Below are positions 1-64,000 of a DNA stretch of 64,000 nucleotides, piece after piece (position 1 is the first letter of the stretch; the number at the start of each line of letters is the position of its first letter). The notes below the pieces were generated by a model that searched no databases, was not told the origin of the DNA, and saw only the letters and a program-made list of their open reading frames with translations. The stretch is from assembly GCF_002153605.1 (NCBI RefSeq), contig NZ_JOPG01000010.1:1-64000 (forward strand), given 5' to 3'. Position numbers and translations under genes: made by a program. This DNA comes from Acetobacter malorum. Lineage in GTDB: Bacteria > Pseudomonadota > Alphaproteobacteria > Acetobacterales > Acetobacteraceae.

Positions 1-56
1 AACAATCTAGCAGAACCAGAGGCCGCTGCCAACCGTCATCTCGTCCGGTGAAGCGG

Positions 57-85
57 TTTCTAAGGGATTGAGCCGACCCTGTCAA
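57..85 (-). promoter_or_regulatory. Putative sigma-70 promoter reading out of the left edge
   Basis: On the minus strand a TTGACA -35 box (80-85) is followed by a 17-nt spacer and a TAGAAA -10 box (57-62). The spacing is ideal. Transcription would run leftward, out of the window, so the controlled gene is not visible. The 203 bases left of the epimerase contain no other feature I can support. Confidence 0.45.
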
Positions 86-203
86 CACGCTTTGAAACTT
101 TATTCAAAATGGCGGGAAACCGGGGCTGAATCGGTTTTTACCCCACCGGAGAGACCCCTTACGGGGCCCCTTTTAATCATTAAAGAAAATCCATCTTTAG
201 GAT

Positions 204-1184
204 TTAAGCGTTTATGGTGAGTTTCTCGTAAGTGCGGAACCAGGAGACAAAGCGCTGCACGCCTTCTTCCAGCACGGTTGTAGGGTGCCAGCCGGTTAAA
301 GACTGAATGGCGTCAATAGACGCCCACGTCTTCTCCACATCCGCCTGCGGACGCGGCAACAGGCGCAGGTTTGCTTTCCGGCCCAGTTCCGTTTCCAGCA
401 GAGACACAAGGTAGCGCACAGATTCCGGCCTGTGGTTACCGATATTCAGCACCCGCGCCTCACCGGCGGCTGGCGGTTTTTCAAACACCGCCAGAACGCC
501 TGCCACCACGTCAGCTATGTAAGTGAAGTCTCGCGCCAGCCCCTCACCCTCATAGAGCGTGACGTCTTCCCCCTGCGCAATGGCACGGGCAAAGCTGTAA
601 TAGGCCATATCCGGACGCCCCCACGGCCCATAGACCGTAAAGAAGCGCAAACCGGTTTGCGGCAGACCATAGAGGTGACTGTAGGTGGACGAGGCCAGCT
701 CTCCGGCCCGTTTGGTCACAGCATAGAAAGAACCGGGCTCATCCACCCGGTCTGTCTCCCGGAACGGCATGCTGGTATTCCGCCCATAGACGGAGGAAGA
801 CGACGCATAGACCAGATGGTCCAGCCGCTTCAGTTTACGGGCAAATTCCAGCACGGCCACGTGGCCCAGCACATTACTGTCTGCAAACACATACGGGTCC
901 CGCATGGAATAGCGCACGCCAGCCTGTGCCGCGAAGTGGAAGATACCCCGAATATCGGGCTCCTGCGCGGCCAGAGTGTCCAGCGCGTCAGGCTGTGTCA
1001 GATCAAGCTGATGAAATACGAAGCCCGGCGCCTGCCCAAGCCGCCCGAGACGGGCCTGCTTGAGAGCGGGGCTATAATACGAGTTGAGGTTATCGATTCC
1101 GATAACCCGCTCCCCTCTTTCCAGAAGCGCCTGGCTGACATGGTAGCCAACAAACCCGGCTGCTCCGGTTACTAAAAACGTCAC
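204..1184 (-). CDS. NAD-dependent epimerase, UDP-glucuronate 4-epimerase type
   Basis: Short-chain dehydrogenase-type epimerase of 326 residues, full length for the family. The N-terminal Rossmann motif GAAGFVG is at residues 7-13, followed by the acidic ribose-binding Asp of GIDNLN near residue 31. The catalytic pair is Tyr154 and Lys158 in SFYAVTK, with the Ser cluster at 128-131. The NSYYSP stretch after the first helix and the RDPYVFADSNV region resemble UDP-glucuronate 4-epimerases and capsule biosynthesis protein I, so the probable reaction is C4 epimerisation of UDP-glucuronate to UDP-galacturonate for surface polysaccharide. Substrate choice cannot be settled by eye. It starts with GTG and lies 64 bp downstream of the DUF192 gene on the same strand, so it may be the last gene of a three-gene unit. 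Confidence 0.85.
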   Translation of the reverse strand: MTFLVTGAAGFVGYHVSQALLERGERVIGIDNLNSYYSPALKQARLGRLGQAPGFVFHQLDLTQPDALDTLAAQEPDIRGIFHFAAQAGVRYSMRDPYVFADSNVLGHVAVLEFARKLKRLDHLVYASSSSVYGRNTSMPFRETDRVDEPGSFYAVTKRAGELASSTYSHLYGLPQTGLRFFTVYGPWGRPDMAYYSFARAIAQGEDVTLYEGEGLARDFTYIADVVAGVLAVFEKPPAAGEARVLNIGNHRPESVRYLVSLLETELGRKANLRLLPRPQADVEKTWASIDAIQSLTGWHPTTVLEEGVQRFVSWFRTYEKLTINA

Positions 1185-1248
1185 GTTACTGCCCCGTTAC
1201 ACCCCCGCTGCCGGGGCTGTGCGCACCCCCCGGACAGAACGCTTTGCG

Positions 1249-1749
1249 TCAGGATTTTTTCTCCAGAGACGGTGCTTCCACCTTATCGCCCACAGTAATA
1301 CCCAGCTTAGCGGTTACCCCGCCTGCTAGTTCCAGCGTTGCACCCACCGGACCGTGGCTACTGATATGAGCCAGACTGCGCGGCACGGCATTTTCTGCAA
1401 TGGCCTGAATCCGGTGGTCCGTCCCGATAAAGACGATATCCAGCGGGACCAGCGTATTTTCCATCCACATATCGCTCGGCTGCGGGGTTGCCCACAGGAA
1501 CAGCATGCCGTTATCCGCAGGCAGGGTGGTGCGGAACATTTCCCCCACCTGCTGCTGGCGCGGCGTTGTGGCCAGCTCTACCGAAAAGACGTGACGACCA
1601 TTCGCCGAGGCGATTGTGAGGTTTTCTTTCGGCAGCGTTGCCTGAGCCTGGGTCGGCTCCCCCATATCTTCGGCCCGAACCGGGCTGGCTCCTAAGAGCA
1701 CACCCGCTGTCAGGCAGGCGGCCAGCATGCCGCAAATACCCTGTTTCAC
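1249..1749 (-). CDS. Exported DUF192 family protein
   Basis: A 166-residue protein with an N-terminal signal peptide (basic start, hydrophobic core to about residue 24, cleavage near PVRA/ED). The rest is a DUF192 domain, recognised by the MWMENTLVPLDIVFIG segment that corresponds to the family signature W(M)xNTxxPLDxxFI. The family is small, secreted and of unknown biochemical role. The start is a GTG preceded by AGGAG with a 7-nt gap. It is 13 bp downstream of the metallo-hydrolase gene on the same strand, which suggests co-transcription. Confidence 0.85.
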   Translation of the reverse strand: MKQGICGMLAACLTAGVLLGASPVRAEDMGEPTQAQATLPKENLTIASANGRHVFSVELATTPRQQQVGEMFRTTLPADNGMLFLWATPQPSDMWMENTLVPLDIVFIGTDHRIQAIAENAVPRSLAHISSHGPVGATLELAGGVTAKLGITVGDKVEAPSLEKKS

Positions 1750-1762
1750 TCACAAACTCCTG

Positions 1763-2437
1763 TTAGCCGGCACGGAGGAACGGATTGTTCGCGCGTTCCT
1801 CTCCTAACGAGGTCGAGCCACCGTGCCCGGGCATAATGACGATATCGTCCCCAAGGGGAAGTAATTTCTCCTTTAGGTTGCATATTAAGAGGGAACTATT
1901 TCCATAAGGGAAGTCCGTGCGACCAATTGTACCACGAAACAAGGTATCTCCCGCAAAAGCAAAACGGGCTTTTTCATCAACAAACACCACATGGCCGGGT
2001 GTGTGACCGGGAATATGGCGCACTAAAAAAGTGCGGCCCAGCAGTTCCAGACGGTCTCCGTCCTGCGTGTACTGGTCCACTGTTGCGTTTTCCAGACCGG
2101 GCAGGCCGAAATGGCGCGCCTGATCGACAATGGAGGACAACAGGAATTCATCCCGCTTGTCCGGGCCAATGACCGTGGGCGCTTTCCCCTGCTCTTTAGC
2201 CAGAGCGCGGCACAGAGGGGCGACACCACCGGCATGATCCAGATGACCGTGCGTGAGGAGAATCGCATCTACCGTCAGGTTCCGTTTGCGGATGACGTCC
2301 ATCAGGAAGTCCGCATCCCCTCCGGGGTCTACCACCAGCGCGTGCCGGGTGTTTTCATCCCACAACAGGGAACAGTTCTGGCGGAACGGAGTCACAGGCA
2401 GAACCTGCAATTGCATGTCGGGATACACTAAATGCAA
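1763..2437 (-). CDS. MBL-fold metallo-hydrolase (glyoxalase II-like)
   Basis: A 224-residue metallo-beta-lactamase-fold hydrolase. The zinc-binding motif HGHLDH is at residues 63-68. Further conserved elements follow: HIPGHTPGH around 140, AGDTLF with the bridging Asp, and MPGHGGST near the C-terminus. The compact length without the extra C-terminal helical domain fits the YcbL-type glyoxalase II-like enzymes (cytosolic thioester hydrolases) better than classical GloB. The chosen start is a TTG preceded by AAGGAG at 9 nt. An ATG seven codons later (2416) lacks a ribosome site. It heads the unit metallo-hydrolase, DUF192, epimerase. Confidence 0.85.
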   Translation of the reverse strand: MHLVYPDMQLQVLPVTPFRQNCSLLWDENTRHALVVDPGGDADFLMDVIRKRNLTVDAILLTHGHLDHAGGVAPLCRALAKEQGKAPTVIGPDKRDEFLLSSIVDQARHFGLPGLENATVDQYTQDGDRLELLGRTFLVRHIPGHTPGHVVFVDEKARFAFAGDTLFRGTIGRTDFPYGNSSLLICNLKEKLLPLGDDIVIMPGHGGSTSLGEERANNPFLRAG

Positions 2438-2531
2438 GACGTCAGGCTCCTTCTTGTCACTATGCGCCTCTATGGGGACCCACGCCGGTTTGCACGCGGC
2501 CTCTCCCCTTACTTTAAAATGGTTTTCCCAT

Positions 2532-2568
2532 AAAAAAACTGCCGCATGCAGAGCATGGGCAGTTTTTT
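2532..2568 (-). terminator. Rho-independent terminator after the host-attachment-like gene
   Basis: On the minus strand a stem with arms ACTGCC and GGCAGT, internally extended by the GCATGC/GCATG palindrome, ends in a run of seven T. It lies 26 bp after the stop codon of the gene at 2594-3007 and separates it from the metallo-hydrolase unit. Confidence 0.8.
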
Positions 2569-2593
2569 CAGACCTGAATCCTGACTTAAGAAA

Positions 2594-3007
2594 TCAGGAC
2601 GGCAGAACCCAGCCGGTTGCCGGGATATCGAAATGCTTGCGCAGATCGTGTGCCGGAATGTTGGTGAAGTCCTTGTCAAAGGTCTTGATCAGCTTGGCAG
2701 CAGCGGGCTTGCTCAGATGCTGGCGGATTTCATGCAGCACCGGGGCCGGAGCGGCCAGTACGAAGCCGTCAATCTTCTCGCTGCTGTTAACCAGCGCGTT
2801 CAGACGATCAGCCACAACGCGGGCAAAGCCGTCTTTGGCAGCATCTTTCGGCGTGGCACCCGTGGGCATCTTGCCCGGAGTGGCTTCATGCTTTTCGCTG
2901 TCGAAGTCCTGCACATCGTGCATTTTGCCTTCGCCATCATGCAGGAAACGGACTTTCCCGCCATCAGCCACAACGTAAATAACGCGTCCGTCTCTTGATT
3001 CGATCAT
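2594..3007 (-). CDS. Host-attachment protein family (AtsE-like), 137 aa
   Basis: A small soluble protein whose N-terminus reads RVIYVVADGGKVRFLHD, matching the opening strand of the family annotated as 'protein required for attachment to host cells' (PF10116). The family name comes from an Agrobacterium gene; its biochemical role is not established. An open frame extends upstream to 3040, but the internal ATG at 3007 is preceded by GAGGAG at 7-8 nt, so this start is preferred and gives the usual family length. The C-terminus carries a predicted helix with a HDLRKHF motif. It is transcribed alone, ending at a clear terminator. Confidence 0.7.
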   Translation of the reverse strand: MIESRDGRVIYVVADGGKVRFLHDGEGKMHDVQDFDSEKHEATPGKMPTGATPKDAAKDGFARVVADRLNALVNSSEKIDGFVLAAPAPVLHEIRQHLSKPAAAKLIKTFDKDFTNIPAHDLRKHFDIPATGWVLPS

Positions 3008-3169
3008 GAAATCACTCCTCAGTCTCTTAATATCACTCATGTTATGACATGGGTGTTCCTTCTCTGCGTATCAAGGCCCCCGCCTGAGGGAAACCTTCCG
3101 CAAAAACAGGCCTGCCCCCACGTTCCTTCCGTGGGCACAGCCTGCAAGGGCTGGTATAGACTGGGTTTT

Positions 3170-4264
3170 ATGACTGTCCCTCTTTCCGCACCTCAGCCGC
3201 TGACCCCACTGGACCACGCTCTTTTATGGGCACGGGAAGGCCATGCTGTGGCTCTTGCGACTGTGGTGGGCACATGGGGCAGTTCTCCCCGCCCGGCAGG
3301 CAGCCTGATGGCGATTAGTGACACAGGCCGGGTTGAAGGCTCCGTCAGTGGCGGCTGCGTGGAAACCGACGTGATTACGGCTGCGCAGGCCATTATGGCG
3401 GGGGCTGCGCCCGAAGTTCTGTCTTACGGCGTGAGCAGCGCCCGCGCGTGGGAAGTCGGGCTGGCCTGTGGCGGCAAGCTGGATGTGCTGGTGGAAGCCG
3501 TGCGCTCCCCCGCCTGCCCCTCCGGCACGCTCCCCGAGACTTTGCTGGCCGGCGCCTGCACTAAACAGAACGCCCGCACCGGCGCGCTGCTGGCCCGCAC
3601 GCTGGATGGTGTAAAACATCTTTTAATCTCTGACGTGACAGCAGAAACAACGCCTGCCGGCTTTCCGGCTGAGCTGAGTCCCGCTGCTCTGGCCTGCCTC
3701 GACTCTGGCCGCTGCAGAAATGAACCGGACGCACAGGGGCAGGACTGGTTTTTGCAACCGCTCACCCCGCCCCCGCGCCTGCTGATTGTGGGGGCTGTGC
3801 ATATTGCCCAGCACCTTGCGCTTCTGGCCCGGATGACAGGCTTTTCCCCCGTGGTGATTGACCCACGCACTGCGCTGGCCACGCCGGAACGCTTCCCCGG
3901 TTTTATTCTGGGGGAAACGCTGCTGACCGAATGGCCGGATGAGGCTCTGGAAGAGCTGGGCGTGGACACCATGACGGCTATTGTCACCCTGACGCATGAC
4001 GCCAAGCTGGATGACCCCACGCTGGAAGTGGCTCTGCGCAGCCCCGCTTTTTATATAGGTGCCCTTGGCTCCCGCAAAACCCAGGCCAGCCGGGTTGAGC
4101 GTTTGCGGGAAATTGGGTTCTCCGAACTGGAAATCAGCCGAATCCACGGCCCGGTCGGGCTGGCAATTGGCGCGATTGGCGCTGAGGAAATTGCGCTGTC
4201 TATTCTGGCCCAGATTGTCGCGGTGCGACGTAAAGCGGCCCTTGCCGACACTCCGGGGTGGTAA
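3170..4264 (+). CDS. XdhC/CoxI family molybdenum-hydroxylase maturation factor
   Basis: A 364-residue protein with the two domains of the XdhC family. The N-terminal domain holds VVGTWGSSPRPAGS and the signature GSVSGGCVE. The C-terminal Rossmann-like domain has LLIVGAVHIAQHLALLA and ends with GPVGLAIGA. Known family members bind molybdenum cofactor and help insert its sulfurated form into xanthine dehydrogenase-type enzymes. The frame is open further upstream, but the ATG at 3170 precedes the first conserved residues and is preferred. It overlaps the MobA-like gene by 7 bp, so the pair is translationally coupled. No molybdenum hydroxylase is in the window. Confidence 0.85.
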   Translation: MTVPLSAPQPLTPLDHALLWAREGHAVALATVVGTWGSSPRPAGSLMAISDTGRVEGSVSGGCVETDVITAAQAIMAGAAPEVLSYGVSSARAWEVGLACGGKLDVLVEAVRSPACPSGTLPETLLAGACTKQNARTGALLARTLDGVKHLLISDVTAETTPAGFPAELSPAALACLDSGRCRNEPDAQGQDWFLQPLTPPPRLLIVGAVHIAQHLALLARMTGFSPVVIDPRTALATPERFPGFILGETLLTEWPDEALEELGVDTMTAIVTLTHDAKLDDPTLEVALRSPAFYIGALGSRKTQASRVERLREIGFSELEISRIHGPVGLAIGAIGAEEIALSILAQIVAVRRKAALADTPGW

Positions 4265-4899
4265 CACCTCCGCAAATCGGCCCTCTCGCCATTGTTCTGG
4301 CAGCGGGGCGCTCCTCCCGCACGGCACCAGCTCATAAGTTGCTGGCCCGGGATGCACAAGGCGTGCCGATGCTGGTGCGCACAACCGCCACCGTTCTGGC
4401 CAGTGCGGTCAGCACGGTCGTGGTGATTCTGCCGCCGGACCGACCTGACCTTTTCTCTCTTATACATGACGCCTTCCCCGACACACCCCGGCTGGAGGTC
4501 CGCATTGCGCAGGACGCGCGGGACGGACTTTCTGCCTCCCTGCGAGTCGGAGTGCAGGTCGCGCAGGCAGAGCATGCGTCAGCGCTGCTCGTGTGTCTGG
4601 GCGATATGCCGCTGGTTTCTGTCGCGCTGCTGAATGCGCTGCTGCGGGACCACGCCCACTTCAAAGCGCCGGCTACCGCGCCAGACCGGGGCGACGGCAA
4701 ACCGGGCAACCCGGTTGTGTGGGACGCTGCGCAGTTTGCCGCCCTTGCCGCAGTTCAGGGAGATCAGGGAGGCCGGGCAATTCTGCGCGCTCTTGGCCCT
4801 GCCGTGCATCGGGTTCTGGCCCGCGCGGACGAACTGGTGGATTTTGACACCCCGGAACGACTGGCCGCCTATGCACGCTCTGCACAGGCCCCCGGTTGA
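4258..4899 (+). CDS. MobA-like NTP transferase (MocA-type cofactor cytidylyltransferase)
   Basis: A 213-residue nucleotidyltransferase. The nucleotide-binding motif LAAGRSSR is at residues 14-21 followed by the usual Lys of AHKLL, and the metal-binding GDMPLVS lies at about 119-125. Proteins of this size beside XdhC are typically molybdopterin cytidylyl- or guanylyltransferases that finish the cofactor for hydroxylases. Which nucleotide is transferred cannot be read here. The start is a GTG inside the last codons of xdhC (7-bp overlap), supporting a shared operon and shared job. Confidence 0.8.
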   Translation: MVTPPQIGPLAIVLAAGRSSRTAPAHKLLARDAQGVPMLVRTTATVLASAVSTVVVILPPDRPDLFSLIHDAFPDTPRLEVRIAQDARDGLSASLRVGVQVAQAEHASALLVCLGDMPLVSVALLNALLRDHAHFKAPATAPDRGDGKPGNPVVWDAAQFAALAAVQGDQGGRAILRALGPAVHRVLARADELVDFDTPERLAAYARSAQAPG

Positions 4900-4983
4900 C
4901 CGCACGGGTCCACACCCTGAAAACTGACGGTCTGCCGGCACGGAGCCGGCCAGCGCACGCGCTGAGAACCTGAAGAGATCCTT

Positions 4984-5334
4984 ATGAGCAAAATTCTGCG
5001 CACCAATCCCAACCCGATTCTGTCTGCCGCGGTTGAGTATCACGGCTTTATTTTCACGCAGGGCGTTGTGGCCCGTAATCTGGACGCCGATGCAGAAGGC
5101 CAGACCCGTGACATTCTGGAACAGCTGGACACCCTGCTGGAACAGCACGGCACGGATAACACCCGCCTGCTGCAGGCCCAGATCTGGCTGAAAGACATCA
5201 AGGACCGTGACGCCCTGAACAAGGTGTGGAGCGCATGGCTGCCGGAAAACGCTGCCCCGGCCCGCGCCTGCGTACAGGCTACGATGGCTGACCCGCGCAT
5301 TCTGGTCGAAATCATGGTTGTGACAACCAAATAA
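4984..5334 (+). CDS. RidA/YjgF family enamine/imine deaminase
   Basis: A 116-residue Rid-family protein. Members hydrolyse reactive 2-aminoacrylate and related imines made by PLP enzymes. The substrate-binding Arg94 in PARACVQA and Glu109 in LVEI correspond to the conserved Arg and Glu of the RidA active site. GVVARNLDADAEGQTRDIL matches the family core. The ending MVVTTK departs from the usual EAIA of archetypal RidA, so it may belong to another Rid subgroup. The ATG follows GAAGAGATCCTT. It is 84 bp after the MobA-like gene and could be read from the same transcript. Confidence 0.85.
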   Translation: MSKILRTNPNPILSAAVEYHGFIFTQGVVARNLDADAEGQTRDILEQLDTLLEQHGTDNTRLLQAQIWLKDIKDRDALNKVWSAWLPENAAPARACVQATMADPRILVEIMVVTTK

Positions 5335-5613
5335 GCCTGCCTTTTCCGGCTCCGTGGAGGACGGCTTAGCGTGGCATCTGTGCCACAGCACGGCCGAATC
5401 CACGGGGCTGGAACAGATCAGCAACTTTCCGCACCTCTGCCCCAAAATAAAGAAAATCAGGCAATGTCGTGGCATGTGATAGGATTTTATTCCTATTTTT
5501 CTGTTTTTAGGCCCATGGATTCAGCAAACCCAACCTCATGCGAATTTGCCCCGCAATGAGCGCTTGCCTGACTTGCGCAGATGTTTATACCTGAATTCCA
5601 CATTGACTGAACC

Positions 5614-6405
5614 GTGATGCAGGGAAGGCACGCTGAAATGCGACAGAGACGGCCCGGAAAATTCAACCTCGCGATGGCCGTTGTTTCTCTTCTGTCGTTA
5701 TCTGCCTTCATACAGCCTGCCTCTGCCAAGGCTCGTCATACTGTAAGCAACGGGCACCGGAATGGTTCCGTTCATAAAATCACTTTTTCCACTGCATCCT
5801 ACCACGCAGCAGGCCGCTATGCCGGTGGCCGCTGGCACCCGGTTTCTGGCCGTCGGTATGGTGGTGGCCACGTCATTCAGTGTGTCGCGTACGCCAAATC
5901 CGCTTCCGCCGTCGTGCTGCATGGCAATGCGCGGGACTGGTGGCATAATGCCGCTGGCGTGTATGAACGTGGCAACGCACCGGAAGAAGGCAGCGTGCTG
6001 AACTTCCGCGGTATTCGTCGCATGCCGCTGGGCCATGTGGCTGTGGTGCGCCACGTGGTGAACAGCCGCACGATCATCATTGATCAGTCTCACTGGGCGC
6101 AGGCTGGCATCAGCCACAATACGCCGGTCATTGACGTCTCCCCGAACAATGACTGGTCTGCGGTGCGTGTGGCCCTCAACAACCGCTCCGGCACCTACGG
6201 CTCCATCTACCCGACATACGGCTTTATCTATGCTCGCTCTCCCGGTGAACGGCGGGGCAACAGCCGCAACGATGTCATGACCGCATGGGCCAAAAAGACG
6301 CAGACGCAGGGCAGCGAAACCCAGCTGGCTCAGGCTCCGGAAAATGCACACCCCATCACCAGCGGTGCGCAGGACAACTCCATTACGTTTGATGGCCAGC
6401 AGTAA
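5614..6405 (+). CDS. Secreted CHAP-domain protein (putative peptidoglycan amidase/endopeptidase)
   Basis: A 263-residue exported protein. After a basic start a hydrophobic segment (about 18-36) ends in a likely cleavage site PASA/KA near residue 39. The CHAP domain has the catalytic Cys90 in VIQCVAYAKS and His141 in PLGHVAVVRH, followed by IIIDQSHW. CHAP proteins cleave peptidoglycan cross-bridges or act as amidases. Here export is Sec-type, so the site of action would be the periplasm or outside. The C-terminal 60 residues are low-complexity and polar. An ATG at 5638 is an equally possible start. A strong terminator follows at 6432-6464. Confidence 0.8.
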   Translation: MMQGRHAEMRQRRPGKFNLAMAVVSLLSLSAFIQPASAKARHTVSNGHRNGSVHKITFSTASYHAAGRYAGGRWHPVSGRRYGGGHVIQCVAYAKSASAVVLHGNARDWWHNAAGVYERGNAPEEGSVLNFRGIRRMPLGHVAVVRHVVNSRTIIIDQSHWAQAGISHNTPVIDVSPNNDWSAVRVALNNRSGTYGSIYPTYGFIYARSPGERRGNSRNDVMTAWAKKTQTQGSETQLAQAPENAHPITSGAQDNSITFDGQQ

Positions 6406-6431
6406 GGTCTCTCCTTACCGCAGATTCTTTG

Positions 6432-6464
6432 AAACCGCCCCGGTTCTCCGGCGGCGGTTTTTTT
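6432..6464 (+). terminator. Rho-independent terminator after the CHAP gene
   Basis: Perfect 8-bp arms AAACCGCC (6432-6439) and GGCGGTTT (6453-6460), with a smaller CCGG/CCGG stem in the loop, run into seven T residues. It ends 27 bp after the CHAP stop codon. Confidence 0.85.
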
Positions 6465-6541
6465 GTGCCTGCATTTTACTTGCTTAAGTGGATTTTGTAC
6501 TGATAGGTAAACTCTTAACCAAACGGTACAGAGTCGCACAG

Positions 6542-7006
6542 ATGATCAAACCTCCCCTTCCCCCCTTCACCGAACAGACCGCCCCCCAGAAAGTCCGCGC
6601 TGCGGAAGATGCCTGGAACAGTCAGGACCCGGCGCATGTGGCGCAGGCCTATACGCCGGACTGTTTCTGGCGCAACCGGACCGACTTCATTCAGGGACGT
6701 GAGGAAATTATCGCCTTCCTCACCCGTAAATGGCAACAGGAGCAGGACTATCGGCTGGTCAAAGAACTCTGGGGCTTCCGGCTGAACCGCATGGCTGTGC
6801 GCTTTGCCTATGAATGGCACGACAAGGCAGGCCAGTGGTTCCGCTCCTATGGCAATGAGCTATGGGAGTTTGACGATAACGGCCTGATGCGCAGACGTGT
6901 CGCCTCCATCAATGACCTGCCGATCCTTCAGACAGACCGGAAACTGCTCTGGACCGGCTCACGCCGCCCGGATGATTTCCCATCTCTGACTGAACTGGGC
7001 CTTTAA
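6542..7006 (+). CDS. DUF1348 / nuclear transport factor 2-like protein
   Basis: A 154-residue protein of the SnoaL/NTF2-like fold, DUF1348 group. It is recognised by [40 protein letters not shown] and [22 protein letters not shown], which are the family landmarks. Length is typical. These cone-shaped alpha+beta barrels are often small-molecule binding or isomerase-like, but no activity is assigned to this group. The frame is open upstream to 6488; the ATG at 6542 fits the family N-terminus. It sits 5 bp before the TetR-family regulator, suggesting one transcript. Confidence 0.8.
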
Positions 7007-7011
7007 GACCC

Positions 7012-7581
7012 ATGGCGCGCACGGTGACAGAAAAAGCCGATATTCTTCCGCTTCTGGCGGAAGTCTTTCGGGAGCATGGTTATGAGGGGGCGAGCCTGAG
7101 CCTGATTTCTCAGGCTACCGGGCTGGGCAAAGGAAGCCTGTATCACTTCTTTCCCGGTGGTAAAGAGGAGATGATGACTGCTGTTCTGGCCAGTATTGAC
7201 CACTGGTTTGAAACGGAGATTTTCCAACCCCTCCTCACCTCCGCCCACCCGGCTGCGGCGATTGAGGCCATGTTTGAAGCCGTGCGCACTTATTTTGCGT
7301 CTGGCCAGAGAGTCTGTCTGGTGGGACTGCTGGGACTGAGTGACAGTCGGGACCAGTTTGCCGAAGCAATCCGCGATTATTTTGCCCGCTGGGTTCAGGC
7401 CCTGACGACCGCTTTGCGGCATACGCACCAGACAGAACAGGCTGCGCGGGACCACGCCGAGCAGAGTGTGGCAGGCATTCAGGGTGCGATTGTACTGGCC
7501 CGCGCGCTGGGGAGACCTGATGTGTTTGATCGTGTTCTGGATGAGATGAAAGGCAGACAGCCGGGCAAAAGCGGGGGATAA
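7012..7581 (+). CDS. TetR/AcrR family transcriptional regulator
   Basis: A 189-residue repressor-type protein. The N-terminal helix-turn-helix runs about residues 10-50 with the family signature YEGASLSLISQATGLGKGSLYHFFPGGKEEM. The remaining helices form the ligand-binding and dimer domain. The C-terminal portion resembles the TetR_C group found in LmrA/YxaF-type regulators. It lies 5 bp after the DUF1348 gene, so it may autoregulate this pair. The ligand is unknown. Confidence 0.85.
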   Translation: MARTVTEKADILPLLAEVFREHGYEGASLSLISQATGLGKGSLYHFFPGGKEEMMTAVLASIDHWFETEIFQPLLTSAHPAAAIEAMFEAVRTYFASGQRVCLVGLLGLSDSRDQFAEAIRDYFARWVQALTTALRHTHQTEQAARDHAEQSVAGIQGAIVLARALGRPDVFDRVLDEMKGRQPGKSGG

Positions 7582-7593
7582 TCCCCTGCTCTG

Positions 7594-8745
7594 TTGCCTC
7601 GCTCGTTAAGGACACCAATCGTCTTGCTGCTGACTGCCTCTTTGCCGTGCCTGATTGTTATCCTGACCTGGCTCTGGCCGCTCTCTCTGCCTCTGGCGTT
7701 CAAAATCCCTCTGGGCCTGCTCATGCTGGGGGCATCCCAATATCTCTACTGGTGCAAACTCTCTTCCGGCTCCGTGTTTGTACCGCAATTCCCGCGCCCG
7801 GTGATTATCCTGTTCAACTGGGCTTTTGGGGCCATCCTGTTTTTAGCGCTCCTGCAAATCGCGCTGTATCTGGGCGCGCTGGCTGACGCACTGGTGCATT
7901 GGCAGTTTGTCTCCATTCCCGATTCCGTGCGCCTTGCTGCGGCAGGTGTGGCGGGGCTGCTGGCGGCCATTGGGGTTGCTGGAGCGATTCGGGTTCCCAC
8001 GGTGCGGGACGTCACGGTCACCATACCCGGCCTGCCAGCTGCTTTTGAGGGCTATCGCCTGCTCCAGCTGAGTGATTTGCACATCAGCCGCTTGTTCCCG
8101 ACGCGCTGGACACAGGCCGTTGTGGACCGCGCCAATGCTGCCGGGGCTGACCTGATCGTCGTGACTGGCGACTTCATTGATGGTTCCGTCGCCATGCGCC
8201 GGGCTGATATTGCGCCGCTGAAAAATCTGCACGCGCCGGATGGCGTGTTCGCGATCCCTGGCAACCACGAATATTTCTTCGATTATCGCGAGTGGATGCA
8301 GCATCTCTCAGACCTTGGCATGACCATGCTGCTCAACGCTCATACCGTTCTGACCCGCAACGGCGCGCATCTGGTTCTTGCTGGCGTGACAGACCTTTCC
8401 GCCCCGGCCCACGGCCAGACAGGCCCGGATCTGGAAGCAGCCCTTGCTGGCCGCCCGCCCAACTCACCCATTGTTCTCATGGACCATCAACCGCGCACCG
8501 CACAGACTGCTGCGGATCGGGGAGTAGCTCTGCAACTGTCCGGCCATACGCACGGCGGGATGTTGCCGGGCCTCGCCCGCCTTGTCGCGCGTGGCAATAA
8601 TGGCTTTGTTTCTGGTCGCTATAGTGTGGGCAATATGACGCTCTATGTCAGCAACGGCACAGGCTTATGGCCGGGCTTTGCGCTACGCCTCTTCTGCCCG
8701 CCAGAAATCACCCGCTTCTGCCTGCGAGCAGGACCGGCGCAATAG
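7594..8745 (+). CDS. Membrane-anchored metallophosphoesterase
   Basis: A 383-residue protein with about four hydrophobic segments in the first 140 residues followed by a calcineurin-like phosphoesterase domain. Metal-binding motifs appear in order: SDLHIS, VTGDFIDG, PGNHEYF, and SGHTHGG near residue 310. This layout matches the YkuE/YaeI-type phosphoesterases, some of which act on UDP-sugar lipids or phosphodiesters at the membrane. The substrate here is not known. The start used is a TTG 12 bp after the tetR stop; no better in-frame start precedes the first membrane segment. Confidence 0.8.
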   Translation: MPRSLRTPIVLLLTASLPCLIVILTWLWPLSLPLAFKIPLGLLMLGASQYLYWCKLSSGSVFVPQFPRPVIILFNWAFGAILFLALLQIALYLGALADALVHWQFVSIPDSVRLAAAGVAGLLAAIGVAGAIRVPTVRDVTVTIPGLPAAFEGYRLLQLSDLHISRLFPTRWTQAVVDRANAAGADLIVVTGDFIDGSVAMRRADIAPLKNLHAPDGVFAIPGNHEYFFDYREWMQHLSDLGMTMLLNAHTVLTRNGAHLVLAGVTDLSAPAHGQTGPDLEAALAGRPPNSPIVLMDHQPRTAQTAADRGVALQLSGHTHGGMLPGLARLVARGNNGFVSGRYSVGNMTLYVSNGTGLWPGFALRLFCPPEITRFCLRAGPAQ

Positions 8746-8912
8746 CAATGATCATCAAGACGGGACAACAGACCATCAAACCCCAGACACAGATTTGTGA
8801 CACTTCTTCCGGCCTCTCACCGCTTACAATGAAAGAGACTGCGGTGTTTATTAGACGCATCCATTCAGAAATTCATTGAAATATCCTTTAAGAGACACAA
8901 AGAGAGGCCTGC

Positions 8913-9866
8913 ATGACAACCCTTCATCTGGTTGACGCCGCACAACGCGACAGAGTGGGGTCCTTCCCGGCTTTCGATCCAGACCATGACGACCTGAGCG
9001 ATTTTCGCCGCACGCTGGTTGAAGGCACGATCAGCCTTGTGCACTCTGACGCAGTCTCTTACGAGGAGCGCCAGATAGCAGGACCGAAAGACGCTCCTGA
9101 TGTGCGTGTTCTTCTCTTCCGTCCTTCGGAAAATGACCTGCCGATGCCAGCCATTCTCTATATCCATGGTGGCGGGATGATTGCGGGCACGCCAGAGATG
9201 CAGGCCGGAACACTCAGCCAACTGGCGCAGGAAACGGGAGCGCTGATAGTTTCTGTGGACTACCGGCTTGCCCCGGAAGCCCCTTTCCCCGGCGGCTTGG
9301 AAGACGTCTATGCAGCCCTTGTCTGGTTGCATCATCAGGCCAGCGCGCTGGGCGTGGACGCTTCCCGGATCATGGTCATGGGAGATAGTGGCGGGGGATG
9401 CCTTGCTGCGGCGACGGCTCTGCTGGCGCGGGACCGTGGAGAGATCCCACTCTGTGGGCAGTTTTTGATTTACCCCATGCTGGACCTGCGCACTGGCGGA
9501 CCAGACGCCCCCTCGGATGACCCGACAACCGGAGAGTTTGTCTGGACGCGTGCGCAAAACCGGCACGCATGGGCTGCCGTCCGTGGAAACCTTGCTGAAG
9601 ATGACCCCATGTTTGGCTATTTATCACCCGCCTTCATGCAGGATCTATCCGGCCTGCCGCCAACAATCATCACCACAGGCTCGCTTGATCTTTTTCGGGA
9701 TGAAGATGTCACGTTTGCCCACCGCCTCTGGCAGGCGGCGGTGCCGACAGACCTGATTGTCTACGCCCGTGCGGTGCATGGCTTTGACATGCTTGCCTCT
9801 CCATTGGCGGACAGAGCAAAGCGGGACGCAACAGAAGGCGTGCGACGGCTTCTGGCCAAATCCTGA
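8913..9866 (+). CDS. Alpha/beta hydrolase, hormone-sensitive-lipase (HSL) type esterase
   Basis: A 317-residue esterase of the HSL (family IV) group. The oxyanion-hole motif HGGG is at residues 85-88, YRLAPE at 118-123, and the nucleophile Ser159 sits in GDSGGG. The catalytic Asp is expected in the TGSLDLFRDE region, and the His in AVHGFDM near residue 290. Such enzymes hydrolyse short-chain esters. The ATG follows AAAGAGAGG at a good distance. It stands alone and converges on gcvP at a shared terminator. Confidence 0.85.
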   Translation: MTTLHLVDAAQRDRVGSFPAFDPDHDDLSDFRRTLVEGTISLVHSDAVSYEERQIAGPKDAPDVRVLLFRPSENDLPMPAILYIHGGGMIAGTPEMQAGTLSQLAQETGALIVSVDYRLAPEAPFPGGLEDVYAALVWLHHQASALGVDASRIMVMGDSGGGCLAAATALLARDRGEIPLCGQFLIYPMLDLRTGGPDAPSDDPTTGEFVWTRAQNRHAWAAVRGNLAEDDPMFGYLSPAFMQDLSGLPPTIITTGSLDLFRDEDVTFAHRLWQAAVPTDLIVYARAVHGFDMLASPLADRAKRDATEGVRRLLAKS

Positions 9867-9890
9867 AAAACCACGCTGACACTTACGCAT

Positions 9891-9925
9891 AAAAAAGGCG
9901 GCACCTGTATGGCGCCGCCTTTTTT
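9891..9925. terminator. Bidirectional terminator between the esterase gene and gcvP
   Basis: Arms AAAAAAGGCGGC (9891-9902) and GCCGCCTTTTTT (9914-9925) are perfectly complementary, giving a GC stem flanked by A and T tracts. It can end transcription from both the plus-strand esterase and the minus-strand gcvP. Confidence 0.9.
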
Positions 9926-9948
9926 AGAACTGCTGTACGGAACAGGGG

Positions 9949-12867
9949 TTATTCCATCCACTCCGCAATATCAGGGCAGGAGCAGATCAGGTTCTTGTCC
10001 CCGTGGACGTTATCAATACGGCCAACCGGCGGCCAGTATTTGGTGGCGGCTTTAACACCCGGCGGGAAGCAGGCATCCTGACGGGCATAGGCATGCGCCC
10101 AAGGTTCCGCCGTGACTACGCTGGCCGTGTGCGGAGCATGACGCAGAGCGGACTCTTCCGCCGTGATCTTGCCTGCTTCAATCGCCCGGACTTCTTCACG
10201 GATCGCCAGCATGGCATCACAGAAGCGGTCCAGTTCGGCTTTACTTTCGGATTCCGTCGGCTCGATCATGAACGTGCCGGCCACCGGGAAGCTAACCGTC
10301 GGCGCATGGAAGCCGTAATCCACCAGACGCTTGGCCATGTCATCCACCGTGACGCCAGCAACCTCTTTCAGAGGACGCAGGTCCAGAATGCACTCATGCG
10401 CAACCCGCCCTTTGGCCCCGCGATACAGCACCGGATAGGCCTCAACCAGACGGCTGACGATGTAGTTCGCATTGAGGATGGCAAACTGCGTGGCGCGCTG
10501 AAGACCCTCATCCCCCATCAGGCGGATATAGGCCCAGGAGATCGGCAGGATAGACGCAGAGCCAAACGGGGCCGCACTCACAGCCAGTTCGGTATTTGCA
10601 TCCGCCGGGTTGCCGGGCAGAAAGGGCGTCAAGTGCGCACGCACACCAATCGGACCCATGCCAGGGCCACCGCCGCCATGCGGAATGCAGAAGGTTTTGT
10701 GCAGGTTGAAGTGGCTGACATCCCCGCCGTAATCCGCCGGGCGGGCCAGACCGACCTGTGCGTTCATGTTCGCGCCATCCACGTAAACCTGACCACCGGC
10801 TTCATGCACCAGATCACAGATTTCGCGCATGCTTTCTTCAAACACGCCGTGGGTGGAGGGATAGGTGATCATCACCGCAGCCAGATCCGCTGCGTGGGCT
10901 TTCACCTTGGCCTGCATATCTTCAAGGTCGATATTGCCGCCTGCATCACACTTCACCACAACCACCTTCATGCCCGCCATCTGGGCAGACGCCGGGTTGG
11001 TGCCGTGGGCAGATGCCGGGATCAGGCAGACCGTGCGGTGGGCGTTGCCCTGAGCACGGTGATAAGCGCTGATGGCCAGCAGGCCGGCATATTCACCCTG
11101 CGCGCCGGAGTTCGGCTGGAAAGACACGGCATCATAGCCACTAATGGCACACAGCCATTTTTCCAGATCAGCAAACAGGGTTTGATATCCCTCCGTCTGG
11201 TCTTTCGGCGCAAACGGGTGAATATCACAAAAGCCCGGCCATGTGATGGGGAGCATCTCCACCGTGGCGTTCAGCTTCATGGTGCAGGAGCCGAGCGGGA
11301 TCATGGTGCGGTCCAGCGCCAGATCCTTATCAGACAGGCGGCGCAGATAGCGCAGCATATCCGTCTCGGAACTACATGCACTGAAAATCGGCTGCGTCAG
11401 GAAGGCGCTTTTACGAACCAGCGCTTCCGGAATGACGCTGCCAGCCGGAACCAATGCCGCCATCATCTGGTCAACCCGGCCCTGTTCCGCACAGAAGGCG
11501 GACCAGACAGAAGCGACCGTCTGCGCGGAGCTGGTTTCATCCAGACTGATGCCAATGCGGCCATTACCTGCATCGCGCAGGTTCATGCCAGCGGAGCGGG
11601 CGCGGGCCAGAATGTCCTGCACACCAGCACCGGCCTGCACCGTGATCGTATCAAAGAAGGCTTCGGTTTCCACCGTCACACCCAGCGCACGCAGGCCGGC
11701 AGCCAGCGTGGCGGTCAGGCCGTTGATGCGGCGGGCAATGGCGCGCAGACCTTCCGGCCCATGATAGACCGCATACATCCCGGCAATAACAGCCAGCAGA
11801 ACCTGTGCGGTGCAGATGTTGGAGGTCGCTTTTTCACGCCGGATATGCTGCTCACGCGTCTGAAGTGCGAGACGATAGGCAGGACGGCCTGCGCTATCGA
11901 CCGACACACCCACCAGACGGCCCGGCATACTGCGCTTCCACGCATCGCGCACTGCCATATAGGCGGCGTGCGGGCCACCAAAGCCCATGGGAATGCCAAA
12001 ACGCTGCGTGGAACCAATCGCGATATCCGCTCCCAGTTCACCCGGAGACGTCAGCAGAGTCAGCGCCAGCGGGTCAGCCGCCATGACGGCAATGCCGGAG
12101 GCAGCATGCAGTGCTTCAATAACGCTGCGCGGGTCAGCCACCGTGCCGGACGTGCCGGGATACTGGAACAGCGCGCCGAACACCTCCGTCGGCACCAGAT
12201 CCGTCAGCGGGTTCCCGTAAACCAGCGTAATGCCCATGGGCAGAGCACGAGTTTTCAGAACAGCGATGGTCTGCGGGTGGCAGTCGGCATCCACAAAAAA
12301 GGCTTTGGCTTTGGATTTAGCCACACGCCGCGCCAGTGCCATGGCTTCCGCCGCTGCTGTGGCTTCATCCAGCAGCGAGGCGTTGGCAATATCCAAACCC
12401 GTCATTTCCGTAATCATGGTCTGGAAGTTCAGCAGTGCTTCCAGACGGCCCTGACTGATTTCCGGCTGATACGGCGTGTAAGCCGTGTACCAGGCCGGGT
12501 TTTCCAGAATGTTCCGCTGGATCACGGCGGGCAGGATGGTGCCGTAATAGCCCTGCCCGATGAGAGACGTCATGACCTGATTCTGCCCGGCCAGTTCCCG
12601 CAGGCGGTCCAGGACAGCGCTTTCGCTCCAGCCTGCGCCAATGCCCATGGGCTTGGTGGCGCGGATGGCGGACGGAATGGTTTCCTCCGTCAGAGCCTCC
12701 AGAGAGGCTGCCCCCACAGTTTTGAGCATGATGGCCAGATCAGCCTCTGTCGGGCCGATATGGCGACCAACGAAGGACCCTGCCTCCGGCTGAAGGCCCG
12801 CGAAGGCCGGCAGAGTGTCAACAGAAGGGCCAGTCGCGCGGCCCGGACCGGAAGCAATGGAAAACAT
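9949..12867 (-). CDS. gcvP: Glycine dehydrogenase (decarboxylating), P protein of glycine cleavage system
   Basis: The PLP-dependent P protein decarboxylates glycine and passes the aminomethyl group to the lipoyl arm of GcvH. At 972 residues it is the full-length fused type. The N-terminal half begins [14 protein letters not shown] and contains the [19 protein letters not shown] region. The C-terminal half carries the PLP lysine in NLHKTFC (about residue 724) followed by the glycine-rich [14 protein letters not shown]. The ATG is preceded by AGGA at 9 nt. It is the last gene of gcvT-gcvH-gcvP with 57-bp gaps, under the glycine riboswitch, and ends at a strong terminator. Confidence 0.97.
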
Positions 12868-12924
12868 GCGGGGGTATCCTGAAAAAGCTAAGCAGTAGTA
12901 ATGACGTTTCCCGAGACCGTCTTA

Positions 12925-13290
12925 TCAGGCGATAAAGGCGGCGTAGGCGTCTGCATCCATCAGGGAAGCCAGCTGATCCGGGTTGGACAGACGGAATTTG
13001 ACAATCCAGCCTTCACCTTCCGGGTCGGAGCTGACGCGGGCCGGGTCATCAGACAGCTGCGGGTTGTTGTCCAGCACTTCCCCATCCACCGGCGCATAGA
13101 TGTCAGAAGCCGCCTTCACGGATTCCACCACCGCGATGGACTCGCCAGCCTGCACCACGGTGCCGGCATCACGGGTTTCAACAAACACCAGCTCACCCAG
13201 TTCTTCGGCTGCATGTTTGGTGATGCCAACAGTGGCGGACTCACCCTCTACGCGGAGCCATTCATGGTCTTTGGTGAAATACAGGGTCAT
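12925..13290 (-). CDS. gcvH: Glycine cleavage system H protein (lipoyl carrier)
   Basis: A 121-residue lipoyl carrier that shuttles the aminomethyl intermediate between P, T and L proteins. The lipoylated lysine is Lys59 in the signature [10 protein letters not shown]. The opening [14 protein letters not shown] and the [17 protein letters not shown] core are typical, and the length is close to the family's usual 125-130. It lies between gcvT and gcvP with 57 bp on either side. Confidence 0.97.
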
Positions 13291-13347
13291 TGGGTCAGCA
13301 CTCCATAAAACGGATAATTTAAAAAACCTGAGGAAAAAACGTTGCCC

Positions 13348-14481
13348 TTACCGTTTGAAACGGGCGGGAACAAACGGCAGGACATGGACCGTAGCCGGCA
13401 CGGCGCGGCCACGCAGTTCCGCCACAATCGGCGTCTGCGGCGTAGCGTAATCCGTGGCGACATAGCCCATGGCGACAGGGGCTTCGACCGTCGGGCCAAA
13501 GGCGCCGGACGTCACCTTGCCAAGCGGCGTTGCAAATTCAACGTCGGCATACAGAGGGGCACCACCCCGCACAGGGGCGCGGCCTTCGGGCAGCAGGCCA
13601 ACGCGGCGGCGGGACACGCCCTCTTCCAGCTGCGCCAGAATCACATCCGCACCGGGGAAGCCCCCTTCCCGCGCGCCACCACGGCGGCGGCTTTTCTGGA
13701 TGGACCATTCGAGGGCTGCCTCAACCGGGGTCGTGGTCTCATCAATATCGGAGCCATACAGGCACATCCCGGCTTCCAGACGCAGGCTGTCGCGCGCACC
13801 AAGGCCGATCAGTTTGACGGCAGGCTGTTCCAGCAGCTTGCGGGCCACACGGGAGGCATCCATGGCGGGGAGCGAAATTTCAAACCCGTCCTCGCCCGTA
13901 TAGCCGGAGCGGGAGATGATGCAGAGCGCGCCATCCACATCCACGTCCCGCACATCCATGAATTTCATGTCGCGCACGGCAGGAGCGAGTGCAGCCAGTG
14001 CATCTTCCGCTGCCGGCCCCTGCAGGGCGAGGAGCGCGCGGTCTTCCAGAACTTCCACCAGACAATCGGCCAGCTCATCCTGAAGATGCGCGATATCGGC
14101 ATCCTTGCAGGCGGCGTTGATGACCAGCAGGAGGGATTCCCCCATGCGGGCGACCATCAGGTCATCCAGAATGCCGCCTTTTTCATTAGTGAACTGCGTA
14201 TAACGCTGCCGGCCATTTTTGAGGGCGACAATGTCGGCCGGAACAAGGCGTTCCAGCGCGTGGGCTGCGGCCTCTCCATCCCCGGACCGGGCACGCAGAC
14301 GAACCTGCCCCATGTGGGAGACATCAAACAGGCCAGCATGTTCCCGCACATGCCGATGCTCCGCCATAATGCCATCGGCATAATTCAGCGGCATGGCATA
14401 GCCTGCAAACGGCACCATCTTGCCGCCAGCTTCTTCATGCAGAGTAAAGAGGGGAGTGTGAAGGAGAGTATCAGCGCTCAT
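13348..14481 (-). CDS. gcvT: Glycine cleavage system T protein (aminomethyltransferase)
   Basis: Tetrahydrofolate-dependent aminomethyltransferase that releases ammonia from the H-protein intermediate. Recognised by TPLFTLHEEAGGKMVPFAGYAMPL at the start, the HAGLFDVSHMGQV motif, and the folate-site segment ARDSLRLEAGMCLYG. The frame is open to 14520, but the ATG at 14481 is preceded by GGAAGG at 8 nt and begins right before the conserved N-terminus, so it is preferred (377 residues). The last residues are slightly extended. It is the first gene after the glycine riboswitch, which lies 105 bp upstream. Confidence 0.95.
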   Translation of the reverse strand: MSADTLLHTPLFTLHEEAGGKMVPFAGYAMPLNYADGIMAEHRHVREHAGLFDVSHMGQVRLRARSGDGEAAAHALERLVPADIVALKNGRQRYTQFTNEKGGILDDLMVARMGESLLLVINAACKDADIAHLQDELADCLVEVLEDRALLALQGPAAEDALAALAPAVRDMKFMDVRDVDVDGALCIISRSGYTGEDGFEISLPAMDASRVARKLLEQPAVKLIGLGARDSLRLEAGMCLYGSDIDETTTPVEAALEWSIQKSRRRGGAREGGFPGADVILAQLEEGVSRRRVGLLPEGRAPVRGGAPLYADVEFATPLGKVTSGAFGPTVEAPVAMGYVATDYATPQTPIVAELRGRAVPATVHVLPFVPARFKR

Positions 14482-14586
14482 GGCCGCAGCCTTCCGTAAG
14501 AGGACGAGGCCGGTTTTCATACGCTGTAAAGAGACTAACGACGCAAGACAACATAAGGGCCCCGGACCAGGATAATCCGTCTGCCC

Positions 14587-14740
14587 CTTCTGTTTTTTTG
14601 CCTGAGATCGCTATCCCGTCGGCGGACGCACAGGCGTCTCTCTCCAGAAGTTAACCGCGCAGGGTCCTTTTGCCTGAGAGTTTCCGGGGCGGTTGCTCCT
14701 TCGGCGCCGGTGCTGGACCGGTCTCTCCCTCTGCGCGGTT
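14587..14740 (-). promoter_or_regulatory. Tandem glycine riboswitch controlling gcvT-gcvH-gcvP
   Basis: Two consecutive glycine aptamers are readable on the minus strand. The first is closed by a P1 stem of AACCGCGCAG (RNA from 14731-14740) with CTGCGCGGTT (14653-14662). Inside are the hallmark GCCGAAGGAGCAA and the CTCTCAGGCAAAAGGAC block. A short linker leads to the second aptamer, closed by CTTCTG/CAGAAG (14645-14650 with 14587-14592), which has GGAGAGAGACGC, CCGCCGACGGG and ATCTCAGGCAAAAAAACAG. Tandem aptamers of this class sense glycine and usually switch gcv operons on when glycine is plentiful. The gap from here to gcvT (about 105 nt) has no obvious T-tract terminator, so control may be at translation. 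Confidence 0.95.
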
Positions 14741-14802
14741 AGAACCGTGACATCATTGCGTTAGCAAGTCAATCAAGGTTCCCGTGAGTCTCTGGTAATG
14801 TT

Positions 14803-15675
14803 TTACGCCTTATCCGCAGGTAGGTGCTTAGCGATATAGGGCGGCAGATTGAACGCACCGACGTGGATTTCCGGCGTCCAGTACTGGGTTTTTCCCAAAA
14901 TGCCGGCGTCCTGCGCACGGGCGCGCACAGCTGCCACATCCTGCCCGGCAGGGCTTTTGCCCTTGGAGGCGATGCCCAGCGTCATGAATCCGCCAACGTA
15001 GGTCGGCACAGCCGCCACATAAGCAGATACATGCGGGAAGAACTTGGCGCGGCGCAGGCTGGTTTCATGCAGTTCATCCGCCTGCATGAAGGGCACGCCA
15101 CACTGATTGACGATCAGCCCTTCGGCCGTCAGCACGCGGGCGCAATGTTCATAGAACGAGTCTGTAAACAGGACTTCGCCCACGCCAATCGGGTCAGTGC
15201 TATCAACAATAATGGCATCGAAAGACGCATCAGCCGCACGGGCCACGTAGTCGATTCCATCACCCACAATCACCTCAGCACGCGGGTCATTCCACGCATC
15301 ACCGGCAATATTGGGCAGATATTTTTTGGAAAGTTCGATGACAGCGCCATCAATTTCCACCATCACGGCTTTTTCCACGCCCGGATGTTCCAGCACCCGG
15401 CGCAGCACGCCACCATCGCCCGCGCCGATAATCAGCACGTTGCGCGGAGCGGCATGTGTGAACAGTGGCACGTGGGTGAGCATTTCCTGATAAACGAACT
15501 CATCGCCTTCAGTAATCTGCACTACACCATCCAGCAGCAGCACGCGCCCGTGCGACTCGCTTTCAAACACCACAATGTCCTGAAACGGGCTGGTGGTGCG
15601 GGCAAGTTCCTGTTTGACACGGAAGCGCTGGCCCCAGTTGTCATACAGGGTTTCTTCAATCCATTGATCGGCCAT
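14803..15675 (-). CDS. speE: Spermidine synthase (polyamine aminopropyltransferase)
   Basis: A 290-residue aminopropyltransferase that moves the aminopropyl group of decarboxylated S-adenosylmethionine to putrescine. The dcSAM-binding motif GAGDGGVLRRVL begins at residue 84; the acidic ribose contact is in MVEID near 106-109. The catalytic Asp and DSTDPIG gate lie near residue 157, with YQEMLTHVPLF before them. Length is standard. It is 96 bp downstream of speD on the same strand; an 11-bp hairpin sits in that gap. Confidence 0.95.
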   Translation of the reverse strand: MADQWIEETLYDNWGQRFRVKQELARTTSPFQDIVVFESESHGRVLLLDGVVQITEGDEFVYQEMLTHVPLFTHAAPRNVLIIGAGDGGVLRRVLEHPGVEKAVMVEIDGAVIELSKKYLPNIAGDAWNDPRAEVIVGDGIDYVARAADASFDAIIVDSTDPIGVGEVLFTDSFYEHCARVLTAEGLIVNQCGVPFMQADELHETSLRRAKFFPHVSAYVAAVPTYVGGFMTLGIASKGKSPAGQDVAAVRARAQDAGILGKTQYWTPEIHVGAFNLPPYIAKHLPADKA

Positions 15676-15703
15676 AATTTTTTTAAAGTCCTGATTCAGC
15701 GGT

Positions 15704-15733
15704 CAGGGGCCAGAACGCATGCTCTGGCCCCTG
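15704..15733 (-). repeat. Strong intercistronic hairpin between speD and speE
   Basis: Perfect inverted repeat with 11-bp arms CAGGGGCCAGA (15704-15714) and TCTGGCCCCTG (15723-15733) around an 8-nt loop. No T tract follows on either strand, so it is not a typical terminator. It could stabilise the upstream speD message or tune relative expression of the two genes. Confidence 0.7.
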
Positions 15734-15771
15734 CCGGAAAAACACATCACACAGACAGGGCTGTGCCGTGT

Positions 15772-16236
15772 TTACAGGGCGACGCGTCCGCGACGCTGTT
15801 CATCCACTTCCAGACGCTTTGCCTGAAACAGGCGCTGCATCACGGGAATCGCCAGATTGGGGTCACATGCCCCGCACATGAAGATATCCACGGCGGCGAA
15901 GTCACGCTCCGGCCATGTGTGGATGGAAATATGGCTTTCGGCCAGCACAACCACCCCAGACACGCCACCATTAGGCGTGAAATGGTGAAAGTGGCTGTGC
16001 AGAATGGTCGCACCTGCAGCAAGCGCTGCTTCACACAAAGTGCGGTCGATCTTTTCAGGATCGTCCAGATTTGTGGCATCCCACAAATCAACCAGCAGGT
16101 GTGTACCTGCAAACTTCTCGCCATCTTTTACGACGAAGTAATCCTTACGATCATCGTCAGACGAGACCGGAACAGAAATTGCCTGGTTATTGCTCGGGTG
16201 TTCCGAGACCATCCCCAGTTGAGCAAGTGCGTTCAT
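15772..16236 (-). CDS. speD: S-adenosylmethionine decarboxylase proenzyme (pyruvoyl)
   Basis: A 154-residue proenzyme of the prokaryotic class 1B SpeD group. It self-cleaves between Glu100 and Ser101 in LAESHISIHTWPE, turning Ser101 into the pyruvoyl cofactor. The downstream FMCGACDP holds the conserved catalytic Cys. The product, decarboxylated SAM, is used by SpeE next door. The frame is open to a TTG at 16293, but the ATG at 16236 follows GGGGG at 9 nt and matches the usual MNALAQLGM start. The mRNA leader upstream (about 115 nt) is structured. Confidence 0.93.
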   Translation of the reverse strand: MNALAQLGMVSEHPSNNQAISVPVSSDDDRKDYFVVKDGEKFAGTHLLVDLWDATNLDDPEKIDRTLCEAALAAGATILHSHFHHFTPNGGVSGVVVLAESHISIHTWPERDFAAVDIFMCGACDPNLAIPVMQRLFQAKRLEVDEQRRGRVAL

Positions 16237-16262
16237 CGACGTACCCCCAAACCAGTAGATAG

Positions 16263-16326
16263 CCTGTTGGGCGGGATCGCCCCCTTGGGCCAAGAGCGCG
16301 AGTAACTAAGGACTCGTGCCCCCCAT
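16263..16326 (-). promoter_or_regulatory. Structured 5' leader of speD with short upstream ORF
   Basis: Between the predicted promoter and the speD start the minus strand can form at least two hairpins: CGAGT/ACTCG (16299-16316) and GGGCG/CGCCC (16269-16282), with the palindrome CTTGGGCCAAG (16284-16294) between them. A six-codon frame ATG-GGG-GGC-ACG-AGT-CCT-TAG starts at 16326, and its stop lies in the loop of the first hairpin. The structures are seen directly. A regulatory role in polyamine or SAM sensing is inference, and it does not match a riboswitch class I can name. Confidence 0.4.
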
Positions 16327-16357
16327 GACAAGCTTTATCTCGTTCACATCCGATTTT

Positions 16358-16386
16358 TTTCTAAAAACCGTCACAAAACGGCTCAA
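16358..16386 (-). promoter_or_regulatory. Putative speD promoter
   Basis: Minus-strand TTGAGC (16381-16386), 17-nt spacer, TAGAAA (16358-16363). The -10 box is identical to that of the promoter at the left edge. Transcription would start near 16350 and give a leader of about 115 nt for speD. It begins just 8 bp past the upstream gene's stop codon. Confidence 0.5.
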
Positions 16387-16393
16387 GCCCTTC

Positions 16394-18745
16394 TCAATGC
16401 GCAGGGCTATGGCCTTTGATGCTCCGTATCTGCATGGCAAGCAAAGCATCCCGCTCCCGGCCCAGCGTCCGGCCAGCCAGCCAGTCCTTCAGACGCAGCA
16501 ACGTTTCCGAATCCCCCGCCGCCGCAGCATCGGTCGCCAGACGCAGGGCCAGAGCACGCTGCGGGTCCGTCAGAACACCCTCTTCCGGCAGGCCTCGCGT
16601 GGCCAGACGGCCAATGACCAGCACCGCTTCCGGCCAGCGCTTTTCGGACTCATACAGTTTTCCGCGCAGATCCAGCCCGGCATCGGTTTCATCCCGCGCA
16701 AGCAGGGTCAGGGCTTTGGCGGTGTCTCCGCCCTCAGCGGCCAGACGGGCAGCGTCATAAGCGCGTTGGGTGGCCAGATCATCCGGCAGGAGGGGCGCAG
16801 TTGCGCGGTCCAGCGCTCTTTGTGCCAGCTCAGAACGATGCGCCTGCAAGGCGGCCTGCGCCAGCAGATCTTCCGCCTCGGCACGCGCAACCGGGTCAGC
16901 CAGCATGGCAGCAGCCTGCGCAAAAGCCGTGACAGCGGTCTCGGGCTGCCCGGCGTCCAGCAACAGACGACCATAGCCAACCAGCACTTTCGCCTTGCCG
17001 GCTCCATCTTCCACAAACCGCAGATGCGACGCCACCAGCGCAAACCGGGCCGCCGCACTTAACGGCGCAGAGTGTGCAGCCTGTGCGGTGAGGCTTTTTG
17101 GCGCTGCTTCCGGGAAAATCAGGGCCTTCAGCGCTACCTGATACGCCGCAGCCAGCACATCCTGCGGGACGTCCGGTCCGGCCTGCACGCTATCCAGCGC
17201 AGCCAGTGCGTCCTGTGGCTGGCCAGCCAGTATCAACGCATGCGCCTGCCCCAGCCTGATGGTCGCTTTCGGCCCGGTGGGGAGTGCTGCGGGCTGTCCA
17301 TCATTATCCAGCAATTTGCCATAGGCTTCCGCCGCCATGGAGGGGGCAATCATGTCCTTATCCAGCATCAACGCCACCAGCGCCGCACGGGCATAGGCCG
17401 TAGTCTGGCTGGACGAAGAGGCCGTCAGATTTTCCAGCGCCACACGGGCCGTTTCCGTCTGCCCTGCGCGTGCCTCTAACAACGCCCGGGCGAGATCATA
17501 GCCCGGATCATCTGGCAGGGTTCCCAGCAGGTTCACGGCAGCTGCATTGCCAAACCGTACCACATAAGTCGCGACCTGCGGCAGAATCAGTGCACGCACC
17601 GCTGCCGGGTAAGCCTGTAACTGCGCAAAGCCAGATGCCAGCAAAACCGAGGCGGTCTGACTGTTCTGGCCCGTTTGCATCAGATACAGGCCGCGCCAGA
17701 CGCGGGTCGCCGGAGCATCGCCACACGTCGCATCATTCAGAGCCTGCGCCTGCAAGGTGCGCCCCGCCAGCAGAGCGGCGGCGGCCTGCAGAAATGTCTG
17801 GGCTGTTTTTGTCTTGTCATCCACCGCTGGTTCGTTTTGCGGGGAGGCTGCCTCCAGACTTTTCAAAGCCTGCCAGGGCTGACCTGCGGCAAACGCGGCC
17901 TGTGCCGCCGCCAGACGGGTGGAGGACTTACCACCTCCAGTATGAGAGAAGCCAAGCCAGCCCCAGTCCTGTCCGTGGGCCCCTGTTTGTGCGGGATCAG
18001 GCGCTTGCCCCACCGGCAGAGGATGCAGGGCAACCGCATCCAGCACTGCCCCCTCCGGCGTGCTGCGCAACGTGATCTGTCGGGAATCGGCCGCGATCAC
18101 CACGCCTTCCAGAGAAGGCCGCACGCCATACCCGACGCTTTGCCGCCCCTGCGCCACCCCTCCACTCGCCACCCGAGAGGTCGCAATCAGCAAGCGGCCA
18201 CCGGATGCGGGGTCAGGCAAGGCTATAATCCGCCCCGGCTGCCTCTGCGGGAAAAGCACCGCTCCCACTTTGAACAGCTGCGCCACGCGAGAGGACGGGC
18301 TGGACGAGGCGCCAGACCGGCCCGGCGTGACACCCTGCAAGACCCAGCCATCGGACAAGTGCGACAGCGAAAGCTGCGGGTGCTCTGGTAAATGCAGCCG
18401 GATCAGGGTGGCGGTATCCAGCACTGTGACATCCAGACTGGAGAACAGCCCCCCGCCGCCAGAGGCGTGCGCCAGAGCCGGGACCGGCCGATCTGCCACC
18501 ACTATAAAATCCGAGCCGGACCAGAACGCTGCCACGCCTGTTTTTGCGTCAAACGGTAAAAACAGATTGTTATGAGAGGCATCGCCCCCTTGCTGGTTCA
18601 GTCCATCCCGCGCAACCGGCTGAACGGGGACGGCATGCAGACCATCCACTCCGCCTACCGCAGCAAACACAGCACGGGGCGCAAGAAGACCTGCGGAGGG
18701 TGCAAGAGCCTGCGTCAGTACAAGGCAGGCGGCAATCCTGCGCAT
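16394..18745 (-). CDS. Exported large helical-repeat (TPR-like) protein, function unknown
   Basis: A protein of about 783 residues from the ATG at 18745. A GTG-initiated frame continues to 18799, but the ATG gives a clean signal peptide (MRRIAACLVLTQALAPSAG, cleavage near AVFA/AV). The first third is non-repetitive and beta-like. The rest is Ala/Leu-rich tandem helical hairpins in TPR style, with motifs such as ALARRLLEARAGQTETARVA-like units and GQPETAVTAFAQAA. No catalytic motif was recognised. A periplasmic scaffold or assembly role is plausible, but that is inference only. It is read toward speD on the same strand; the speD promoter lies 8 bp from this gene's stop. Confidence 0.7.
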   Translation of the reverse strand: MRRIAACLVLTQALAPSAGLLAPRAVFAAVGGVDGLHAVPVQPVARDGLNQQGGDASHNNLFLPFDAKTGVAAFWSGSDFIVVADRPVPALAHASGGGGLFSSLDVTVLDTATLIRLHLPEHPQLSLSHLSDGWVLQGVTPGRSGASSSPSSRVAQLFKVGAVLFPQRQPGRIIALPDPASGGRLLIATSRVASGGVAQGRQSVGYGVRPSLEGVVIAADSRQITLRSTPEGAVLDAVALHPLPVGQAPDPAQTGAHGQDWGWLGFSHTGGGKSSTRLAAAQAAFAAGQPWQALKSLEAASPQNEPAVDDKTKTAQTFLQAAAALLAGRTLQAQALNDATCGDAPATRVWRGLYLMQTGQNSQTASVLLASGFAQLQAYPAAVRALILPQVATYVVRFGNAAAVNLLGTLPDDPGYDLARALLEARAGQTETARVALENLTASSSSQTTAYARAALVALMLDKDMIAPSMAAEAYGKLLDNDGQPAALPTGPKATIRLGQAHALILAGQPQDALAALDSVQAGPDVPQDVLAAAYQVALKALIFPEAAPKSLTAQAAHSAPLSAAARFALVASHLRFVEDGAGKAKVLVGYGRLLLDAGQPETAVTAFAQAAAMLADPVARAEAEDLLAQAALQAHRSELAQRALDRATAPLLPDDLATQRAYDAARLAAEGGDTAKALTLLARDETDAGLDLRGKLYESEKRWPEAVLVIGRLATRGLPEEGVLTDPQRALALRLATDAAAAGDSETLLRLKDWLAGRTLGRERDALLAMQIRSIKGHSPAH

Positions 18746-18962
18746 CCGTCTGTTTCGCAACACGGGCTTTCTGCCACTCCCTGCATAATGCGCCACCACG
18801 GCATGGCGCGCCTCTTTTTCGCATCATTCCGTAGGGCTGACAAAGAGAAAGGTGATTGCCCGGCAAAACAAAACCGTTTTGCTTTCCCCTGTTTTTTCCT
18901 CACAAAATAATGCCGCACAGTTGCCTTTATTCTCTTTGAATACTCCCTGCATGGAGGGTCTG

Positions 18963-19118
18963 ATGAAACATCTTCTTTTTACGCTGTGTCTTATTGCTCC
19001 ACTGATGCTCACAAGCTGTGCAGGGGGCCATTATCATCACCACCACGACCATGGGCCACGCCCGGACTGGAACAACAACAGCCATAACCACCCACCACCG
19101 CGCCCCATGCTGCGCTAA
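18963..19118 (+). CDS. Small histidine-rich lipoprotein, 51 aa
   Basis: Starts MKHLLFTLCLIAPLMLTSCAGG: a short lipoprotein signal with lipobox LTSC, so Cys19 would be lipidated. The mature part of about 33 residues is mostly His, Pro, Asn and Asp (HYHHHHDHG, NHPPPRP). The ATG is preceded by GGAGGG at about 5 nt, which is strong support for translation. The His clusters suggest metal binding in the periplasm, but this is inference. It stands alone ahead of the LysR regulator; too short for a family assignment by eye. Confidence 0.65.
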   Translation: MKHLLFTLCLIAPLMLTSCAGGHYHHHHDHGPRPDWNNNSHNHPPPRPMLR

Positions 19119-19256
19119 CGGTTAAACACGAACCTGCACCCGGGCGGCGCTCTGCTGCGCTCCCGGGGCTTGCGCCAAACCATCAGGCGGGGAAAACTCC
19201 CCTGACCGGCCCGACGTGGGGTGACGGACAGGATGACCTTTAACCTGTGAGTTTTT

Positions 19257-20180
19257 ATGCTGGACCGCATTACGAGCATGCAGGTTTTTGTAAAAGTTGT
19301 TGCAACCGGCAGCTTTACCGGAGCCGGGCGCGCCCTCTCCCTCTCCCAGACCATGGTAACCAAGCATATCAATGCGCTGGAAACCCGACTGGGCAGCACG
19401 CTTTTTCACAGAAGCACGCGCAAGCTCTCCCTGACGGAAGCCGGACGTTTGTTTCTGGATGGCTGCCAGAAAATTCTGCCTGAACTGGAAGAAATTGAAC
19501 AAACGGTTACCGAGCAGCGGCGCGAACCGCGTGGCCGCCTGCGGCTGAATGCGCCGGTTTCCTTCGCTATCCGCTATGTAGCACCCCTCCTGCCGGAATT
19601 TAGCCGTCTCTATCCGCAGGTCACGGTCGAGCTGGGCGTGAATGACCGCACGGTTGACCTGATTGAGGAAGGCTGGGACCTGACCCTGCGGATCCGCTCG
19701 CTCACCCCCAGCAGTCTGCGCGTCCGCAAGCTGGCCGATATCCGTATGGTCGTCTGTGCAGCCCCGGCTTATCTGGAACGCGCCGGAACCCCGACCACAC
19801 TGGCAGAGCTGAGCCAGCACGCCTGTCTGGGCTATACGCTGGGCGAGACCACGGCCAGCGCCTCACGCTGGACTTTTGGACAACACGGGGAAGAAACCGT
19901 CACCATTTCCGGGCCGCTCTGCGCCAATAACGGGGATGTGCTGCGTGAGGCCGCCATTGCCGGGCAAGGACTTGTCTACCAGCCCACCTTTATTGTAGCC
20001 GACGCCCTGAAGGCTGGCAGCCTGAAAGCCCTGACACTGGACGTGCCCCCAACGCCCGGGCCGCCGCTGCATGCTGTTTATGCACCCGGCCTGACCACAC
20101 CGCTGAAAGTGCGGGCCATGATTGATTTCCTCGCTACCCAGTATGGCCCGGTGCCGCCGTGGGACAAGGAAATAGCCTGA
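19257..20180 (+). CDS. LysR family transcriptional regulator
   Basis: A 307-residue LysR-type regulator. The winged helix-turn-helix is at residues 1-60, with the signature FVKVVATGSFTGAGRALSLSQTMVTKHINALETRLGSTLF; positions 18-37 make the HTH. The effector domain spans about 90-295 and has the RGRLRLNAPVSF start typical of the group resembling DmlR/PecT-like regulators. Its target is not evident: the upstream lipoprotein gene is on the same strand and the tRNA follows on the other. LysR proteins often control a divergent neighbour, but none is present here. Confidence 0.9.
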   Translation: MLDRITSMQVFVKVVATGSFTGAGRALSLSQTMVTKHINALETRLGSTLFHRSTRKLSLTEAGRLFLDGCQKILPELEEIEQTVTEQRREPRGRLRLNAPVSFAIRYVAPLLPEFSRLYPQVTVELGVNDRTVDLIEEGWDLTLRIRSLTPSSLRVRKLADIRMVVCAAPAYLERAGTPTTLAELSQHACLGYTLGETTASASRWTFGQHGEETVTISGPLCANNGDVLREAAIAGQGLVYQPTFIVADALKAGSLKALTLDVPPTPGPPLHAVYAPGLTTPLKVRAMIDFLATQYGPVPPWDKEIA

Positions 20181-20260
20181 GCCAGCAAGCGCATGGCCAA
20201 GAACAGGTATTTTACAACGCTGCCTGATAATATTTGGAATTTTCTGAAAAGAAAAAGCAA

Positions 20261-20336
20261 TGGTGAGCCGGGAGGGACTCGAACCCTCGACCATTCGATT
20301 AAAAGTCGAATGCTCTACCAACTGAGCTACCGGCTC
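20261..20336 (-). tRNA. tRNA-Lys (anticodon UUU)
   Basis: A 76-nt cloverleaf on the minus strand beginning GAGCCGGTAGCTCAGTTGG and ending CCCGGCTCACCA. The acceptor stem GAGCCGG/CCGGCTC pairs fully. The anticodon arm ATTCGACTTTTAATCGAAT places TTT in the loop. The T loop GGTTCGAGTCC is intact and CCA is encoded. Confidence 0.98.
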
Positions 20337-20397
20337 ACACCATTGGTTCACAAACCATCGCGGCAGCCTGCGCTGCGGGACGTGTTTGCTGGAGGCT

Positions 20398-20426
20398 GTC
20401 TAAACGGATCATTCCTATTGTGTCAA
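20398..20426 (-). promoter_or_regulatory. Promoter of tRNA-Lys
   Basis: Minus-strand TTGACA (20421-20426), 17-nt spacer, TTAGAC (20398-20403). The predicted start is about 55 nt before the tRNA. The region 20337-20675 otherwise holds only this promoter and the cyclophilin-gene terminator; a short plus-strand open frame there has no support. Confidence 0.65.
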
Positions 20427-20614
20427 GCGATGAGACCCTATTCTGGCAAGAAAATAGGATTTTTCCTCTCATTTGCGCCTGTGATGCCGTGATGTGGCCA
20501 TGCTGCCCACATCATCCGGCCCAGCCTGCCTTGGCTGGTTTTGCCGCTTCCACGCCTGAAGCCACCAGCAAAAGGGGCTGTCCGATTTCAGCAACCCGGC
20601 AGCCAAACAGCGCA

Positions 20615-20647
20615 TAAAAAAACGCGACCTCCGGAGAGGCCGCGCTT
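20615..20647 (-). terminator. Terminator after the cyclophilin gene
   Basis: On the minus strand the arms GCGCGGCCTCTCC and GGAGGTCGCG form a near-perfect stem ending in seven T residues. It is 29 bp after the cyclophilin stop codon and separates the gyrA-coaD-cyclophilin unit from tRNA-Lys. Confidence 0.85.
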
Positions 20648-20675
20648 TTCAGACATCAGAAACAGTGTTCTGAAA

Positions 20676-21170
20676 TCAGGCGTTTTCAGCAGAAGCCGGA
20701 CGCATGCTTTTGATCCGATCGGGATCTTTCACCATGCCAGAGCCACCGGAACCACGCTTGATTTTGTCGATATGTTCCATGCCTTCAATCACATCGCCCA
20801 CAATGGTGTACTGGCCATCCAGATGCGGGGAGGGTTCGAACATGATGAAGAACTGGCTGTTGGCGCTGTTCGGGTCAGACGTACGGGCCATCCCCAGCGT
20901 GCCGCGCAGGAATTTGGCTTCCCGCGTGAATTCGGCCTTCAGGTCCGGCAGTTCGCTGCCGCCCATGCCCGTGCCCGTCGGGTCACCAGCCTGAGCCATG
21001 AAACCGGAAATAACGCGGTGGAACGGCACGTTATCGTAAAAGCCCTGAGCAGACAGCGTACGGATACGCTCAGCCGCGAGAGGAGCAATGTCCGGACGCA
21101 GGCGGATGACCACGCGGCCTTCGGGCACATCCATATAAATCAGATCGTTTTTATCTGTGTCGGCAGTCAT
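20676..21170 (-). CDS. Cyclophilin-type peptidyl-prolyl cis-trans isomerase
   Basis: A 164-residue cytosolic cyclophilin without a signal peptide. Landmarks are FYDNVPFHRVISGFMAQAGDPTGTGMGG (catalytic Arg in FHRVI), the GTLGMARTSDPNSANSQFFI core and VIEGMEHID near the end. It catalyses proline isomerisation during folding. The ATG follows GGAGAAG. It lies 43 bp after coaD and ends at a terminator, so it is the last gene of the gyrA-coaD unit. Confidence 0.93.
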   Translation of the reverse strand: MTADTDKNDLIYMDVPEGRVVIRLRPDIAPLAAERIRTLSAQGFYDNVPFHRVISGFMAQAGDPTGTGMGGSELPDLKAEFTREAKFLRGTLGMARTSDPNSANSQFFIMFEPSPHLDGQYTIVGDVIEGMEHIDKIKRGSGGSGMVKDPDRIKSMRPASAENA

Positions 21171-21213
21171 AAAACTTCTCCTTGAACACTTTGGTAACAG
21201 TGCCTGAGGCCCG

Positions 21214-21747
21214 TTACCCCGCCGCCCGCGCCTTGAGCCGGGCGAGCAGGCGTTTTTGGGTGCCGGGGGTCACAAATTCGGAAATATCCCCGTGATACCC
21301 GGCAATTTCTTTCACAAGACGTGACGAAATAAACTGTGTTCGTTCAGACGCCATGAGAAAAACGGTTTCAATGCCCGGAGCCAGACGGCGGTTTACGCCG
21401 GACATCTGAATTTCATAGTCAAAATCCGTCAGCACCCGCAGGCCCCGGAAAATGAGGGACGCGCCGTGCGCCCTGACGGCTTCCACCAGCAGGGAATCGA
21501 AGGAGACCACCTGCAGGTCTCCCCCCACCCGCTCGGCAATAGCTGGCAGGGCTTCTTCCACACAGGCCACCCGCTCTTCCAGCGGCATGAGCGGATTCTT
21601 GCCCGGATTTTTTGCAACGCCAATCACCAGACGATCAACCAGCCGGGCTGCACGTTCAATCACGTCCAGATGCCCGGTGGTCACGGGGTCAAACGTCCCC
21701 GCGTAAAACCCTATGCGCCGGGGTGCGGCACATACGGTCTCAGTCAT
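21214..21747 (-). CDS. coaD: Pantetheine-phosphate adenylyltransferase
   Basis: A 177-residue nucleotidyltransferase for the penultimate step of coenzyme A synthesis. The N-terminal signature [19 protein letters not shown] contains the TxGH ATP-binding motif, and the C-terminal region has [26 protein letters not shown], including the conserved S-S-R-(L/F)-V-K-E motif. The ATG overlaps the gyrA stop by 4 bp, so translation is probably coupled to gyrA. Confidence 0.95.
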
Positions 21748-24590
21748 GCGTCGTCACCGGAGGGTGCGCTGCCTTCCCCTGCGGGGCCAGCCTGCGGAGC
21801 GTCACCAGCCGCCGGGGCTGATGAAGCAGTCCCCTCGACACCATCAGCATCGCCCTCTTCTTCATCATCCATCACCGGGAAGACGCTGGTTACCCGCTCA
21901 TCCTCATTCAGGCGGAACAGCGTTACACCGCTGGCCTGACGGGACATGACGCGCACCTGATCAACCGGCACACGGATCAGGCGGCCTGCATCCGTCACCA
22001 GCATGACGTCCGTGCCATCCAGCACCTGCAAGGTTGCCGCCACTTCCGTCCCACGCTTGTTGGCGGAGAAGGTCATGTTGGTAATGCCCTGCCCGCCACG
22101 TCCGCTCACGCGGTAATCGTAAGCAGAAGACCGGCGACCAAACCCGCCATCGCTCACCACCAGCAGAATTTCTTCCGCAGCTTCAAGCTGGGCGAAGCGT
22201 TCCGGCGTCAGCAGTTCTGTGCCAGATGTGGCTTCATCCTCATCAGTCGCAACGACTGCATTCTCGGACTCGTCCTCACCCTCGGCAGCGCTTTCCGCAC
22301 GGCGTTTGGCGTTGGCCATCCGCAGATAGGCCGAGCGCTCTTCCACCGTCGCCTCAACATGGTTGAGGACTGCGAGGCTGATGACTTCATCGCCTTCCGC
22401 CAGACGAATGCCGCGCACGCCGGAAGACCCACGGCCCGCGAACACACGCAACGTCTCATCCGTAATCTGGAAGCGGATGCAGCGCGCCTTGCGGGTAGCC
22501 AGGAACACATCCTGCCCTTCCCGACACGTCGCAACGCCAATCAGGCTATCGCCTTCATCCAGCTTCATGGCGATGAGGCCGGAAGACCGGATGTTGCGGA
22601 AGTCGCTCAGGCGGTTACGTCGCACGCCACCGCTTGCCGTCGCAAAGACAAGGTGCAGGGATTCCCACAGTTCCTCATCATGCGGCAGCGGCAGCACAGC
22701 CGTAATGCTGTCCGACCCCAGATCCGGCAGCAGATTGACCAGCGCACGGCCCTTGGCTGTCGGGCTGGCTTCCGGCAGACGCCAGACCTTTTCCCGATAC
22801 GCCTTGCCGCCGGAGGAGAAGAACATCACCCACTGGTGCGTATGCGCGTTAAAGGAGCGGACCAGAATATCATCACCACGCGTGCCGGCGCCGGTACGGC
22901 CACGGCCACCCCGGTTCTGGGCGCGATAGACATCCAGCGGGGTACGCTTGATGAAACCTTCCCGCGTGATGGTGACAACCATCTGGCCGGGTTCGATCAG
23001 GCTTTCATCATCCTGATCGCCAGCATAATCGGAAATTTCTGTTGCACGCGGCGTGGCCAGCTCGGCACGAGCCGCCATCATTTCCTCACGCAGCACTTCC
23101 ATACGGCGGATGTGGCTACCGATAATTTCCAGCAGTTCGTTAATGCGAACGGCAACGTCGGACAGTTCGCCCTGAATTTTGTCGCGCTCAAGGCCAGTCA
23201 GCCGCTGCAGGCGCAGTTCCAGAATGCCGCGCGCCTGCGCTTCCGTCAGACGGACCTTGCCGTCAATGATCTGGTTGCCATCATCATGGATCAGCGCCAG
23301 CAACGGAGCGACATCGCCCGCATCCCAGCTTGCTGCCATCAGGGATTCGCGCGCCGTGGCCGCATCCGGGGCGGCACGGATCAGCGCAATTACCGCATCA
23401 ATATTGGCGACGGCAATCACCAGACCAACGAGGATATGCCCGCGATCCCGCGCTTTGTTCAGTTCAAAGCGGGAGCGCCGCAGAATAACTTCTTCACGGA
23501 AGGCGATGAACGCCTGAAGAACGTCTTTCAGCCCCATCAGGCGCGGCTTGCCGCCATCCAGCGCCAGCATGTTGACACCAAAAGATGTCTGAAGCTGGGT
23601 GAAGCGATAAAGCTGGTTCAGCACCACTTCCGGCGTGGCATCGCGCTTGATTTCAATGACCACACGCATCCCGGAGCGGTCAGATTCATCGCGGATATCG
23701 GAAATGCCTTCAATCTGCTTGTTGCGCACCAGATCGGCAATGCGCTCCTGCAGGGTGGCCTTGTTCACCTGATACGGGATTTCCGTCACCACAATGGCTT
23801 TGCGGTCCTTACGGATTTCCTCAACCTCGGCGCGGGCGCGGATAATCACCGCACCACGGCCGGTGGCGAACGCGCTGCGAATCCCTGCTCGCCCCAGAAT
23901 GATGCCGCCCGTCGGGAAGTCCGGCCCCGGCACGTGCTCCATCAGTTCTTCAAGCTCCATCTCGGGCTTTTCGATCAGCGCGAGTGTCGCATCAATCACT
24001 TCCGACGGGTTATGCGGCGGAATGTTGGTGGCCATACCCACAGCAATACCGGTGGCACCGTTGATGAGCAGGTTGGGGAAAGCGGCAGGCAGAACCGTGG
24101 GTTCATGCTCGCTTTCATCATAGTTCGGCTGGAAATCGACCGTGTCACGGTCAATATCAGTCAGCAGGAAGGTTGCAGCCTTGGCCAGACGCGCTTCCGT
24201 ATAACGCATGGCCGCCGGGCTATCGCCATCGACGGAGCCAAAATTTCCCTGTCCGTCAATCAGCTTGACGCGCATGGACCAGGACTGCGCCATACGCACC
24301 ATGGCGTCATAAATGGAGGCGTCACCATGCGGATGGTATTTACCCATCACTTCACCGACCGCACGGGCCGATTTGCGATACGCTTTATCGTGCGTAAAGC
24401 CGCTCTCATGCATGGCGTACAAAATGCGCCGATGCACGGGTTTCAGACCATCGCGCACATCCGGCAAGGCGCGGCTGACAATCACCGACATCGCATACGC
24501 GAGGTAGGAGGAACGCATTTCCTCCTCAATGGTGACGGGGAGAAGGTCAGAAGGTACCGGCGATCCCGGCTGGTCAGAAATCTCGGTCAA
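21744..24590 (-). CDS. gyrA: DNA gyrase subunit A
   Basis: A 948-residue type IIA topoisomerase subunit. The catalytic Tyr is Tyr130 in [10 protein letters not shown], and the quinolone-determining region reads [12 protein letters not shown] (residues 84-95). The residue equivalent to E. coli Ser83 is Ala91, while the Asp87 equivalent is retained (Asp95). The GyrA box QNRGGRG is present in the C-terminal domain. That domain also has an acidic insertion ([15 protein letters not shown]) and an Ala/Gly/Glu tail, which makes the protein longer than E. coli GyrA. It leads a unit with coaD (4-bp overlap) and the cyclophilin gene. Confidence 0.97.
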
Positions 24591-24799
24591 GGTCCATCCG
24601 TCTTGTCATGGCCGCGCACCCTGCCCAAACGCGGGGCACGCCTTAGAATTACTTAAGGGCAAACAGGCTGTTTCCCCTGTGTTTTTCTTCTAGCACACAA
24701 AGGCTGAGGCACCTAGGGCTGCGCTCCGGGCTTGTTTTCCGCCTGCGGCCCCGTCATCCTGCCTTTGACTGGCTTTTATACTGCCTACAGGAGATTTTC

Positions 24800-24985
24800 A
24801 TGCGCCTTCTTCTTGCTCTGCTGCTGCCCTGGCTTCAGTTCTTCACCATTGGTCGGCCTTTTGCCGGCATTATCTGCCTGATCCTGCAGGTGACCATTAT
24901 CGGCTGGATTCCTGCGGCCATCTGGTCCGTCTATGCGCTCAGCCAGTATAAGACCGACCAGAAGATTGCCCGCTCCCGCCGGTAA
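24800..24985 (+). CDS. YqaE/Pmp3-like small membrane protein, 61 aa
   Basis: A 61-residue peptide with two hydrophobic helices (about 2-17 and 22-46) separated by GRPFAG, then a basic tail KTDQKIARSRR. This layout and the IPAAIWSVYAL end of helix two resemble the Pmp3/YqaE family of small membrane proteins linked to salt and membrane stress, though without the full family signature. The ATG follows CAGGAG at 6 nt. It ends 30 bp before a bidirectional terminator. Confidence 0.7.
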   Translation: MRLLLALLLPWLQFFTIGRPFAGIICLILQVTIIGWIPAAIWSVYALSQYKTDQKIARSRR

Positions 24986-25015
24986 GACGCGCTATTCTTT
25001 GGAAAAATCGGAAAC

Positions 25016-25052
25016 AAAAAGGCCCGCCAAAGTGTCTCTGACGGGCCTTTTT
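25016..25052. terminator. Bidirectional terminator between the Pmp3-like gene and the flavin oxidoreductase gene
   Basis: Arms GGCCCG (25021-25026) and CGGGCC (25042-25047) flanked by AAAAA before and TTTTT after. It serves the plus-strand small membrane protein and the minus-strand pnp-oxidoreductase transcript. Confidence 0.85.
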
Positions 25053-25126
25053 GTAAGCACTGAGGACTATGAAACCCCCGAAAGAGAGGAAGGCATTGCC
25101 CGCCCCTCTTTTCGGGAAAACAGGAT

Positions 25127-26545
25127 TTAACGCCCGCTCATAATCCGTTCGATCAGCTGTGCGACCGTCGGCACAAAGCCATTGGCGTAGAACGGGTCTG
25201 TTGCAAAGCGCCACGCATTGGTGCCGCCAAACATCAGATTATGGTCCAGAATGTCCGCCGCATCCGGTCCGCTGGCATGGGCCGCAGCCTGAAGCGTCTT
25301 CTGGATACAGAAGGACCGCGGGTCCGCCTTGTGCCCGTTGCTGTAATCCGGCGCACGCTGGCTCCAGTTGGAGAACTTGCACTCGGACAGACAGCCCATG
25401 CACGCAACCTGATCCGCGATGATTTCCCGCGCCCGGTCAGGCGTTACAAAAATCAGCGTGGAATCTGGCGTGCGCATGGCTTCGGTAAAGCCCTGAGCCT
25501 CCCAGCCATGAATGCGCTGGAGGTCTTCCTCCGTCACAAACACTTCGCGCTTGCGGGCACCCACGCCATAGGACGCAGTATGTGCACCCAGCGCTTCCGG
25601 CGAGAATGGCACCTGCCGCTCAGACCGGCCCCGCAGCTCCTGCAGGAAGCTGTTGTTTACGGCAGAGGAGTAAAAGCCGGTTGGGGAGAAGCGATTGAGA
25701 TAGACGTCACCCTTTTTCAGGGTGAGCAGCCTGTCTTTCCACGCCTGCGGGATCGGGCTTTCCTGCGTCAGCAACGGACGCGTGCCGAACTGGAACACAA
25801 TCGGCCCCAGTTCCGGGTTCCCAATCCAGTCTTCCCATTCTTCCAGACACCAGACACCACCCGCCATGATAATGGGGGTTTCATCCAGCCCGAAGCTGCG
25901 CATGAGTTTGCGCAGAGCCGCCACGCGGGGGTACGGGTCTTCCGGCTTCAGCGGGTTTTCCGTGTTGGACAGGCCGTTATGGCCGCCAGCCCGCCACGGG
26001 TCTTCATACACAACACCGCCCAGCAGGTCGGACGTCTTGCTATAGGCCCGCTTCCACAGCGCGTTGAACGCCCGTGCGGAAGACACGATGGGGTAATAGT
26101 AAACCCCATATTCCACAGCAATGTCAGAGAGCCGGTACGGCATACCCGCGCCACAGGTCACACCCTGAATAAGGCCTTTGGCCCCATCCAGAACGCCTCT
26201 GATCACGCGTTCTGCCGATCCCATTTCCCACAGAATATTGGCATGGATACGCCCACGGCCACCCGCGATGTCATGCGCAATCTGAGCCTGCGCAATGCCG
26301 CCACGAATGGCGTAGTCCACCAGCTCTTCATGCCGGTCCCGACGGGTCCGGCCATGATAGATCTGCGGGACCGGGTTTCCGGCTGCATCGTAACTGTCCG
26401 CATTAACAATGGAGACCGTACCGGCCCCGCCCGCTGCAGCCCATGCTCCGGCTGAAACGCCTGTTGAAACGGAAACACCCTTGCCGCCTTCTACCAGCGG
26501 CAGGACGTCCACGCCCCCCATGCGAACTGCGTTGATCGCCTTCAT
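25127..26545 (-). CDS. NAD(P)H-dependent flavin oxidoreductase, nitronate monooxygenase-like
   Basis: A 472-residue TIM-barrel flavoprotein of the nitronate monooxygenase/FabK superfamily. The FMN-site elements are GVTCGAGMPYRL, TPIIMAGGVW and IVFQFGTRPLL. It is about 120 residues longer than classical nitronate monooxygenases; the extension near residues 385-435 contains a cysteine-rich segment CMGCLSEC plus a later Cys, which could bind a metal or Fe-S cluster. The true substrate is uncertain. The ATG follows AGGA. It lies 35 bp after pnp on the same strand and ends at a terminator. Confidence 0.8.
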   Translation of the reverse strand: MKAINAVRMGGVDVLPLVEGGKGVSVSTGVSAGAWAAAGGAGTVSIVNADSYDAAGNPVPQIYHGRTRRDRHEELVDYAIRGGIAQAQIAHDIAGGRGRIHANILWEMGSAERVIRGVLDGAKGLIQGVTCGAGMPYRLSDIAVEYGVYYYPIVSSARAFNALWKRAYSKTSDLLGGVVYEDPWRAGGHNGLSNTENPLKPEDPYPRVAALRKLMRSFGLDETPIIMAGGVWCLEEWEDWIGNPELGPIVFQFGTRPLLTQESPIPQAWKDRLLTLKKGDVYLNRFSPTGFYSSAVNNSFLQELRGRSERQVPFSPEALGAHTASYGVGARKREVFVTEEDLQRIHGWEAQGFTEAMRTPDSTLIFVTPDRAREIIADQVACMGCLSECKFSNWSQRAPDYSNGHKADPRSFCIQKTLQAAAHASGPDAADILDHNLMFGGTNAWRFATDPFYANGFVPTVAQLIERIMSGR

Positions 26546-26580
26546 ATCTGTCCTATCGTGTTGTCTGGCAAGCGCCGATC

Positions 26581-28731
26581 TTATTCAGCATCCCGACGCG
26601 GAGCCCGCGCAGGCTTGGCGCCCACGGTTTCCGTGATGTCGGCACCCGTTTCCTGGTCAACAACGCGCATGGACAGCTTTACTTTGCCGCGGTCGTCAAA
26701 CCCGATCACTTTCACCTTCACTTCATCACCCTGCTTGACAACGTCGGTCGTCTTGCCAACGCGGCCCTGCGTGAGTTCGGAAATGTGAACCAGACCGTCA
26801 CGTGCGCCCATGAAGTTCACGAACGCGCCGAAGTCAGCCGTTTTCACAACCTTACCGTTGTAAACGCGGCCCAGTTCCGGCTCAGCCACAATACCGTTGA
26901 TGCGATCAATGGCTTTCTGTGCCTGATCATCAGACATTGCAGCGATGGTGATGGTGCCATCATCCCCGATATCGATCTTCGCACCGGAGTATTCAACAAT
27001 CTCACGGATAACTTTACCGCCAGAACCGATCACATCGCGGATTTTTTCGCGCGGCACGGTCAGGGTGGTGATTTTCGGAGCCGTGGAGGACACGTCCGTG
27101 CGGCCTTCCGTCAGCGCCTTGCTCATTTCACCCAGAATGTGCAGACGGCCATTGCGGGCCTGACCCAGAGCGATCTTCATGATTTCCGGCGTGATGGACG
27201 TAATCTTGATGTCCATCTGCAGAGCGGTCACGCCCTGTTCGGTGCCAGCCACCTTGAAGTCCATATCGCCGAGGTGATCTTCATCACCCAGAATGTCGGA
27301 CAGAACGGCGAAGTCTTCGCCTTCCTTGATCAGACCCATGGCAATACCGGCCACAGGGCGCTTCAGCGGAACGCCGGCATCCATCAGAGCCAGAGAAGAC
27401 CCGCAGACGGTCGCCATGGAAGAAGACCCGTTGCTTTCCGTGATTTCAGACACCACGCGCAGCGTATACGGGAATTCCTGACGGCTCGGCAGCAGCGGGT
27501 GGATAGCGCGCCATGCCAGCTTGCCATGCCCGATTTCACGACGGCCCGGAGAGCCAATACGACCGCACTCACCCACAGAGAAGGGAGGGAAGTTGTAGTG
27601 CAGCATGAAGTTGGTGCGATATTCGCCCTGCAGCGCGTCAATCACCTGCTCGTCCTGCCCGGTGCCCAGCGTGGTTACAACCAGCGCCTGCGTTTCACCA
27701 CGGGTGAACAGGGAAGAGCCGTGTGCACGCGGCAGAATGCCAACTTCGGACACAATCGGACGCACCGTGACCAGATCACGTCCGTCAATCCGCATGCCGG
27801 TCTTGAGCACGGACGTGCGAACCACGTCGGCTTCCAGATCCTTCAGCATCGGCTTGGCGGCATCCACGTCCAGCTCTTCTTCAGCCAGCTTGGCCAGAAT
27901 CGCTTCCTTGGCGGCACCAATCTTTTCGTAGCGCGCCTGCTTCTTCTTTTCCTTGTAAGCGTCAACAATCAGCTTGCGGCCCACTTTGTCGATGCGGGTG
28001 CGGAGCTTCTGCGCTTCCTTGGACACTTCCGGCAGATCCCACGGTGCTTTTGCAGCGTGTTCAGCCAGAGAGATGATGGCTTCGATCACCGGCTGGAAGG
28101 CGTTGTGGCCAAAGGTCACGGCATCCAGCATCACGTCTTCAGACAGTTCAGACGCTTCGGATTCGACCATCAGCACGCCTTCTTCCGTACCCGCGACAAC
28201 CAGATCCAGATCGGCTTCAGCCATCTGTTCCAGCGTGGGGTTCAGGATGAAGGCACCGTCCTTGAAGCCAACGCGGGCTGCGCCAACCGGGCCGAAGAAC
28301 GGAATACCGGACAGCGTGAGCGCTGCGGAGCAGCCGATCAGGGCCGGGATGGACGGATCATTTTCCATGTCGTGCGTCAGCACGGTGGCAATGACCTGCA
28401 CCTCGTTGCGGAACCCTTCCGGGAACAGCGGACGCAGCGGGCGGTCGATCAGACGAGAGACGAGGGTTTCATTCTCGGACGGACGGCCTTCACGTTTGAA
28501 GAAGCCACCGGGGATTTTACCCGCAGCGTAGGCTTTTTCCTGATAGTTGACGGTCAGCGGGAAGAAGTCCTGCCCCGGCTTAACGGATTTTGCGCCAACA
28601 GCGGTACACAGCACAACGGTCTCACCATAGGTGACAACCACGGCGCCATCGGCCTGGCGCGCAATCTTGCCCGTTTCCAGCACCAGCGGACGACCGCCCC
28701 ATTCGATTTCTTTACGGTAGTAATTGAACAT
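26581..28731 (-). CDS. pnp: Polyribonucleotide nucleotidyltransferase (PNPase)
   Basis: A 716-residue phosphorolytic 3'-5' exoribonuclease of the RNA degradosome. It has two RNase PH domains (about 10-230 and 310-545), a KH domain with [15 protein letters not shown] (about 560-615) and an S1 domain (about 620-690) with [20 protein letters not shown]. The length is standard. It follows rpsO after a terminator-like hairpin and a 306-bp leader rich in inverted repeats, which fits the autoregulated rpsO-pnp arrangement known from other bacteria. Confidence 0.97.
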
Positions 28732-29037
28732 ACAGTTCTGCCTTACATTTTACTCAAGGCCACACGAACAGGCGGGGGGAGAACCGAAGGAGCGGACAGC
28801 GCCTCGGACGGCATGGTGACTGGTGGCAAAACCACCCAGGCGCCATGTGGTCGGAAACGCCGTGGCCCGCCGGGATCATGATCCCGCACTCAGACCTGTG
28901 GCCATTATTATTCAGACGCGAGGACCAGCATGGCCTCCGCGCGGAGGGCTATCATCACACAATAGCCCGAAAAAGGGAAAGGGTGCGGCTTGCGGCATAA
29001 CCCGGCAACCGCACCCTTCTCGCCTTCAACTCTGGTC
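28732..29037 (-). promoter_or_regulatory. pnp leader region with inverted repeats
   Basis: No gene is visible here. The leader holds three clear inverted repeats: GGTGG/CCACC (28822-28836), the perfect 16-nt palindrome CGGGATCATGATCCCG (28871-28886) and the 14-nt palindrome CCTCCGCGCGGAGG (28934-28947), besides the rpsO terminator. In enterobacteria the pnp leader is cut by RNase III and bound by PNPase for autoregulation; whether this leader does the same is inference. Confidence 0.45.
28970..29018 (-). terminator. Terminator-like hairpin after rpsO
   Basis: Ten-bp arms AAGGGTGCGG (28979-28988) and CCGCACCCTT (29009-29018) enclose a 20-nt loop; on the minus strand TCCCTTTTT follows. It is 19 bp after the rpsO stop and probably gives partial termination ahead of pnp. 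Confidence 0.75.
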
Positions 29038-29307
29038 TTAGCGACGCAGGCCGAGACGACCGATCAGCGTTTCGTAGCGGCTCTGGCTCTTACGACGCAG
29101 GTAGTCGAGCAGGCTGCGACGACGACCAACGAGGATCAGCAGACCACGGCGGGAATGGAAATCCTTCGCGTGGGTCTTCAGGTGCTCGGTCAGGTTAACA
29201 ATGCGCTCGGTCAGAATTGCGATCTGAACTTCCGGTGACCCCGTGTCTGTGGGGGTCGTCTGGTATTCACTGATAACTGCCGTGCGGCGTTCTGCGGTAA
29301 TCGACAT
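29038..29307 (-). CDS. rpsO: 30S ribosomal protein S15
   Basis: An 89-residue S15 that binds the central domain of 16S rRNA. Landmarks are [37 protein letters not shown] and the C-terminal [13 protein letters not shown]. The ATG at 29307 is chosen over the adjacent GTG because GGAG lies 6 nt before it. It starts 24 bp after truB and precedes pnp, the classical truB-rpsO-pnp order. Confidence 0.98.
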
Positions 29308-29331
29308 CACTGTCTCCGTACAAAGAAGGTT

Positions 29332-30249
29332 CTAGAGAATCCGCACAGGGCGCAGGAAGCCGTCTTCACGACGACAAAGGCCCAGTACGCGCCCCCCTTC
29401 CATGGCCCGGATGGGTGCGTCCTCATTATCAATCTGAGGGAGACGATCCATCAGATCGACAAGGCTGAGCGCCTGTCCGTGCAACAAGGACACTGCTTCG
29501 TCTTTGGTCAGGGCCACCGCCGGGATGTCGGCCAGCGCGGTCGAGACCGGACGCAGCAGCTCCGGTGAGGCATGGGGGTTGTCGTCGTTTAGGACAATTT
29601 TGTCCAGAACAATCGCATCAGCCTCCGTAAAAGGCCCCACGCGCAGGCGGCGGAGCGCGGTTATATGGCCAACAGTGCCGCAGGCCAGCGCCACATCACG
29701 CGCCAGCGCGCGCATGTACACGCCCTTGCCGGATTCGACCTCAAAGATCGCGGTATCTGCATCGGGCCGTTCGATCAGCTCAAACCGGTCCACCCGCGCC
29801 GGGCGGGGCGGCAGTTCCGGCGCACGCCCTTCACGCGCCATATCATAGGACCGCTCCCCCGCGACTTTCAGCGCGGAGAACACGGGCGGTACCTGCATGA
29901 TGTCACCCGTCAGAGCGGGGAGTGCTGCGCGCAGTTCCTCATCCGTCGGGCGCACGTCGGATACTTCCGTCACGTTGCCATCGGCATCGTCACTGTCGCG
30001 CGCTTCGCCCAGTTTGAGCGTGAAGCGGTAGATTTTGGTGCCGTCCATGATGTACGGCACAGTTTTGGTGGCTGCGCCAAAGGCCAGCGGCAAAAGGCCG
30101 GTTGCCAGAGGGTCCAGCGTGCCGCCGTGCCCGACTTTCTGCGCATCAAAAATCCGTTTGGCCCGACCCACCATCTGGGTGGATGTCACCCCGGAAGGCT
30201 TGTCGATCACCAGCCAGCCATCCAGCGGGCGGCCGCGTCTGCGTCGCAT
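29332..30249 (-). CDS. truB: tRNA pseudouridine(55) synthase
   Basis: A 305-residue enzyme that makes pseudouridine 55 in the T loop of tRNAs. The catalytic Asp46 is in GHGGTLDPLATGLLP, with KPSGVTSTQ before it and the Lys/Tyr region KIYRFTLKLG after. A C-terminal PUA-like part is present. The first residues are a basic RRRRGR run. It is the first gene of truB-rpsO-pnp; 203 bp separate it from the divergent Mla-type operon. Confidence 0.95.
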   Translation of the reverse strand: MRRRRGRPLDGWLVIDKPSGVTSTQMVGRAKRIFDAQKVGHGGTLDPLATGLLPLAFGAATKTVPYIMDGTKIYRFTLKLGEARDSDDADGNVTEVSDVRPTDEELRAALPALTGDIMQVPPVFSALKVAGERSYDMAREGRAPELPPRPARVDRFELIERPDADTAIFEVESGKGVYMRALARDVALACGTVGHITALRRLRVGPFTEADAIVLDKIVLNDDNPHASPELLRPVSTALADIPAVALTKDEAVSLLHGQALSLVDLMDRLPQIDNEDAPIRAMEGGRVLGLCRREDGFLRPVRIL

Positions 30250-30452
30250 GAAGAACTCCCGTCGTAAAATTCAGAAATCCGGCCAGAAAGCCGGTAAAGC
30301 ATGGCTGCATCTAGCGGACCCACTGCCCCGCCGCAATGGCTGGCCCAGCGCCCGGTGGGGTGTCCCGTATACCGGACCCGGGCAAGCTCTTCCCACAGAA
30401 CATGGCCGCCACACCCTTTGGCAGGGCTGGTCAGCCCGGAAACCGTGCCCTA

Positions 30453-31637
30453 ATGTCGCCACACATCATGACCGATCCTACCCCCCACGCTGCCCCTCCG
30501 CATCCGGCGCAAACTCCTGAAAAACCTGTCTGGACGCTGGAAGGGGACACCTCTGCCCCCCGCCTTGTGCTGCGGGGCACGTGGAGCGTGCAGGATGGCG
30601 GCATGACCCCTTTCCCAACGGACGGACTGGCACAGGCGCAGAGCCACGGCACCCTGACGTTTGACAGTCAGGGCGTAAGCGGCTGGGATTCCGCCTTTAT
30701 TGCGTTCCTGTGGGACGTAAAGCAGGCCGCAAGCCATGCCGGGTTGCAGTTTGACCCGCGAGGCCTGCCCGCATCCGCCCAGCGTCTGCTGGCCCTGCTG
30801 CCGGATGCCCCTGCCCCCAATAAGGCGGCGGACCGCAAAAAGCCCCCTCTGCTGGAGCGCGTGGGGGACAAAAGCCTCAATGTGCTGAATGAAACCGGCA
30901 CCGTGACGGAACTGGCGCTGGAGACCGCACAGGGAGCCTGCAAAACCCTGACGGGTAAAAGCGGGATGCGCCTGAAGGATCTGGCCAACGATATCTGGAA
31001 CGCCGGTCCCTCCGCCCTGCTGATTGTGGGCGTGGTGAATTTTCTGGTGGGCGCCATTCTGGCCTTTGTCGGGCTGGTGGAACTGCGGCGCTTTGCAGCG
31101 GAAATCTACGTCGCCAATCTGGTCGGTATTGCCTGCGCGCGAGAAATCTCCGCCATCATGACCGCCATTGTCATGGCCGGACGAACCGGCGGGGCCTATG
31201 CCGCCCGCATTTCCACCATGCTGGGCAATGAGGAAATTGACGCTCTGCAGGTGTTTGGCATCCCGGTATCCAGTTACATCCTGCTGCCCTCCATCCTCTC
31301 GCTGGGGCTGATGATGCCGCTGCTGTATATCTACGGCACGCTCATTGCGATTTTCGGCGGGTTTGTTGTGTCCGTCAGCATGATGGACATCTCCCCCCTG
31401 GGCTATCTGAACACCACCTTTGAAGGGGTTTCCCTGACCGAATTTGTGTTCGGCTTCGTCAAATCCTTCTTCTTTGCCAGCTTTATCGCGCTGGCCGCCT
31501 GCCGGGTTGGCCTGCGGGCCGGGCGAAGTGCCGCAGATGTCGGGATTGCCGCAACACGGGCCGTGGTGATTGGCATTGTGGGCGTTATCGCCATGGATGC
31601 CATATTTGCCGTCATGGCCACCGTGCTGGGGATCTGA
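30453..31637 (+). CDS. MlaE-type lipid ABC transporter permease with N-terminal STAS-like domain
   Basis: About 394 residues. The first 130 form a STAS-like domain (LVLRGTWSVQDGG, GVSGWDSAFIAFLWDV), equivalent to MlaB fused to the permease as is common in alphaproteobacteria. The rest is an MlaE domain with five or six membrane helices; EISAIMTAIVMAGRTGGAYAA and EIDALQVFGI are family signatures. It forms the inner-membrane core of a phospholipid transporter that maintains outer-membrane asymmetry. Starts at 30453 or 30468 are both possible, and the frame is open further upstream without support. It is first of four tightly packed genes. Confidence 0.9.
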   Translation: MSPHIMTDPTPHAAPPHPAQTPEKPVWTLEGDTSAPRLVLRGTWSVQDGGMTPFPTDGLAQAQSHGTLTFDSQGVSGWDSAFIAFLWDVKQAASHAGLQFDPRGLPASAQRLLALLPDAPAPNKAADRKKPPLLERVGDKSLNVLNETGTVTELALETAQGACKTLTGKSGMRLKDLANDIWNAGPSALLIVGVVNFLVGAILAFVGLVELRRFAAEIYVANLVGIACAREISAIMTAIVMAGRTGGAYAARISTMLGNEEIDALQVFGIPVSSYILLPSILSLGLMMPLLYIYGTLIAIFGGFVVSVSMMDISPLGYLNTTFEGVSLTEFVFGFVKSFFFASFIALAACRVGLRAGRSAADVGIAATRAVVIGIVGVIAMDAIFAVMATVLGI

Positions 31638-31639
31638 AG

Positions 31640-32422
31640 ATGAACGCACCAGACACCATTATCTCCGTGCGCGATCTGGGCCTGTCCTTTGGCCCCAAGG
31701 TCATCCAGCAGAATGTCTCCTTTGACCTCAAGCGCGGTTCGATCTTTGCCGTCATGGGCGGCTCCGGCTGCGGGAAAAGCACCCTGCTGAAAAGCATGAT
31801 CGGCCTGTTACGCCCCACAGCCGGGCAGATTCTGGTCGGGCAGGAGGATTACTGGGCGCAGAACGACAAGCGGCGCACGGAAATCAATCATCGCTTTGGT
31901 GTGCTGTTCCAGAGTGCGGCCCTGTGGAGTTCCATGACGGTGGGGGAAAATGTCGCCCTGCCCATGGAAATGTTCACGCCCCTGCCGCCGGATGTCATCC
32001 GCCGTCTGGTGGAACTCAAGCTGGGCTTTGTGGGCATGGAACAGGCGATTGACCTGATGCCCTCTGAAATTTCCGGCGGCATGCGCAAACGCGCAGGCCT
32101 TGCCCGCGCCATTGCTCTGGACCCGGACATTCTGTTTTTTGACGAACCCTCCGCCGGTCTGGACCCTATTACCTCCGCCCGGCTGGATGACCTGATTCTG
32201 ACCCTGCGGGACGGGCTGGGGGCGACCATTGTGATTGTCAGCCACGAATTACCAAGCCTGTTTGCCATTGCAGATGACGGTATTTTTCTGGATGCCAAAA
32301 CCCACAAACCCATTGCACGCGGGGCCCCCCGAGATTTGCGGGACCACTGCACCATTCCGGAAGTAATGGCTTTTATGAACCGTCAGGCGGAGATTTCCCC
32401 GACGGATGAGACGAAGGGCTGA
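31640..32422 (+). CDS. MlaF-type ABC transporter ATP-binding protein
   Basis: A 260-residue ATPase of the lipid transporter. Walker A GGSGCGKST is at about residues 39-47, the signature ISGGMRKRAGLAR near 137, and Walker B ILFFDEPSAGLDP near 160. The FFDEPSAGLDPITS wording is typical of MlaF/Ttg2A. It lies 2 bp after the permease gene and 6 bp before the MCE gene. Confidence 0.92.
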   Translation: MNAPDTIISVRDLGLSFGPKVIQQNVSFDLKRGSIFAVMGGSGCGKSTLLKSMIGLLRPTAGQILVGQEDYWAQNDKRRTEINHRFGVLFQSAALWSSMTVGENVALPMEMFTPLPPDVIRRLVELKLGFVGMEQAIDLMPSEISGGMRKRAGLARAIALDPDILFFDEPSAGLDPITSARLDDLILTLRDGLGATIVIVSHELPSLFAIADDGIFLDAKTHKPIARGAPRDLRDHCTIPEVMAFMNRQAEISPTDETKG

Positions 32423-32428
32423 ACGTTC

Positions 32429-33385
32429 ATGGCTGAAAGCACAAATCGTAAAACCCTGATCGGAGCATTTGTTCTGGGTGGTGGCGCGCTGGCGCTGGCC
32501 GTGATCATGCTGTTTGGGCATATGCGCTTCTTCGCGCCCTCACGGGAGGCTGTGGTGGTGTTCCAGAACTCCATTACCGGTCTGGCCGTGGGAGCTCCTG
32601 TCAATTTCCGTGGTGTGAAGGTGGGGTCAGTCAAAAGCATCACCCTGCGTTTTGACCCGCTGGACCGCAAGGCGTACATCCCCGTTCAGCTCACGCTGGA
32701 GCCGGACCAGATCCATATCGTGCGCGACGTGCCGGGTGGCACCAAGGTCAGCATGCAGGAGATGATTGCCAACGGCCTGCGTGCGGAACTCAATTTGCAG
32801 AGCTTTGTGACCGGCCAGTCCAATATCGAGCTGGATTTTGACAAATCCACGCCTGCCATTCTGCATCCACGCATTACGGGTGAGCTGGAAATTCCTGCCC
32901 GCCTCTCCACCATGGAGAAGCTGAAAGATACGCTGAGCGACCTCCCGGTAAAGGACATTGCCAGCCACGCCGATGCCACGCTCCTGTCCATCAAGACGCT
33001 CAGCGACAAGATGAATACGGACCTGCCGCCGCTGATTGCCAGCGTGAAAGTCACCACCGACCGCTCGCATGACACCGTTCAGGCTGCTACGGACGCTATT
33101 CGGGACCTTCAGGCCAAGCTGGATGTCACGCTGCTGAAAATGGACAAGCTGCTGCAAACCAGCACGGACCAGCTGACCAACCGGGGTGCGGATGTGCATA
33201 CCACTCTGGTTGCCGCGACCAAGACGCTGGATACGCTCCAGACCATTCTTTCCCCGCGTTCCATTGACCGCGCCAATCTGGACGCCGCCCTGCGCGACAT
33301 TGCCGCAGCTGCGGCCTCTCTGCGCGGGTTCTCCAGCGATGTTGAACGCAACCCGCAACTCCTGCTGATGGGACGCCGTCCATGA
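32429..33385 (+). CDS. MlaD-type MCE-domain lipid-binding protein
   Basis: A 318-residue inner-membrane-anchored periplasmic protein. One N-terminal helix (about 11-32) is followed by a single MCE domain (about 40-125) with SITGLAVGAPVNFRGVKVGSVKSI. A long helical C-terminal part (about 160-300) is rich in heptad-like spacing. MCE proteins form hexameric rings that pass lipids between membranes. Its stop overlaps the lipoprotein gene start by 4 bp. Confidence 0.92.
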   Translation: MAESTNRKTLIGAFVLGGGALALAVIMLFGHMRFFAPSREAVVVFQNSITGLAVGAPVNFRGVKVGSVKSITLRFDPLDRKAYIPVQLTLEPDQIHIVRDVPGGTKVSMQEMIANGLRAELNLQSFVTGQSNIELDFDKSTPAILHPRITGELEIPARLSTMEKLKDTLSDLPVKDIASHADATLLSIKTLSDKMNTDLPPLIASVKVTTDRSHDTVQAATDAIRDLQAKLDVTLLKMDKLLQTSTDQLTNRGADVHTTLVAATKTLDTLQTILSPRSIDRANLDAALRDIAAAAASLRGFSSDVERNPQLLLMGRRP

Positions 33386-33975
33386 TGCTTACTCTGCGCC
33401 GCCTCTCCTGCGCGGCCCTGCTTTCCGGCTGCGCGCTGCTGACTTCCTGCGCCTCTCCCCCGCTGCGGCTTTACACGCTGGGCATGCCGTCTGATCAGGA
33501 CGCGCGGCAGCCGCATCTGTCCCCCCGCGCCACCACGATTGAAATCAGCCGCACAGTCATTCCCGATTATCTGGATTCGCAGGATATCGTGCTGCGGAAC
33601 GGGGAAGAAATTGTGCGCAGCCCTAAATCCCGCTGGGCCACGCGACTTTCTCTGGGCATTACGGATCTGATTACCAACCAGATTGCCGTCTCCCACCCCA
33701 ATGAGCTGATTACCGACCAGCCGCTGGCCGATGCCGCAACGCTGCGGGTGCAGGTCAATATTTCGCGTCTGGATGTGGATGAAAATGGATCAGCCGTGCT
33801 GGACGCCAACTGGGCCGTCCTGCCGCAGGACCCGAACAAACCGCTGATCCGTGACCGGGTGCATCTGTCTGAAACGGGCGATGTCAGCAATGATGCCGCC
33901 ATTGCGGCCCTGATGCGCAAAATGATTATCGAGCTGGCCAACCACGTGAACCGCTCTGTCCCGCCCCACGCCTAA
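33382..33975 (+). CDS. ABC-type transport auxiliary lipoprotein (PqiC/DUF330 family)
   Basis: A 197-residue lipoprotein with lipobox LTSC (Cys23 lipidated), then the SPPLRLYTLGMP opening of the PqiC/YmbA family. NQIAVSHPNELITDQPLADAATLRVQVNISRLDVD is the family core. It would sit in the outer membrane and join an MCE transporter to it. The 4-bp overlap with the MCE gene ties it to this transporter. It is a second, separate PqiC-type protein in this window. Confidence 0.88.
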   Translation: MMLTLRRLSCAALLSGCALLTSCASPPLRLYTLGMPSDQDARQPHLSPRATTIEISRTVIPDYLDSQDIVLRNGEEIVRSPKSRWATRLSLGITDLITNQIAVSHPNELITDQPLADAATLRVQVNISRLDVDENGSAVLDANWAVLPQDPNKPLIRDRVHLSETGDVSNDAAIAALMRKMIIELANHVNRSVPPHA

Positions 33976-34000
33976 AACTGGCTGAGGCGGCCCCAGCGGA

Positions 34001-35479
34001 TCAGGATGAAACCAGATCCGCTTTTTTCTTGCGGCTGCCCGTTCGCGTTGCACGCGCTGGAGTGACTTTGGCGGCCTTGGCCTGCGCAGGAACTGACTTT
34101 TTCGCGCCTGTCCTTTTTGCAGAAGCCACCTTCTGAGCCGCAGCAGCCTGAACGGCGCTCTCTTTGGCCTTACCATTTGCCTTACGAGACGTTGCTTTGG
34201 CTTTGCGAGGCGGTGGGCTCTGAACAGCCTCATCCTGCTGCACAGATGCCGGTTTGTGCGCCGCAATCAACTGGGCAATCAACGCTTCATACTGCGCCAG
34301 ATAAGCCTTCATACAGAGCGTCTGTTCGGCCTTAGCCCGCACTGCCTGCCGCATTTTCTTCGCCGTGCGGGTATCATTCAGCAGTTCCAGAACACCTTCG
34401 GCAATCCGGTCTGGTTCTGTAAACGGCACCAGACGCCCGGTTACGCCATCTTCAATAAATTCTTCAACCGGCGCTGTAGCGCTGCCCACAATGGCGCAGC
34501 CAGCAGCCATAGCCTCACGCAGAGACCAGGAGGCCACAAACGGATAGGTCAGATAGACATGCGTATCAGACCGCTGGAGCAGACGCAGAAAATCCTCGTA
34601 GGCGACCTTGCCCACAAAATGGATACGGGAGAGGTCAAGCTGCCCGGACAGTTCTTCCAGCATCTTCTCCCGCCATGAACCGGACGGCAGACGTGCGCCA
34701 TAGCTGACGCCATCGCCTCCGACCATGATCACGCGGGCATCTGGCTGTTCTTTGAGGATCCGCGGCAGAGCCCGCATGAAAACATGGAAACCGCGATACG
34801 GCTCCAGATCACGCGAGACATAGGTAATCAGCTTCTCTTTGGGAGAAACATGCACATCCTTGATGCTGAACTTCCGACGATGCGCTGTGGGGTCCGGACA
34901 ACACAGGTCCAGATCCACCCCTTCCCGCAGCACGGTAATTTTGCCCTGCGCCCAGTCCGGATAAGCGCCTTTCTGGAATTCCGTGGGGGTTTGCCCGTAA
35001 CCGGGAGAGGTCAGCGCCTGCAGGTTGATCGCATTCTTGGCGCGCACCAGCGGCATCATGGCCGGATTCATGGGGAATTCCGGGTCAAACCCGACATCAA
35101 AGCCCGGCTCTGTATGGTAATAGAACTCAAAATAGCCCAGCACCGGCACACCGGGGAACACGTCCTGAATGTTCAGGAGTTCGCCCCAGCCATGATGACC
35201 GATGATAATATCCGGCTCAAACCCAAGTGTTTTGAGCGTCGTGGCTGCTTTTGCCACGGCATCCGCCCGCACCAGACCAAGGTCGAATTCCCGTGCGCCC
35301 GGATGGGTCTGCTCCGTGGCATGACGCGGCATACGGTAAATGACCCGACGGACACCGGGAATGAGATTGGCGTTATCTTCACTGATAAAAACAATCTCGT
35401 GCCCACCGGCCTGAACCAGATGACGCACGAGATGGAGGTACTGTCCGGGGAAGTTCTGGTGAATAAAAAGATACTTCAA
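34001..35479 (-). CDS. GT4-like glycosyltransferase with basic, histone-H1-like C-terminal tail
   Basis: A 492-residue glycosyltransferase. The N-terminal Rossmann domain opens MKYLFIHQNFPGQY, a start shared by a set of GT4 enzymes. The C-terminal donor-binding domain has YRGFHVFMRALPRIL, VGKVAYEDFLRLLQRSDTHVYLT and REAMAAGCAIVGSATAPVEEFI (GT4 E-x7-E region, about 325-345). From about residue 407 to the end the sequence becomes Lys/Ala/Arg/Pro-rich (RKAKATSRKANGKAKES, GAKKSVPAQAKAAK), like histone H1 tails. It is the last gene of the minus-strand secretion/glycosylation cluster, 72 bp after the ChW-like gene. Confidence 0.8.
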   Translation of the reverse strand: MKYLFIHQNFPGQYLHLVRHLVQAGGHEIVFISEDNANLIPGVRRVIYRMPRHATEQTHPGAREFDLGLVRADAVAKAATTLKTLGFEPDIIIGHHGWGELLNIQDVFPGVPVLGYFEFYYHTEPGFDVGFDPEFPMNPAMMPLVRAKNAINLQALTSPGYGQTPTEFQKGAYPDWAQGKITVLREGVDLDLCCPDPTAHRRKFSIKDVHVSPKEKLITYVSRDLEPYRGFHVFMRALPRILKEQPDARVIMVGGDGVSYGARLPSGSWREKMLEELSGQLDLSRIHFVGKVAYEDFLRLLQRSDTHVYLTYPFVASWSLREAMAAGCAIVGSATAPVEEFIEDGVTGRLVPFTEPDRIAEGVLELLNDTRTAKKMRQAVRAKAEQTLCMKAYLAQYEALIAQLIAAHKPASVQQDEAVQSPPPRKAKATSRKANGKAKESAVQAAAAQKVASAKRTGAKKSVPAQAKAAKVTPARATRTGSRKKKADLVSS

Positions 35480-35551
35480 GGGATTACCTGTATTGTTATG
35501 CCACCACGTTCCCGGACCAGCCCGGTTTTTTAAACCGGGCCATGGGGAGTT

Positions 35552-36799
35552 TTAACGCCGGGACGTCGGTTTGCGGCCACGGCCTCGCGCTGCGGGGGCA
35601 GCCTTGGCAGGTGCCTTTGGTGCAGCAGCCGCTTTTCTGGGCCGACCCGCTGCTTTTGCCGGGGCACGCTCGGGAGAGGCCGCTTTAGCCACACGCACTT
35701 TGCCTGCCGGACGACCACGACGCGGCGCGCGCGCGGGCTTCGCCGGCGGCAGCTCTTCTTCTACAAACAGTTCAAAATCTTCAGAACCCTCAGCCTCAGC
35801 TTCCAGTTCTTCAAGCTCTTCCAGAACCTCGACCTCTTCCAGCTCTTCTTCCAGAAGGGCTGCGAGATCCGCTGCGGCCTCAGCTTCAGCCGCGGCATTC
35901 CGGCCCTTGCCACCACGACGGCCTTTGCCTCGGCCACCGTCTTCACGCGGCAGAATTTCGAGCAGGAAGGCTTCCAGCGGGGCCAGACTTGCCGTTTCAA
36001 TCGGCTCACCAGTCTCGACCGGCCCGACGCGGGTACCATCGGTAAAGGTGGCCGTCACGCGGCAAATATACTTTTTGGCAGCTTTGCCTTTCAGGCGAAT
36101 GCACAGGCCAAGAATAGGAAGCGCCATACCACGGCTGCCGCAATATTTGCCGCCCTCAACCCACGGAGACAGCCAGCCTTTCCCAAGAACAGCCTGATAT
36201 TCAATGTCATCAGCGCCAATCATCTCAGACGGTGCCACACCAAAGCCTTCAATCCACGCGTGGCTGCCGGGTTCACCCATCCACTCCCCAACGCGCGACA
36301 TCACATCCCCGCGCCGCTGAATATGGGCACCAATTTCTGCTGCATACGGATTAGAGGCGGCGGGCGCCGGAGCCGGCTGAGCCGGAGCTGCTGCCGGTGC
36401 CTGAGCAGGCGGAGCCACAGGCGCATGCTGCGCAACCGGGCCTGCATTGGCGTTGTGGCTCAGCTGCACAACCTGCAAACGCGGGGCATCATGCGGGGAG
36501 CCAAGCTCCTGATAAACGGTGACCAGCACCTGAGCCGGACCCTGCTGCACACGGATCAGCGCCGCGCCATTCTGGCCACCCAGCCAGCCATCCTCATCAA
36601 ACGTCACGATGTTGATGTTGCCCTCATCCCGCAGCGGCGGCTGAGAAAGACGCACACCCGGCAGACCTGCTGCTGTTGGCGGCTGCTGCCCTGGCGCCAG
36701 AAACACGCAGAACAGGCCCGTCTGGAGCGTCATCAGATGGCCCGATACCTTGAGATCAGAAATCCGCTGGGGAGCAGGCGCCTGGGTAGTCTGTGACAT
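35552..36799 (-). CDS. Hydrophobic-W (ChW)-like protein with acidic and AT-hook-like tail
   Basis: A 415-residue protein with no signal peptide and a mosaic layout. Residues 12-115 form a folded domain containing NIVTFDEDGWLGGQNGAALIRV. A Pro/Ala linker spans 125-149. Residues 199-237 (IEYQAVLGKGWLSPWVEGG, then CGSRGMALPILGLCIRL) match the Trp/Gly pattern of clostridial hydrophobic W repeats. Residues 304-350 are strongly acidic (EEELEEVEVLEELEELEAE). Residues 353-415 are basic with AT-hook-like cores PRRGRPAG, AGRPRKA and RGRGRKP. The molecular role is unknown. It sits 86 bp after the large glycosyltransferase gene in the secretion cluster. Confidence 0.7.
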   Translation of the reverse strand: MSQTTQAPAPQRISDLKVSGHLMTLQTGLFCVFLAPGQQPPTAAGLPGVRLSQPPLRDEGNINIVTFDEDGWLGGQNGAALIRVQQGPAQVLVTVYQELGSPHDAPRLQVVQLSHNANAGPVAQHAPVAPPAQAPAAAPAQPAPAPAASNPYAAEIGAHIQRRGDVMSRVGEWMGEPGSHAWIEGFGVAPSEMIGADDIEYQAVLGKGWLSPWVEGGKYCGSRGMALPILGLCIRLKGKAAKKYICRVTATFTDGTRVGPVETGEPIETASLAPLEAFLLEILPREDGGRGKGRRGGKGRNAAAEAEAAADLAALLEEELEEVEVLEELEELEAEAEGSEDFELFVEEELPPAKPARAPRRGRPAGKVRVAKAASPERAPAKAAGRPRKAAAAPKAPAKAAPAARGRGRKPTSRR

Positions 36800-36885
36800 T
36801 CAATTTCTTCCATCGTGACGATACAGGTAAACTGTAAATCAAAAAATCATGGGCCAGTAAAGAAAAGGTTATTAGACAGGCACAT

Positions 36886-39800
36886 TCAGGCCTTCAACGC
36901 ACCAATGCGCCCGAGTTGCAGCAATACGTCATTCAGACTTTCTTCTAAAAGATCTGCCTCAAGGAGAATACCCTGTTTTGTTGCCCGAATACGCTCAGCC
37001 GGGGCACCAAGATCAAAGGCAACCACCTTCAGCCCCGCCTTCCAGGCCAGTCCCAGCGTAAAACACCAGGTTTCCGGCCAGACAGACGGCAAAAAAGCAT
37101 AGTCCGCCTGCAGAGAGGCTATCAGAGGAATGGCCTCGTCCTCCTGATATTCCCCCGTGATAAAAACATGACCGGTGCGCACCAGTGCGTCATCATCCGG
37201 CGTGTGCCCAACAATCACAAATTCGAGGGGCAGATCGCGCAGAGCGGCATCCCGTGCTGCGCCCAGCAACACATCATACCCCTTCTCCTTCCCGATCCCG
37301 CCAATGACACACACCCGGACACGCTCACCCCGGCCGGCACCCATAACAGCCACACCGGGAACACGCTCTTCCGGCACAGGGAGCGCAGCCTGCAGACGCG
37401 CCTCGCCCTCTGCGCACAGCGCCGTATCATCTTCCAGCCGCCAGACATGGCAGGTCAGGCCAGAATACTGCTTTTGCATGCGCTCAGCCGCATCCTGTGA
37501 GGGCGCGTAAACCGTCTGCGCTGTTTTTAAAAACTGAGCAGCCCGTGTGCGATAAAACACAACAGGAACGTCTTCCTCAATTTTCCGACCCAGAAGGGCG
37601 ATACAGGCCTCGCACCCGGCAACGTCTGGCTCGCCACAATACCGGTCTTTCAGACCCATCAGAGAAATTCTCTGACAAAACCACATATAATCGTGAATAT
37701 GGACAGTATAGGGGCACCCCAGCGCCACAGGCAGATCATAAAGCATCGGGTTATGCCCGGCCATATGATGCACCTCCACGCCCTCAGCCCCTTCCGCCTT
37801 TAATAGACGGGTCAGCAATGTCCACTCTTCTGGCAGCCGGAAGTGCAACGAGGCATAGGCGTCGGGATCGGCCAGCCCGTCTTCCAGCAAGCAGCCCCCG
37901 CCTGTAGGGCGCACTACAAGGGGACGCAGCCCCTGACGAGACAGAGCTTTCACCCGCTCACCCACCACACGCTCAACCCCGCCACCATAATCATGCGTGA
38001 CCAGCACCATGGCCCGCCGTTTTCGACTTTTGCGTGTTGAAGCCTTCTGCCCGGAACCAGCCCGGAAGCGCACAAGATCAAACCGACGGCGCGCCTTAAA
38101 CAGAGGATCTTTTTCAATCCATGCTGCAATCATCTCATGATAACCGGGGTGCAGGCGGTTCAGGATTGCCTCGTTGCGCCGCATCAGTCCGGTACGGGTG
38201 CCTCCAAACGAGGCTGAACCAACATGAGCAACATACGCACCCAGAGCGGCCTGATGCCGCCACCCCAGAGCCCGCGCACGCATGCAAAAATCGTTTTCTT
38301 CGCCATAACCTTGCGCAAAAACATCGTCTCGCAGCATCCCGGTCTGCGCCAGACAATCATGCCGGATATACATGCAGAAGCCGTTTGCCGTCGGGATTTC
38401 TATAGCCTGCCCCGCATTGGCAGCTTGTGCCTGCGCCATCAGATCCTGCGTTTGGACAAGGTCAGGCACAGGGTTCTTCCTGTCCGGTGAAGGATAGGAC
38501 AAAATACTGGCGTCATTGGAAAATGGCGTGACGGTACCCGTCTCTTCCGACGCATAGGCAATGCGTCGCAGCTCTTCCACCCAGCCCTCTGCAACCAGTG
38601 TATCGCTGTTGAGCACAATGACATCATACCCGGCCACCGCTCTCAAACCCGTATTGACCGCTGAGGGAAAGCCACAGTTCCGCGCATGCGTCAGCACACG
38701 GAATCCAGCCTGCGCGGCCAGAGCCTCCACAGCCAGAACAAGATCCGGGTCCGGTGCGGCATCATTGACGATAACCACAGGAATTTTACGAGGTGAGATG
38801 GTCTGCTTTACCGCTTCAAGGCAGTCCAGCGTGCGGGTTTTATCCCGATAGATCGGAATGACAATCGCCACCTCTGCCTGCCGGCCGGAAACCTGCGGCG
38901 TCCCCGTCACCTCATCCTGCACGGGAACAGGAACAAAGCCCGGAAAATCATGCCCCGTTTTTATTTTTTTCTGTTTCTCAACGGAGAAGGTTTGGGCCAG
39001 AGCCTGCACAATCTGTCTGGCTGAGCGTTGCTCCAGCCCGACGTCCAAAGGACTCCCCGCCAGATCGCGCCCATCGGGCCCCACCACCCTCACGGGGCCA
39101 TCCGGCAACGCTTCTGCCGGAAAGGCCAAAGCGCGATAGCGCGCCAAAGGCACGTCGGAATTCACAGAGTTACTGAAACTCTCTGGCTTTATTGTATGCA
39201 GGGTCTTTCCGGTCTGCATATCCTGTATCTGCACCACAGGAACACGGTCCGCATCATGCGGCAGCCAGACCCAGCCACTCAGCCTGTCCGCCCCCGCCTC
39301 AACCAGCCCCTCACTCCGTGCCAGAGCACATGGCTGCACAGGATTCCCTACTAAAAACGGTAGATCCCTAAGACGGATTTCCAGAGATCTGGCTTTCTTC
39401 CAACCGGCCGGACAAAGCCAGCCTGCTTTTTTACGCACCACTTTTACAGGTTGACCATCCAACCACACCGCAGGTGTTTCCTGGGCAGCAGCACCCCCCA
39501 GAACAAGCGTGCCATCCCCCTGCAAGCCACACCACCCTGCAAGACCATTCAGGCGCGTGATTTTATCAGCCAGTTTTGCAATGTCAGCTGTGCAGGCAAA
39601 TTGAGATAAAACCCGCCCCAGCGCAGACACCGCCGCGCCGCCGTTCCCGAGCGCTTGCTGAAACGTTGCCAGAAGAACCCAGCCTTCACGAAAGTCAAAG
39701 CGTTTCAGCAGAGCATTCAGAAGATCAATGGCACCGGTAACATCCCCGACGGCCTGACGCGCGAGAGCAAGGGCAAGCATAACGTGCGGGTTATCCCGGG

Positions 39801-39981
39801 CCTGCCTGTTAGCGCGCTCGAGCCAGTCCCATGCCTCGGCCTCCCGGCCAGCCAGCCAGGCGTCATTCCCGCGCTGAAAAGTCTCTTGGGCCTGTGCACT
39901 GGCCCATGCCTCCAATGAGGCACGGTCTTCCTTCGTAACAAAACCAGAGAGCGCGCCCTGTGTCTTAGCTGACTGCGCCAT
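36886..39981 (-). CDS. Large three-module glycosyltransferase (repeat domain, GT2, GT4)
   Basis: A 1031-residue protein. Residues 1-145 are helical TPR-like (FQRGNDAWLAGREAEAWDWL, DVTGAIDLLNALLKRFD). Residues 150-350 are a beta-rich region. A GT2 domain (about 370-590) starts AIVIPIYRDKTRTLDCLEAV and has VIVNDAAPDPD, GYDVIVLNSDTLVAEGWVEEL as the DxD-like site, and EENDFCMRARALGW. A GT4 domain (about 655-1025) has THDYGGGVERVVGERV, GGIGKEKGYDVLLGAA and PSVWPETWCFTLGLAW. Two transferase modules in one chain suggest stepwise extension of a glycan on one acceptor. Acceptor and sugars are not known. It is 49 bp after the Sel1 gene. Confidence 0.85.
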   Translation of the reverse strand: MAQSAKTQGALSGFVTKEDRASLEAWASAQAQETFQRGNDAWLAGREAEAWDWLERANRQARDNPHVMLALALARQAVGDVTGAIDLLNALLKRFDFREGWVLLATFQQALGNGGAAVSALGRVLSQFACTADIAKLADKITRLNGLAGWCGLQGDGTLVLGGAAAQETPAVWLDGQPVKVVRKKAGWLCPAGWKKARSLEIRLRDLPFLVGNPVQPCALARSEGLVEAGADRLSGWVWLPHDADRVPVVQIQDMQTGKTLHTIKPESFSNSVNSDVPLARYRALAFPAEALPDGPVRVVGPDGRDLAGSPLDVGLEQRSARQIVQALAQTFSVEKQKKIKTGHDFPGFVPVPVQDEVTGTPQVSGRQAEVAIVIPIYRDKTRTLDCLEAVKQTISPRKIPVVIVNDAAPDPDLVLAVEALAAQAGFRVLTHARNCGFPSAVNTGLRAVAGYDVIVLNSDTLVAEGWVEELRRIAYASEETGTVTPFSNDASILSYPSPDRKNPVPDLVQTQDLMAQAQAANAGQAIEIPTANGFCMYIRHDCLAQTGMLRDDVFAQGYGEENDFCMRARALGWRHQAALGAYVAHVGSASFGGTRTGLMRRNEAILNRLHPGYHEMIAAWIEKDPLFKARRRFDLVRFRAGSGQKASTRKSRKRRAMVLVTHDYGGGVERVVGERVKALSRQGLRPLVVRPTGGGCLLEDGLADPDAYASLHFRLPEEWTLLTRLLKAEGAEGVEVHHMAGHNPMLYDLPVALGCPYTVHIHDYMWFCQRISLMGLKDRYCGEPDVAGCEACIALLGRKIEEDVPVVFYRTRAAQFLKTAQTVYAPSQDAAERMQKQYSGLTCHVWRLEDDTALCAEGEARLQAALPVPEERVPGVAVMGAGRGERVRVCVIGGIGKEKGYDVLLGAARDAALRDLPLEFVIVGHTPDDDALVRTGHVFITGEYQEDEAIPLIASLQADYAFLPSVWPETWCFTLGLAWKAGLKVVAFDLGAPAERIRATKQGILLEADLLEESLNDVLLQLGRIGALKA

Positions 39982-40030
39982 CAGCAGCCCCGCTCTCTGC
40001 TCACCACTTGATACTCCTTATAACAGAGTA

Positions 40031-41818
40031 TCAGCTGTCTGCTGGCAGAGGGGCTGTGCCTCCTGTGCCAATACGTGCCAGTTCTGCACTGGCCTGCGCC
40101 AGATTTCTGGCTTCTGCTTTCCGATACCACATGCGTGCCTGCTCCAGATCCTTTTCCCCACCCAGACCATTGGCATAGTAGCGCGCAATCATAAGCTGAG
40201 CCGCAGGATGATCGTGTTCTGCCGCCTTGAGGAACCACTCCCGCGCCAGCGCCCGATCTTCCGGCACATCATGCCCACCACCATACAACGCGGCGACGGA
40301 GAACATAGCCGAGACCGTCCCATTTTCCGCAGCCTGTTTGTATAGTCGCAGCGCCTCGGGATGATTTTTAGGACCACCTACCCCGGTAACCAGCAAGTCA
40401 GCATAGGCCGTTTCGGCTTCTGCCATACCCGCTTCTGCTGCTTTCTGGATCCATGCACGACCTTCTTCAGGGTTCCGTGTAACGCCACGTCCCTCCAGCA
40501 ACATCTTCCCATACCAGTACTGGGCATTGACGACTTTTTCAGCCGCCTTATGCAGCCACTGGAGGGCCTCTTCCTCGTCACGCTCGACCCCGACGCCCTG
40601 TGCCAGACAGACGCCAAAATTGAAGGCCGCCAACAGGTCACCCTCTTCGGCGGCATGCTTGTAGAATTCCATGAGAGCGCGCCCGTCTTCTTTGGGAGCC
40701 TCTCCTTCGAGCACCAGATTAGCGAGATCTGCCGTAGCGTGTTTGTCGCCCTGCTCTGCCGCTAGCTTGAACCAGTAGGCAGCCGCTTCCGGATCTTTTG
40801 GAACGCCGACGCCTGCCATGTAAATCGCACCAAGCGTGTGGCTTGACGCTGCGTGACCAAGCTCGGAGGCAAAACGATACCAGGAAATGGCTTCTGCATA
40901 GTTGGGGGGCAGATCTATCCCGCGCCCATACCAGTCACCAAGAATGGCCGCAGCCTCTGCATCGCCCGCCAAGGCTGCCTTACGCAGCCAGCTTTCACCG
41001 CGATCTCTATTGCGCTCAATACCTTTGCCCGCCATGAGGGCAATACCGTATTTTGCCTGCCCGCCGCGGACATTTTTCTCAGCAGCTTTTCCAAAGTAGG
41101 ACGTTGCCAGCACATAATCCGGGGGGACCCCTGTGCCGCGCTCGGTCATGACGCCCATCAAATACAGCGCTGTGCCCAGTCCGCCATCTGCGGCTTTCTG
41201 TAGCTCGACCGCTGCCTGAGCATACTGGTCATATGTCTGCGCATCTTTGAGCGCTGCCAGCCCCAGCCCTAGATATCCCTGCAGACATCCGGCATCCGCC
41301 GCTTTCTGATACCAGAGCAAAGCCTGCGCCGGGTCACGAATGTCATCAGGACCTGCGCTCAGGATGTAGCCATACAGAGCCTGCGCATCCATATCACCGG
41401 CTTCAGCCGCCTGCTTCGCCCAGCGGGCTGCTTTGTGATAATCCGGCTGTGGCTTTTCGCGCTTTTTATAATCTTCAAAGACCGAAGAAAGGCTTTCCCC
41501 TTCTTCAACTTCTTTGGGAAGACCGTGCAGATACAATGTCGCCAGAATGAAGGCAGCTCTGTTCCAGCCTTTCAGGGCCGCGCGCCGGGTCCAGCGGGCT
41601 CCTTCAATCAGGTTAGGCGGCGCACCCTGCGCATTCAGGTAAGCCTGACCAACCAGATACTGGGCTTCCGGCAAGCCTTCGCGGGCAAGGACCGTGAAAA
41701 TGGCAAAAGCTTTTGTGGCTTCTCCCTCCTCCAGCAAAGTCTTTGCCTGGGTAAGCCGGCCATCAACAGGCGCTTCATTACCCCGTCCGAAAAGCCGGCT
41801 AATCAGCTTCTTTAGCAA
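40031..41818 (-). CDS. Sel1-like repeat protein, 595 aa
   Basis: The protein is made almost entirely of about fourteen Sel1-like repeats of 34-38 residues, with the pattern A-x2-LG-x2-Y-x2-G-x-GV-x2-D-x2-EA-x2-W-x3-AA-x2-G. Examples are LGDWYGRGIDLPPNYAEAISW, YMAGVGVPKDPEAAAYWF and YYANGLGGEKDLEQARMW. There is no signal peptide or membrane segment, so it is predicted to be cytosolic. Sel1 solenoids act as protein-binding scaffolds. Its place between the membrane-fusion gene (45 bp) and the glycosyltransferase (49 bp) suggests it holds substrate, transferase and transporter together, which is inference. Confidence 0.88.
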   Translation of the reverse strand: MLKKLISRLFGRGNEAPVDGRLTQAKTLLEEGEATKAFAIFTVLAREGLPEAQYLVGQAYLNAQGAPPNLIEGARWTRRAALKGWNRAAFILATLYLHGLPKEVEEGESLSSVFEDYKKREKPQPDYHKAARWAKQAAEAGDMDAQALYGYILSAGPDDIRDPAQALLWYQKAADAGCLQGYLGLGLAALKDAQTYDQYAQAAVELQKAADGGLGTALYLMGVMTERGTGVPPDYVLATSYFGKAAEKNVRGGQAKYGIALMAGKGIERNRDRGESWLRKAALAGDAEAAAILGDWYGRGIDLPPNYAEAISWYRFASELGHAASSHTLGAIYMAGVGVPKDPEAAAYWFKLAAEQGDKHATADLANLVLEGEAPKEDGRALMEFYKHAAEEGDLLAAFNFGVCLAQGVGVERDEEEALQWLHKAAEKVVNAQYWYGKMLLEGRGVTRNPEEGRAWIQKAAEAGMAEAETAYADLLVTGVGGPKNHPEALRLYKQAAENGTVSAMFSVAALYGGGHDVPEDRALAREWFLKAAEHDHPAAQLMIARYYANGLGGEKDLEQARMWYRKAEARNLAQASAELARIGTGGTAPLPADS

Positions 41819-41863
41819 AACACACTCCTTCCCTGAACAGGATCAGAGTCCAGCAAACCACCC

Positions 41864-43318
41864 TTAGGGCTCACGCATACCATCCGTCATCAACGGCATG
41901 AAACTGTTCAACAGATATTGCATAATCGTCCGCTTACCGACGCGAATGTCCGCACTCACCGGCATACCTGGCTGGGGATGGAAGAAGCTTGGCACGCCAT
42001 GCAGCGTGTAGCGATCAACACGCAGGCGGACACGATAAAATTCCTTGCTGCTGCTGTCCGGCGTAACATCATTATCCTGCTGACCGCCAGCTGAAGGACC
42101 GCCAACAAAGGAGTCCGCACTAATCGTCCGGACAGTGGCATCTGCACCGCCATATTGCTGGTAAGGGAATGTCGCAAACTTGACCAGTGCCTTGTCCCCA
42201 AGCCTTACAAACCCGGCATCCTTACCGGACATGACGGTTTCAATCTCCAGCCCCTTACCAACAGGAACCAGAGTCATCACTTTTTGGCCTGCCGTCAGCA
42301 CTGAACCAACAGAGACCTTGGAGATATTCAGCACAATGGCATCTTCGTCCGCTTTCAGCGTGACAAGACTGTTGTGCAGCACAGCCTTCTGATAGGCACT
42401 TTTCGCTTCCGACAGATGATGCTGAGCCGTAACCAGATCACGGTACGCTTCGGCCTTCCAGTTCTGGATATAGCCTTCTTTCTCAGAAACCTGAGCAGCC
42501 AACTTGTTCCGCGTACTCCCGGCCTGCTGCTGTGCGGCAATCTGGGAGCGTTCGACTTCCATCAACTCATTCTGTGCACTCAGTGTAGACAGCTTACTCC
42601 CGACCTGATCTTTCTGCAGTTGCATCCGCATTTTATGCACATCTGCCGCCACTTTGGCCCGCGCAGCAAACATGGCTGCACTTGCCTGAGCGCTTTGTAA
42701 GTCATTCTGCAAACTGGCAATTTGCTTATCATAATTACTGACTTTGGCATCAAACTCAGCTTTACGACGGAGAAATGCTTCTGCCTGTTGAACAGAGGCC
42801 GAATTTCGGGGATCGACAGAATAGAGTTTGCTCTGTGTTTCTGCTATCAGGCGATCCACCTCGGCCTGATACTGCTCACTCTGGGCCTGCATGTTCTCAA
42901 TATCCGCACCCGAGGACGTGGGATCCAGATGCGCGAGAATATCCCCCTTATGAACAAAATCTCCTTCCCGCACATCAATAGAACGAACAATGGACGTATC
43001 CAAAGGCTGAACTAGAAGAGTCTGTTCTGTTGAAACTAGACGCCCTTGTGTTGAAACCACTCGGTCCAGCGGAAAAACGGTCATTACGGTAACGGATGAA
43101 AGAACCAGCGCCCCAACAAGCCAGGAAATATACTGCGCTGAAGGCGTGGGCGGCATATTGACCAAGGCGGCCGTCGGGGAATGGAACTCCAGCAGGGCCG
43201 GAGGCATGTCACCCTGTGCATATGGGTCATCCGCCTGACGCAGAAAATCAGGCTCGCTTTCCGTGCTCACGTCGGAACCAGTCGGCTGCCCTGAGGGCAC
43301 AATATCCTGTTCACTCAT
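41864..43318 (-). CDS. Type I secretion membrane-fusion protein (HlyD family)
   Basis: A 484-residue adaptor of a type I secretion system. A cytosolic stretch of about 60 residues leads to one membrane helix (63-83). Then come the lipoyl-like half VREGDFVHKGDILAHLDPT, a long periplasmic coiled coil (about 145-320; QSEQYQAEVDRLIAETQSK and similar) and the second half with LKADEDAIVLNISKVSVGSVL. The C-terminus MPVSADIRVGKRTIMQYLLNSFMP is the classical HlyD ending. The ATG follows GGAG at 8 nt, only 3 bp after the ATPase stop. It links the inner-membrane ATPase to an outer-membrane TolC-type channel. Confidence 0.93.
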   Translation of the reverse strand: MSEQDIVPSGQPTGSDVSTESEPDFLRQADDPYAQGDMPPALLEFHSPTAALVNMPPTPSAQYISWLVGALVLSSVTVMTVFPLDRVVSTQGRLVSTEQTLLVQPLDTSIVRSIDVREGDFVHKGDILAHLDPTSSGADIENMQAQSEQYQAEVDRLIAETQSKLYSVDPRNSASVQQAEAFLRRKAEFDAKVSNYDKQIASLQNDLQSAQASAAMFAARAKVAADVHKMRMQLQKDQVGSKLSTLSAQNELMEVERSQIAAQQQAGSTRNKLAAQVSEKEGYIQNWKAEAYRDLVTAQHHLSEAKSAYQKAVLHNSLVTLKADEDAIVLNISKVSVGSVLTAGQKVMTLVPVGKGLEIETVMSGKDAGFVRLGDKALVKFATFPYQQYGGADATVRTISADSFVGGPSAGGQQDNDVTPDSSSKEFYRVRLRVDRYTLHGVPSFFHPQPGMPVSADIRVGKRTIMQYLLNSFMPLMTDGMREP

Positions 43319-43321
43319 GGC

Positions 43322-45577
43322 TTATTCTCCTTCCGCAACCAGAGAAGACGAGCCGGGTTTTGCTTTCCCCTCTGTATGACGGTTCTGCTGCATCCAGAGT
43401 GTGCGATAGATATCACACCGTTCCAGCAGAACGTCATGGGGCGCAATATCCGCCACAGACCCATGATCCATCACGCAGATCTGGTCACAATTTACGAGAG
43501 AAGACAGACGATGCGAGACAATGACCATAGTCCGGCCCTTGCCGATCCGCTCAAGGTTGGCGTTCACCAAGGCTTCACTTTCCGGATCAAGCGCTGATGT
43601 CGCTTCATCCAGAATCATTAGCTTGGGATCGGTAATCACCGCGCGCGCAATTGCCAGACGCTGACGCTGACCACCCGAAATGTTAGTAGAACCCTCTTCA
43701 ATGAAGGTCTCATAGCCAGCGGGCATACGTTCAATAAATTCTTCAGCACCAGCCATACGCGCCGCACGCACGACATCGTCAATCGTATAGCCGGGACGAC
43801 CAGCCGTAATGTTCTCGCGGATGGTCCCCCGGAACAAGAAGTTATCCTGCAGCACCACCCCGAAAGACCGCCGCAGATGCGTCAGATTGATTTCACGCAG
43901 GTCAATTCCGTCCAGTTTCAGGTAACCCGTATAGGACCGGCTGACCCCCTGCAGCAGTCGGGTGATGGTGGATTTCCCCGAACCGCTTCGCCCGACCAGC
44001 CCTAGCATCGTTCCGGCAGGGACTTCAAAATTCACATCATTCAGAGCTTTGGAGGTCGAACCCGGATAGGTAAAATCCACACCATCAAATGACAGAGCGC
44101 CTTTAATCGGAGGTCGCATCCCCGTGGTCAACGCCTTGGTTTCCGTCGGCTGATTCAATACGGAGGCAGCCTCGCTCAGAGAGGTCATAACTTCGTTAAA
44201 ATCATCCAAAAGCTTAGCAAACCCGACAAGCGGGGATGCCACGCGCCCCCCGAGCATCATAAACGCCACCAGCCCACCCACTCCAACAGACGACGGACTT
44301 ACCAGCGCCAAATAAGCGCCGATCATGATAATGCCTCGATTGATAAACAGATCCAGCGGCATCACCAGCGTTTGCGGCCAGTTAGACATCCGCCCAACCG
44401 CCAGTTTCCAGCGAATTACAATAGAGGTTGATTCGTCCCAGACCTGTTTGCGCATATTTTCCAATGCCAGCGTCTTTAAAGTCCGGATACCCGCAACCGT
44501 TTCGTACAAAATTGCCCCTCGTTCACGCTCAGCCTGCATTTGCTTTGTCATAACCTTCGCAACCGGCCCCATGAAAATCACAACGATCAAGCCAATACAG
44601 CCCGCCGCAGCAACCGTCATCCACGCAAGACTGGAACTGAGATAAAACAAAAATGGTAAAATAACGAACAAGGTAAACAGGTCCAAAAAGGTCGACATCA
44701 GTCTGCCGGTCAGAAAGTCACGTACCTTGTAGATAGCCATGACACGACCAAGAATATTCCCCGCCTGCTGCCTTTCAAAATACTCCAGTGGCAAAGAAAC
44801 CAAGCGACTAAACACATGCAGGGAAATACGAGAATCAATACGGGTTGTTAGCACCAGCGAGAGTTCCCGCCGTCCATACGTCAGCAACACTTCATAGACT
44901 GAAAAAACAACAATAATCCCACTAATCGAAATCAGAGTGGACATGGACTTATAATTCACCACACGATCAATGACCTGCATGACAATAAGTGGTGGAAAAA
45001 TCTGCAGAATACTAAGCGTCATCGAGGCAATGGCGATATCACGCAAAGACCGCTTTTCTCGCAGAACCATCTTGGCCAGCCAGGTCAGATTAATCGGCGC
45101 TTCTGCTTCAGACTGATCCCGTCGCCGCTTGATCAGCAGCACATCACCGGTCCATATCCGGCTCAGGCGCAGTTCATCAACCGGCACGGGAGCCGCGGCT
45201 TCATCTTTCAGCGGGTCGCGCAGCCAGACAACACCCTTACCGGGGTCTGCCCCAACCATAATCGCCGCAGAACCATCACGGAACATCAGCACGATCGGCG
45301 GCGAGTTGGTCATCTTGACCAGATAGCGCCACTTGATGCGCATCCCCTTGGCGACCGCACCCTGTTCTTCCAGCCAGCGCACCAAAGTAGCAGGCGAAGG
45401 GCTTTCTTCCCCCGGCTCTGCTGCAAAATCGCGGATATCCAGTTCCAGCCCATGGAAACGCGCAGCGGCAACAACCGCACGCAGGCGAATGATGGCTGGG
45501 CTCAGGCGGGAGGCACTCTCATGGCCTGGATCAGAAGAAGGGCCAGAAACATCAGGCACATGATCAGTCTGGTTCAC
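43322..45577 (-). CDS. Type I secretion ABC transporter with C39-like domain
   Basis: About 751 residues. The N-terminal 130 residues form a C39-peptidase-like domain in which the catalytic Cys is absent (VAAARFHGLELDIRDF, then SPATLVRWLEEQGAVAKG), so it should bind substrate rather than cleave it. Six membrane helices follow, then the ATPase with Walker A GRSGSGKST, signature NISGGQRQRLA and Walker B LMILDEATSALD. This layout is that of HlyB/LapB-type exporters of RTX proteins. The frame reaches a TTG at 45643; the GTG at 45577 follows AAAGGG at 6 nt and is preferred. It starts the secretion/glycosylation cluster. Confidence 0.92.
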   Translation of the reverse strand: MNQTDHVPDVSGPSSDPGHESASRLSPAIIRLRAVVAAARFHGLELDIRDFAAEPGEESPSPATLVRWLEEQGAVAKGMRIKWRYLVKMTNSPPIVLMFRDGSAAIMVGADPGKGVVWLRDPLKDEAAAPVPVDELRLSRIWTGDVLLIKRRRDQSEAEAPINLTWLAKMVLREKRSLRDIAIASMTLSILQIFPPLIVMQVIDRVVNYKSMSTLISISGIIVVFSVYEVLLTYGRRELSLVLTTRIDSRISLHVFSRLVSLPLEYFERQQAGNILGRVMAIYKVRDFLTGRLMSTFLDLFTLFVILPFLFYLSSSLAWMTVAAAGCIGLIVVIFMGPVAKVMTKQMQAERERGAILYETVAGIRTLKTLALENMRKQVWDESTSIVIRWKLAVGRMSNWPQTLVMPLDLFINRGIIMIGAYLALVSPSSVGVGGLVAFMMLGGRVASPLVGFAKLLDDFNEVMTSLSEAASVLNQPTETKALTTGMRPPIKGALSFDGVDFTYPGSTSKALNDVNFEVPAGTMLGLVGRSGSGKSTITRLLQGVSRSYTGYLKLDGIDLREINLTHLRRSFGVVLQDNFLFRGTIRENITAGRPGYTIDDVVRAARMAGAEEFIERMPAGYETFIEEGSTNISGGQRQRLAIARAVITDPKLMILDEATSALDPESEALVNANLERIGKGRTMVIVSHRLSSLVNCDQICVMDHGSVADIAPHDVLLERCDIYRTLWMQQNRHTEGKAKPGSSSLVAEGE

Positions 45578-45718
45578 GAACAACCCTTTTGGCAAAACCT
45601 TAATACGCGGTCCGAACGCCTTAGATCGCCAGCTCCCGGACAAAAGCTCTTATGACAGGGTGTGAGGATGACCTCAAAGTGTTTCTCGATCTTCATCCCG
45701 CCATCCCGCGTTATTTCT

Positions 45719-46165
45719 TCAACAATAACAGGAAAAACGGCTGGAAACCGCCTCCAGTCCATAAAGAGAAAAAACCAGAGGATCAGACTGCAACGCCTGC
45801 GTCAAACCCGCCATATCCTGTGCAGGACAAATCAGGCAGAGGGTCTGAAAAAAAACACATTCTCCGCGAGCGCGCTCCTGCATCAGGCCAGCCAGAAAAC
45901 GTCCCAACTGGCTGCCTCCCTGACAGCAGACGCACCCACTGCCATGGTCGGCCCCATCTCCCTGCGGAGCCCATGTCCGCACGGCACCCCATCCAGCCTG
46001 CTGCGAAGGGGAAGGCTGAAGTGCGAGAAAGACCGCCAGATTGTCCGGCTGGGCCAGCCCCGCAGCATCCTCCACGGACAGCAGCTTCAACCGGATCCGC
46101 CGGTCCTCCGGACCTTTCCAGGACAGAGGACTGGTAGACACAGATGCCGCTCTCTGGAATAACAC
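45719..46165 (-). CDS. Hypothetical protein with a CobW-like CxCC segment
   Basis: A 148-residue frame starting at GTG with GGAGGG 4 nt before it. The second half resembles the middle of CobW/G3E GTPases: GCVCCQGGSQLGRFLAGLM (Cys78, Cys80, Cys81), RARGECVFF, CPAQDM, QALQSDPLVFSLYGLEAV. The P-loop expected upstream in that family is missing, so it is either a degenerate relative or a remnant. It lies 55 bp from the divergent, cobalamin-dependent metH and 141 bp upstream of the secretion ATPase, on the ATPase's strand. Frames on the opposite strand across this stretch show no family features. Confidence 0.5.
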   Translation of the reverse strand: MLFQRAASVSTSPLSWKGPEDRRIRLKLLSVEDAAGLAQPDNLAVFLALQPSPSQQAGWGAVRTWAPQGDGADHGSGCVCCQGGSQLGRFLAGLMQERARGECVFFQTLCLICPAQDMAGLTQALQSDPLVFSLYGLEAVSSRFSCYC

Positions 46166-46220
46166 TCTACCCTCCGGACCGGCGTCCGACCGAGGCTCTT
46201 CTTCCCGTTTTTTGTGATTT

Positions 46221-49200
46221 ATGGGTGCCATGTCTTCTCGTCTTCCGCTTCTCGATGCTCTGCGCAATCAGGTCCTGCTGTGTGACGGAGGGATGGGTTC
46301 GCGCATCCAGATGCTCGATCTGGATCTGAAACGGGATTACTGGGGGCAGGAAAACTGCACGGAAATCCTGACACTCTCGCGGCCTGAACTGATCCGGGAA
46401 ATCCACCGCGGCTATTATGAGGCCGGGGCGGACATGGTGGAAACCAACACATTTGGTGGCTCTCCCATCACTCTGAGCGAATTTGATCTGGCTGACAAGA
46501 CGCGTGAGATCAACCGCAACTCCGCCATTCTGGCACGGGAAGCGGCGGAAAGTTTTGCTGATGGCCGCACCCGCTATGTGGTGGGCTCTGTCGGGCCGGG
46601 CACCAAACTGCCGTCTCTTGGCAATGTGGATTATGACACGCTGGAAGCCGCCCTTGCCGAGCAGGGACGCGGCCTGATTGAAGGCGGCGTGGACGCTATC
46701 CTGATTGAAACCTGCCAGGATACGTTGCAGATCAAGGCTGCCGTCAACGGCATGAAAATTGCTCGCGCGGAACTGGGCACGACCACGCCCATTTTTGTGC
46801 AGGTGACGGTCGAGACCACCGGCACGCTGCTGGTCGGCCCGGATATTGCTGCTGCGGCCACGGTCATCCACAGCCTTGATGTGGACCTGATGGGCCTGAA
46901 CTGCGCCACCGGCCCGCAGGAAATGGCCGAGCATGTCCGCTGGCTGTCCGAAAACTGGCCGCGCCTGATTTCCGTCCAGCCGAACGCTGGCCTGCCGGAA
47001 CTGGTGGACGGTCAGACCCGCTATCCCCTCTCCCCGGAAGACATGGCGACGTGGGTCGAACGCTTTATTGTGGAAGACGGGCTGAACATGGTGGGTGGCT
47101 GCTGTGGCACCTCCACCCCGCATATTGCAGCGCTTGATGCTATGCTGCGCCGCCGCGCGGAAGGCACCGGCCAGCATCGTCCTGCCCCTGTGCCCAAAAA
47201 ATCCGTGTGGATTCCCTCCGTCGCCAGCCTGTATTCTCAGGTGCCGCTGCGGCAGGAAAATGCCTATTTCTCCATTGGTGAACGCTGTAACGCCAACGGT
47301 TCCAAAAAATGGCGCGAACTACAGGAAGCGCATGACTGGGACGGCTGCGTGGCCCTTGGCCGTGAGCAGGCCAAGGAAGGCTCCAACGCGCTGGATATTT
47401 GCACCGCCTTTGTCGGTCGCAATGAACGCGCAGAGATGGATGAAGTCATCAAACGCTTCACCTCCTCCGTCAACGCGCCGCTGGTCATCGATTCCACTGA
47501 AACACCGGTGATTGAAGCCGCCCTGAAGCTGCATGGTGGCAAGCCCATCATCAACTCCATCAACTTTGAAGATGGGGAAGGCCCGGCCACGGACCGTATG
47601 CGTCTGGCCCGCAAATTTGGCGCGGCAGTCGTGGCACTGACCATTGATGAAGTCGGCATGGCCCGCCGCCCGGAAGACAAGCTGCGTATTGCCACCCGTC
47701 TGGTTGAGTTTGCCTGCGAGAAATACGGTCTGCCGCAGTCGGACCTGATGATTGATCCGCTGACCTTCACCATCGCCACCGGTGCGGAAGATGACCGCAA
47801 GCTGGGCCTGTGGACGCTGGAAGGCATCCGCATGATCCGCGAGGCCTTCCCTGATATTCAGATTGTTCTGGGTCTGTCCAACATCTCCTTCGGGCTGAAC
47901 CCGGCGGCCCGTGCGGTGCTGAACTCGGTCTATCTGGACCACGCCGTGAAAGCCGGCATGACCGCCGCCATTGTGCATGTGTCCAAAATCCGCCCGCTGC
48001 ACATGATCGCCCCGGAAGAAGTGAAGGTTGCCGAAGACCTGATCTTTGACCGACGGACGGAAGATTATGACCCGCTGCAAAAGCTGCTGGCTCTGTTTGC
48101 GGACCGTAAGGCGTCTGAAGCTGTTAAGCGCAAACGCGCAGAGACCGTGGAAGAACGCCTGCGCGACCGCATTGTGGATGGCGACCGCAAGGGGCTGGAA
48201 GCGGACCTTGATGAAGCGATGGGCAAAATGCCGCCGCTGGAAATCATCAACACCGTTCTGCTGGACGGCATGAAGGTGGTGGGCGAGCTGTTCGGCTCCG
48301 GCAAGATGCAGCTCCCCTTCGTGCTGCAATCTGCCGAGACCATGAAGGCCGCCGTGGCGCATCTTGAGCCGCATATGGAACGCGCAGAAGGCCAGCAGCG
48401 CGGCACCATCGTGCTCGCCACGGTTAAGGGCGACGTGCATGACATCGGCAAAAATCTGGTCGATATCATCCTGACCAATAACGGCTACCGCGTGGTTAAT
48501 CTGGGCATCAAGGTGCCGGTCGCGGACATGATTGAGTCAGCCCGCAAGGAAAAGGCCGACGCCATTGGGATGTCCGGCCTGCTGGTGAAGTCCACCGTCA
48601 TCATGCGAGAAAATCTGGAAGAGATTTCCCGCGCGGGGCTGGATGTGCCGGTGCTTCTGGGCGGCGCGGCCCTGACCCGCAATTACGTGGAAGAAGACTG
48701 CGTGGCCGCCTACGCCCCCACCGGGCGCGTGGCCTATGCACGCGATGCGTTTGACGGCCTGACCCTGATGGATCAGATCGCGCAGAACGGCTTTGATGAC
48801 TATCTGGCCGCTGTCAGCAAAAAGCGCGAGGGCAAAACCACCCGTCGCAACGCCCGTGCGCCGGAGCAGGCGGAAACGCGCGGCTTTACCCCCATCGATC
48901 CCGCTGCGGCCCGCGCCCGGCGCGAACGGATGACGGCAGATGAAACGCAGCTGACGCCACCTTTCTGGGGGCCGCGCGTCCTGACTGCCACGCCGGAAGC
49001 CATTCTGCCATTCCTGAATGAGCGCGCCCTCTATCAGTTCCAGTGGGGCTTCCGGAAACAGGGCCGCTCTCTGGATGACTTCCTGAAATGGGCCAAGCAG
49101 GATCTGCGCCCCATTCTGCGCCGCATGCTGGACCTGTCGGCCAAGGAAAACATTCTGTCCCCGCAGGCCTCCTATGGGTACTGGAAAGCCGCAGGGGACG

Positions 49201-49736
49201 GGAACGACCTCGTGCTGTTTGAAGAAGACGGCACGACGGAAGCCGCCCGCTTCACCCTGCCCCGCCAGCCGCGTGAAGATGGCGAGTGCATTGCCGACTT
49301 CGTGCGCGATATCAACGATGCTGAACGTGATGTCGTCGGCCTGCAGGTCGTCACAGTGGGCCAGAAGGCATCTGACATTGCGCGCGACTGGTTTGAAGAA
49401 AACCGCTATCAGGACTACCTCTACCTGCATGGCCTCTCAGTCGAGATGGCGGAAGCCATGGCGGAATACACCCACAAGCGCATTCGCTCGGAACTGGGTT
49501 TTGCGGCAGAGGATGCGCGCGACATGGATACCCTGCTCCAGCAGGGCTATCGTGGGTCTCGCTATTCCTTCGGCTATCCGGCCTGCCCGAGGCTGGAAGA
49601 TCAGCACCCCATCCTGAGGTTGCTGGATGCGGAACGTATTGGGGTTTCCCTGACGGACGGGGATCAGCTCCACCCGGAACAGTCCACCTCCGCTCTTGTT
49701 ATCCTTAACAAACATGCGAAATACTTCACCATCTGA
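46221..49736 (+). CDS. metH: Cobalamin-dependent methionine synthase
   Basis: A 1171-residue enzyme moving the methyl of methyltetrahydrofolate to homocysteine. Domains in order: homocysteine-binding with zinc cysteines in LNCATGP and GGCCGTSTPHI (about 10-325); pterin-binding from GERCNANGSKKWRE (about 350-610); cap and cobalamin-binding with the axial His motif DVHDIGKN (about 735-742) and SGLLVKSTVIM; and the SAM-dependent reactivation domain (about 900-1165) with GYPACPRLEDQ. Either ATG (46221 or 46230) could be the start. No cobalamin riboswitch is visible upstream. A short hairpin (49756-49775) separates it from the next gene. Confidence 0.96.
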   Translation: MGAMSSRLPLLDALRNQVLLCDGGMGSRIQMLDLDLKRDYWGQENCTEILTLSRPELIREIHRGYYEAGADMVETNTFGGSPITLSEFDLADKTREINRNSAILAREAAESFADGRTRYVVGSVGPGTKLPSLGNVDYDTLEAALAEQGRGLIEGGVDAILIETCQDTLQIKAAVNGMKIARAELGTTTPIFVQVTVETTGTLLVGPDIAAAATVIHSLDVDLMGLNCATGPQEMAEHVRWLSENWPRLISVQPNAGLPELVDGQTRYPLSPEDMATWVERFIVEDGLNMVGGCCGTSTPHIAALDAMLRRRAEGTGQHRPAPVPKKSVWIPSVASLYSQVPLRQENAYFSIGERCNANGSKKWRELQEAHDWDGCVALGREQAKEGSNALDICTAFVGRNERAEMDEVIKRFTSSVNAPLVIDSTETPVIEAALKLHGGKPIINSINFEDGEGPATDRMRLARKFGAAVVALTIDEVGMARRPEDKLRIATRLVEFACEKYGLPQSDLMIDPLTFTIATGAEDDRKLGLWTLEGIRMIREAFPDIQIVLGLSNISFGLNPAARAVLNSVYLDHAVKAGMTAAIVHVSKIRPLHMIAPEEVKVAEDLIFDRRTEDYDPLQKLLALFADRKASEAVKRKRAETVEERLRDRIVDGDRKGLEADLDEAMGKMPPLEIINTVLLDGMKVVGELFGSGKMQLPFVLQSAETMKAAVAHLEPHMERAEGQQRGTIVLATVKGDVHDIGKNLVDIILTNNGYRVVNLGIKVPVADMIESARKEKADAIGMSGLLVKSTVIMRENLEEISRAGLDVPVLLGGAALTRNYVEEDCVAAYAPTGRVAYARDAFDGLTLMDQIAQNGFDDYLAAVSKKREGKTTRRNARAPEQAETRGFTPIDPAAARARRERMTADETQLTPPFWGPRVLTATPEAILPFLNERALYQFQWGFRKQGRSLDDFLKWAKQDLRPILRRMLDLSAKENILSPQASYGYWKAAGDGNDLVLFEEDGTTEAARFTLPRQPREDGECIADFVRDINDAERDVVGLQVVTVGQKASDIARDWFEENRYQDYLYLHGLSVEMAEAMAEYTHKRIRSELGFAAEDARDMDTLLQQGYRGSRYSFGYPACPRLEDQHPILRLLDAERIGVSLTDGDQLHPEQSTSALVILNKHAKYFTI

Positions 49737-49755
49737 GACCTGCCCGGGTCTGTAA

Positions 49756-49775
49756 TACCCCTCTGGTCAGGGGTA
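49756..49775 (+). repeat. Intercistronic hairpin after metH
   Basis: Perfect 7-bp arms TACCCCT and AGGGGTA around a 6-nt loop, 20 bp after metH. There is no T tract, so it is not a convincing terminator; it may be a processing or mRNA-end element. Confidence 0.5.
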
Positions 49776-49823
49776 AGCCGGGCTCCCCGGTCCTGACCGC
49801 TGAACCAGAAGGGAACTGCCACC

Positions 49824-51521
49824 TTGGAACTGCTGACACTTGTTGATCTTGCCGGAAGCGTCGCCCTGCTGCTGTGGGGCGTGCATATGGTGCAGACCGG
49901 CGTGCAGCGGGCCTGCGGCGCACGGCTGAACAGCCTGCTCTCCCGTATGCTGGGCAACCGGTTTCAGGCCTTCCTGACCGGCCTTGGCATTACGGCGGTT
50001 CTCCAGTCTTCCACCGCCACCGGGCTGATGATTACCGGTCTGGCCGCCCGCGGGCAGCTGGAACTGGCCCCGGCACTGGCTGTCATGCTGGGGGCGAATG
50101 TCGGCACCACGCTGATTGTTCAGCTACTCTCTTTTGATGTCGCTGCCATCGCCCCCGTCTTTGTGCTGACAGGCGTCATGCTGTTCCGGCGTGGGCAGGG
50201 TACATGGCGCGATTCCGGGCGCGTCTTTATCGGTCTGGGGCTGATCCTCATCTCCCTGCGGCAGTTCCTCGTGCTGCTTGGCCCCTACACACACCGGCCG
50301 GAACTGACCGCCGTGCTGGGCGCCATGAGCTCGCACGATCTGGCGGCCGTGCTGCTGGGAGCCGTCATTACTTGGATCAGCCACTCTTCCGTGGCGACAG
50401 TCATGCTGATCACCACCTTTGCCACCAGCGGTACCATTCCGGTGGAAACCGCGCTGGCGCTGGTGCTGGGGGCTAATATCGGCACGTCCATCAACCCCGT
50501 GGTGGAAGGCAGCCGGACAGACCTGACAGCCCGCCGCATTTCTATGGGCAATCTGCTGGTGCGTGTGGTGGGGGCTGGCCTGCTACTACCCATCCTGCCC
50601 TGGCTGAGTGCGCTTGTTGCCCGTATGGAACCGGATGCGGCGCGTCAGGTGGCGGACTTCCACACGCTGTTCAACATCCTGCTGGCCATGCTGATGATCC
50701 CGCTGCTCAACAGCTACGCCCGCCTGATGATGCGTCTGATCCCCACCCCACCGCAGACCGCCCGGCAAACACCCGGCACCCCGCTCTATCTGGACCGGCT
50801 GTTGCTGGACAAAGCCCCGCAGCTTGCTGTTGGAAGTGCAACGCGGGAAGCCATGCGGCTGTGTGACCTGCTGGCCGCCATGCTCGATGCCATGCGGGAT
50901 GGGCTGACTTCTTCCGACCCGGCGCGCGCCGGTGCGGCTCGTCCGCTCGGCAACGCTATGGAAGATCTGGGCAATGCCATCCGCTCCTATCTGGCCGGGC
51001 TGGACCCGGAGACGGCAAACCAGCGGGAAATGGATCGGGCGGAAGATATTCTGGCGTTCACCACCCAGCTCCTGCACGCTGAGGATATTGTGGAGCGCAG
51101 CCTTGTGCCCATGGTGCAGAAAATGGCCCGTCAGCGCTTGCAGCTTCCGCAGACTCTGCTGGCCCCGGTACTGACCATGGCTACCCAGCTGACCACCAAT
51201 CTGAATGTCTGCGCCACCGTGCTGCTGGGGACGGAACGCGGCATGCCCAACCCGCTGAACGGCCAGAAGGACTTCTTCCGCGATCTGGAAATTGAGGCCA
51301 CCACGGCCTATTTCGAGCGCCTGCGCAAACAGACTTCTGACGCCTCATCCACCACCGAAGGTCATGACATCTCCCTGCAGGATGAAGAGGTGACGTATCA
51401 GCTCACCCTGCTGCGTGACCTGCGGCGCGTGAACACACATATTGTCGCCGCCTCCACCTATCCCATGACGCCGGGCGAGGATGAGCTGTTTGTACAGGGG
51501 CCCGCTGAGCAGGAAGGTTGA
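49824..51521 (+). CDS. Na/Pi cotransporter family protein with PhoU-like domain
   Basis: A 565-residue membrane protein. The two inverted halves carry the paired QSS-type motifs QSSTATGLMITGLA (about 53-66) and ISHSSVATVMLITTFA (about 185-200), with GANVGTTLIVQ and GANIGTSINPVVEG after them, as in NptA/YjbB transporters. The cytosolic C-terminal 220 residues are helical and PhoU-like. YjbB in E. coli exports phosphate; direction here is unknown. The start is a TTG preceded by GAAGGGA, and the protein opens directly into the first membrane helix. Confidence 0.88.
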   Translation: MELLTLVDLAGSVALLLWGVHMVQTGVQRACGARLNSLLSRMLGNRFQAFLTGLGITAVLQSSTATGLMITGLAARGQLELAPALAVMLGANVGTTLIVQLLSFDVAAIAPVFVLTGVMLFRRGQGTWRDSGRVFIGLGLILISLRQFLVLLGPYTHRPELTAVLGAMSSHDLAAVLLGAVITWISHSSVATVMLITTFATSGTIPVETALALVLGANIGTSINPVVEGSRTDLTARRISMGNLLVRVVGAGLLLPILPWLSALVARMEPDAARQVADFHTLFNILLAMLMIPLLNSYARLMMRLIPTPPQTARQTPGTPLYLDRLLLDKAPQLAVGSATREAMRLCDLLAAMLDAMRDGLTSSDPARAGAARPLGNAMEDLGNAIRSYLAGLDPETANQREMDRAEDILAFTTQLLHAEDIVERSLVPMVQKMARQRLQLPQTLLAPVLTMATQLTTNLNVCATVLLGTERGMPNPLNGQKDFFRDLEIEATTAYFERLRKQTSDASSTTEGHDISLQDEEVTYQLTLLRDLRRVNTHIVAASTYPMTPGEDELFVQGPAEQEG

Positions 51522-51958
51522 CCAGCCTCCCTTCTCCCGCCCATCATGACAACATGCCGCACGTGTCCGATCCTAAAGCTCGCCCCTCCCTGACTTCCGG
51601 GAAAACTCCTGCCCCGGCAGGATTCCGTACGGCTTCCGCACAGTCTGCGCCCTCGCCAGAGCAGCAGGCTGTTATCAAGCGGCTCAGTCAAACGATGGGG
51701 CAGCACGCCACAGCTTGCACAGCGGCCTTTATTGCCAGAAACCACCCCGATATCATCCGGGAAAGCGCTGCCTTCATGCGCAGTCTGGAAGCCGTCTGGG
51801 CGGAGGAAGGTCTGGACCCAACAGATGTGTGGACCGAACTGCTCCGCCGGATTGAGGTGGGCGATCTCTTTCTGCGCCTCAACCAGCCGCCGCACCGCAA
51901 GAAACTGAACGGCAAAGCCGTCCGCCCCTGGCGGATTTCCACCAGCAAGCTCCCCTGA
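51518..51958 (+). CDS. Hypothetical protein, 146 aa
   Basis: A small soluble protein I do not recognise. The first 45 residues are low-complexity (Pro, Ser, Ala). The remainder has helices with MGQHATACTAAFIARNHPDII, FMRSLEAVWAEEGLDP and WTELLRRIEVGDLFLRL, followed by a basic end. The start is a TTG overlapping the stop of the preceding gene, with AGGA close by; an ATG at 51554 is a possible alternative. It lies 15 bp before the CvpA gene, so it is likely part of a transcript with cvpA and purF. Confidence 0.55.
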   Translation: MTSLPSPAHHDNMPHVSDPKARPSLTSGKTPAPAGFRTASAQSAPSPEQQAVIKRLSQTMGQHATACTAAFIARNHPDIIRESAAFMRSLEAVWAEEGLDPTDVWTELLRRIEVGDLFLRLNQPPHRKKLNGKAVRPWRISTSKLP

Positions 51959-51973
51959 GAGACGTTTGCCCCC

Positions 51974-52498
51974 ATGGCAGCCATCGACATCATTTCCCTT
52001 GTGATTGTGGGGGTTTCAGCCCTGCATGGTCTGTGGCGTGGCTTCACCCGGCAGGCGCTGGGCCTTGGCGGCTGGATCCTGGCCATTCTGCTGGCCTGCC
52101 GGTTCTATCCCGTGCTCATCCCCTGGACGACCCCTTACCTCTCCAACCCTCTGGCCGCCCATGCCGCAGCATTTGTTATCCTGCTGCTGGGGCTGCTGAT
52201 TGCGGCGGCCCTGTTCTCGGCCTTTATCGTCCGACTGGTGCATCTGACGGCGCTGAGCAGTCTGGACCGCACGCTAGGGTGTGGCTTTGGGGTCATACGT
52301 GGTGGATTACTTGTTGTGCTGCTGTTTATGGCCGCACAGTGGTTCATGATGCCGGAAGATATGGCCAGCCTTGAGGCAAATGGGCGACTCACCCCTTATA
52401 TTCGCCTCGGCGCAGCCTATATCCAACCATTCCTGCCGGTTTTCAGTGCGAAAGGGGTTGCACCGAATCTCTCCACGGGTCATGACGCCACCTTGTGA
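51974..52498 (+). CDS. CvpA family membrane protein
   Basis: A 174-residue protein with four hydrophobic segments. The opening AIDIISLVIVGVSALHGLWRGFTRQALGLGGWILA matches the CvpA (colicin V production) family, and the pattern DRTLGCGFGVIRGGLLVVL is its second landmark. CvpA is an inner-membrane protein linked to colicin V production and envelope stress; it frequently precedes purF, as here. The purF start is 46 bp downstream. Confidence 0.9.
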   Translation: MAAIDIISLVIVGVSALHGLWRGFTRQALGLGGWILAILLACRFYPVLIPWTTPYLSNPLAAHAAAFVILLLGLLIAAALFSAFIVRLVHLTALSSLDRTLGCGFGVIRGGLLVVLLFMAAQWFMMPEDMASLEANGRLTPYIRLGAAYIQPFLPVFSAKGVAPNLSTGHDATL

Positions 52499-52544
52499 TC
52501 TCTTGCGGCCCTATGCCGGCTATTTGCGGAGGCCCTGCGCACCG

Positions 52545-54023
52545 ATGCTCTCCCACCCGACCCTTCCTGAAGCACCTGCGGGTGCCTCCTGCCATGACGA
52601 CGACCATCCGCATGAAGAATGCGCCGTCTTTGGTATCTGGAACGCCAAAGATGCTGCCGCCCTGACAGCCCTTGGCCTGCACGCCCTCCAACACCGGGGG
52701 CAGGAAGCCGCCGGCATTGTCTCCAACGATGGCCGCTTTCATTCCCACCGTGGACTGGGACTGGTCGGCGATGTGTTCAATGACCCACGCGTCATGGCGA
52801 CCCTCAAAGGGGACCGCGCCATTGGCCATAACCGTTACGCCACCACCGGGGCGACGCTGCTGCGCAACGTGCAGCCGCTGTTTGCCGAATTCGCTTTTGG
52901 CGGTCTGGCCGTGGCCCATAACGGTAACCTGACCAACTCTGATTCCCTGCGTCAGGAACTTATCCGCCGTGGCTGTCTCTTCCAGTCCACCATGGACACG
53001 GAAGTTTTTGTCCATCTGATTGCCATCTCCCTCTACGCCACGGTGGAAGATCGCCTGATTGACGCGCTCAAACGCGTAACGGGTGCCTATTCTCTCGTCG
53101 TGCTCTCTCAGGATGCCCTGATGGGCGTGCGTGACCCGATGGGTGTGCGTCCTCTGGTGCTGGGCCGCCTGCCGGGTGAAGACGGCAAGGAAGGCAGCTG
53201 GGTGCTGGCGTCTGAAACCTGCGGTCTCGACATCATTGGTGCCGAATTCGTGCGCGATGTGGAACCGGGCGAGCTGGTGATTATCGACGATAACGGCATC
53301 CGCTCCCTGCGCCCCTTTGGCGATACCAAGCCGCATTTCTGCGTGTTTGAATATATCTACTTCGCCCGTCCGGACTCCGTGCTGGAAGGCCTGCCCGTTT
53401 ATGCCGTGCGCAAGCAGATTGGTAAGGAACTGGCACAGGAAAGCGGCGTAGATGCCGATGTGGTGGTGCCAGTGCCGGATTCCGGCGTGCCGTCTGCCAT
53501 GGGCTATGCGGAAGCCAGTGGCATTCCGTTCGAGCTGGGCATTATCCGCAACCATTATGTGGGCCGCACCTTCATTGAACCCACGGACCAGATCCGTAAT
53601 CTGGGCGTGAAGATGAAGCACTCCACCAACCGCCCGGCGCTGGATGGCAAGCGGGTTATTCTGGTGGACGACTCCATTGTGCGCGGCACAACCTCCCGCA
53701 AGATTGTGGACATGGTGCGCGCGGCAGGGGCCAAGGAAGTGCATATGCGCATCTCCTCCCCGCCCACCAAGCACTCCTGCTTCTATGGCATCGACACTCC
53801 TGAGCGCAGCCACTTGCTGGCCGCCCAGCATGATCTTGCCACGATGGCGGAACTGATTGGTGTGGACAGTCTGGCCTTTATCTCGCTGGACGGTCTCTAC
53901 CGCGCCATGGGTCATGAAAGCCGTGGTGCCTACCGTGAGCGTTATTGCGACGCCTGCTTTACCGGGGATTACCCCATTCCGCTGATCGACCATGATCGGG
54001 AATTCGGCCCCGATTCAGCCTGA
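52545..54023 (+). CDS. purF: Amidophosphoribosyltransferase
   Basis: The first enzyme of purine synthesis, making phosphoribosylamine from PRPP and glutamine. From the ATG at 52545 it has 492 residues and a 27-residue propeptide before the catalytic Cys of EECAVFGIW, which must be exposed by cleavage. The PRPP motif is VILVDDSIVRGTT. Cysteines in HFCVFEY, KHSCFYG and YCDACFTG match the Fe-S ligands of the Bacillus-type enzyme, so a 4Fe-4S cluster is expected. The frame is open to 52371, but that part overlaps cvpA and lacks family residues. GGAGG precedes the chosen start by 11-12 nt. Confidence 0.96.
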   Translation: MLSHPTLPEAPAGASCHDDDHPHEECAVFGIWNAKDAAALTALGLHALQHRGQEAAGIVSNDGRFHSHRGLGLVGDVFNDPRVMATLKGDRAIGHNRYATTGATLLRNVQPLFAEFAFGGLAVAHNGNLTNSDSLRQELIRRGCLFQSTMDTEVFVHLIAISLYATVEDRLIDALKRVTGAYSLVVLSQDALMGVRDPMGVRPLVLGRLPGEDGKEGSWVLASETCGLDIIGAEFVRDVEPGELVIIDDNGIRSLRPFGDTKPHFCVFEYIYFARPDSVLEGLPVYAVRKQIGKELAQESGVDADVVVPVPDSGVPSAMGYAEASGIPFELGIIRNHYVGRTFIEPTDQIRNLGVKMKHSTNRPALDGKRVILVDDSIVRGTTSRKIVDMVRAAGAKEVHMRISSPPTKHSCFYGIDTPERSHLLAAQHDLATMAELIGVDSLAFISLDGLYRAMGHESRGAYRERYCDACFTGDYPIPLIDHDREFGPDSA

Positions 54024-54038
54024 GGCTGAGCCGAGACC

Positions 54039-54072
54039 AAAAAAGGCGGCCCGGAATGGGGCCGCCTTTTTT
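54039..54072. terminator. Bidirectional terminator between purF and pqiC
   Basis: Stem arms AAAAAAGGCGGCCC and GGGGCCGCCTTTTTT flank a short loop and end in six T residues on either strand. It closes both purF (plus) and pqiC (minus). Confidence 0.9.
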
Positions 54073-54120
54073 ATTGTCTGAACTCTGAGAGAGCGGACAC
54101 GACCGGGGAAACCCCGGATT

Positions 54121-54828
54121 TTATTTCCGATGATGAGCAGTTGACCCGGAAGCCCCGGTATCCGTCGTCTGGCTTTCAGGCACCGGCGGCATCATCCGCA
54201 GTTGTGCCGCTGCCTGATCGGCAAGCTGACCAAGGAGCTGGCTGAGCACCTGCACCATTGCCATGGTGCCGGAAGAGACCGCCGGTGCCTGCACCAGCAC
54301 ACGCTGCATATAGAACTGCCCACTGGTATCCGGTGCGCCAGCCTGCGCACCCTTGACGGACAACGCGGCCTCAATCTGCACCGCACCGGAGGGGCCGGTG
54401 GAGAAGCGCGTCACAGAAAGTTCGACGTAAGCCTGTGGCTCGGTGGAAACGGCATCATTTTCTGCAAACACGCTGGTGCCCGGCAGACGCTGGGCCAGAT
54501 CCCCTGCCAGTGTGCGGCTGATCTGCCCGGCCAGCGAGTCCCCCCACGCGTCATTCGGGGAAACCGTCAGTTTGTAGCCGGTATCTGCCGTCACAATGCG
54601 ATCACGGTCCAGCCCGGAAGCAATGGTAGGCTGACGCACCTCCACAAAGCGCGGACCACCCGGCGCAGGCTGCCCCGGCACAACGGAAAGCGTGTAAAGC
54701 GTCGGCCCTGCCCCGCTGGAGCAGGCCGTGAGCGTCGTTGCCATCACACCCAGTCCGGCAGCCCCCAGCAACAGGCTACGACGAGGGAGAGAAGCCTGAA
54801 GGCGGCGTGAGGAAGAAGAGAGCGTCAT
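54121..54828 (-). CDS. pqiC: PqiC-type lipoprotein of the Pqi lipid transport system
   Basis: A 235-residue lipoprotein. After a long basic leader (residues 1-18, TAT-like RRSLLLGAAG) the lipobox LTAC gives Cys36 as the lipidated residue. Then GPTLYTLSVVPG and GPRFVEVRQPTIASGLDRDRIV match the PqiC/YmbA family. It is expected to anchor the PqiB tunnel at the outer membrane. It lies 3 bp after pqiB. A Ser/Thr/Gly-rich C-terminal tail is unusual but short. Confidence 0.88.
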   Translation of the reverse strand: MTLSSSSRRLQASLPRRSLLLGAAGLGVMATTLTACSSGAGPTLYTLSVVPGQPAPGGPRFVEVRQPTIASGLDRDRIVTADTGYKLTVSPNDAWGDSLAGQISRTLAGDLAQRLPGTSVFAENDAVSTEPQAYVELSVTRFSTGPSGAVQIEAALSVKGAQAGAPDTSGQFYMQRVLVQAPAVSSGTMAMVQVLSQLLGQLADQAAAQLRMMPPVPESQTTDTGASGSTAHHRK

Positions 54829-54831
54829 GCT

Positions 54832-56535
54832 TTACCGTCCCGATATCAGCGCAGTGGGGTGGTTGGTCAGGAACTCGGACAGGAACCGCAGAGACCGCGC
54901 TGCCTGCCCAAGCTGGATCACCATGGCCTGAAGATTACGGTGGAAATCACTGTTTCCGCCATAGCCTGCCAGCAGGTGGTTGGCGTTCTGCAGGGTCTGA
55001 TCAAGCTGGTTGGTCATTTCCGGCAGACGCTGCATCAGCGGCCCCATCCCACTCCGCAACTGCGTGCTCATGGCCTGAAGGTTCTTGAGAGACTCTTTCA
55101 GGCTGGAAAGAGACTGCTTCACTTCCGGGCTGGTCAGCGTCTTGTCTGCATTGGCCAGCAGGTTGTTGGCATTCACCCCAATCTGTTCAAACGGCATATC
55201 GGCCAGACGAGACGCCACGGTGGAGAGAGAGTCCATAATCCCGCTCATGCCACCGGCCTGACTGGGGATAACCAGCGTCGGCCCTTCCATGGTGGTGGTG
55301 GCTGGCGGCGGGTTTTTCACAAAGTTCAGCGAGATCATGGTCTCGCCCGTCAGCAGGCTTGCGCTGTCGGTGGAGGCCCGCAGGCCGTTGGCCACCAGCG
55401 TCTTGAACATGTCTGTCAGAGCGCCATGACGAATTTCGTCGGCAGCCAGCACGCGTTCCGGCTGGATCTGCATGCCAATACGGACACGCGGATGACCAGC
55501 CTTCTGGTCCAGATCCAGCTTCACGCTGGTCACGCTGCCAATCTGAATGCCGAACATGGTGACCTGACTGCCCGGGGCCAGCCCCTTGACGGAGGAGGTC
55601 ACGTAAGTCGCCAGCGGCACGCGCTCATGATAGCCCGCACTCTCGGCATCGGCCTGACTGTCATAGAGTTTGAAGACGGTATCCGCCGGGGCTTCATCAT
55701 GCGGCGTTCTGTCCTTATCCCGCGGCAGGCCAAAGGCCACACCACCGGAGAACAATGCCTGCAGAGACTGCATCTGCACCTTCAGACCACCAGCCCCAAA
55801 GCCGACCTGCACGCCAGACACGTTCCAGAACCGGGTATCCGGATACAGATAGTGGTCATACGGCTCACGCACAAAAAGCTGGATCAGGATCGGCCCGCGG
55901 CCGCCCGGCGGCATGGTGTAGCCCAGCACTTCCCCCACATCCACATCGCGGAAGAAAACGGGGGCGCCCTGCCCGATGGAACCGATGGTGGGCGTAATGA
56001 GCGTATAGGTCCGCCCCGGCTGGTCAGACCGCACCCCCGGAGGAGCTTCCAGACCACGGAACTCCGTCTTGCGCTGGGCTGTGGTCGGGTCGCTCCCTTC
56101 CAGACCGGGGTCAAACGCAATGTATGCGCCGGACATCAGGGTTTCGAGCCCGGTGATGCTGGCGCCGTTGATGCGCGGACGCACCACCCAGAAGCGCGCC
56201 TTGTCCGTCAGCATGGGGCCGGACCCGGCATTCATGCGGATACGCACGTTCACATGCCGCAGGTCATCCGTCAGAGAGATGCCTTCCACCGTGCCCAGCA
56301 CCACGGCCTTGTTCTTCACCTGCGTCTGGCCACTTGTCAGACCATCGGCTGTGTCAAACACAACGGTGATTTCCGGCCCGTTATTGGCAAAGCTTTTCCA
56401 GATCAGAAAGCCCGCAATCAGCACTGAGAGGACGGGAATAATCCAGATGATGGAAAACCGGATACGACGCACGACAGCATCTGGCATTGTGCTGTCATTC
56501 TCGTCGGGTGACTGATAATGATTCTGTCCGTTCAC
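54832..56535 (-). CDS. pqiB: PqiB-type MCE protein (lipid tunnel)
   Basis: A 567-residue membrane-anchored periplasmic protein. One helix (about 28-48) is followed by three MCE domains (about 55-145, 170-275 and 300-400), recognised by DTADGLTSGQTQVKNKAVVLGTVEGI, IGQGAPVFFRDVDVGEVLGY and GLAPGSQVTMFGIQIGSVTSV. A long helical C-terminal part follows (about 430-560). Stacked MCE rings make a needle-like tunnel across the periplasm. It overlaps pqiA by 4 bp. Confidence 0.93.
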   Translation of the reverse strand: MNGQNHYQSPDENDSTMPDAVVRRIRFSIIWIIPVLSVLIAGFLIWKSFANNGPEITVVFDTADGLTSGQTQVKNKAVVLGTVEGISLTDDLRHVNVRIRMNAGSGPMLTDKARFWVVRPRINGASITGLETLMSGAYIAFDPGLEGSDPTTAQRKTEFRGLEAPPGVRSDQPGRTYTLITPTIGSIGQGAPVFFRDVDVGEVLGYTMPPGGRGPILIQLFVREPYDHYLYPDTRFWNVSGVQVGFGAGGLKVQMQSLQALFSGGVAFGLPRDKDRTPHDEAPADTVFKLYDSQADAESAGYHERVPLATYVTSSVKGLAPGSQVTMFGIQIGSVTSVKLDLDQKAGHPRVRIGMQIQPERVLAADEIRHGALTDMFKTLVANGLRASTDSASLLTGETMISLNFVKNPPPATTTMEGPTLVIPSQAGGMSGIMDSLSTVASRLADMPFEQIGVNANNLLANADKTLTSPEVKQSLSSLKESLKNLQAMSTQLRSGMGPLMQRLPEMTNQLDQTLQNANHLLAGYGGNSDFHRNLQAMVIQLGQAARSLRFLSEFLTNHPTALISGR

Positions 56536-58013
56536 GCCCTGTCCGGCTCCATGTTATCCTGATACGCACTGGCCTGCACGGCTGTGTGACCACGCCGCCG
56601 GCCTTTGCCTGAGGTGCGGGCATAAGCCGCATCACCATTTTTACCTGCGGCATCCCACATCAGACGCGGGTCAAATGTGTGGACCGCAAAAATTGTCAGC
56701 ACCACAACAGCGGCAAAGCAGACCATACCACCGTTGGCTGTAATACTTGCCATATGGTTAAAACGTACCATTGCGACAAGAATAGAGACCATAAATACGT
56801 CAATCATCGACCAGCGGCCAATAATATCAATAATACGATACACTTTGGACCTGAATGGCAGATGCCTGTGCGACTTCCGCCGCGTAGCCTCTACCATATA
56901 AGACAGGCCGATGACTTTAAGCACGGGCACCGTCACACTGGCAAAGATGACAAGCAGGGAAAGCGGGATCATCCCGTCCACCCACAGCTCTATCGCGCCT
57001 TCCACAATGGTGTGGCCAGTCCCGGCCCCCATGCGGATCACGGTCATGACCGGATAAATATTGGCCGGCAGATAAAAAACAATGGCCGAAACAAGCAGCG
57101 CCACGGTACGGCTCATGCTGTTGGCCTTGCGATGCCGCACGACATGCCCACAGCGGGGACAATAGCCGGAAGGCTCCGTGGGATGCACCGGGTGGTCAAA
57201 CTCCAGCACCAGCCCGCAGGAAAGGCAGGAGACGCGGTTGGCAGACGGCAGCAGCAGGTCATCCTCGCCTACGGCCACAAAGGTGAGCGGCAGGCGCGGG
57301 CCACGCATGGGGCGCATGAAGGCATCAATCTTCCGGTGCCGCCAGATAATTTCCGTATCCAGCGTGGCGTCCGTGGCTGCCATGGAGACCATCAGGCCAG
57401 CCACCAGATAAACGGCAGCCCCAACCTCCACAAACGCCAGATCCACCAGCTTGGTGTAGGCCACAAACACGCCCAGAATATACACTTCCACCATGGACCA
57501 TGGGCGGAGCGCCTCATACCACTTCATCAAATGCGGCACCCAGGCGGGCAAACTGGGCCGGAGGGCGGCGGTCAAAATCATGCCCATCATGGCAATGACG
57601 ATACCGGGGGCCAGAATGGTGGCAATGGCCACCAGCACGCCCACCTCGCCCCAGCCTTCATGCAAAAGTTCAATCGGGCCGGTGAGGATATCCACCGTGC
57701 GCTGCCGCCCATAGAGATCGAGCATCATGAGGGTGGAAAACAGCATGGCCACATACAGGGCCGCCGAGGTAATGCAGAAGGCCAGTGGTGTTGCAATCGG
57801 CGCAGTCTTGTTCCGCCGGTCCAGCGACTGGTTACAGCGCGGACAACGCGCCTGCGTCCCGGGCTTCAGCTCAGGAAGTTTCTGGACAAGCCCGCAACAC
57901 GGACACTCCATAACACCTTCAAGAACCTGAACGTGCCGGGTGTTATCCACCGATGTATCCTGAACAGGCATCACGGCTTCACGCATCAGGGCGGTAAATT
58001 GCGACACGCTCAT
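56532..58013 (-). CDS. pqiA: PqiA-type inner-membrane protein
   Basis: A 493-residue protein with two PqiA repeats. Each repeat begins with a zinc-ribbon: CPCCGLVQ then CPRCNQ (about 38-63), and CLSCGLVLE then CPRCGHV (about 260-290). Four membrane helices follow each. PqiA proteins are the inner-membrane partners of PqiB in membrane lipid homeostasis. It heads pqiA-pqiB-pqiC. The 170 bp up to tRNA-Thr contain no clear promoter for this strand. Confidence 0.92.
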   Translation of the reverse strand: MSVSQFTALMREAVMPVQDTSVDNTRHVQVLEGVMECPCCGLVQKLPELKPGTQARCPRCNQSLDRRNKTAPIATPLAFCITSAALYVAMLFSTLMMLDLYGRQRTVDILTGPIELLHEGWGEVGVLVAIATILAPGIVIAMMGMILTAALRPSLPAWVPHLMKWYEALRPWSMVEVYILGVFVAYTKLVDLAFVEVGAAVYLVAGLMVSMAATDATLDTEIIWRHRKIDAFMRPMRGPRLPLTFVAVGEDDLLLPSANRVSCLSCGLVLEFDHPVHPTEPSGYCPRCGHVVRHRKANSMSRTVALLVSAIVFYLPANIYPVMTVIRMGAGTGHTIVEGAIELWVDGMIPLSLLVIFASVTVPVLKVIGLSYMVEATRRKSHRHLPFRSKVYRIIDIIGRWSMIDVFMVSILVAMVRFNHMASITANGGMVCFAAVVVLTIFAVHTFDPRLMWDAAGKNGDAAYARTSGKGRRRGHTAVQASAYQDNMEPDRA

Positions 58014-58136
58014 AAGGGTGACCTTAGAACGAAAAAAACCGGAGCGTAATAGTCATGTCACAAGATTGCAGCCATGCGGGGGCATCACAGGCCATACGGG
58101 ATGCAAAATATCTTCTGATTTCCGCATCTTCCCCCG

Positions 58137-58165
58137 TTGCGTTTCCTGAAGTGCTATGATACTCA
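58137..58165 (+). promoter_or_regulatory. Possible promoter of tRNA-Thr
   Basis: TTGCGT (58137-58142), 17-nt spacer, TACTCA (58160-58165), about 20 bp before the tRNA. Both boxes are imperfect; TATGAT at 58155-58160 is a better -10 but has no -35 at the right distance. Confidence 0.35.
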
Positions 58166-58184
58166 GCCTCTCGAAAGTGAGTAT

Positions 58185-58260
58185 GCCCGCTTAGCTCAGT
58201 TGGTAGAGCACGTCATTCGTAATGATGGGGCCGGTGGTTCGAATCCTCCAGCGGGCACCA
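58185..58260 (+). tRNA. tRNA-Thr (anticodon CGU)
   Basis: A 76-nt cloverleaf from GCCCGCTTAGCTCAGTTGG to AGCGGGCACCA. The acceptor stem GCCCGCT/AGCGGGC pairs fully, the anticodon loop TTCGTAA gives CGT, the T loop GGTTCGAATCC is intact, and CCA is encoded. Transposase remnants begin 33 bp after it. Confidence 0.97.
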
Positions 58261-58292
58261 CTTTTTTCCCATAAAGCCACAGTTGACCACGT

Positions 58293-58666
58293 GTTGATGA
58301 TCGCCGCGCGCTAAGTGGCGTCATTTTCGTCAATCGGACGGCCTGCGCTGGCGTGATGCGCCCCGAGAATACGGCCCACACAAGACACCCTACAACCGCT
58401 GGAAGCGCCGGAGTACTGTGGGGATTTTTATCCACATGATCGAGGGACTCGCTGCCAGAAAGGCAGAGCCTCAGACGATCATGATTGGGAGACTCAAGGA
58501 CGGGAGGCGCGTCACAACACGCTATGATAGATGCCCTACCATCTTCTTTTCCGCCATCTGTCTCGCAGCAACCGTCATATTCTGGCTATGCGTCCTGAAC
58601 CCAGGTATTCCTGAATTGCCCCATGCCTGGTGTAGAAACTGCATTTTTCGGTTTTTATTTAATTAA
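58293..58666 (+). pseudogene. IS5-family transposase remnant, frameshifted and internally deleted
   Basis: The frame starting at 58293 reads VDDRRALSGVIFVNR, then must shift by one base near 58333 to continue GLRWRDAPREYGPHKTPYNRWKRR. These are N-terminal landmarks of IS5/IS427-type transposases. After AEPQTIMI (about 58487) the text jumps straight to RLKDGRRVTTRYDRC and FFSAICLAATVIFWL, which belong to the extreme C-terminus. The catalytic middle (the DDE aspartates and glutamate region) is gone, so it is inactive. The last codons to 58666 are read-through into unrelated AT-rich DNA. Confidence 0.8.
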
Positions 58667-58945
58667 ACTCAGATGAAATAATTTTCCCAGATAGCCAAAC
58701 ATTATTAAAATAGCGCCCGAAGCAAACAATATAAGTTCCGTTTTTTTCAATTTCCAGAATACAAACACTTGAGGCGCGTCAATTTTAAATTGCTCATAAA
58801 ATGGCTCAAAATTTTCAACATGTAAATTGATGTAGTTCATAGTTAATCTAATCAATACTCTTATATATCTATTATATAAAAATATTAAAAAACCAAGCAA
58901 CATTAATAAAAACCCAAACAATTCTACTTTTGTTCCATTAAACAT
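58655..58945 (-). CDS. AT-rich orphan gene for a small two-helix membrane protein
   Basis: A 96-residue protein I do not recognise. Two hydrophobic helices (about 8-26 and 70-92) flank a polar middle with Phe/Tyr-rich MNYINLHVENFEPFYEQFKI. The DNA is markedly richer in A and T than anything else in the window (for example long AT runs around 58840-58930), which suggests recent arrival from another genome. The ATG has only a weak ribosome site. It sits exactly between two decayed IS5-family remnants of opposite orientation. It could be cargo they brought in; whether it is expressed is unknown. Confidence 0.5.
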   Translation of the reverse strand: MFNGTKVELFGFLLMLLGFLIFLYNRYIRVLIRLTMNYINLHVENFEPFYEQFKIDAPQVFVFWKLKKTELILFASGAILIMFGYLGKLFHLSLIK

Positions 58946-58986
58946 TTTTCACCATACAATTAGAGGCTATTATACTCGCAACCGCT

Positions 58987-59508
58987 TTAGCACCCCAACA
59001 GAGCTAGACCAAGGCAGTTCCAAGAACGAATCCCGGCTGCTCCGTCCGCACAAAGCCCGATTGTTGGCCACCACCAGACCAACATACGGGCCCGCTCTGG
59101 GCGCAGGACGCATTCTTTTAGGTAGAAGATGAAGCTTGCTGCGATGTCGATTAGGGACATGACAGTATGAGCGCAGTGGTCGTATCGTGTTGCCACCCGT
59201 CGCCAGTTTTGAATTTTGCGATCATGTTTTCAATCAGGTGACGCTCTTTATACAGATGCCAGTCATAAGGCAGCTTTGATTGCCGGTTTTTCTTTGGCGA
59301 GATACAGGCGGTGATATTGAGTTCTGCCAGAAGCACGTCAACGCTTCTGAAGTCACTCATCTGGCCGGCAGTCAGATGAAGACGGACAGGACGTCCTTGC
59401 CCATCACACACAACAGGCAGTTTTGAGTTTAGACCACCTTTTGTGCGTCCAATATTTGGGGAAAAGCCCTTTTTGAGGAGAGACGCATTCCAGCAGAAAT
59501 ACGCAAAG
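58987..59508 (-). pseudogene. Second IS5-family transposase remnant, minus strand
   Basis: Starting right beside the glycosyltransferase stop, the frame reads SLLKKGFSPNIGRTKGGLNSK and CDGQGRPVRLHLTAGQMSD, then LAELNITACISPKKNRQ and KERHLIENMIAKFK with the catalytic Glu of IEN. About 20 residues expected after MSDFRSVDVLL, including the second catalytic Asp (DxGYD motif), are missing. One A appears lost in the run at 59207-59210, so the end WRRVATRYDHCAHT is in another frame. The N-terminal third is absent. It is a different copy from the plus-strand remnant, as the two endings differ. Confidence 0.8.
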
Positions 59509-59510
59509 AC

Positions 59511-61190
59511 TTACGGTTTTAACCCATACAGGCTGATGGTCAGATGGTGGCCGTTGGAATAGTTCACCCCGGTCACAGAGCCATAAGTGCGGACACGGCT
59601 GCGGGCCGGGCCGAGTGTGGCGAGGAATGCTTCGCTTTTCTGCACATCAACCAGTGCTACGGCACAGGCCTCATTCCTCAGCATCCGTCGCGCGGCGTCC
59701 TCTGGCCCTTCCAGATGCACTTTACCGCCCATCAGGAACACAAGGCTCGGCTCGGAAAATGAGACGGACGAGACCTCTGTCTGTGCACAGGGCTGATGCG
59801 CCGCGACCAGTGCGGTCAGGCGCGGAGCCAGCCAGATGCTTTGCAGGCGCGGCACAACCACCAGAAACAGCCCGGTATAGAGCAGCATGGCACAGGCTGC
59901 ACTGGTCAGCACGGCCTTACGCAGCTCTGACCGGCAGATAAAGACCACAGACAGACCGATGAGCGGCAGGCTCCCCCCCGCCAGAATCAGCGCTGCAGGA
60001 GAAACCACATGCTCCAACTTCCACAGCAGCACGGGACCAGCAAGCGCCAGAGCAACGCCGGCAATGGTCCATAGAACGCCATAAACGCCCAAGACCAGAC
60101 GCGCCCAGACCGCACGCGGCCAGCCTGCCCAGACCGGAGCGCCCTGCGCGAGCATACCCGCCGTCAGAATGGCAATGGCAGGATAGGTGGGCAGCACATA
60201 ATGCGGGAGCTTGGTCGCGATGGCTTCAAACACCACCCAATGCGGGATGATCCAGCACAGCAGATATTTAACCGGTAGCGTCTTGCGGCTTTTCCAGACA
60301 GCGGGCAGAGCCGCTGCCGCAAAAAACGAGCCGGGCCAGAATGCAATTAGGAAAACCAGCAGATGATAACCCGGCGGCAAGCCATGCGCTTGCTGGCCAG
60401 AAGCCACCTTACCCAGAAAATTGGTGCCCACAGCACGGCGGAAAAACTCGCCATGACTAACCACGCCAATCGCGATGCACCAAGGTAGCAAAATGGCCAG
60501 AGAGACCAGCCAGCCCCATGCGGGCCGTAGCCTGCGCCACAGGCTGAAATTCCGTTCCACAGCCGCCAGACAGAGCGGCGTGGCCAGAGACGGAATGAGG
60601 ATCACCGGCCCCTTTAACATCAGGCCGCAGCCAATCGCGCCCCAATAGAGTAGTGCTGTGCTTAAGGGCGTGGGGCGTTCGGCCTCCCTGTCACACAGCG
60701 CGCGCAACAGGCCAGCCTGCGCCAGCAGAACACTGAGCAGAAGGGTGGAATCGATGGTACCCATCCGGTTCTCTGCCGTCACCAGCACAGAAACCATCAA
60801 CAGCAGCCCCGCCCCCAGTCCGGCCGTGGCGCCAAACAGCGTGGACCCCATCCAGGCCGTCAACACCACAGCGGCGGTCATGGCCAGCAGAGAGGGGAGA
60901 CGATAGGCCCAGACGGCCCGGCTTTTCAGCGTGCCCGTGGCCGCAACAGAGGCCGCTTCCAGCCAGTAAATTCCGGCGGGTTGCAGATAGCGGGGTTTGT
61001 CCTGAAAGCGGACATCCACGAAGTTGCCGCTCTCCAGCATTTGCGCCGTCGCTTCCATATAGCGCGGCTCATCACGGTCGAACGGCGGGGTGGACGCCCG
61101 CCCCGGCAAAAACAGGAAAAATGCGAGTAAACCGAGCAAAGCCAGCGCACGCCCGGACAGGCGTTGCTGGCCCCAGCGTGGATTTAGCAT
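59511..61190 (-). CDS. ArnT-like glycosyltransferase (GT39/GT83 family)
   Basis: A 559-residue integral membrane transferase from the ATG at 61190; the frame is open to 61331, but that part overlaps the next gene. After a first helix, the periplasmic motif PPFDRDEPRYMEATAQML (about 34-50) holds the DE pair of ArnT-type enzymes, followed by KPRYLQPAGIYWLEA. About twelve membrane helices and a soluble C-terminal domain follow. Such enzymes use polyprenyl-phosphate sugars to modify lipid A or other envelope glycans. The GT2 gene overlapping it by 7 bp probably makes the lipid-linked donor. Its stop abuts an IS remnant. Confidence 0.88.
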   Translation of the reverse strand: MLNPRWGQQRLSGRALALLGLLAFFLFLPGRASTPPFDRDEPRYMEATAQMLESGNFVDVRFQDKPRYLQPAGIYWLEAASVAATGTLKSRAVWAYRLPSLLAMTAAVVLTAWMGSTLFGATAGLGAGLLLMVSVLVTAENRMGTIDSTLLLSVLLAQAGLLRALCDREAERPTPLSTALLYWGAIGCGLMLKGPVILIPSLATPLCLAAVERNFSLWRRLRPAWGWLVSLAILLPWCIAIGVVSHGEFFRRAVGTNFLGKVASGQQAHGLPPGYHLLVFLIAFWPGSFFAAAALPAVWKSRKTLPVKYLLCWIIPHWVVFEAIATKLPHYVLPTYPAIAILTAGMLAQGAPVWAGWPRAVWARLVLGVYGVLWTIAGVALALAGPVLLWKLEHVVSPAALILAGGSLPLIGLSVVFICRSELRKAVLTSAACAMLLYTGLFLVVVPRLQSIWLAPRLTALVAAHQPCAQTEVSSVSFSEPSLVFLMGGKVHLEGPEDAARRMLRNEACAVALVDVQKSEAFLATLGPARSRVRTYGSVTGVNYSNGHHLTISLYGLKP

Positions 61191-61939
61191 TCGCGGACCG
61201 AGCGCGGCAGGCGGGTACGGTTCCGCAGCCAGATCACACCCAGCAGATCGCGAATGCCAACCAGAGCGCGGTTGAAATTGGTATATTTGGACTGCCCATG
61301 CAGGCGCGGGCGATGTTTGACCGGGTGGCACAGCAGCGGCACGCCGTAAGACGCAAACAACGCAGGCAGGAAGCGATGCAGGCCTTCAAACTGAGGCAGC
61401 TTTAAAAACGCATCGCGCTGGAAGAGTTTGATTGGCGCACCCGTGTCCGGGCATTCATCCCGCAACAGGCGGCGGCGCAGACCATTGGCAAACCGGGTTG
61501 CAAACCGGCGGGACCAACCATCTTTCCGCTTTTTCCGCACACCCACGACAAGCGGCGGGATGCCGTTGGCGGAACGGGCCAGCCGCAGCAGGTCGATCAG
61601 TTCACGCGGGTCGTCCTGACCATCACCATCAATGGTGGCAATCCACTCACCACGGGCAGCAGTAATGCCTGTGCGCAGGGCAGCGGACTTTCCGCAACAA
61701 TGGTCATGGGAGAGAACGCGGAGGCCGGGAAGGACATCGGCCCGCATTTTCTGGAGGACGGCTACGGTATCATCCCGGCTGCCATCATCCACAAAAACAA
61801 CTTCAGTTTCTGGCAGATGCTTGAGGGCTTCGGCCAGTTCCTGACAGACAAACGGGAGGTTATCCCGCTCATCCAGAACGGCAATCACAATGCTCAGAAC
61901 CGGAGCGTCACCACTCCGGGAGGAAGAGAGCGCGTTCAA
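61184..61939 (-). CDS. GT2 glycosyltransferase making polyprenyl-phosphate sugar
   Basis: A 251-residue GT2 enzyme resembling dolichol-phosphate mannose synthases. Landmarks are SIVIAVLDERDNLPFVCQEL at residues 16-35, VFVDDGSRDDT at 48-58 and the DxD-type ATIDGDGQDDP at 101-111. Unlike many relatives it has no C-terminal membrane helices. The product would be the lipid-linked sugar consumed by the ArnT-like enzyme directly downstream. The start is a TTG (61937-61939), 25 bp after the atpF stop; the ribosome site is weak. Confidence 0.88.
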   Translation of the reverse strand: MNALSSSRSGDAPVLSIVIAVLDERDNLPFVCQELAEALKHLPETEVVFVDDGSRDDTVAVLQKMRADVLPGLRVLSHDHCCGKSAALRTGITAARGEWIATIDGDGQDDPRELIDLLRLARSANGIPPLVVGVRKKRKDGWSRRFATRFANGLRRRLLRDECPDTGAPIKLFQRDAFLKLPQFEGLHRFLPALFASYGVPLLCHPVKHRPRLHGQSKYTNFNRALVGIRDLLGVIWLRNRTRLPRSVREC

Positions 61940-61964
61940 GCCAGATCAATCAGCAAACGCGCGC

Positions 61965-62468
61965 TCAGGCTGCGTGACGCGCAAGAGCGGTCGGCAGGTT
62001 TGCAATGGCCTGATCAACCAGAGCTTCTGCCTTCTGCTGGTCCAGAGACTGACCCAGCACACCCCGTGCGGCTTCAACAGCCACATCAACAGCGGCCTGA
62101 CGCACTTCCTTGATTGCTGCGCGTTCTACGGCAGCAATCCGGTCCCGTGCCATCTGCTCATGACGCTGCACGGCAGCTTCTGCTTCTGCGCGAGCTTTTT
62201 CAGCCAGTTCCGCAGCATGCTGCAGAGACTGCTCAACCATAGTTTTGGCTTCAACCAGAGCCTGCTCACGCTCACGCGTGGCATCTTCCAGCATCTGCTC
62301 GGCTTCCCGACGGAGCTGGGCTGATTCGTCCAGTTCCTGCCGGATGCGGGCTGCACGGCTATCCAGGATAGTCGCGATAGGAGCCCAGACCTTGCGGCCA
62401 AAGAAGATGAAAAACAGAACGAAGGAAACAGCGACCCAGAAACCTGCTTCGTGAAAAATGCCAGACAT
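61965..62468 (-). CDS. atpF: ATP synthase F0 subunit b
   Basis: A 167-residue peripheral-stalk subunit. One N-terminal membrane helix (about 8-26, FWVAVSFVLFFIFFGRKVW) leads into a long charged coiled coil (EQMLEDATREREQALVEAK and so on). Length and layout are typical. It follows the b' gene by 24 bp. The F1 genes are not here, consistent with alphaproteobacteria, where F0 and F1 operons are separate. Confidence 0.95.
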   Translation of the reverse strand: MSGIFHEAGFWVAVSFVLFFIFFGRKVWAPIATILDSRAARIRQELDESAQLRREAEQMLEDATREREQALVEAKTMVEQSLQHAAELAEKARAEAEAAVQRHEQMARDRIAAVERAAIKEVRQAAVDVAVEAARGVLGQSLDQQKAEALVDQAIANLPTALARHAA

Positions 62469-62492
62469 GACTATAAGTTCTCCCGGAGCCGG

Positions 62493-63092
62493 TCAGATAT
62501 TCTGGTGCGCGATCGCGCCGTCAACCTTCTGCGCCACAAGCTGGGCGTCGGGTGCGACACCTGTCAGGCGGGAAACGAGCGCCTGCGTGGTATCAGCAGC
62601 AATTTCTTTGAGCGTACCGAAAGCCTGAGCTTTTTCGGCAGCAATACGTTTTTCAGCGTCAGCAATTTCAGCTGAAAGACGGGCATTGATTTCTGCCAGC
62701 TTCTGATCTGCAGCCTGCTGTTCAGCGTCCAGCGTTTTCTGCAGATTGGCCTGAGCTTCAGCCATGGCATCTTTACGCGCCTGCTGGAGTTCCGCCACCG
62801 CTTTGTCTGCATCCTGTTTTGCAGAGCGCGCAACATCAAGGTCACCCGAGATACGCTTACTCCGGTCTTCCAGAACGCGGCCAACGCGCGGCAGCATTAC
62901 CTGGCTCAGCACCAGGTAAAAGCCCAGGAAGATCACAGCACCCCAGATTACCTGACCGGTAACCAGGGGGTTGTGAAAATCAAGCTGAGGCATCCCTGCG
63001 GCGTATGCACCAGGTGCAGCCATTACCAGAAGAGACACGCCGGATACCGTAGCGAGTAAACCGGCACGGACAATCTTCATCATGACACCCAC
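62493..63092 (-). CDS. ATP synthase F0 subunit b'
   Basis: A 199-residue second b-type stalk subunit, as found in photosynthetic and other alphaproteobacteria. The coding sequence starts with GTG, placed 7 nt after GGGAGG, and the first 33 residues resemble a cleavable signal peptide (KIVRAGLLATVSGVSLLVMAAPGAYA). The usual membrane helix follows (VTGQVIWGAVIFLGFYLVLSQVMLP, about 43-68), then the coiled coil. It stands between atpE and atpF. Confidence 0.92.
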   Translation of the reverse strand: MGVMMKIVRAGLLATVSGVSLLVMAAPGAYAAGMPQLDFHNPLVTGQVIWGAVIFLGFYLVLSQVMLPRVGRVLEDRSKRISGDLDVARSAKQDADKAVAELQQARKDAMAEAQANLQKTLDAEQQAADQKLAEINARLSAEIADAEKRIAAEKAQAFGTLKEIAADTTQALVSRLTGVAPDAQLVAQKVDGAIAHQNI

Positions 63093-63121
63093 AGGAAGGC
63101 CTCCCTTTTCCTACCGTTTTA

Positions 63122-63346
63122 TCAGACGAACAGGATCAGGAACGCGATGAGAAGCGCGAACAGCGCGATAGCTTCTGTCAGCGCGAAGCCCAGCATGCCC
63201 AGACCGAACACGTGCGGACGAGATGCGGGGTTGCGAGCAATGCTGCTCACCAGCGTTGAAAAGATGTTGCCGAGGCCGATACCAACGCCGGCGAGGGCGA
63301 TTACGGCGATACCTGCACCGATTTCCCGGGCTGCAGCGATGTCCAT
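63122..63346 (-). CDS. atpE: ATP synthase F0 subunit c
   Basis: A 74-residue proteolipid forming the rotor ring. Two helices flank the polar loop [14 protein letters not shown] with the conserved Arg-Asn-Pro. The proton-binding acid is the Glu in [14 protein letters not shown]. The frame reaches a GTG at 63355, but AAGGAAG is best placed for the ATG at 63346, which also gives the usual length. It sits between atpB and the b' gene. Confidence 0.95.
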
Positions 63347-63399
63347 ATCAGTCACTTCCTTGTTAAAAAGTACAGTTCAAACGAAACGGGCAAAGCAGC

Positions 63400-64000
63400 T
63401 CAGTGAGCCACGGCCTCCCGCAGGTAGATGCACGTCAGAATGGCAAACACATAGGCCTGCAGCACACCAACAAGCAACTCAAGAGCCACCAGCGCCATGT
63501 TAATGGCAATAGGCCCTATCGCAAACACATCACCCACCACACCAAAACCGGCGAGCATGATGACGAAGCTTGCGAAAATATCGAACATGACGTGTCCGGC
63601 GACCATGTTTGCAAACAGTCGGATGGACAGGCTCACGGGGCGAGAGAGAAAGGACAGGATCTCAATCGGGATCAGCAGCGGCGCGAGGAACATGCTGGCA
63701 CCAGCCGGCATGAAGTGCGCAAAGAAGCGGAACCCCTGCACCTTGAGCGACACGATCACCGTCAGCAGGAACACCATCACGGCAAGGCCGAGGGTCACTG
63801 CAATGTGGCTGGTGAAGGTGAAGGAGAAAGGCAGCAGGCCGATATAGTTCCCGGCCAGAATGAAGAAGAACAGCGTGAAGATGAACGGGAAGAACGCCGT
63901 GCCTTCCGGCCCGATGGTGTCCACCGCCATGCTGTGAATGAATTCGTAGCACACCTCGGCAGCAGCCTGGAAACGACCAGGCACCACAGCAGCAGGGCGC
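63400..64000 (-). CDS. atpB: ATP synthase F0 subunit a (partial, runs off right edge)
   Basis: The C-terminal 200 residues of subunit a are in the window; the N-terminus lies beyond 64000. Landmarks are the RFQAAAEVCYEFI segment, the stator-arginine helix SLSIRLFANMVAGHVM and the last helix LVGVLQAYVFAILTCIYLREAV. The Arg in SIRLFAN is essential for proton transfer to subunit c. It is the first visible gene of the F0 unit atpB-atpE-b'-atpF. Confidence 0.95.
   Translation of the reverse strand, partial: RPAAVVPGRFQAAAEVCYEFIHSMAVDTIGPEGTAFFPFIFTLFFFILAGNYIGLLPFSFTFTSHIAVTLGLAVMVFLLTVIVSLKVQGFRFFAHFMPAGASMFLAPLLIPIEILSFLSRPVSLSIRLFANMVAGHVMFDIFASFVIMLAGFGVVGDVFAIGPIAINMALVALELLVGVLQAYVFAILTCIYLREAVAH

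Follow-up and report, generated by a model that had tools for sequence, protein, structure and literature searches.

The protein encoded on the minus strand at positions 35552..36799 of the window (the whole 64,000-nucleotide stretch of Acetobacter malorum DNA analyzed here) carries a ChW repeat and is predicted to act in the cytoplasm as an accessory, or adaptor, subunit for glycosyltransferases that specifically serve a substrate of type I secretion, an assignment that we consider moderately probable. In the mechanism we propose, a GT2/GT4 double enzyme and a GT4 enzyme would assemble the glycan of an RTX protein inside the cytoplasm, after which a HlyB/HlyD pair would export the glycosylated protein. 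The N-terminal and ChW domains of the adaptor would offer a surface to which either the acceptor protein or the glycan under construction could bind, and in Acetobacter its acidic block would bind the basic tail of the GT4 enzyme, holding the two enzymes together. Gene order, gene fusion and co-occurrence together lead to the suggestion that glycosylation is coupled to export.

The ChW gene is the fifth of six genes that lie in one orientation, all on the minus strand, in the order HlyB, HlyD, Sel1, GT2/GT4, ChW and GT4. The cluster begins with a HlyB-type ABC exporter of 773 amino acids (43322..45643), in which ABC_membrane and ABC_tran score over their cut-offs, followed by a HlyD-type adaptor (41864..43318) that reaches 312.5 bits with NCBIfam TIGR01843 against a cut-off of 208.65. 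The following two genes encode a Sel1-repeat protein of 595 amino acids with 12 stretches matched in Pfam (40031..41818) and a double glycosyltransferase of 1031 amino acids with TPR-like, GT2 and GT4 parts (Pfam, 36886..39981). Beyond the ChW gene lies the gene of the GT4 glycosyltransferase (34001..35479; Glyco_trans_4_3 and Glycos_transf_1 in Pfam), whose open reading frame of 492 amino acids starts with TTG and ends in a basic C-terminal tail of 87 residues with a net charge of +17. The same order was found in 17 of the 18 loci from Acetobacteraceae for which wide flanks were read and, out of 25 genomes of the genus, in each of the 15 that carry ChW, window included; the exception is L010 (NZ_AP023327.1), a plasmid copy from A. 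aceti with the ChW and GT4 genes only. From this order and the co-occurrence described below, the assignment of the glycosyltransferase complex to the exporter in Acetobacteraceae appears well supported.

Several side observations concern the operon itself. Insertion sequences surround the plasmid copy in A. aceti, and a GT2-type gene and a gene with a Hint domain are found in its vicinity. One draft assembly (L007/L073) has broken Sel1, GT2/4 and GT4 frames and an intact ChW frame, owing to sequencing error or decay, and at L072 the GT4 gene is cut by the contig end. A strong hairpin recognized from the sequence between the ChW and GT4 genes (35520..35540, minus strand) is kept in relatives and may set the expression of GT4 below that of the other operon genes. 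Its bases vary by species with the stem kept in L003-L008, L046 and L049, and a T-rich run follows it in L046, L049 and L008, as in an intrinsic terminator. In 16 of 18 gaps, the exceptions being L044 and L045, the GT4 gene apparently starts with TTG or GTG instead of ATG (35477-35479 in the window).

A link between the ChW protein and the double glycosyltransferase is also seen outside the genus, where the ChW region forms the C-terminus of a GT2/GT4 enzyme in a single frame, both on Azospirillum plasmids (L011, L012) and in genomes of other families (L039, L040). At the fusion loci a GT4 gene stands next but one to the fused gene. Among ten Azospirillum plasmid records, two of which were read, the match falls within a gene annotated as glycosyltransferase in nine; the fused Azospirillum frames contain a Met near the junction, and separate translation is possible. 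Fusion and gene order thus provide good support for the ChW protein working with the GT2/GT4 enzyme. The ChW frames are unfused in Aureimonas, Bradyrhizobium and two further genomes (G199, G295); the Bradyrhizobium homologue is surrounded by glycosyltransferase genes, and the stretches read in Aureimonas and Bradyrhizobium hold no annotated RTX gene.

The fusion loci also point to the putative cargo. In L011 and L012 the fused gene is immediately preceded by one for an RTX calcium-binding protein (Pfam RTX), and in L039 by an RTX-like gene, recognized by its resemblance to the Acetobacter RTX protein P0004. The contig of L040 starts at the fusion; an RTX-type gene is thus present in all three fusion loci with a readable upstream side. 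A gmhA gene follows the fusion by 3-4 kb in both L011 and L012, and a nucleotidyltransferase-HAD gene follows it in L011, making heptose a candidate sugar at the Azospirillum fusion loci.

In the genome of the window, P0004 is a protein of 473 amino acids encoded between further glycosyltransferases (C28:99525-100943), with RTX repeats scoring 34.2 bits with PF00353 against a cut-off of 23. Among 25 genomes of the genus (the genome of the window and G001-G024), the ChW protein is present in 15, and near-full-length matches to P0004 occur in exactly these 15 and in none of the 10 ChW-negative genomes. The HlyD adaptor scores over the TIGR01843 cut-off in the same 15 genomes, with one copy per genome, and in none of the remaining 10. 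Fisher's test gives p 3e-7 for the co-occurrence, ignoring phylogeny, and the 15/10 split could reflect one or two events. Outside the genus, HlyD exceeds the cut-off in 10 of 16 genomes without the ChW family, as it is a general exporter part. Within the genus the RTX gene lies at a second locus that is not adjacent to the operon, where it adjoins a glycosyltransferase of 913-977 amino acids in all 13 genomes read of the 15; a second large glycosyltransferase is close by in 11 of these 13, whereas the stretches of L076 and L085 lack it. P0004 and the RTX proteins beside the fusions show 33-34% likeness over glycine-rich repeats and a C-terminal stretch, which is partly compositional because glycine-rich repeats inflate likeness. 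Co-occurrence, and adjacency in relatives, make a good but indirect case for the RTX protein as the probable cargo. From the glycosyltransferase neighbors at both loci, we further infer that the RTX protein is glycosylated, i.e. that it would be the glycan acceptor, rather than that the enzymes make a polysaccharide.

The polysaccharide alternative deserves weighing at this point, and we regard it as rather unlikely. It holds that the operon glycosyltransferases make exopolysaccharide or lipopolysaccharide, that the RTX protein binds the polymer outside the cell non-covalently, and that the ChW protein assists synthesis by binding the polymer. Both operon glycosyltransferases reach none of the NCBIfam cut-offs listed for them, the Sel1 protein scores to ExoR and AlgK, albeit below cut-off, and pseB/C, gmhA and rfbABCD occur in the neighborhood of the homologues from Azospirillum and Bradyrhizobium, all of which would fit polysaccharide synthesis. 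Against this, no protein of Wzx, Wzy or Wza type was found by Pfam among the nine window proteins scanned, the cluster has a type I exporter and occurs one-to-one with a single RTX protein.

These observations are more in keeping with protein glycosylation preceding export, for which a more complete scheme can be put forward tentatively. Glycosylation-coupled type I secretion would exist as a two-locus module in Acetobacter and as a compact, putative one-locus version in Azospirillum; cytoplasmic glycosyltransferases would decorate an RTX surface protein before its export by HlyB/HlyD, and the ChW subunit, as an adaptor that recognizes the acceptor, would be kept on the second enzyme by tails of complementary charge. 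In the usual picture, type I substrates leave the cell unfolded and without glycans. If the scheme is true, a conserved operon linking an exporter with glycosyltransferases and with one RTX protein would provide a food bacterium for testing whether glycosylation precedes or gates type I export, and the analysis supplies a named candidate substrate and a gene set for this purpose. It would also point to a role inside the cell for a domain familiar from the surface of Gram-positive bacteria.

Comparison with known systems shows where this module would depart from them. As in HlyB/HlyD type I secretion, a HlyD protein over the type_I_hlyD cut-off is encoded adjacent to a HlyB-like ABC exporter; here, however, the exporter clusters with two glycosyltransferase genes, Sel1 and ChW, its presumed substrate is encoded at a second locus, and HlyB remains below the TIGR01846 cut-off (518.1 vs 725.55 bits). 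Glycosylation of AIDA-type autotransporters takes place in the cytoplasm. The dedicated glycosylation of a repeat-rich surface protein is established for these autotransporters, according to the available excerpt of PMC4358343. The autotransporter heptosyltransferases TibC and Aah, acting with TibA and AIDA-I, resemble the proposed machine in being dedicated to a repeat-rich surface protein, and gmhA near the Azospirillum fusions adds to the likeness; they differ in that export here is of type I rather than type V, that the operon glycosyltransferases match only GT4/GT2 families in Pfam, and that there is an extra ChW subunit. A search of open-licence literature returned no description of glycosyltransferase-coupled type I secretion in these bacteria, and the excerpts retrieved for Acetobacter RTX proteins and type I secretion dealt only with Bordetella and Pseudomonas.

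The ChW protein starts with ATG, is 415 amino acids long and, as delineated from its open reading frame, Pfam and alignment, consists of an N-terminal domain (residues ~13-115), an Ala/Pro linker, the ChW domain (~155-285), an acidic block (~300-350) and a basic tail (~351-415). A sequence-only reading of the window had seen the ChW pattern at residues 199-237 and proposed a profile search with PF07538; that search confirmed the domain and corrected its bounds by no more than ~7 residues, with residues 206-238 aligned to positions 4-35 of the 35-position profile at 24.1 bits (E 3.2e-5, Pfam cut-off 22). The six-frame search of the genome places the repeat at 36086..36184 on the minus strand with 29.1 bits against the same cut-off, the only PF07538 match at E≤0.001 in the 3.09 Mb of this genome. 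Across the aligned family, 28 of 29 members, window protein counted, match PF07538 at E≤0.01, an E threshold rather than the curated cut-off; the fused protein of L039, for instance, scores 21.5 bits, slightly under 22. The match displays the G-W, W-x-x-GG and G-S-R-G positions. A triple repeat, suspected by eye, was only partly borne out: a single copy exceeds the cut-off, and the pieces flanking it on either side have no Pfam match. In profile comparisons, the ~45 residues after the match resemble the ChW repeat weakly (local P 2.8e-4, probability 41%), and those preceding it show no resemblance worth naming.

In Gram-positive bacteria, the family looks different. The available excerpt of PMC5817068 describes ChW repeats in Firmicutes and some Actinobacteria, with one to twelve copies per protein, suggested triplets and a predominance of endolysins; their wall ligand is given there as unknown, and they are predicted to anchor proteins at the surface or to mediate protein-protein interaction. 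Three ChW repeats have also been published for a protein from a cyanobacterium (excerpt of PMC8794177). The protein studied here shares with the Gram-positive proteins one repeat over the PF07538 cut-off, but this is the single copy over threshold, the host is Gram-negative, and the gene is tied to glycosyltransferases. Judging by the type of domain, binding of the acceptor or of the glycan by the ChW domain would be a guess. ChW proteins are rare within Alphaproteobacteria: PF07538 was found in 2 of 142 sampled alphaproteobacterial genomes, this one and another of the same family, and a profile of the whole conserved region in at least 7 of 289 sampled genomes, this one included. A phage search gave no match, and of 12 pattern matches in viral contigs none was confirmed.

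Conservation is concentrated in the N-terminal and ChW domains, both of which are under strong purifying selection. Ratios of dN/dS from four pairs, which are rough since some dS values exceed 1 and are saturated, amount to 0.06-0.11 for residues 13-115 and 0.02-0.06 for residues 155-285, compared with 0.06-0.19 for the acidic block and 0.12-0.32 for the basic tail, the least conserved part. Eleven residues are invariant in the 29 aligned rows, one of which (L009) is a partial, frame-broken MAG sequence; all eleven lie in the second domain and include H159, D165, W173, E184 and Y201. Two cysteines of the ChW domain, C220 and C246, are strongly conserved, C246 being nearly invariant in one alignment and C220 in another, and could form a metal site or a disulphide. 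The ChW protein of G003 (L028, L045) is 564 amino acids long, its two domains being separated by a long insertion rich in His, Gly and Ala. AlphaFold models from 8 sequences each reached pLDDT values of 37 (residues 1-290) and 58.8 (residues 154-288) and were not used, and because of these low values no binding site is proposed; Foldseek with the model of residues 154-288 found no match at E≤0.001 (best 0.34), and searching the PDB by sequence gave nothing convincing.

The ChW protein might itself be exported, by the operon HlyB/HlyD or otherwise, to act on the cell surface as is thought for Firmicutes ChW proteins, a possibility that we hold to be quite improbable. The location of the gene beside a type I exporter, a potential disulphide between the conserved C220 and C246, and the description of ChW as a surface domain in the excerpt of PMC5817068 would all agree with export, as would a weakly hydrophobic stretch at residues 18-36. 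This stretch is the hydropathy maximum of the protein, with a Kyte-Doolittle mean of 1.27 over 19 residues. Membrane spans are usually more hydrophobic, and since the homologous stretch is internal in the fused Azospirillum proteins, a signal peptide is unlikely here, in agreement with the sequence-only reading, which had recognized none. Two further points speak against export: the homologous region forms the C-terminus of glycosyltransferases, which by their type would be intracellular, and the C-terminus of the ChW protein itself is a charged Lys/Ala tail, not one of RTX type.

We return to the cytoplasmic adaptor, for which the charged blocks suggest a means of contact with the second enzyme. 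In windows of 47 residues, the ChW protein has an acidic extreme of net -22 at residue 303 and a basic extreme of net +14 at residue 353, each reached by 0 of 2000 shuffled sequences. The acidic stretch that had been noted at residues 304-350 is thereby borne out; of the AT-hook-like basic tail noted with it, the basic charge and the GRP/RGR cores are present, but the term 'AT-hook-like' proved loose, with ChW as the sole Pfam family at E≤0.1.

The significant charge blocks, and a basic tail that is kept in Acetobacteraceae homologues, could be taken to mean that the ChW protein binds DNA or phase-separates with the acidic block and the AT-hook-like tail as its working parts, which we find hard to credit. 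No AT-hook matches at E≤0.1 in Pfam (very short models can escape the filters), the tail is the least conserved part with the dN/dS of 0.12-0.32 given above, the acidic block is absent from four homologues outside the family, and a similar tail is present on the adjacent glycosyltransferase. The DNA-binding, phase-separating and carrier roles once suggested from the charge design are therefore unsupported, given that the acidic block is lineage-specific, the GT4 neighbor has a similar tail, and the gene context is one of glycosylation and export.

The acidic block represents a lineage-specific addition. Four homologues were read outside Acetobacteraceae (L011-L014, from Azospirillum, Aureimonas and Bradyrhizobium), and none has such a block: their net acidity per 40 residues is at most 5-6, where the ChW protein of the window reaches 20. 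The strongest basic values are +3, +3, +4 and, at the C-terminus of the Bradyrhizobium protein, +9, compared to +13 for the window protein, a comparison based on window maxima only. The four Acetobacteraceae proteins without an acidic block (L041, L042, L044, L048) keep the basic tail, and residues 13-285 are conserved. The GT4 neighbor has a similar Ala/Lys/Pro-rich tail with net +13 in 47 residues, a value matched by 29 of 2000 shuffles.

In a comparison of 20 genomes from Acetobacteraceae, the stronger the acidic block of the ChW protein, the more net positive charge the GT4 tail carries (Pearson 0.84, Spearman 0.90). When phylogenetic contrasts are taken on a midpoint-rooted FastTree of HlyD, GT2/4 and Sel1, the correlation is r 0.49 (p 0.030, n=19), and within the genus alone r 0.43 (p 0.084), while the basic tail of the ChW protein itself gives a contrast r of 0.00 with the GT4 tail; three correlations were tried and the p values are uncorrected. 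The comparison took in L009, a frame-broken, partial ChW protein, and left out L073 (GT4 frame broken, ChW protein the same as in L007), L072 (whose contig ends within the GT4 tail), the plasmid copy L010, L074 (which duplicates L003) and every sequence from outside Acetobacteraceae. Docking of the acidic block onto the basic tail of the neighboring GT4 is thus suggested, with modest support from the covariation. The acidic and basic parts of the ChW protein covary with each other equally strongly (contrast r 0.49, p 0.028), so that the same pattern could arise, in the absence of docking, if disordered tails grew in general.

A second group of potential export substrates is formed by proteins with a Hint_2 domain, which the genome of the window encodes in 19 places. 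Genomes with two or more Hint_2 proteins make up 14 of the 15 ChW-positive but only 1 of the 10 ChW-negative genomes of the genus (Mann-Whitney p 2e-4). Because of the exceptions, G009 with 8 Hint_2 proteins and no ChW operon and G003 with a single one alongside the operon, we treat these proteins as possible substrates only. In open-licence literature on Acetobacter Hint domains, the excerpts retrieved contained an incidental mention. Ten Hint_2 proteins were read, some of them cut, and have Ser/Thr/Gly-rich regions ahead of the Hint domain; in those with a visible N-terminus, no signal peptide is evident by eye. In the genome of the window (contig C2), ~10.6 kb past the window end, L062:10648-15087 encodes a protein of 1479 amino acids that combines a repeat region and a Hint_2 domain with a C-terminal Glyco_trans_1_4 match.
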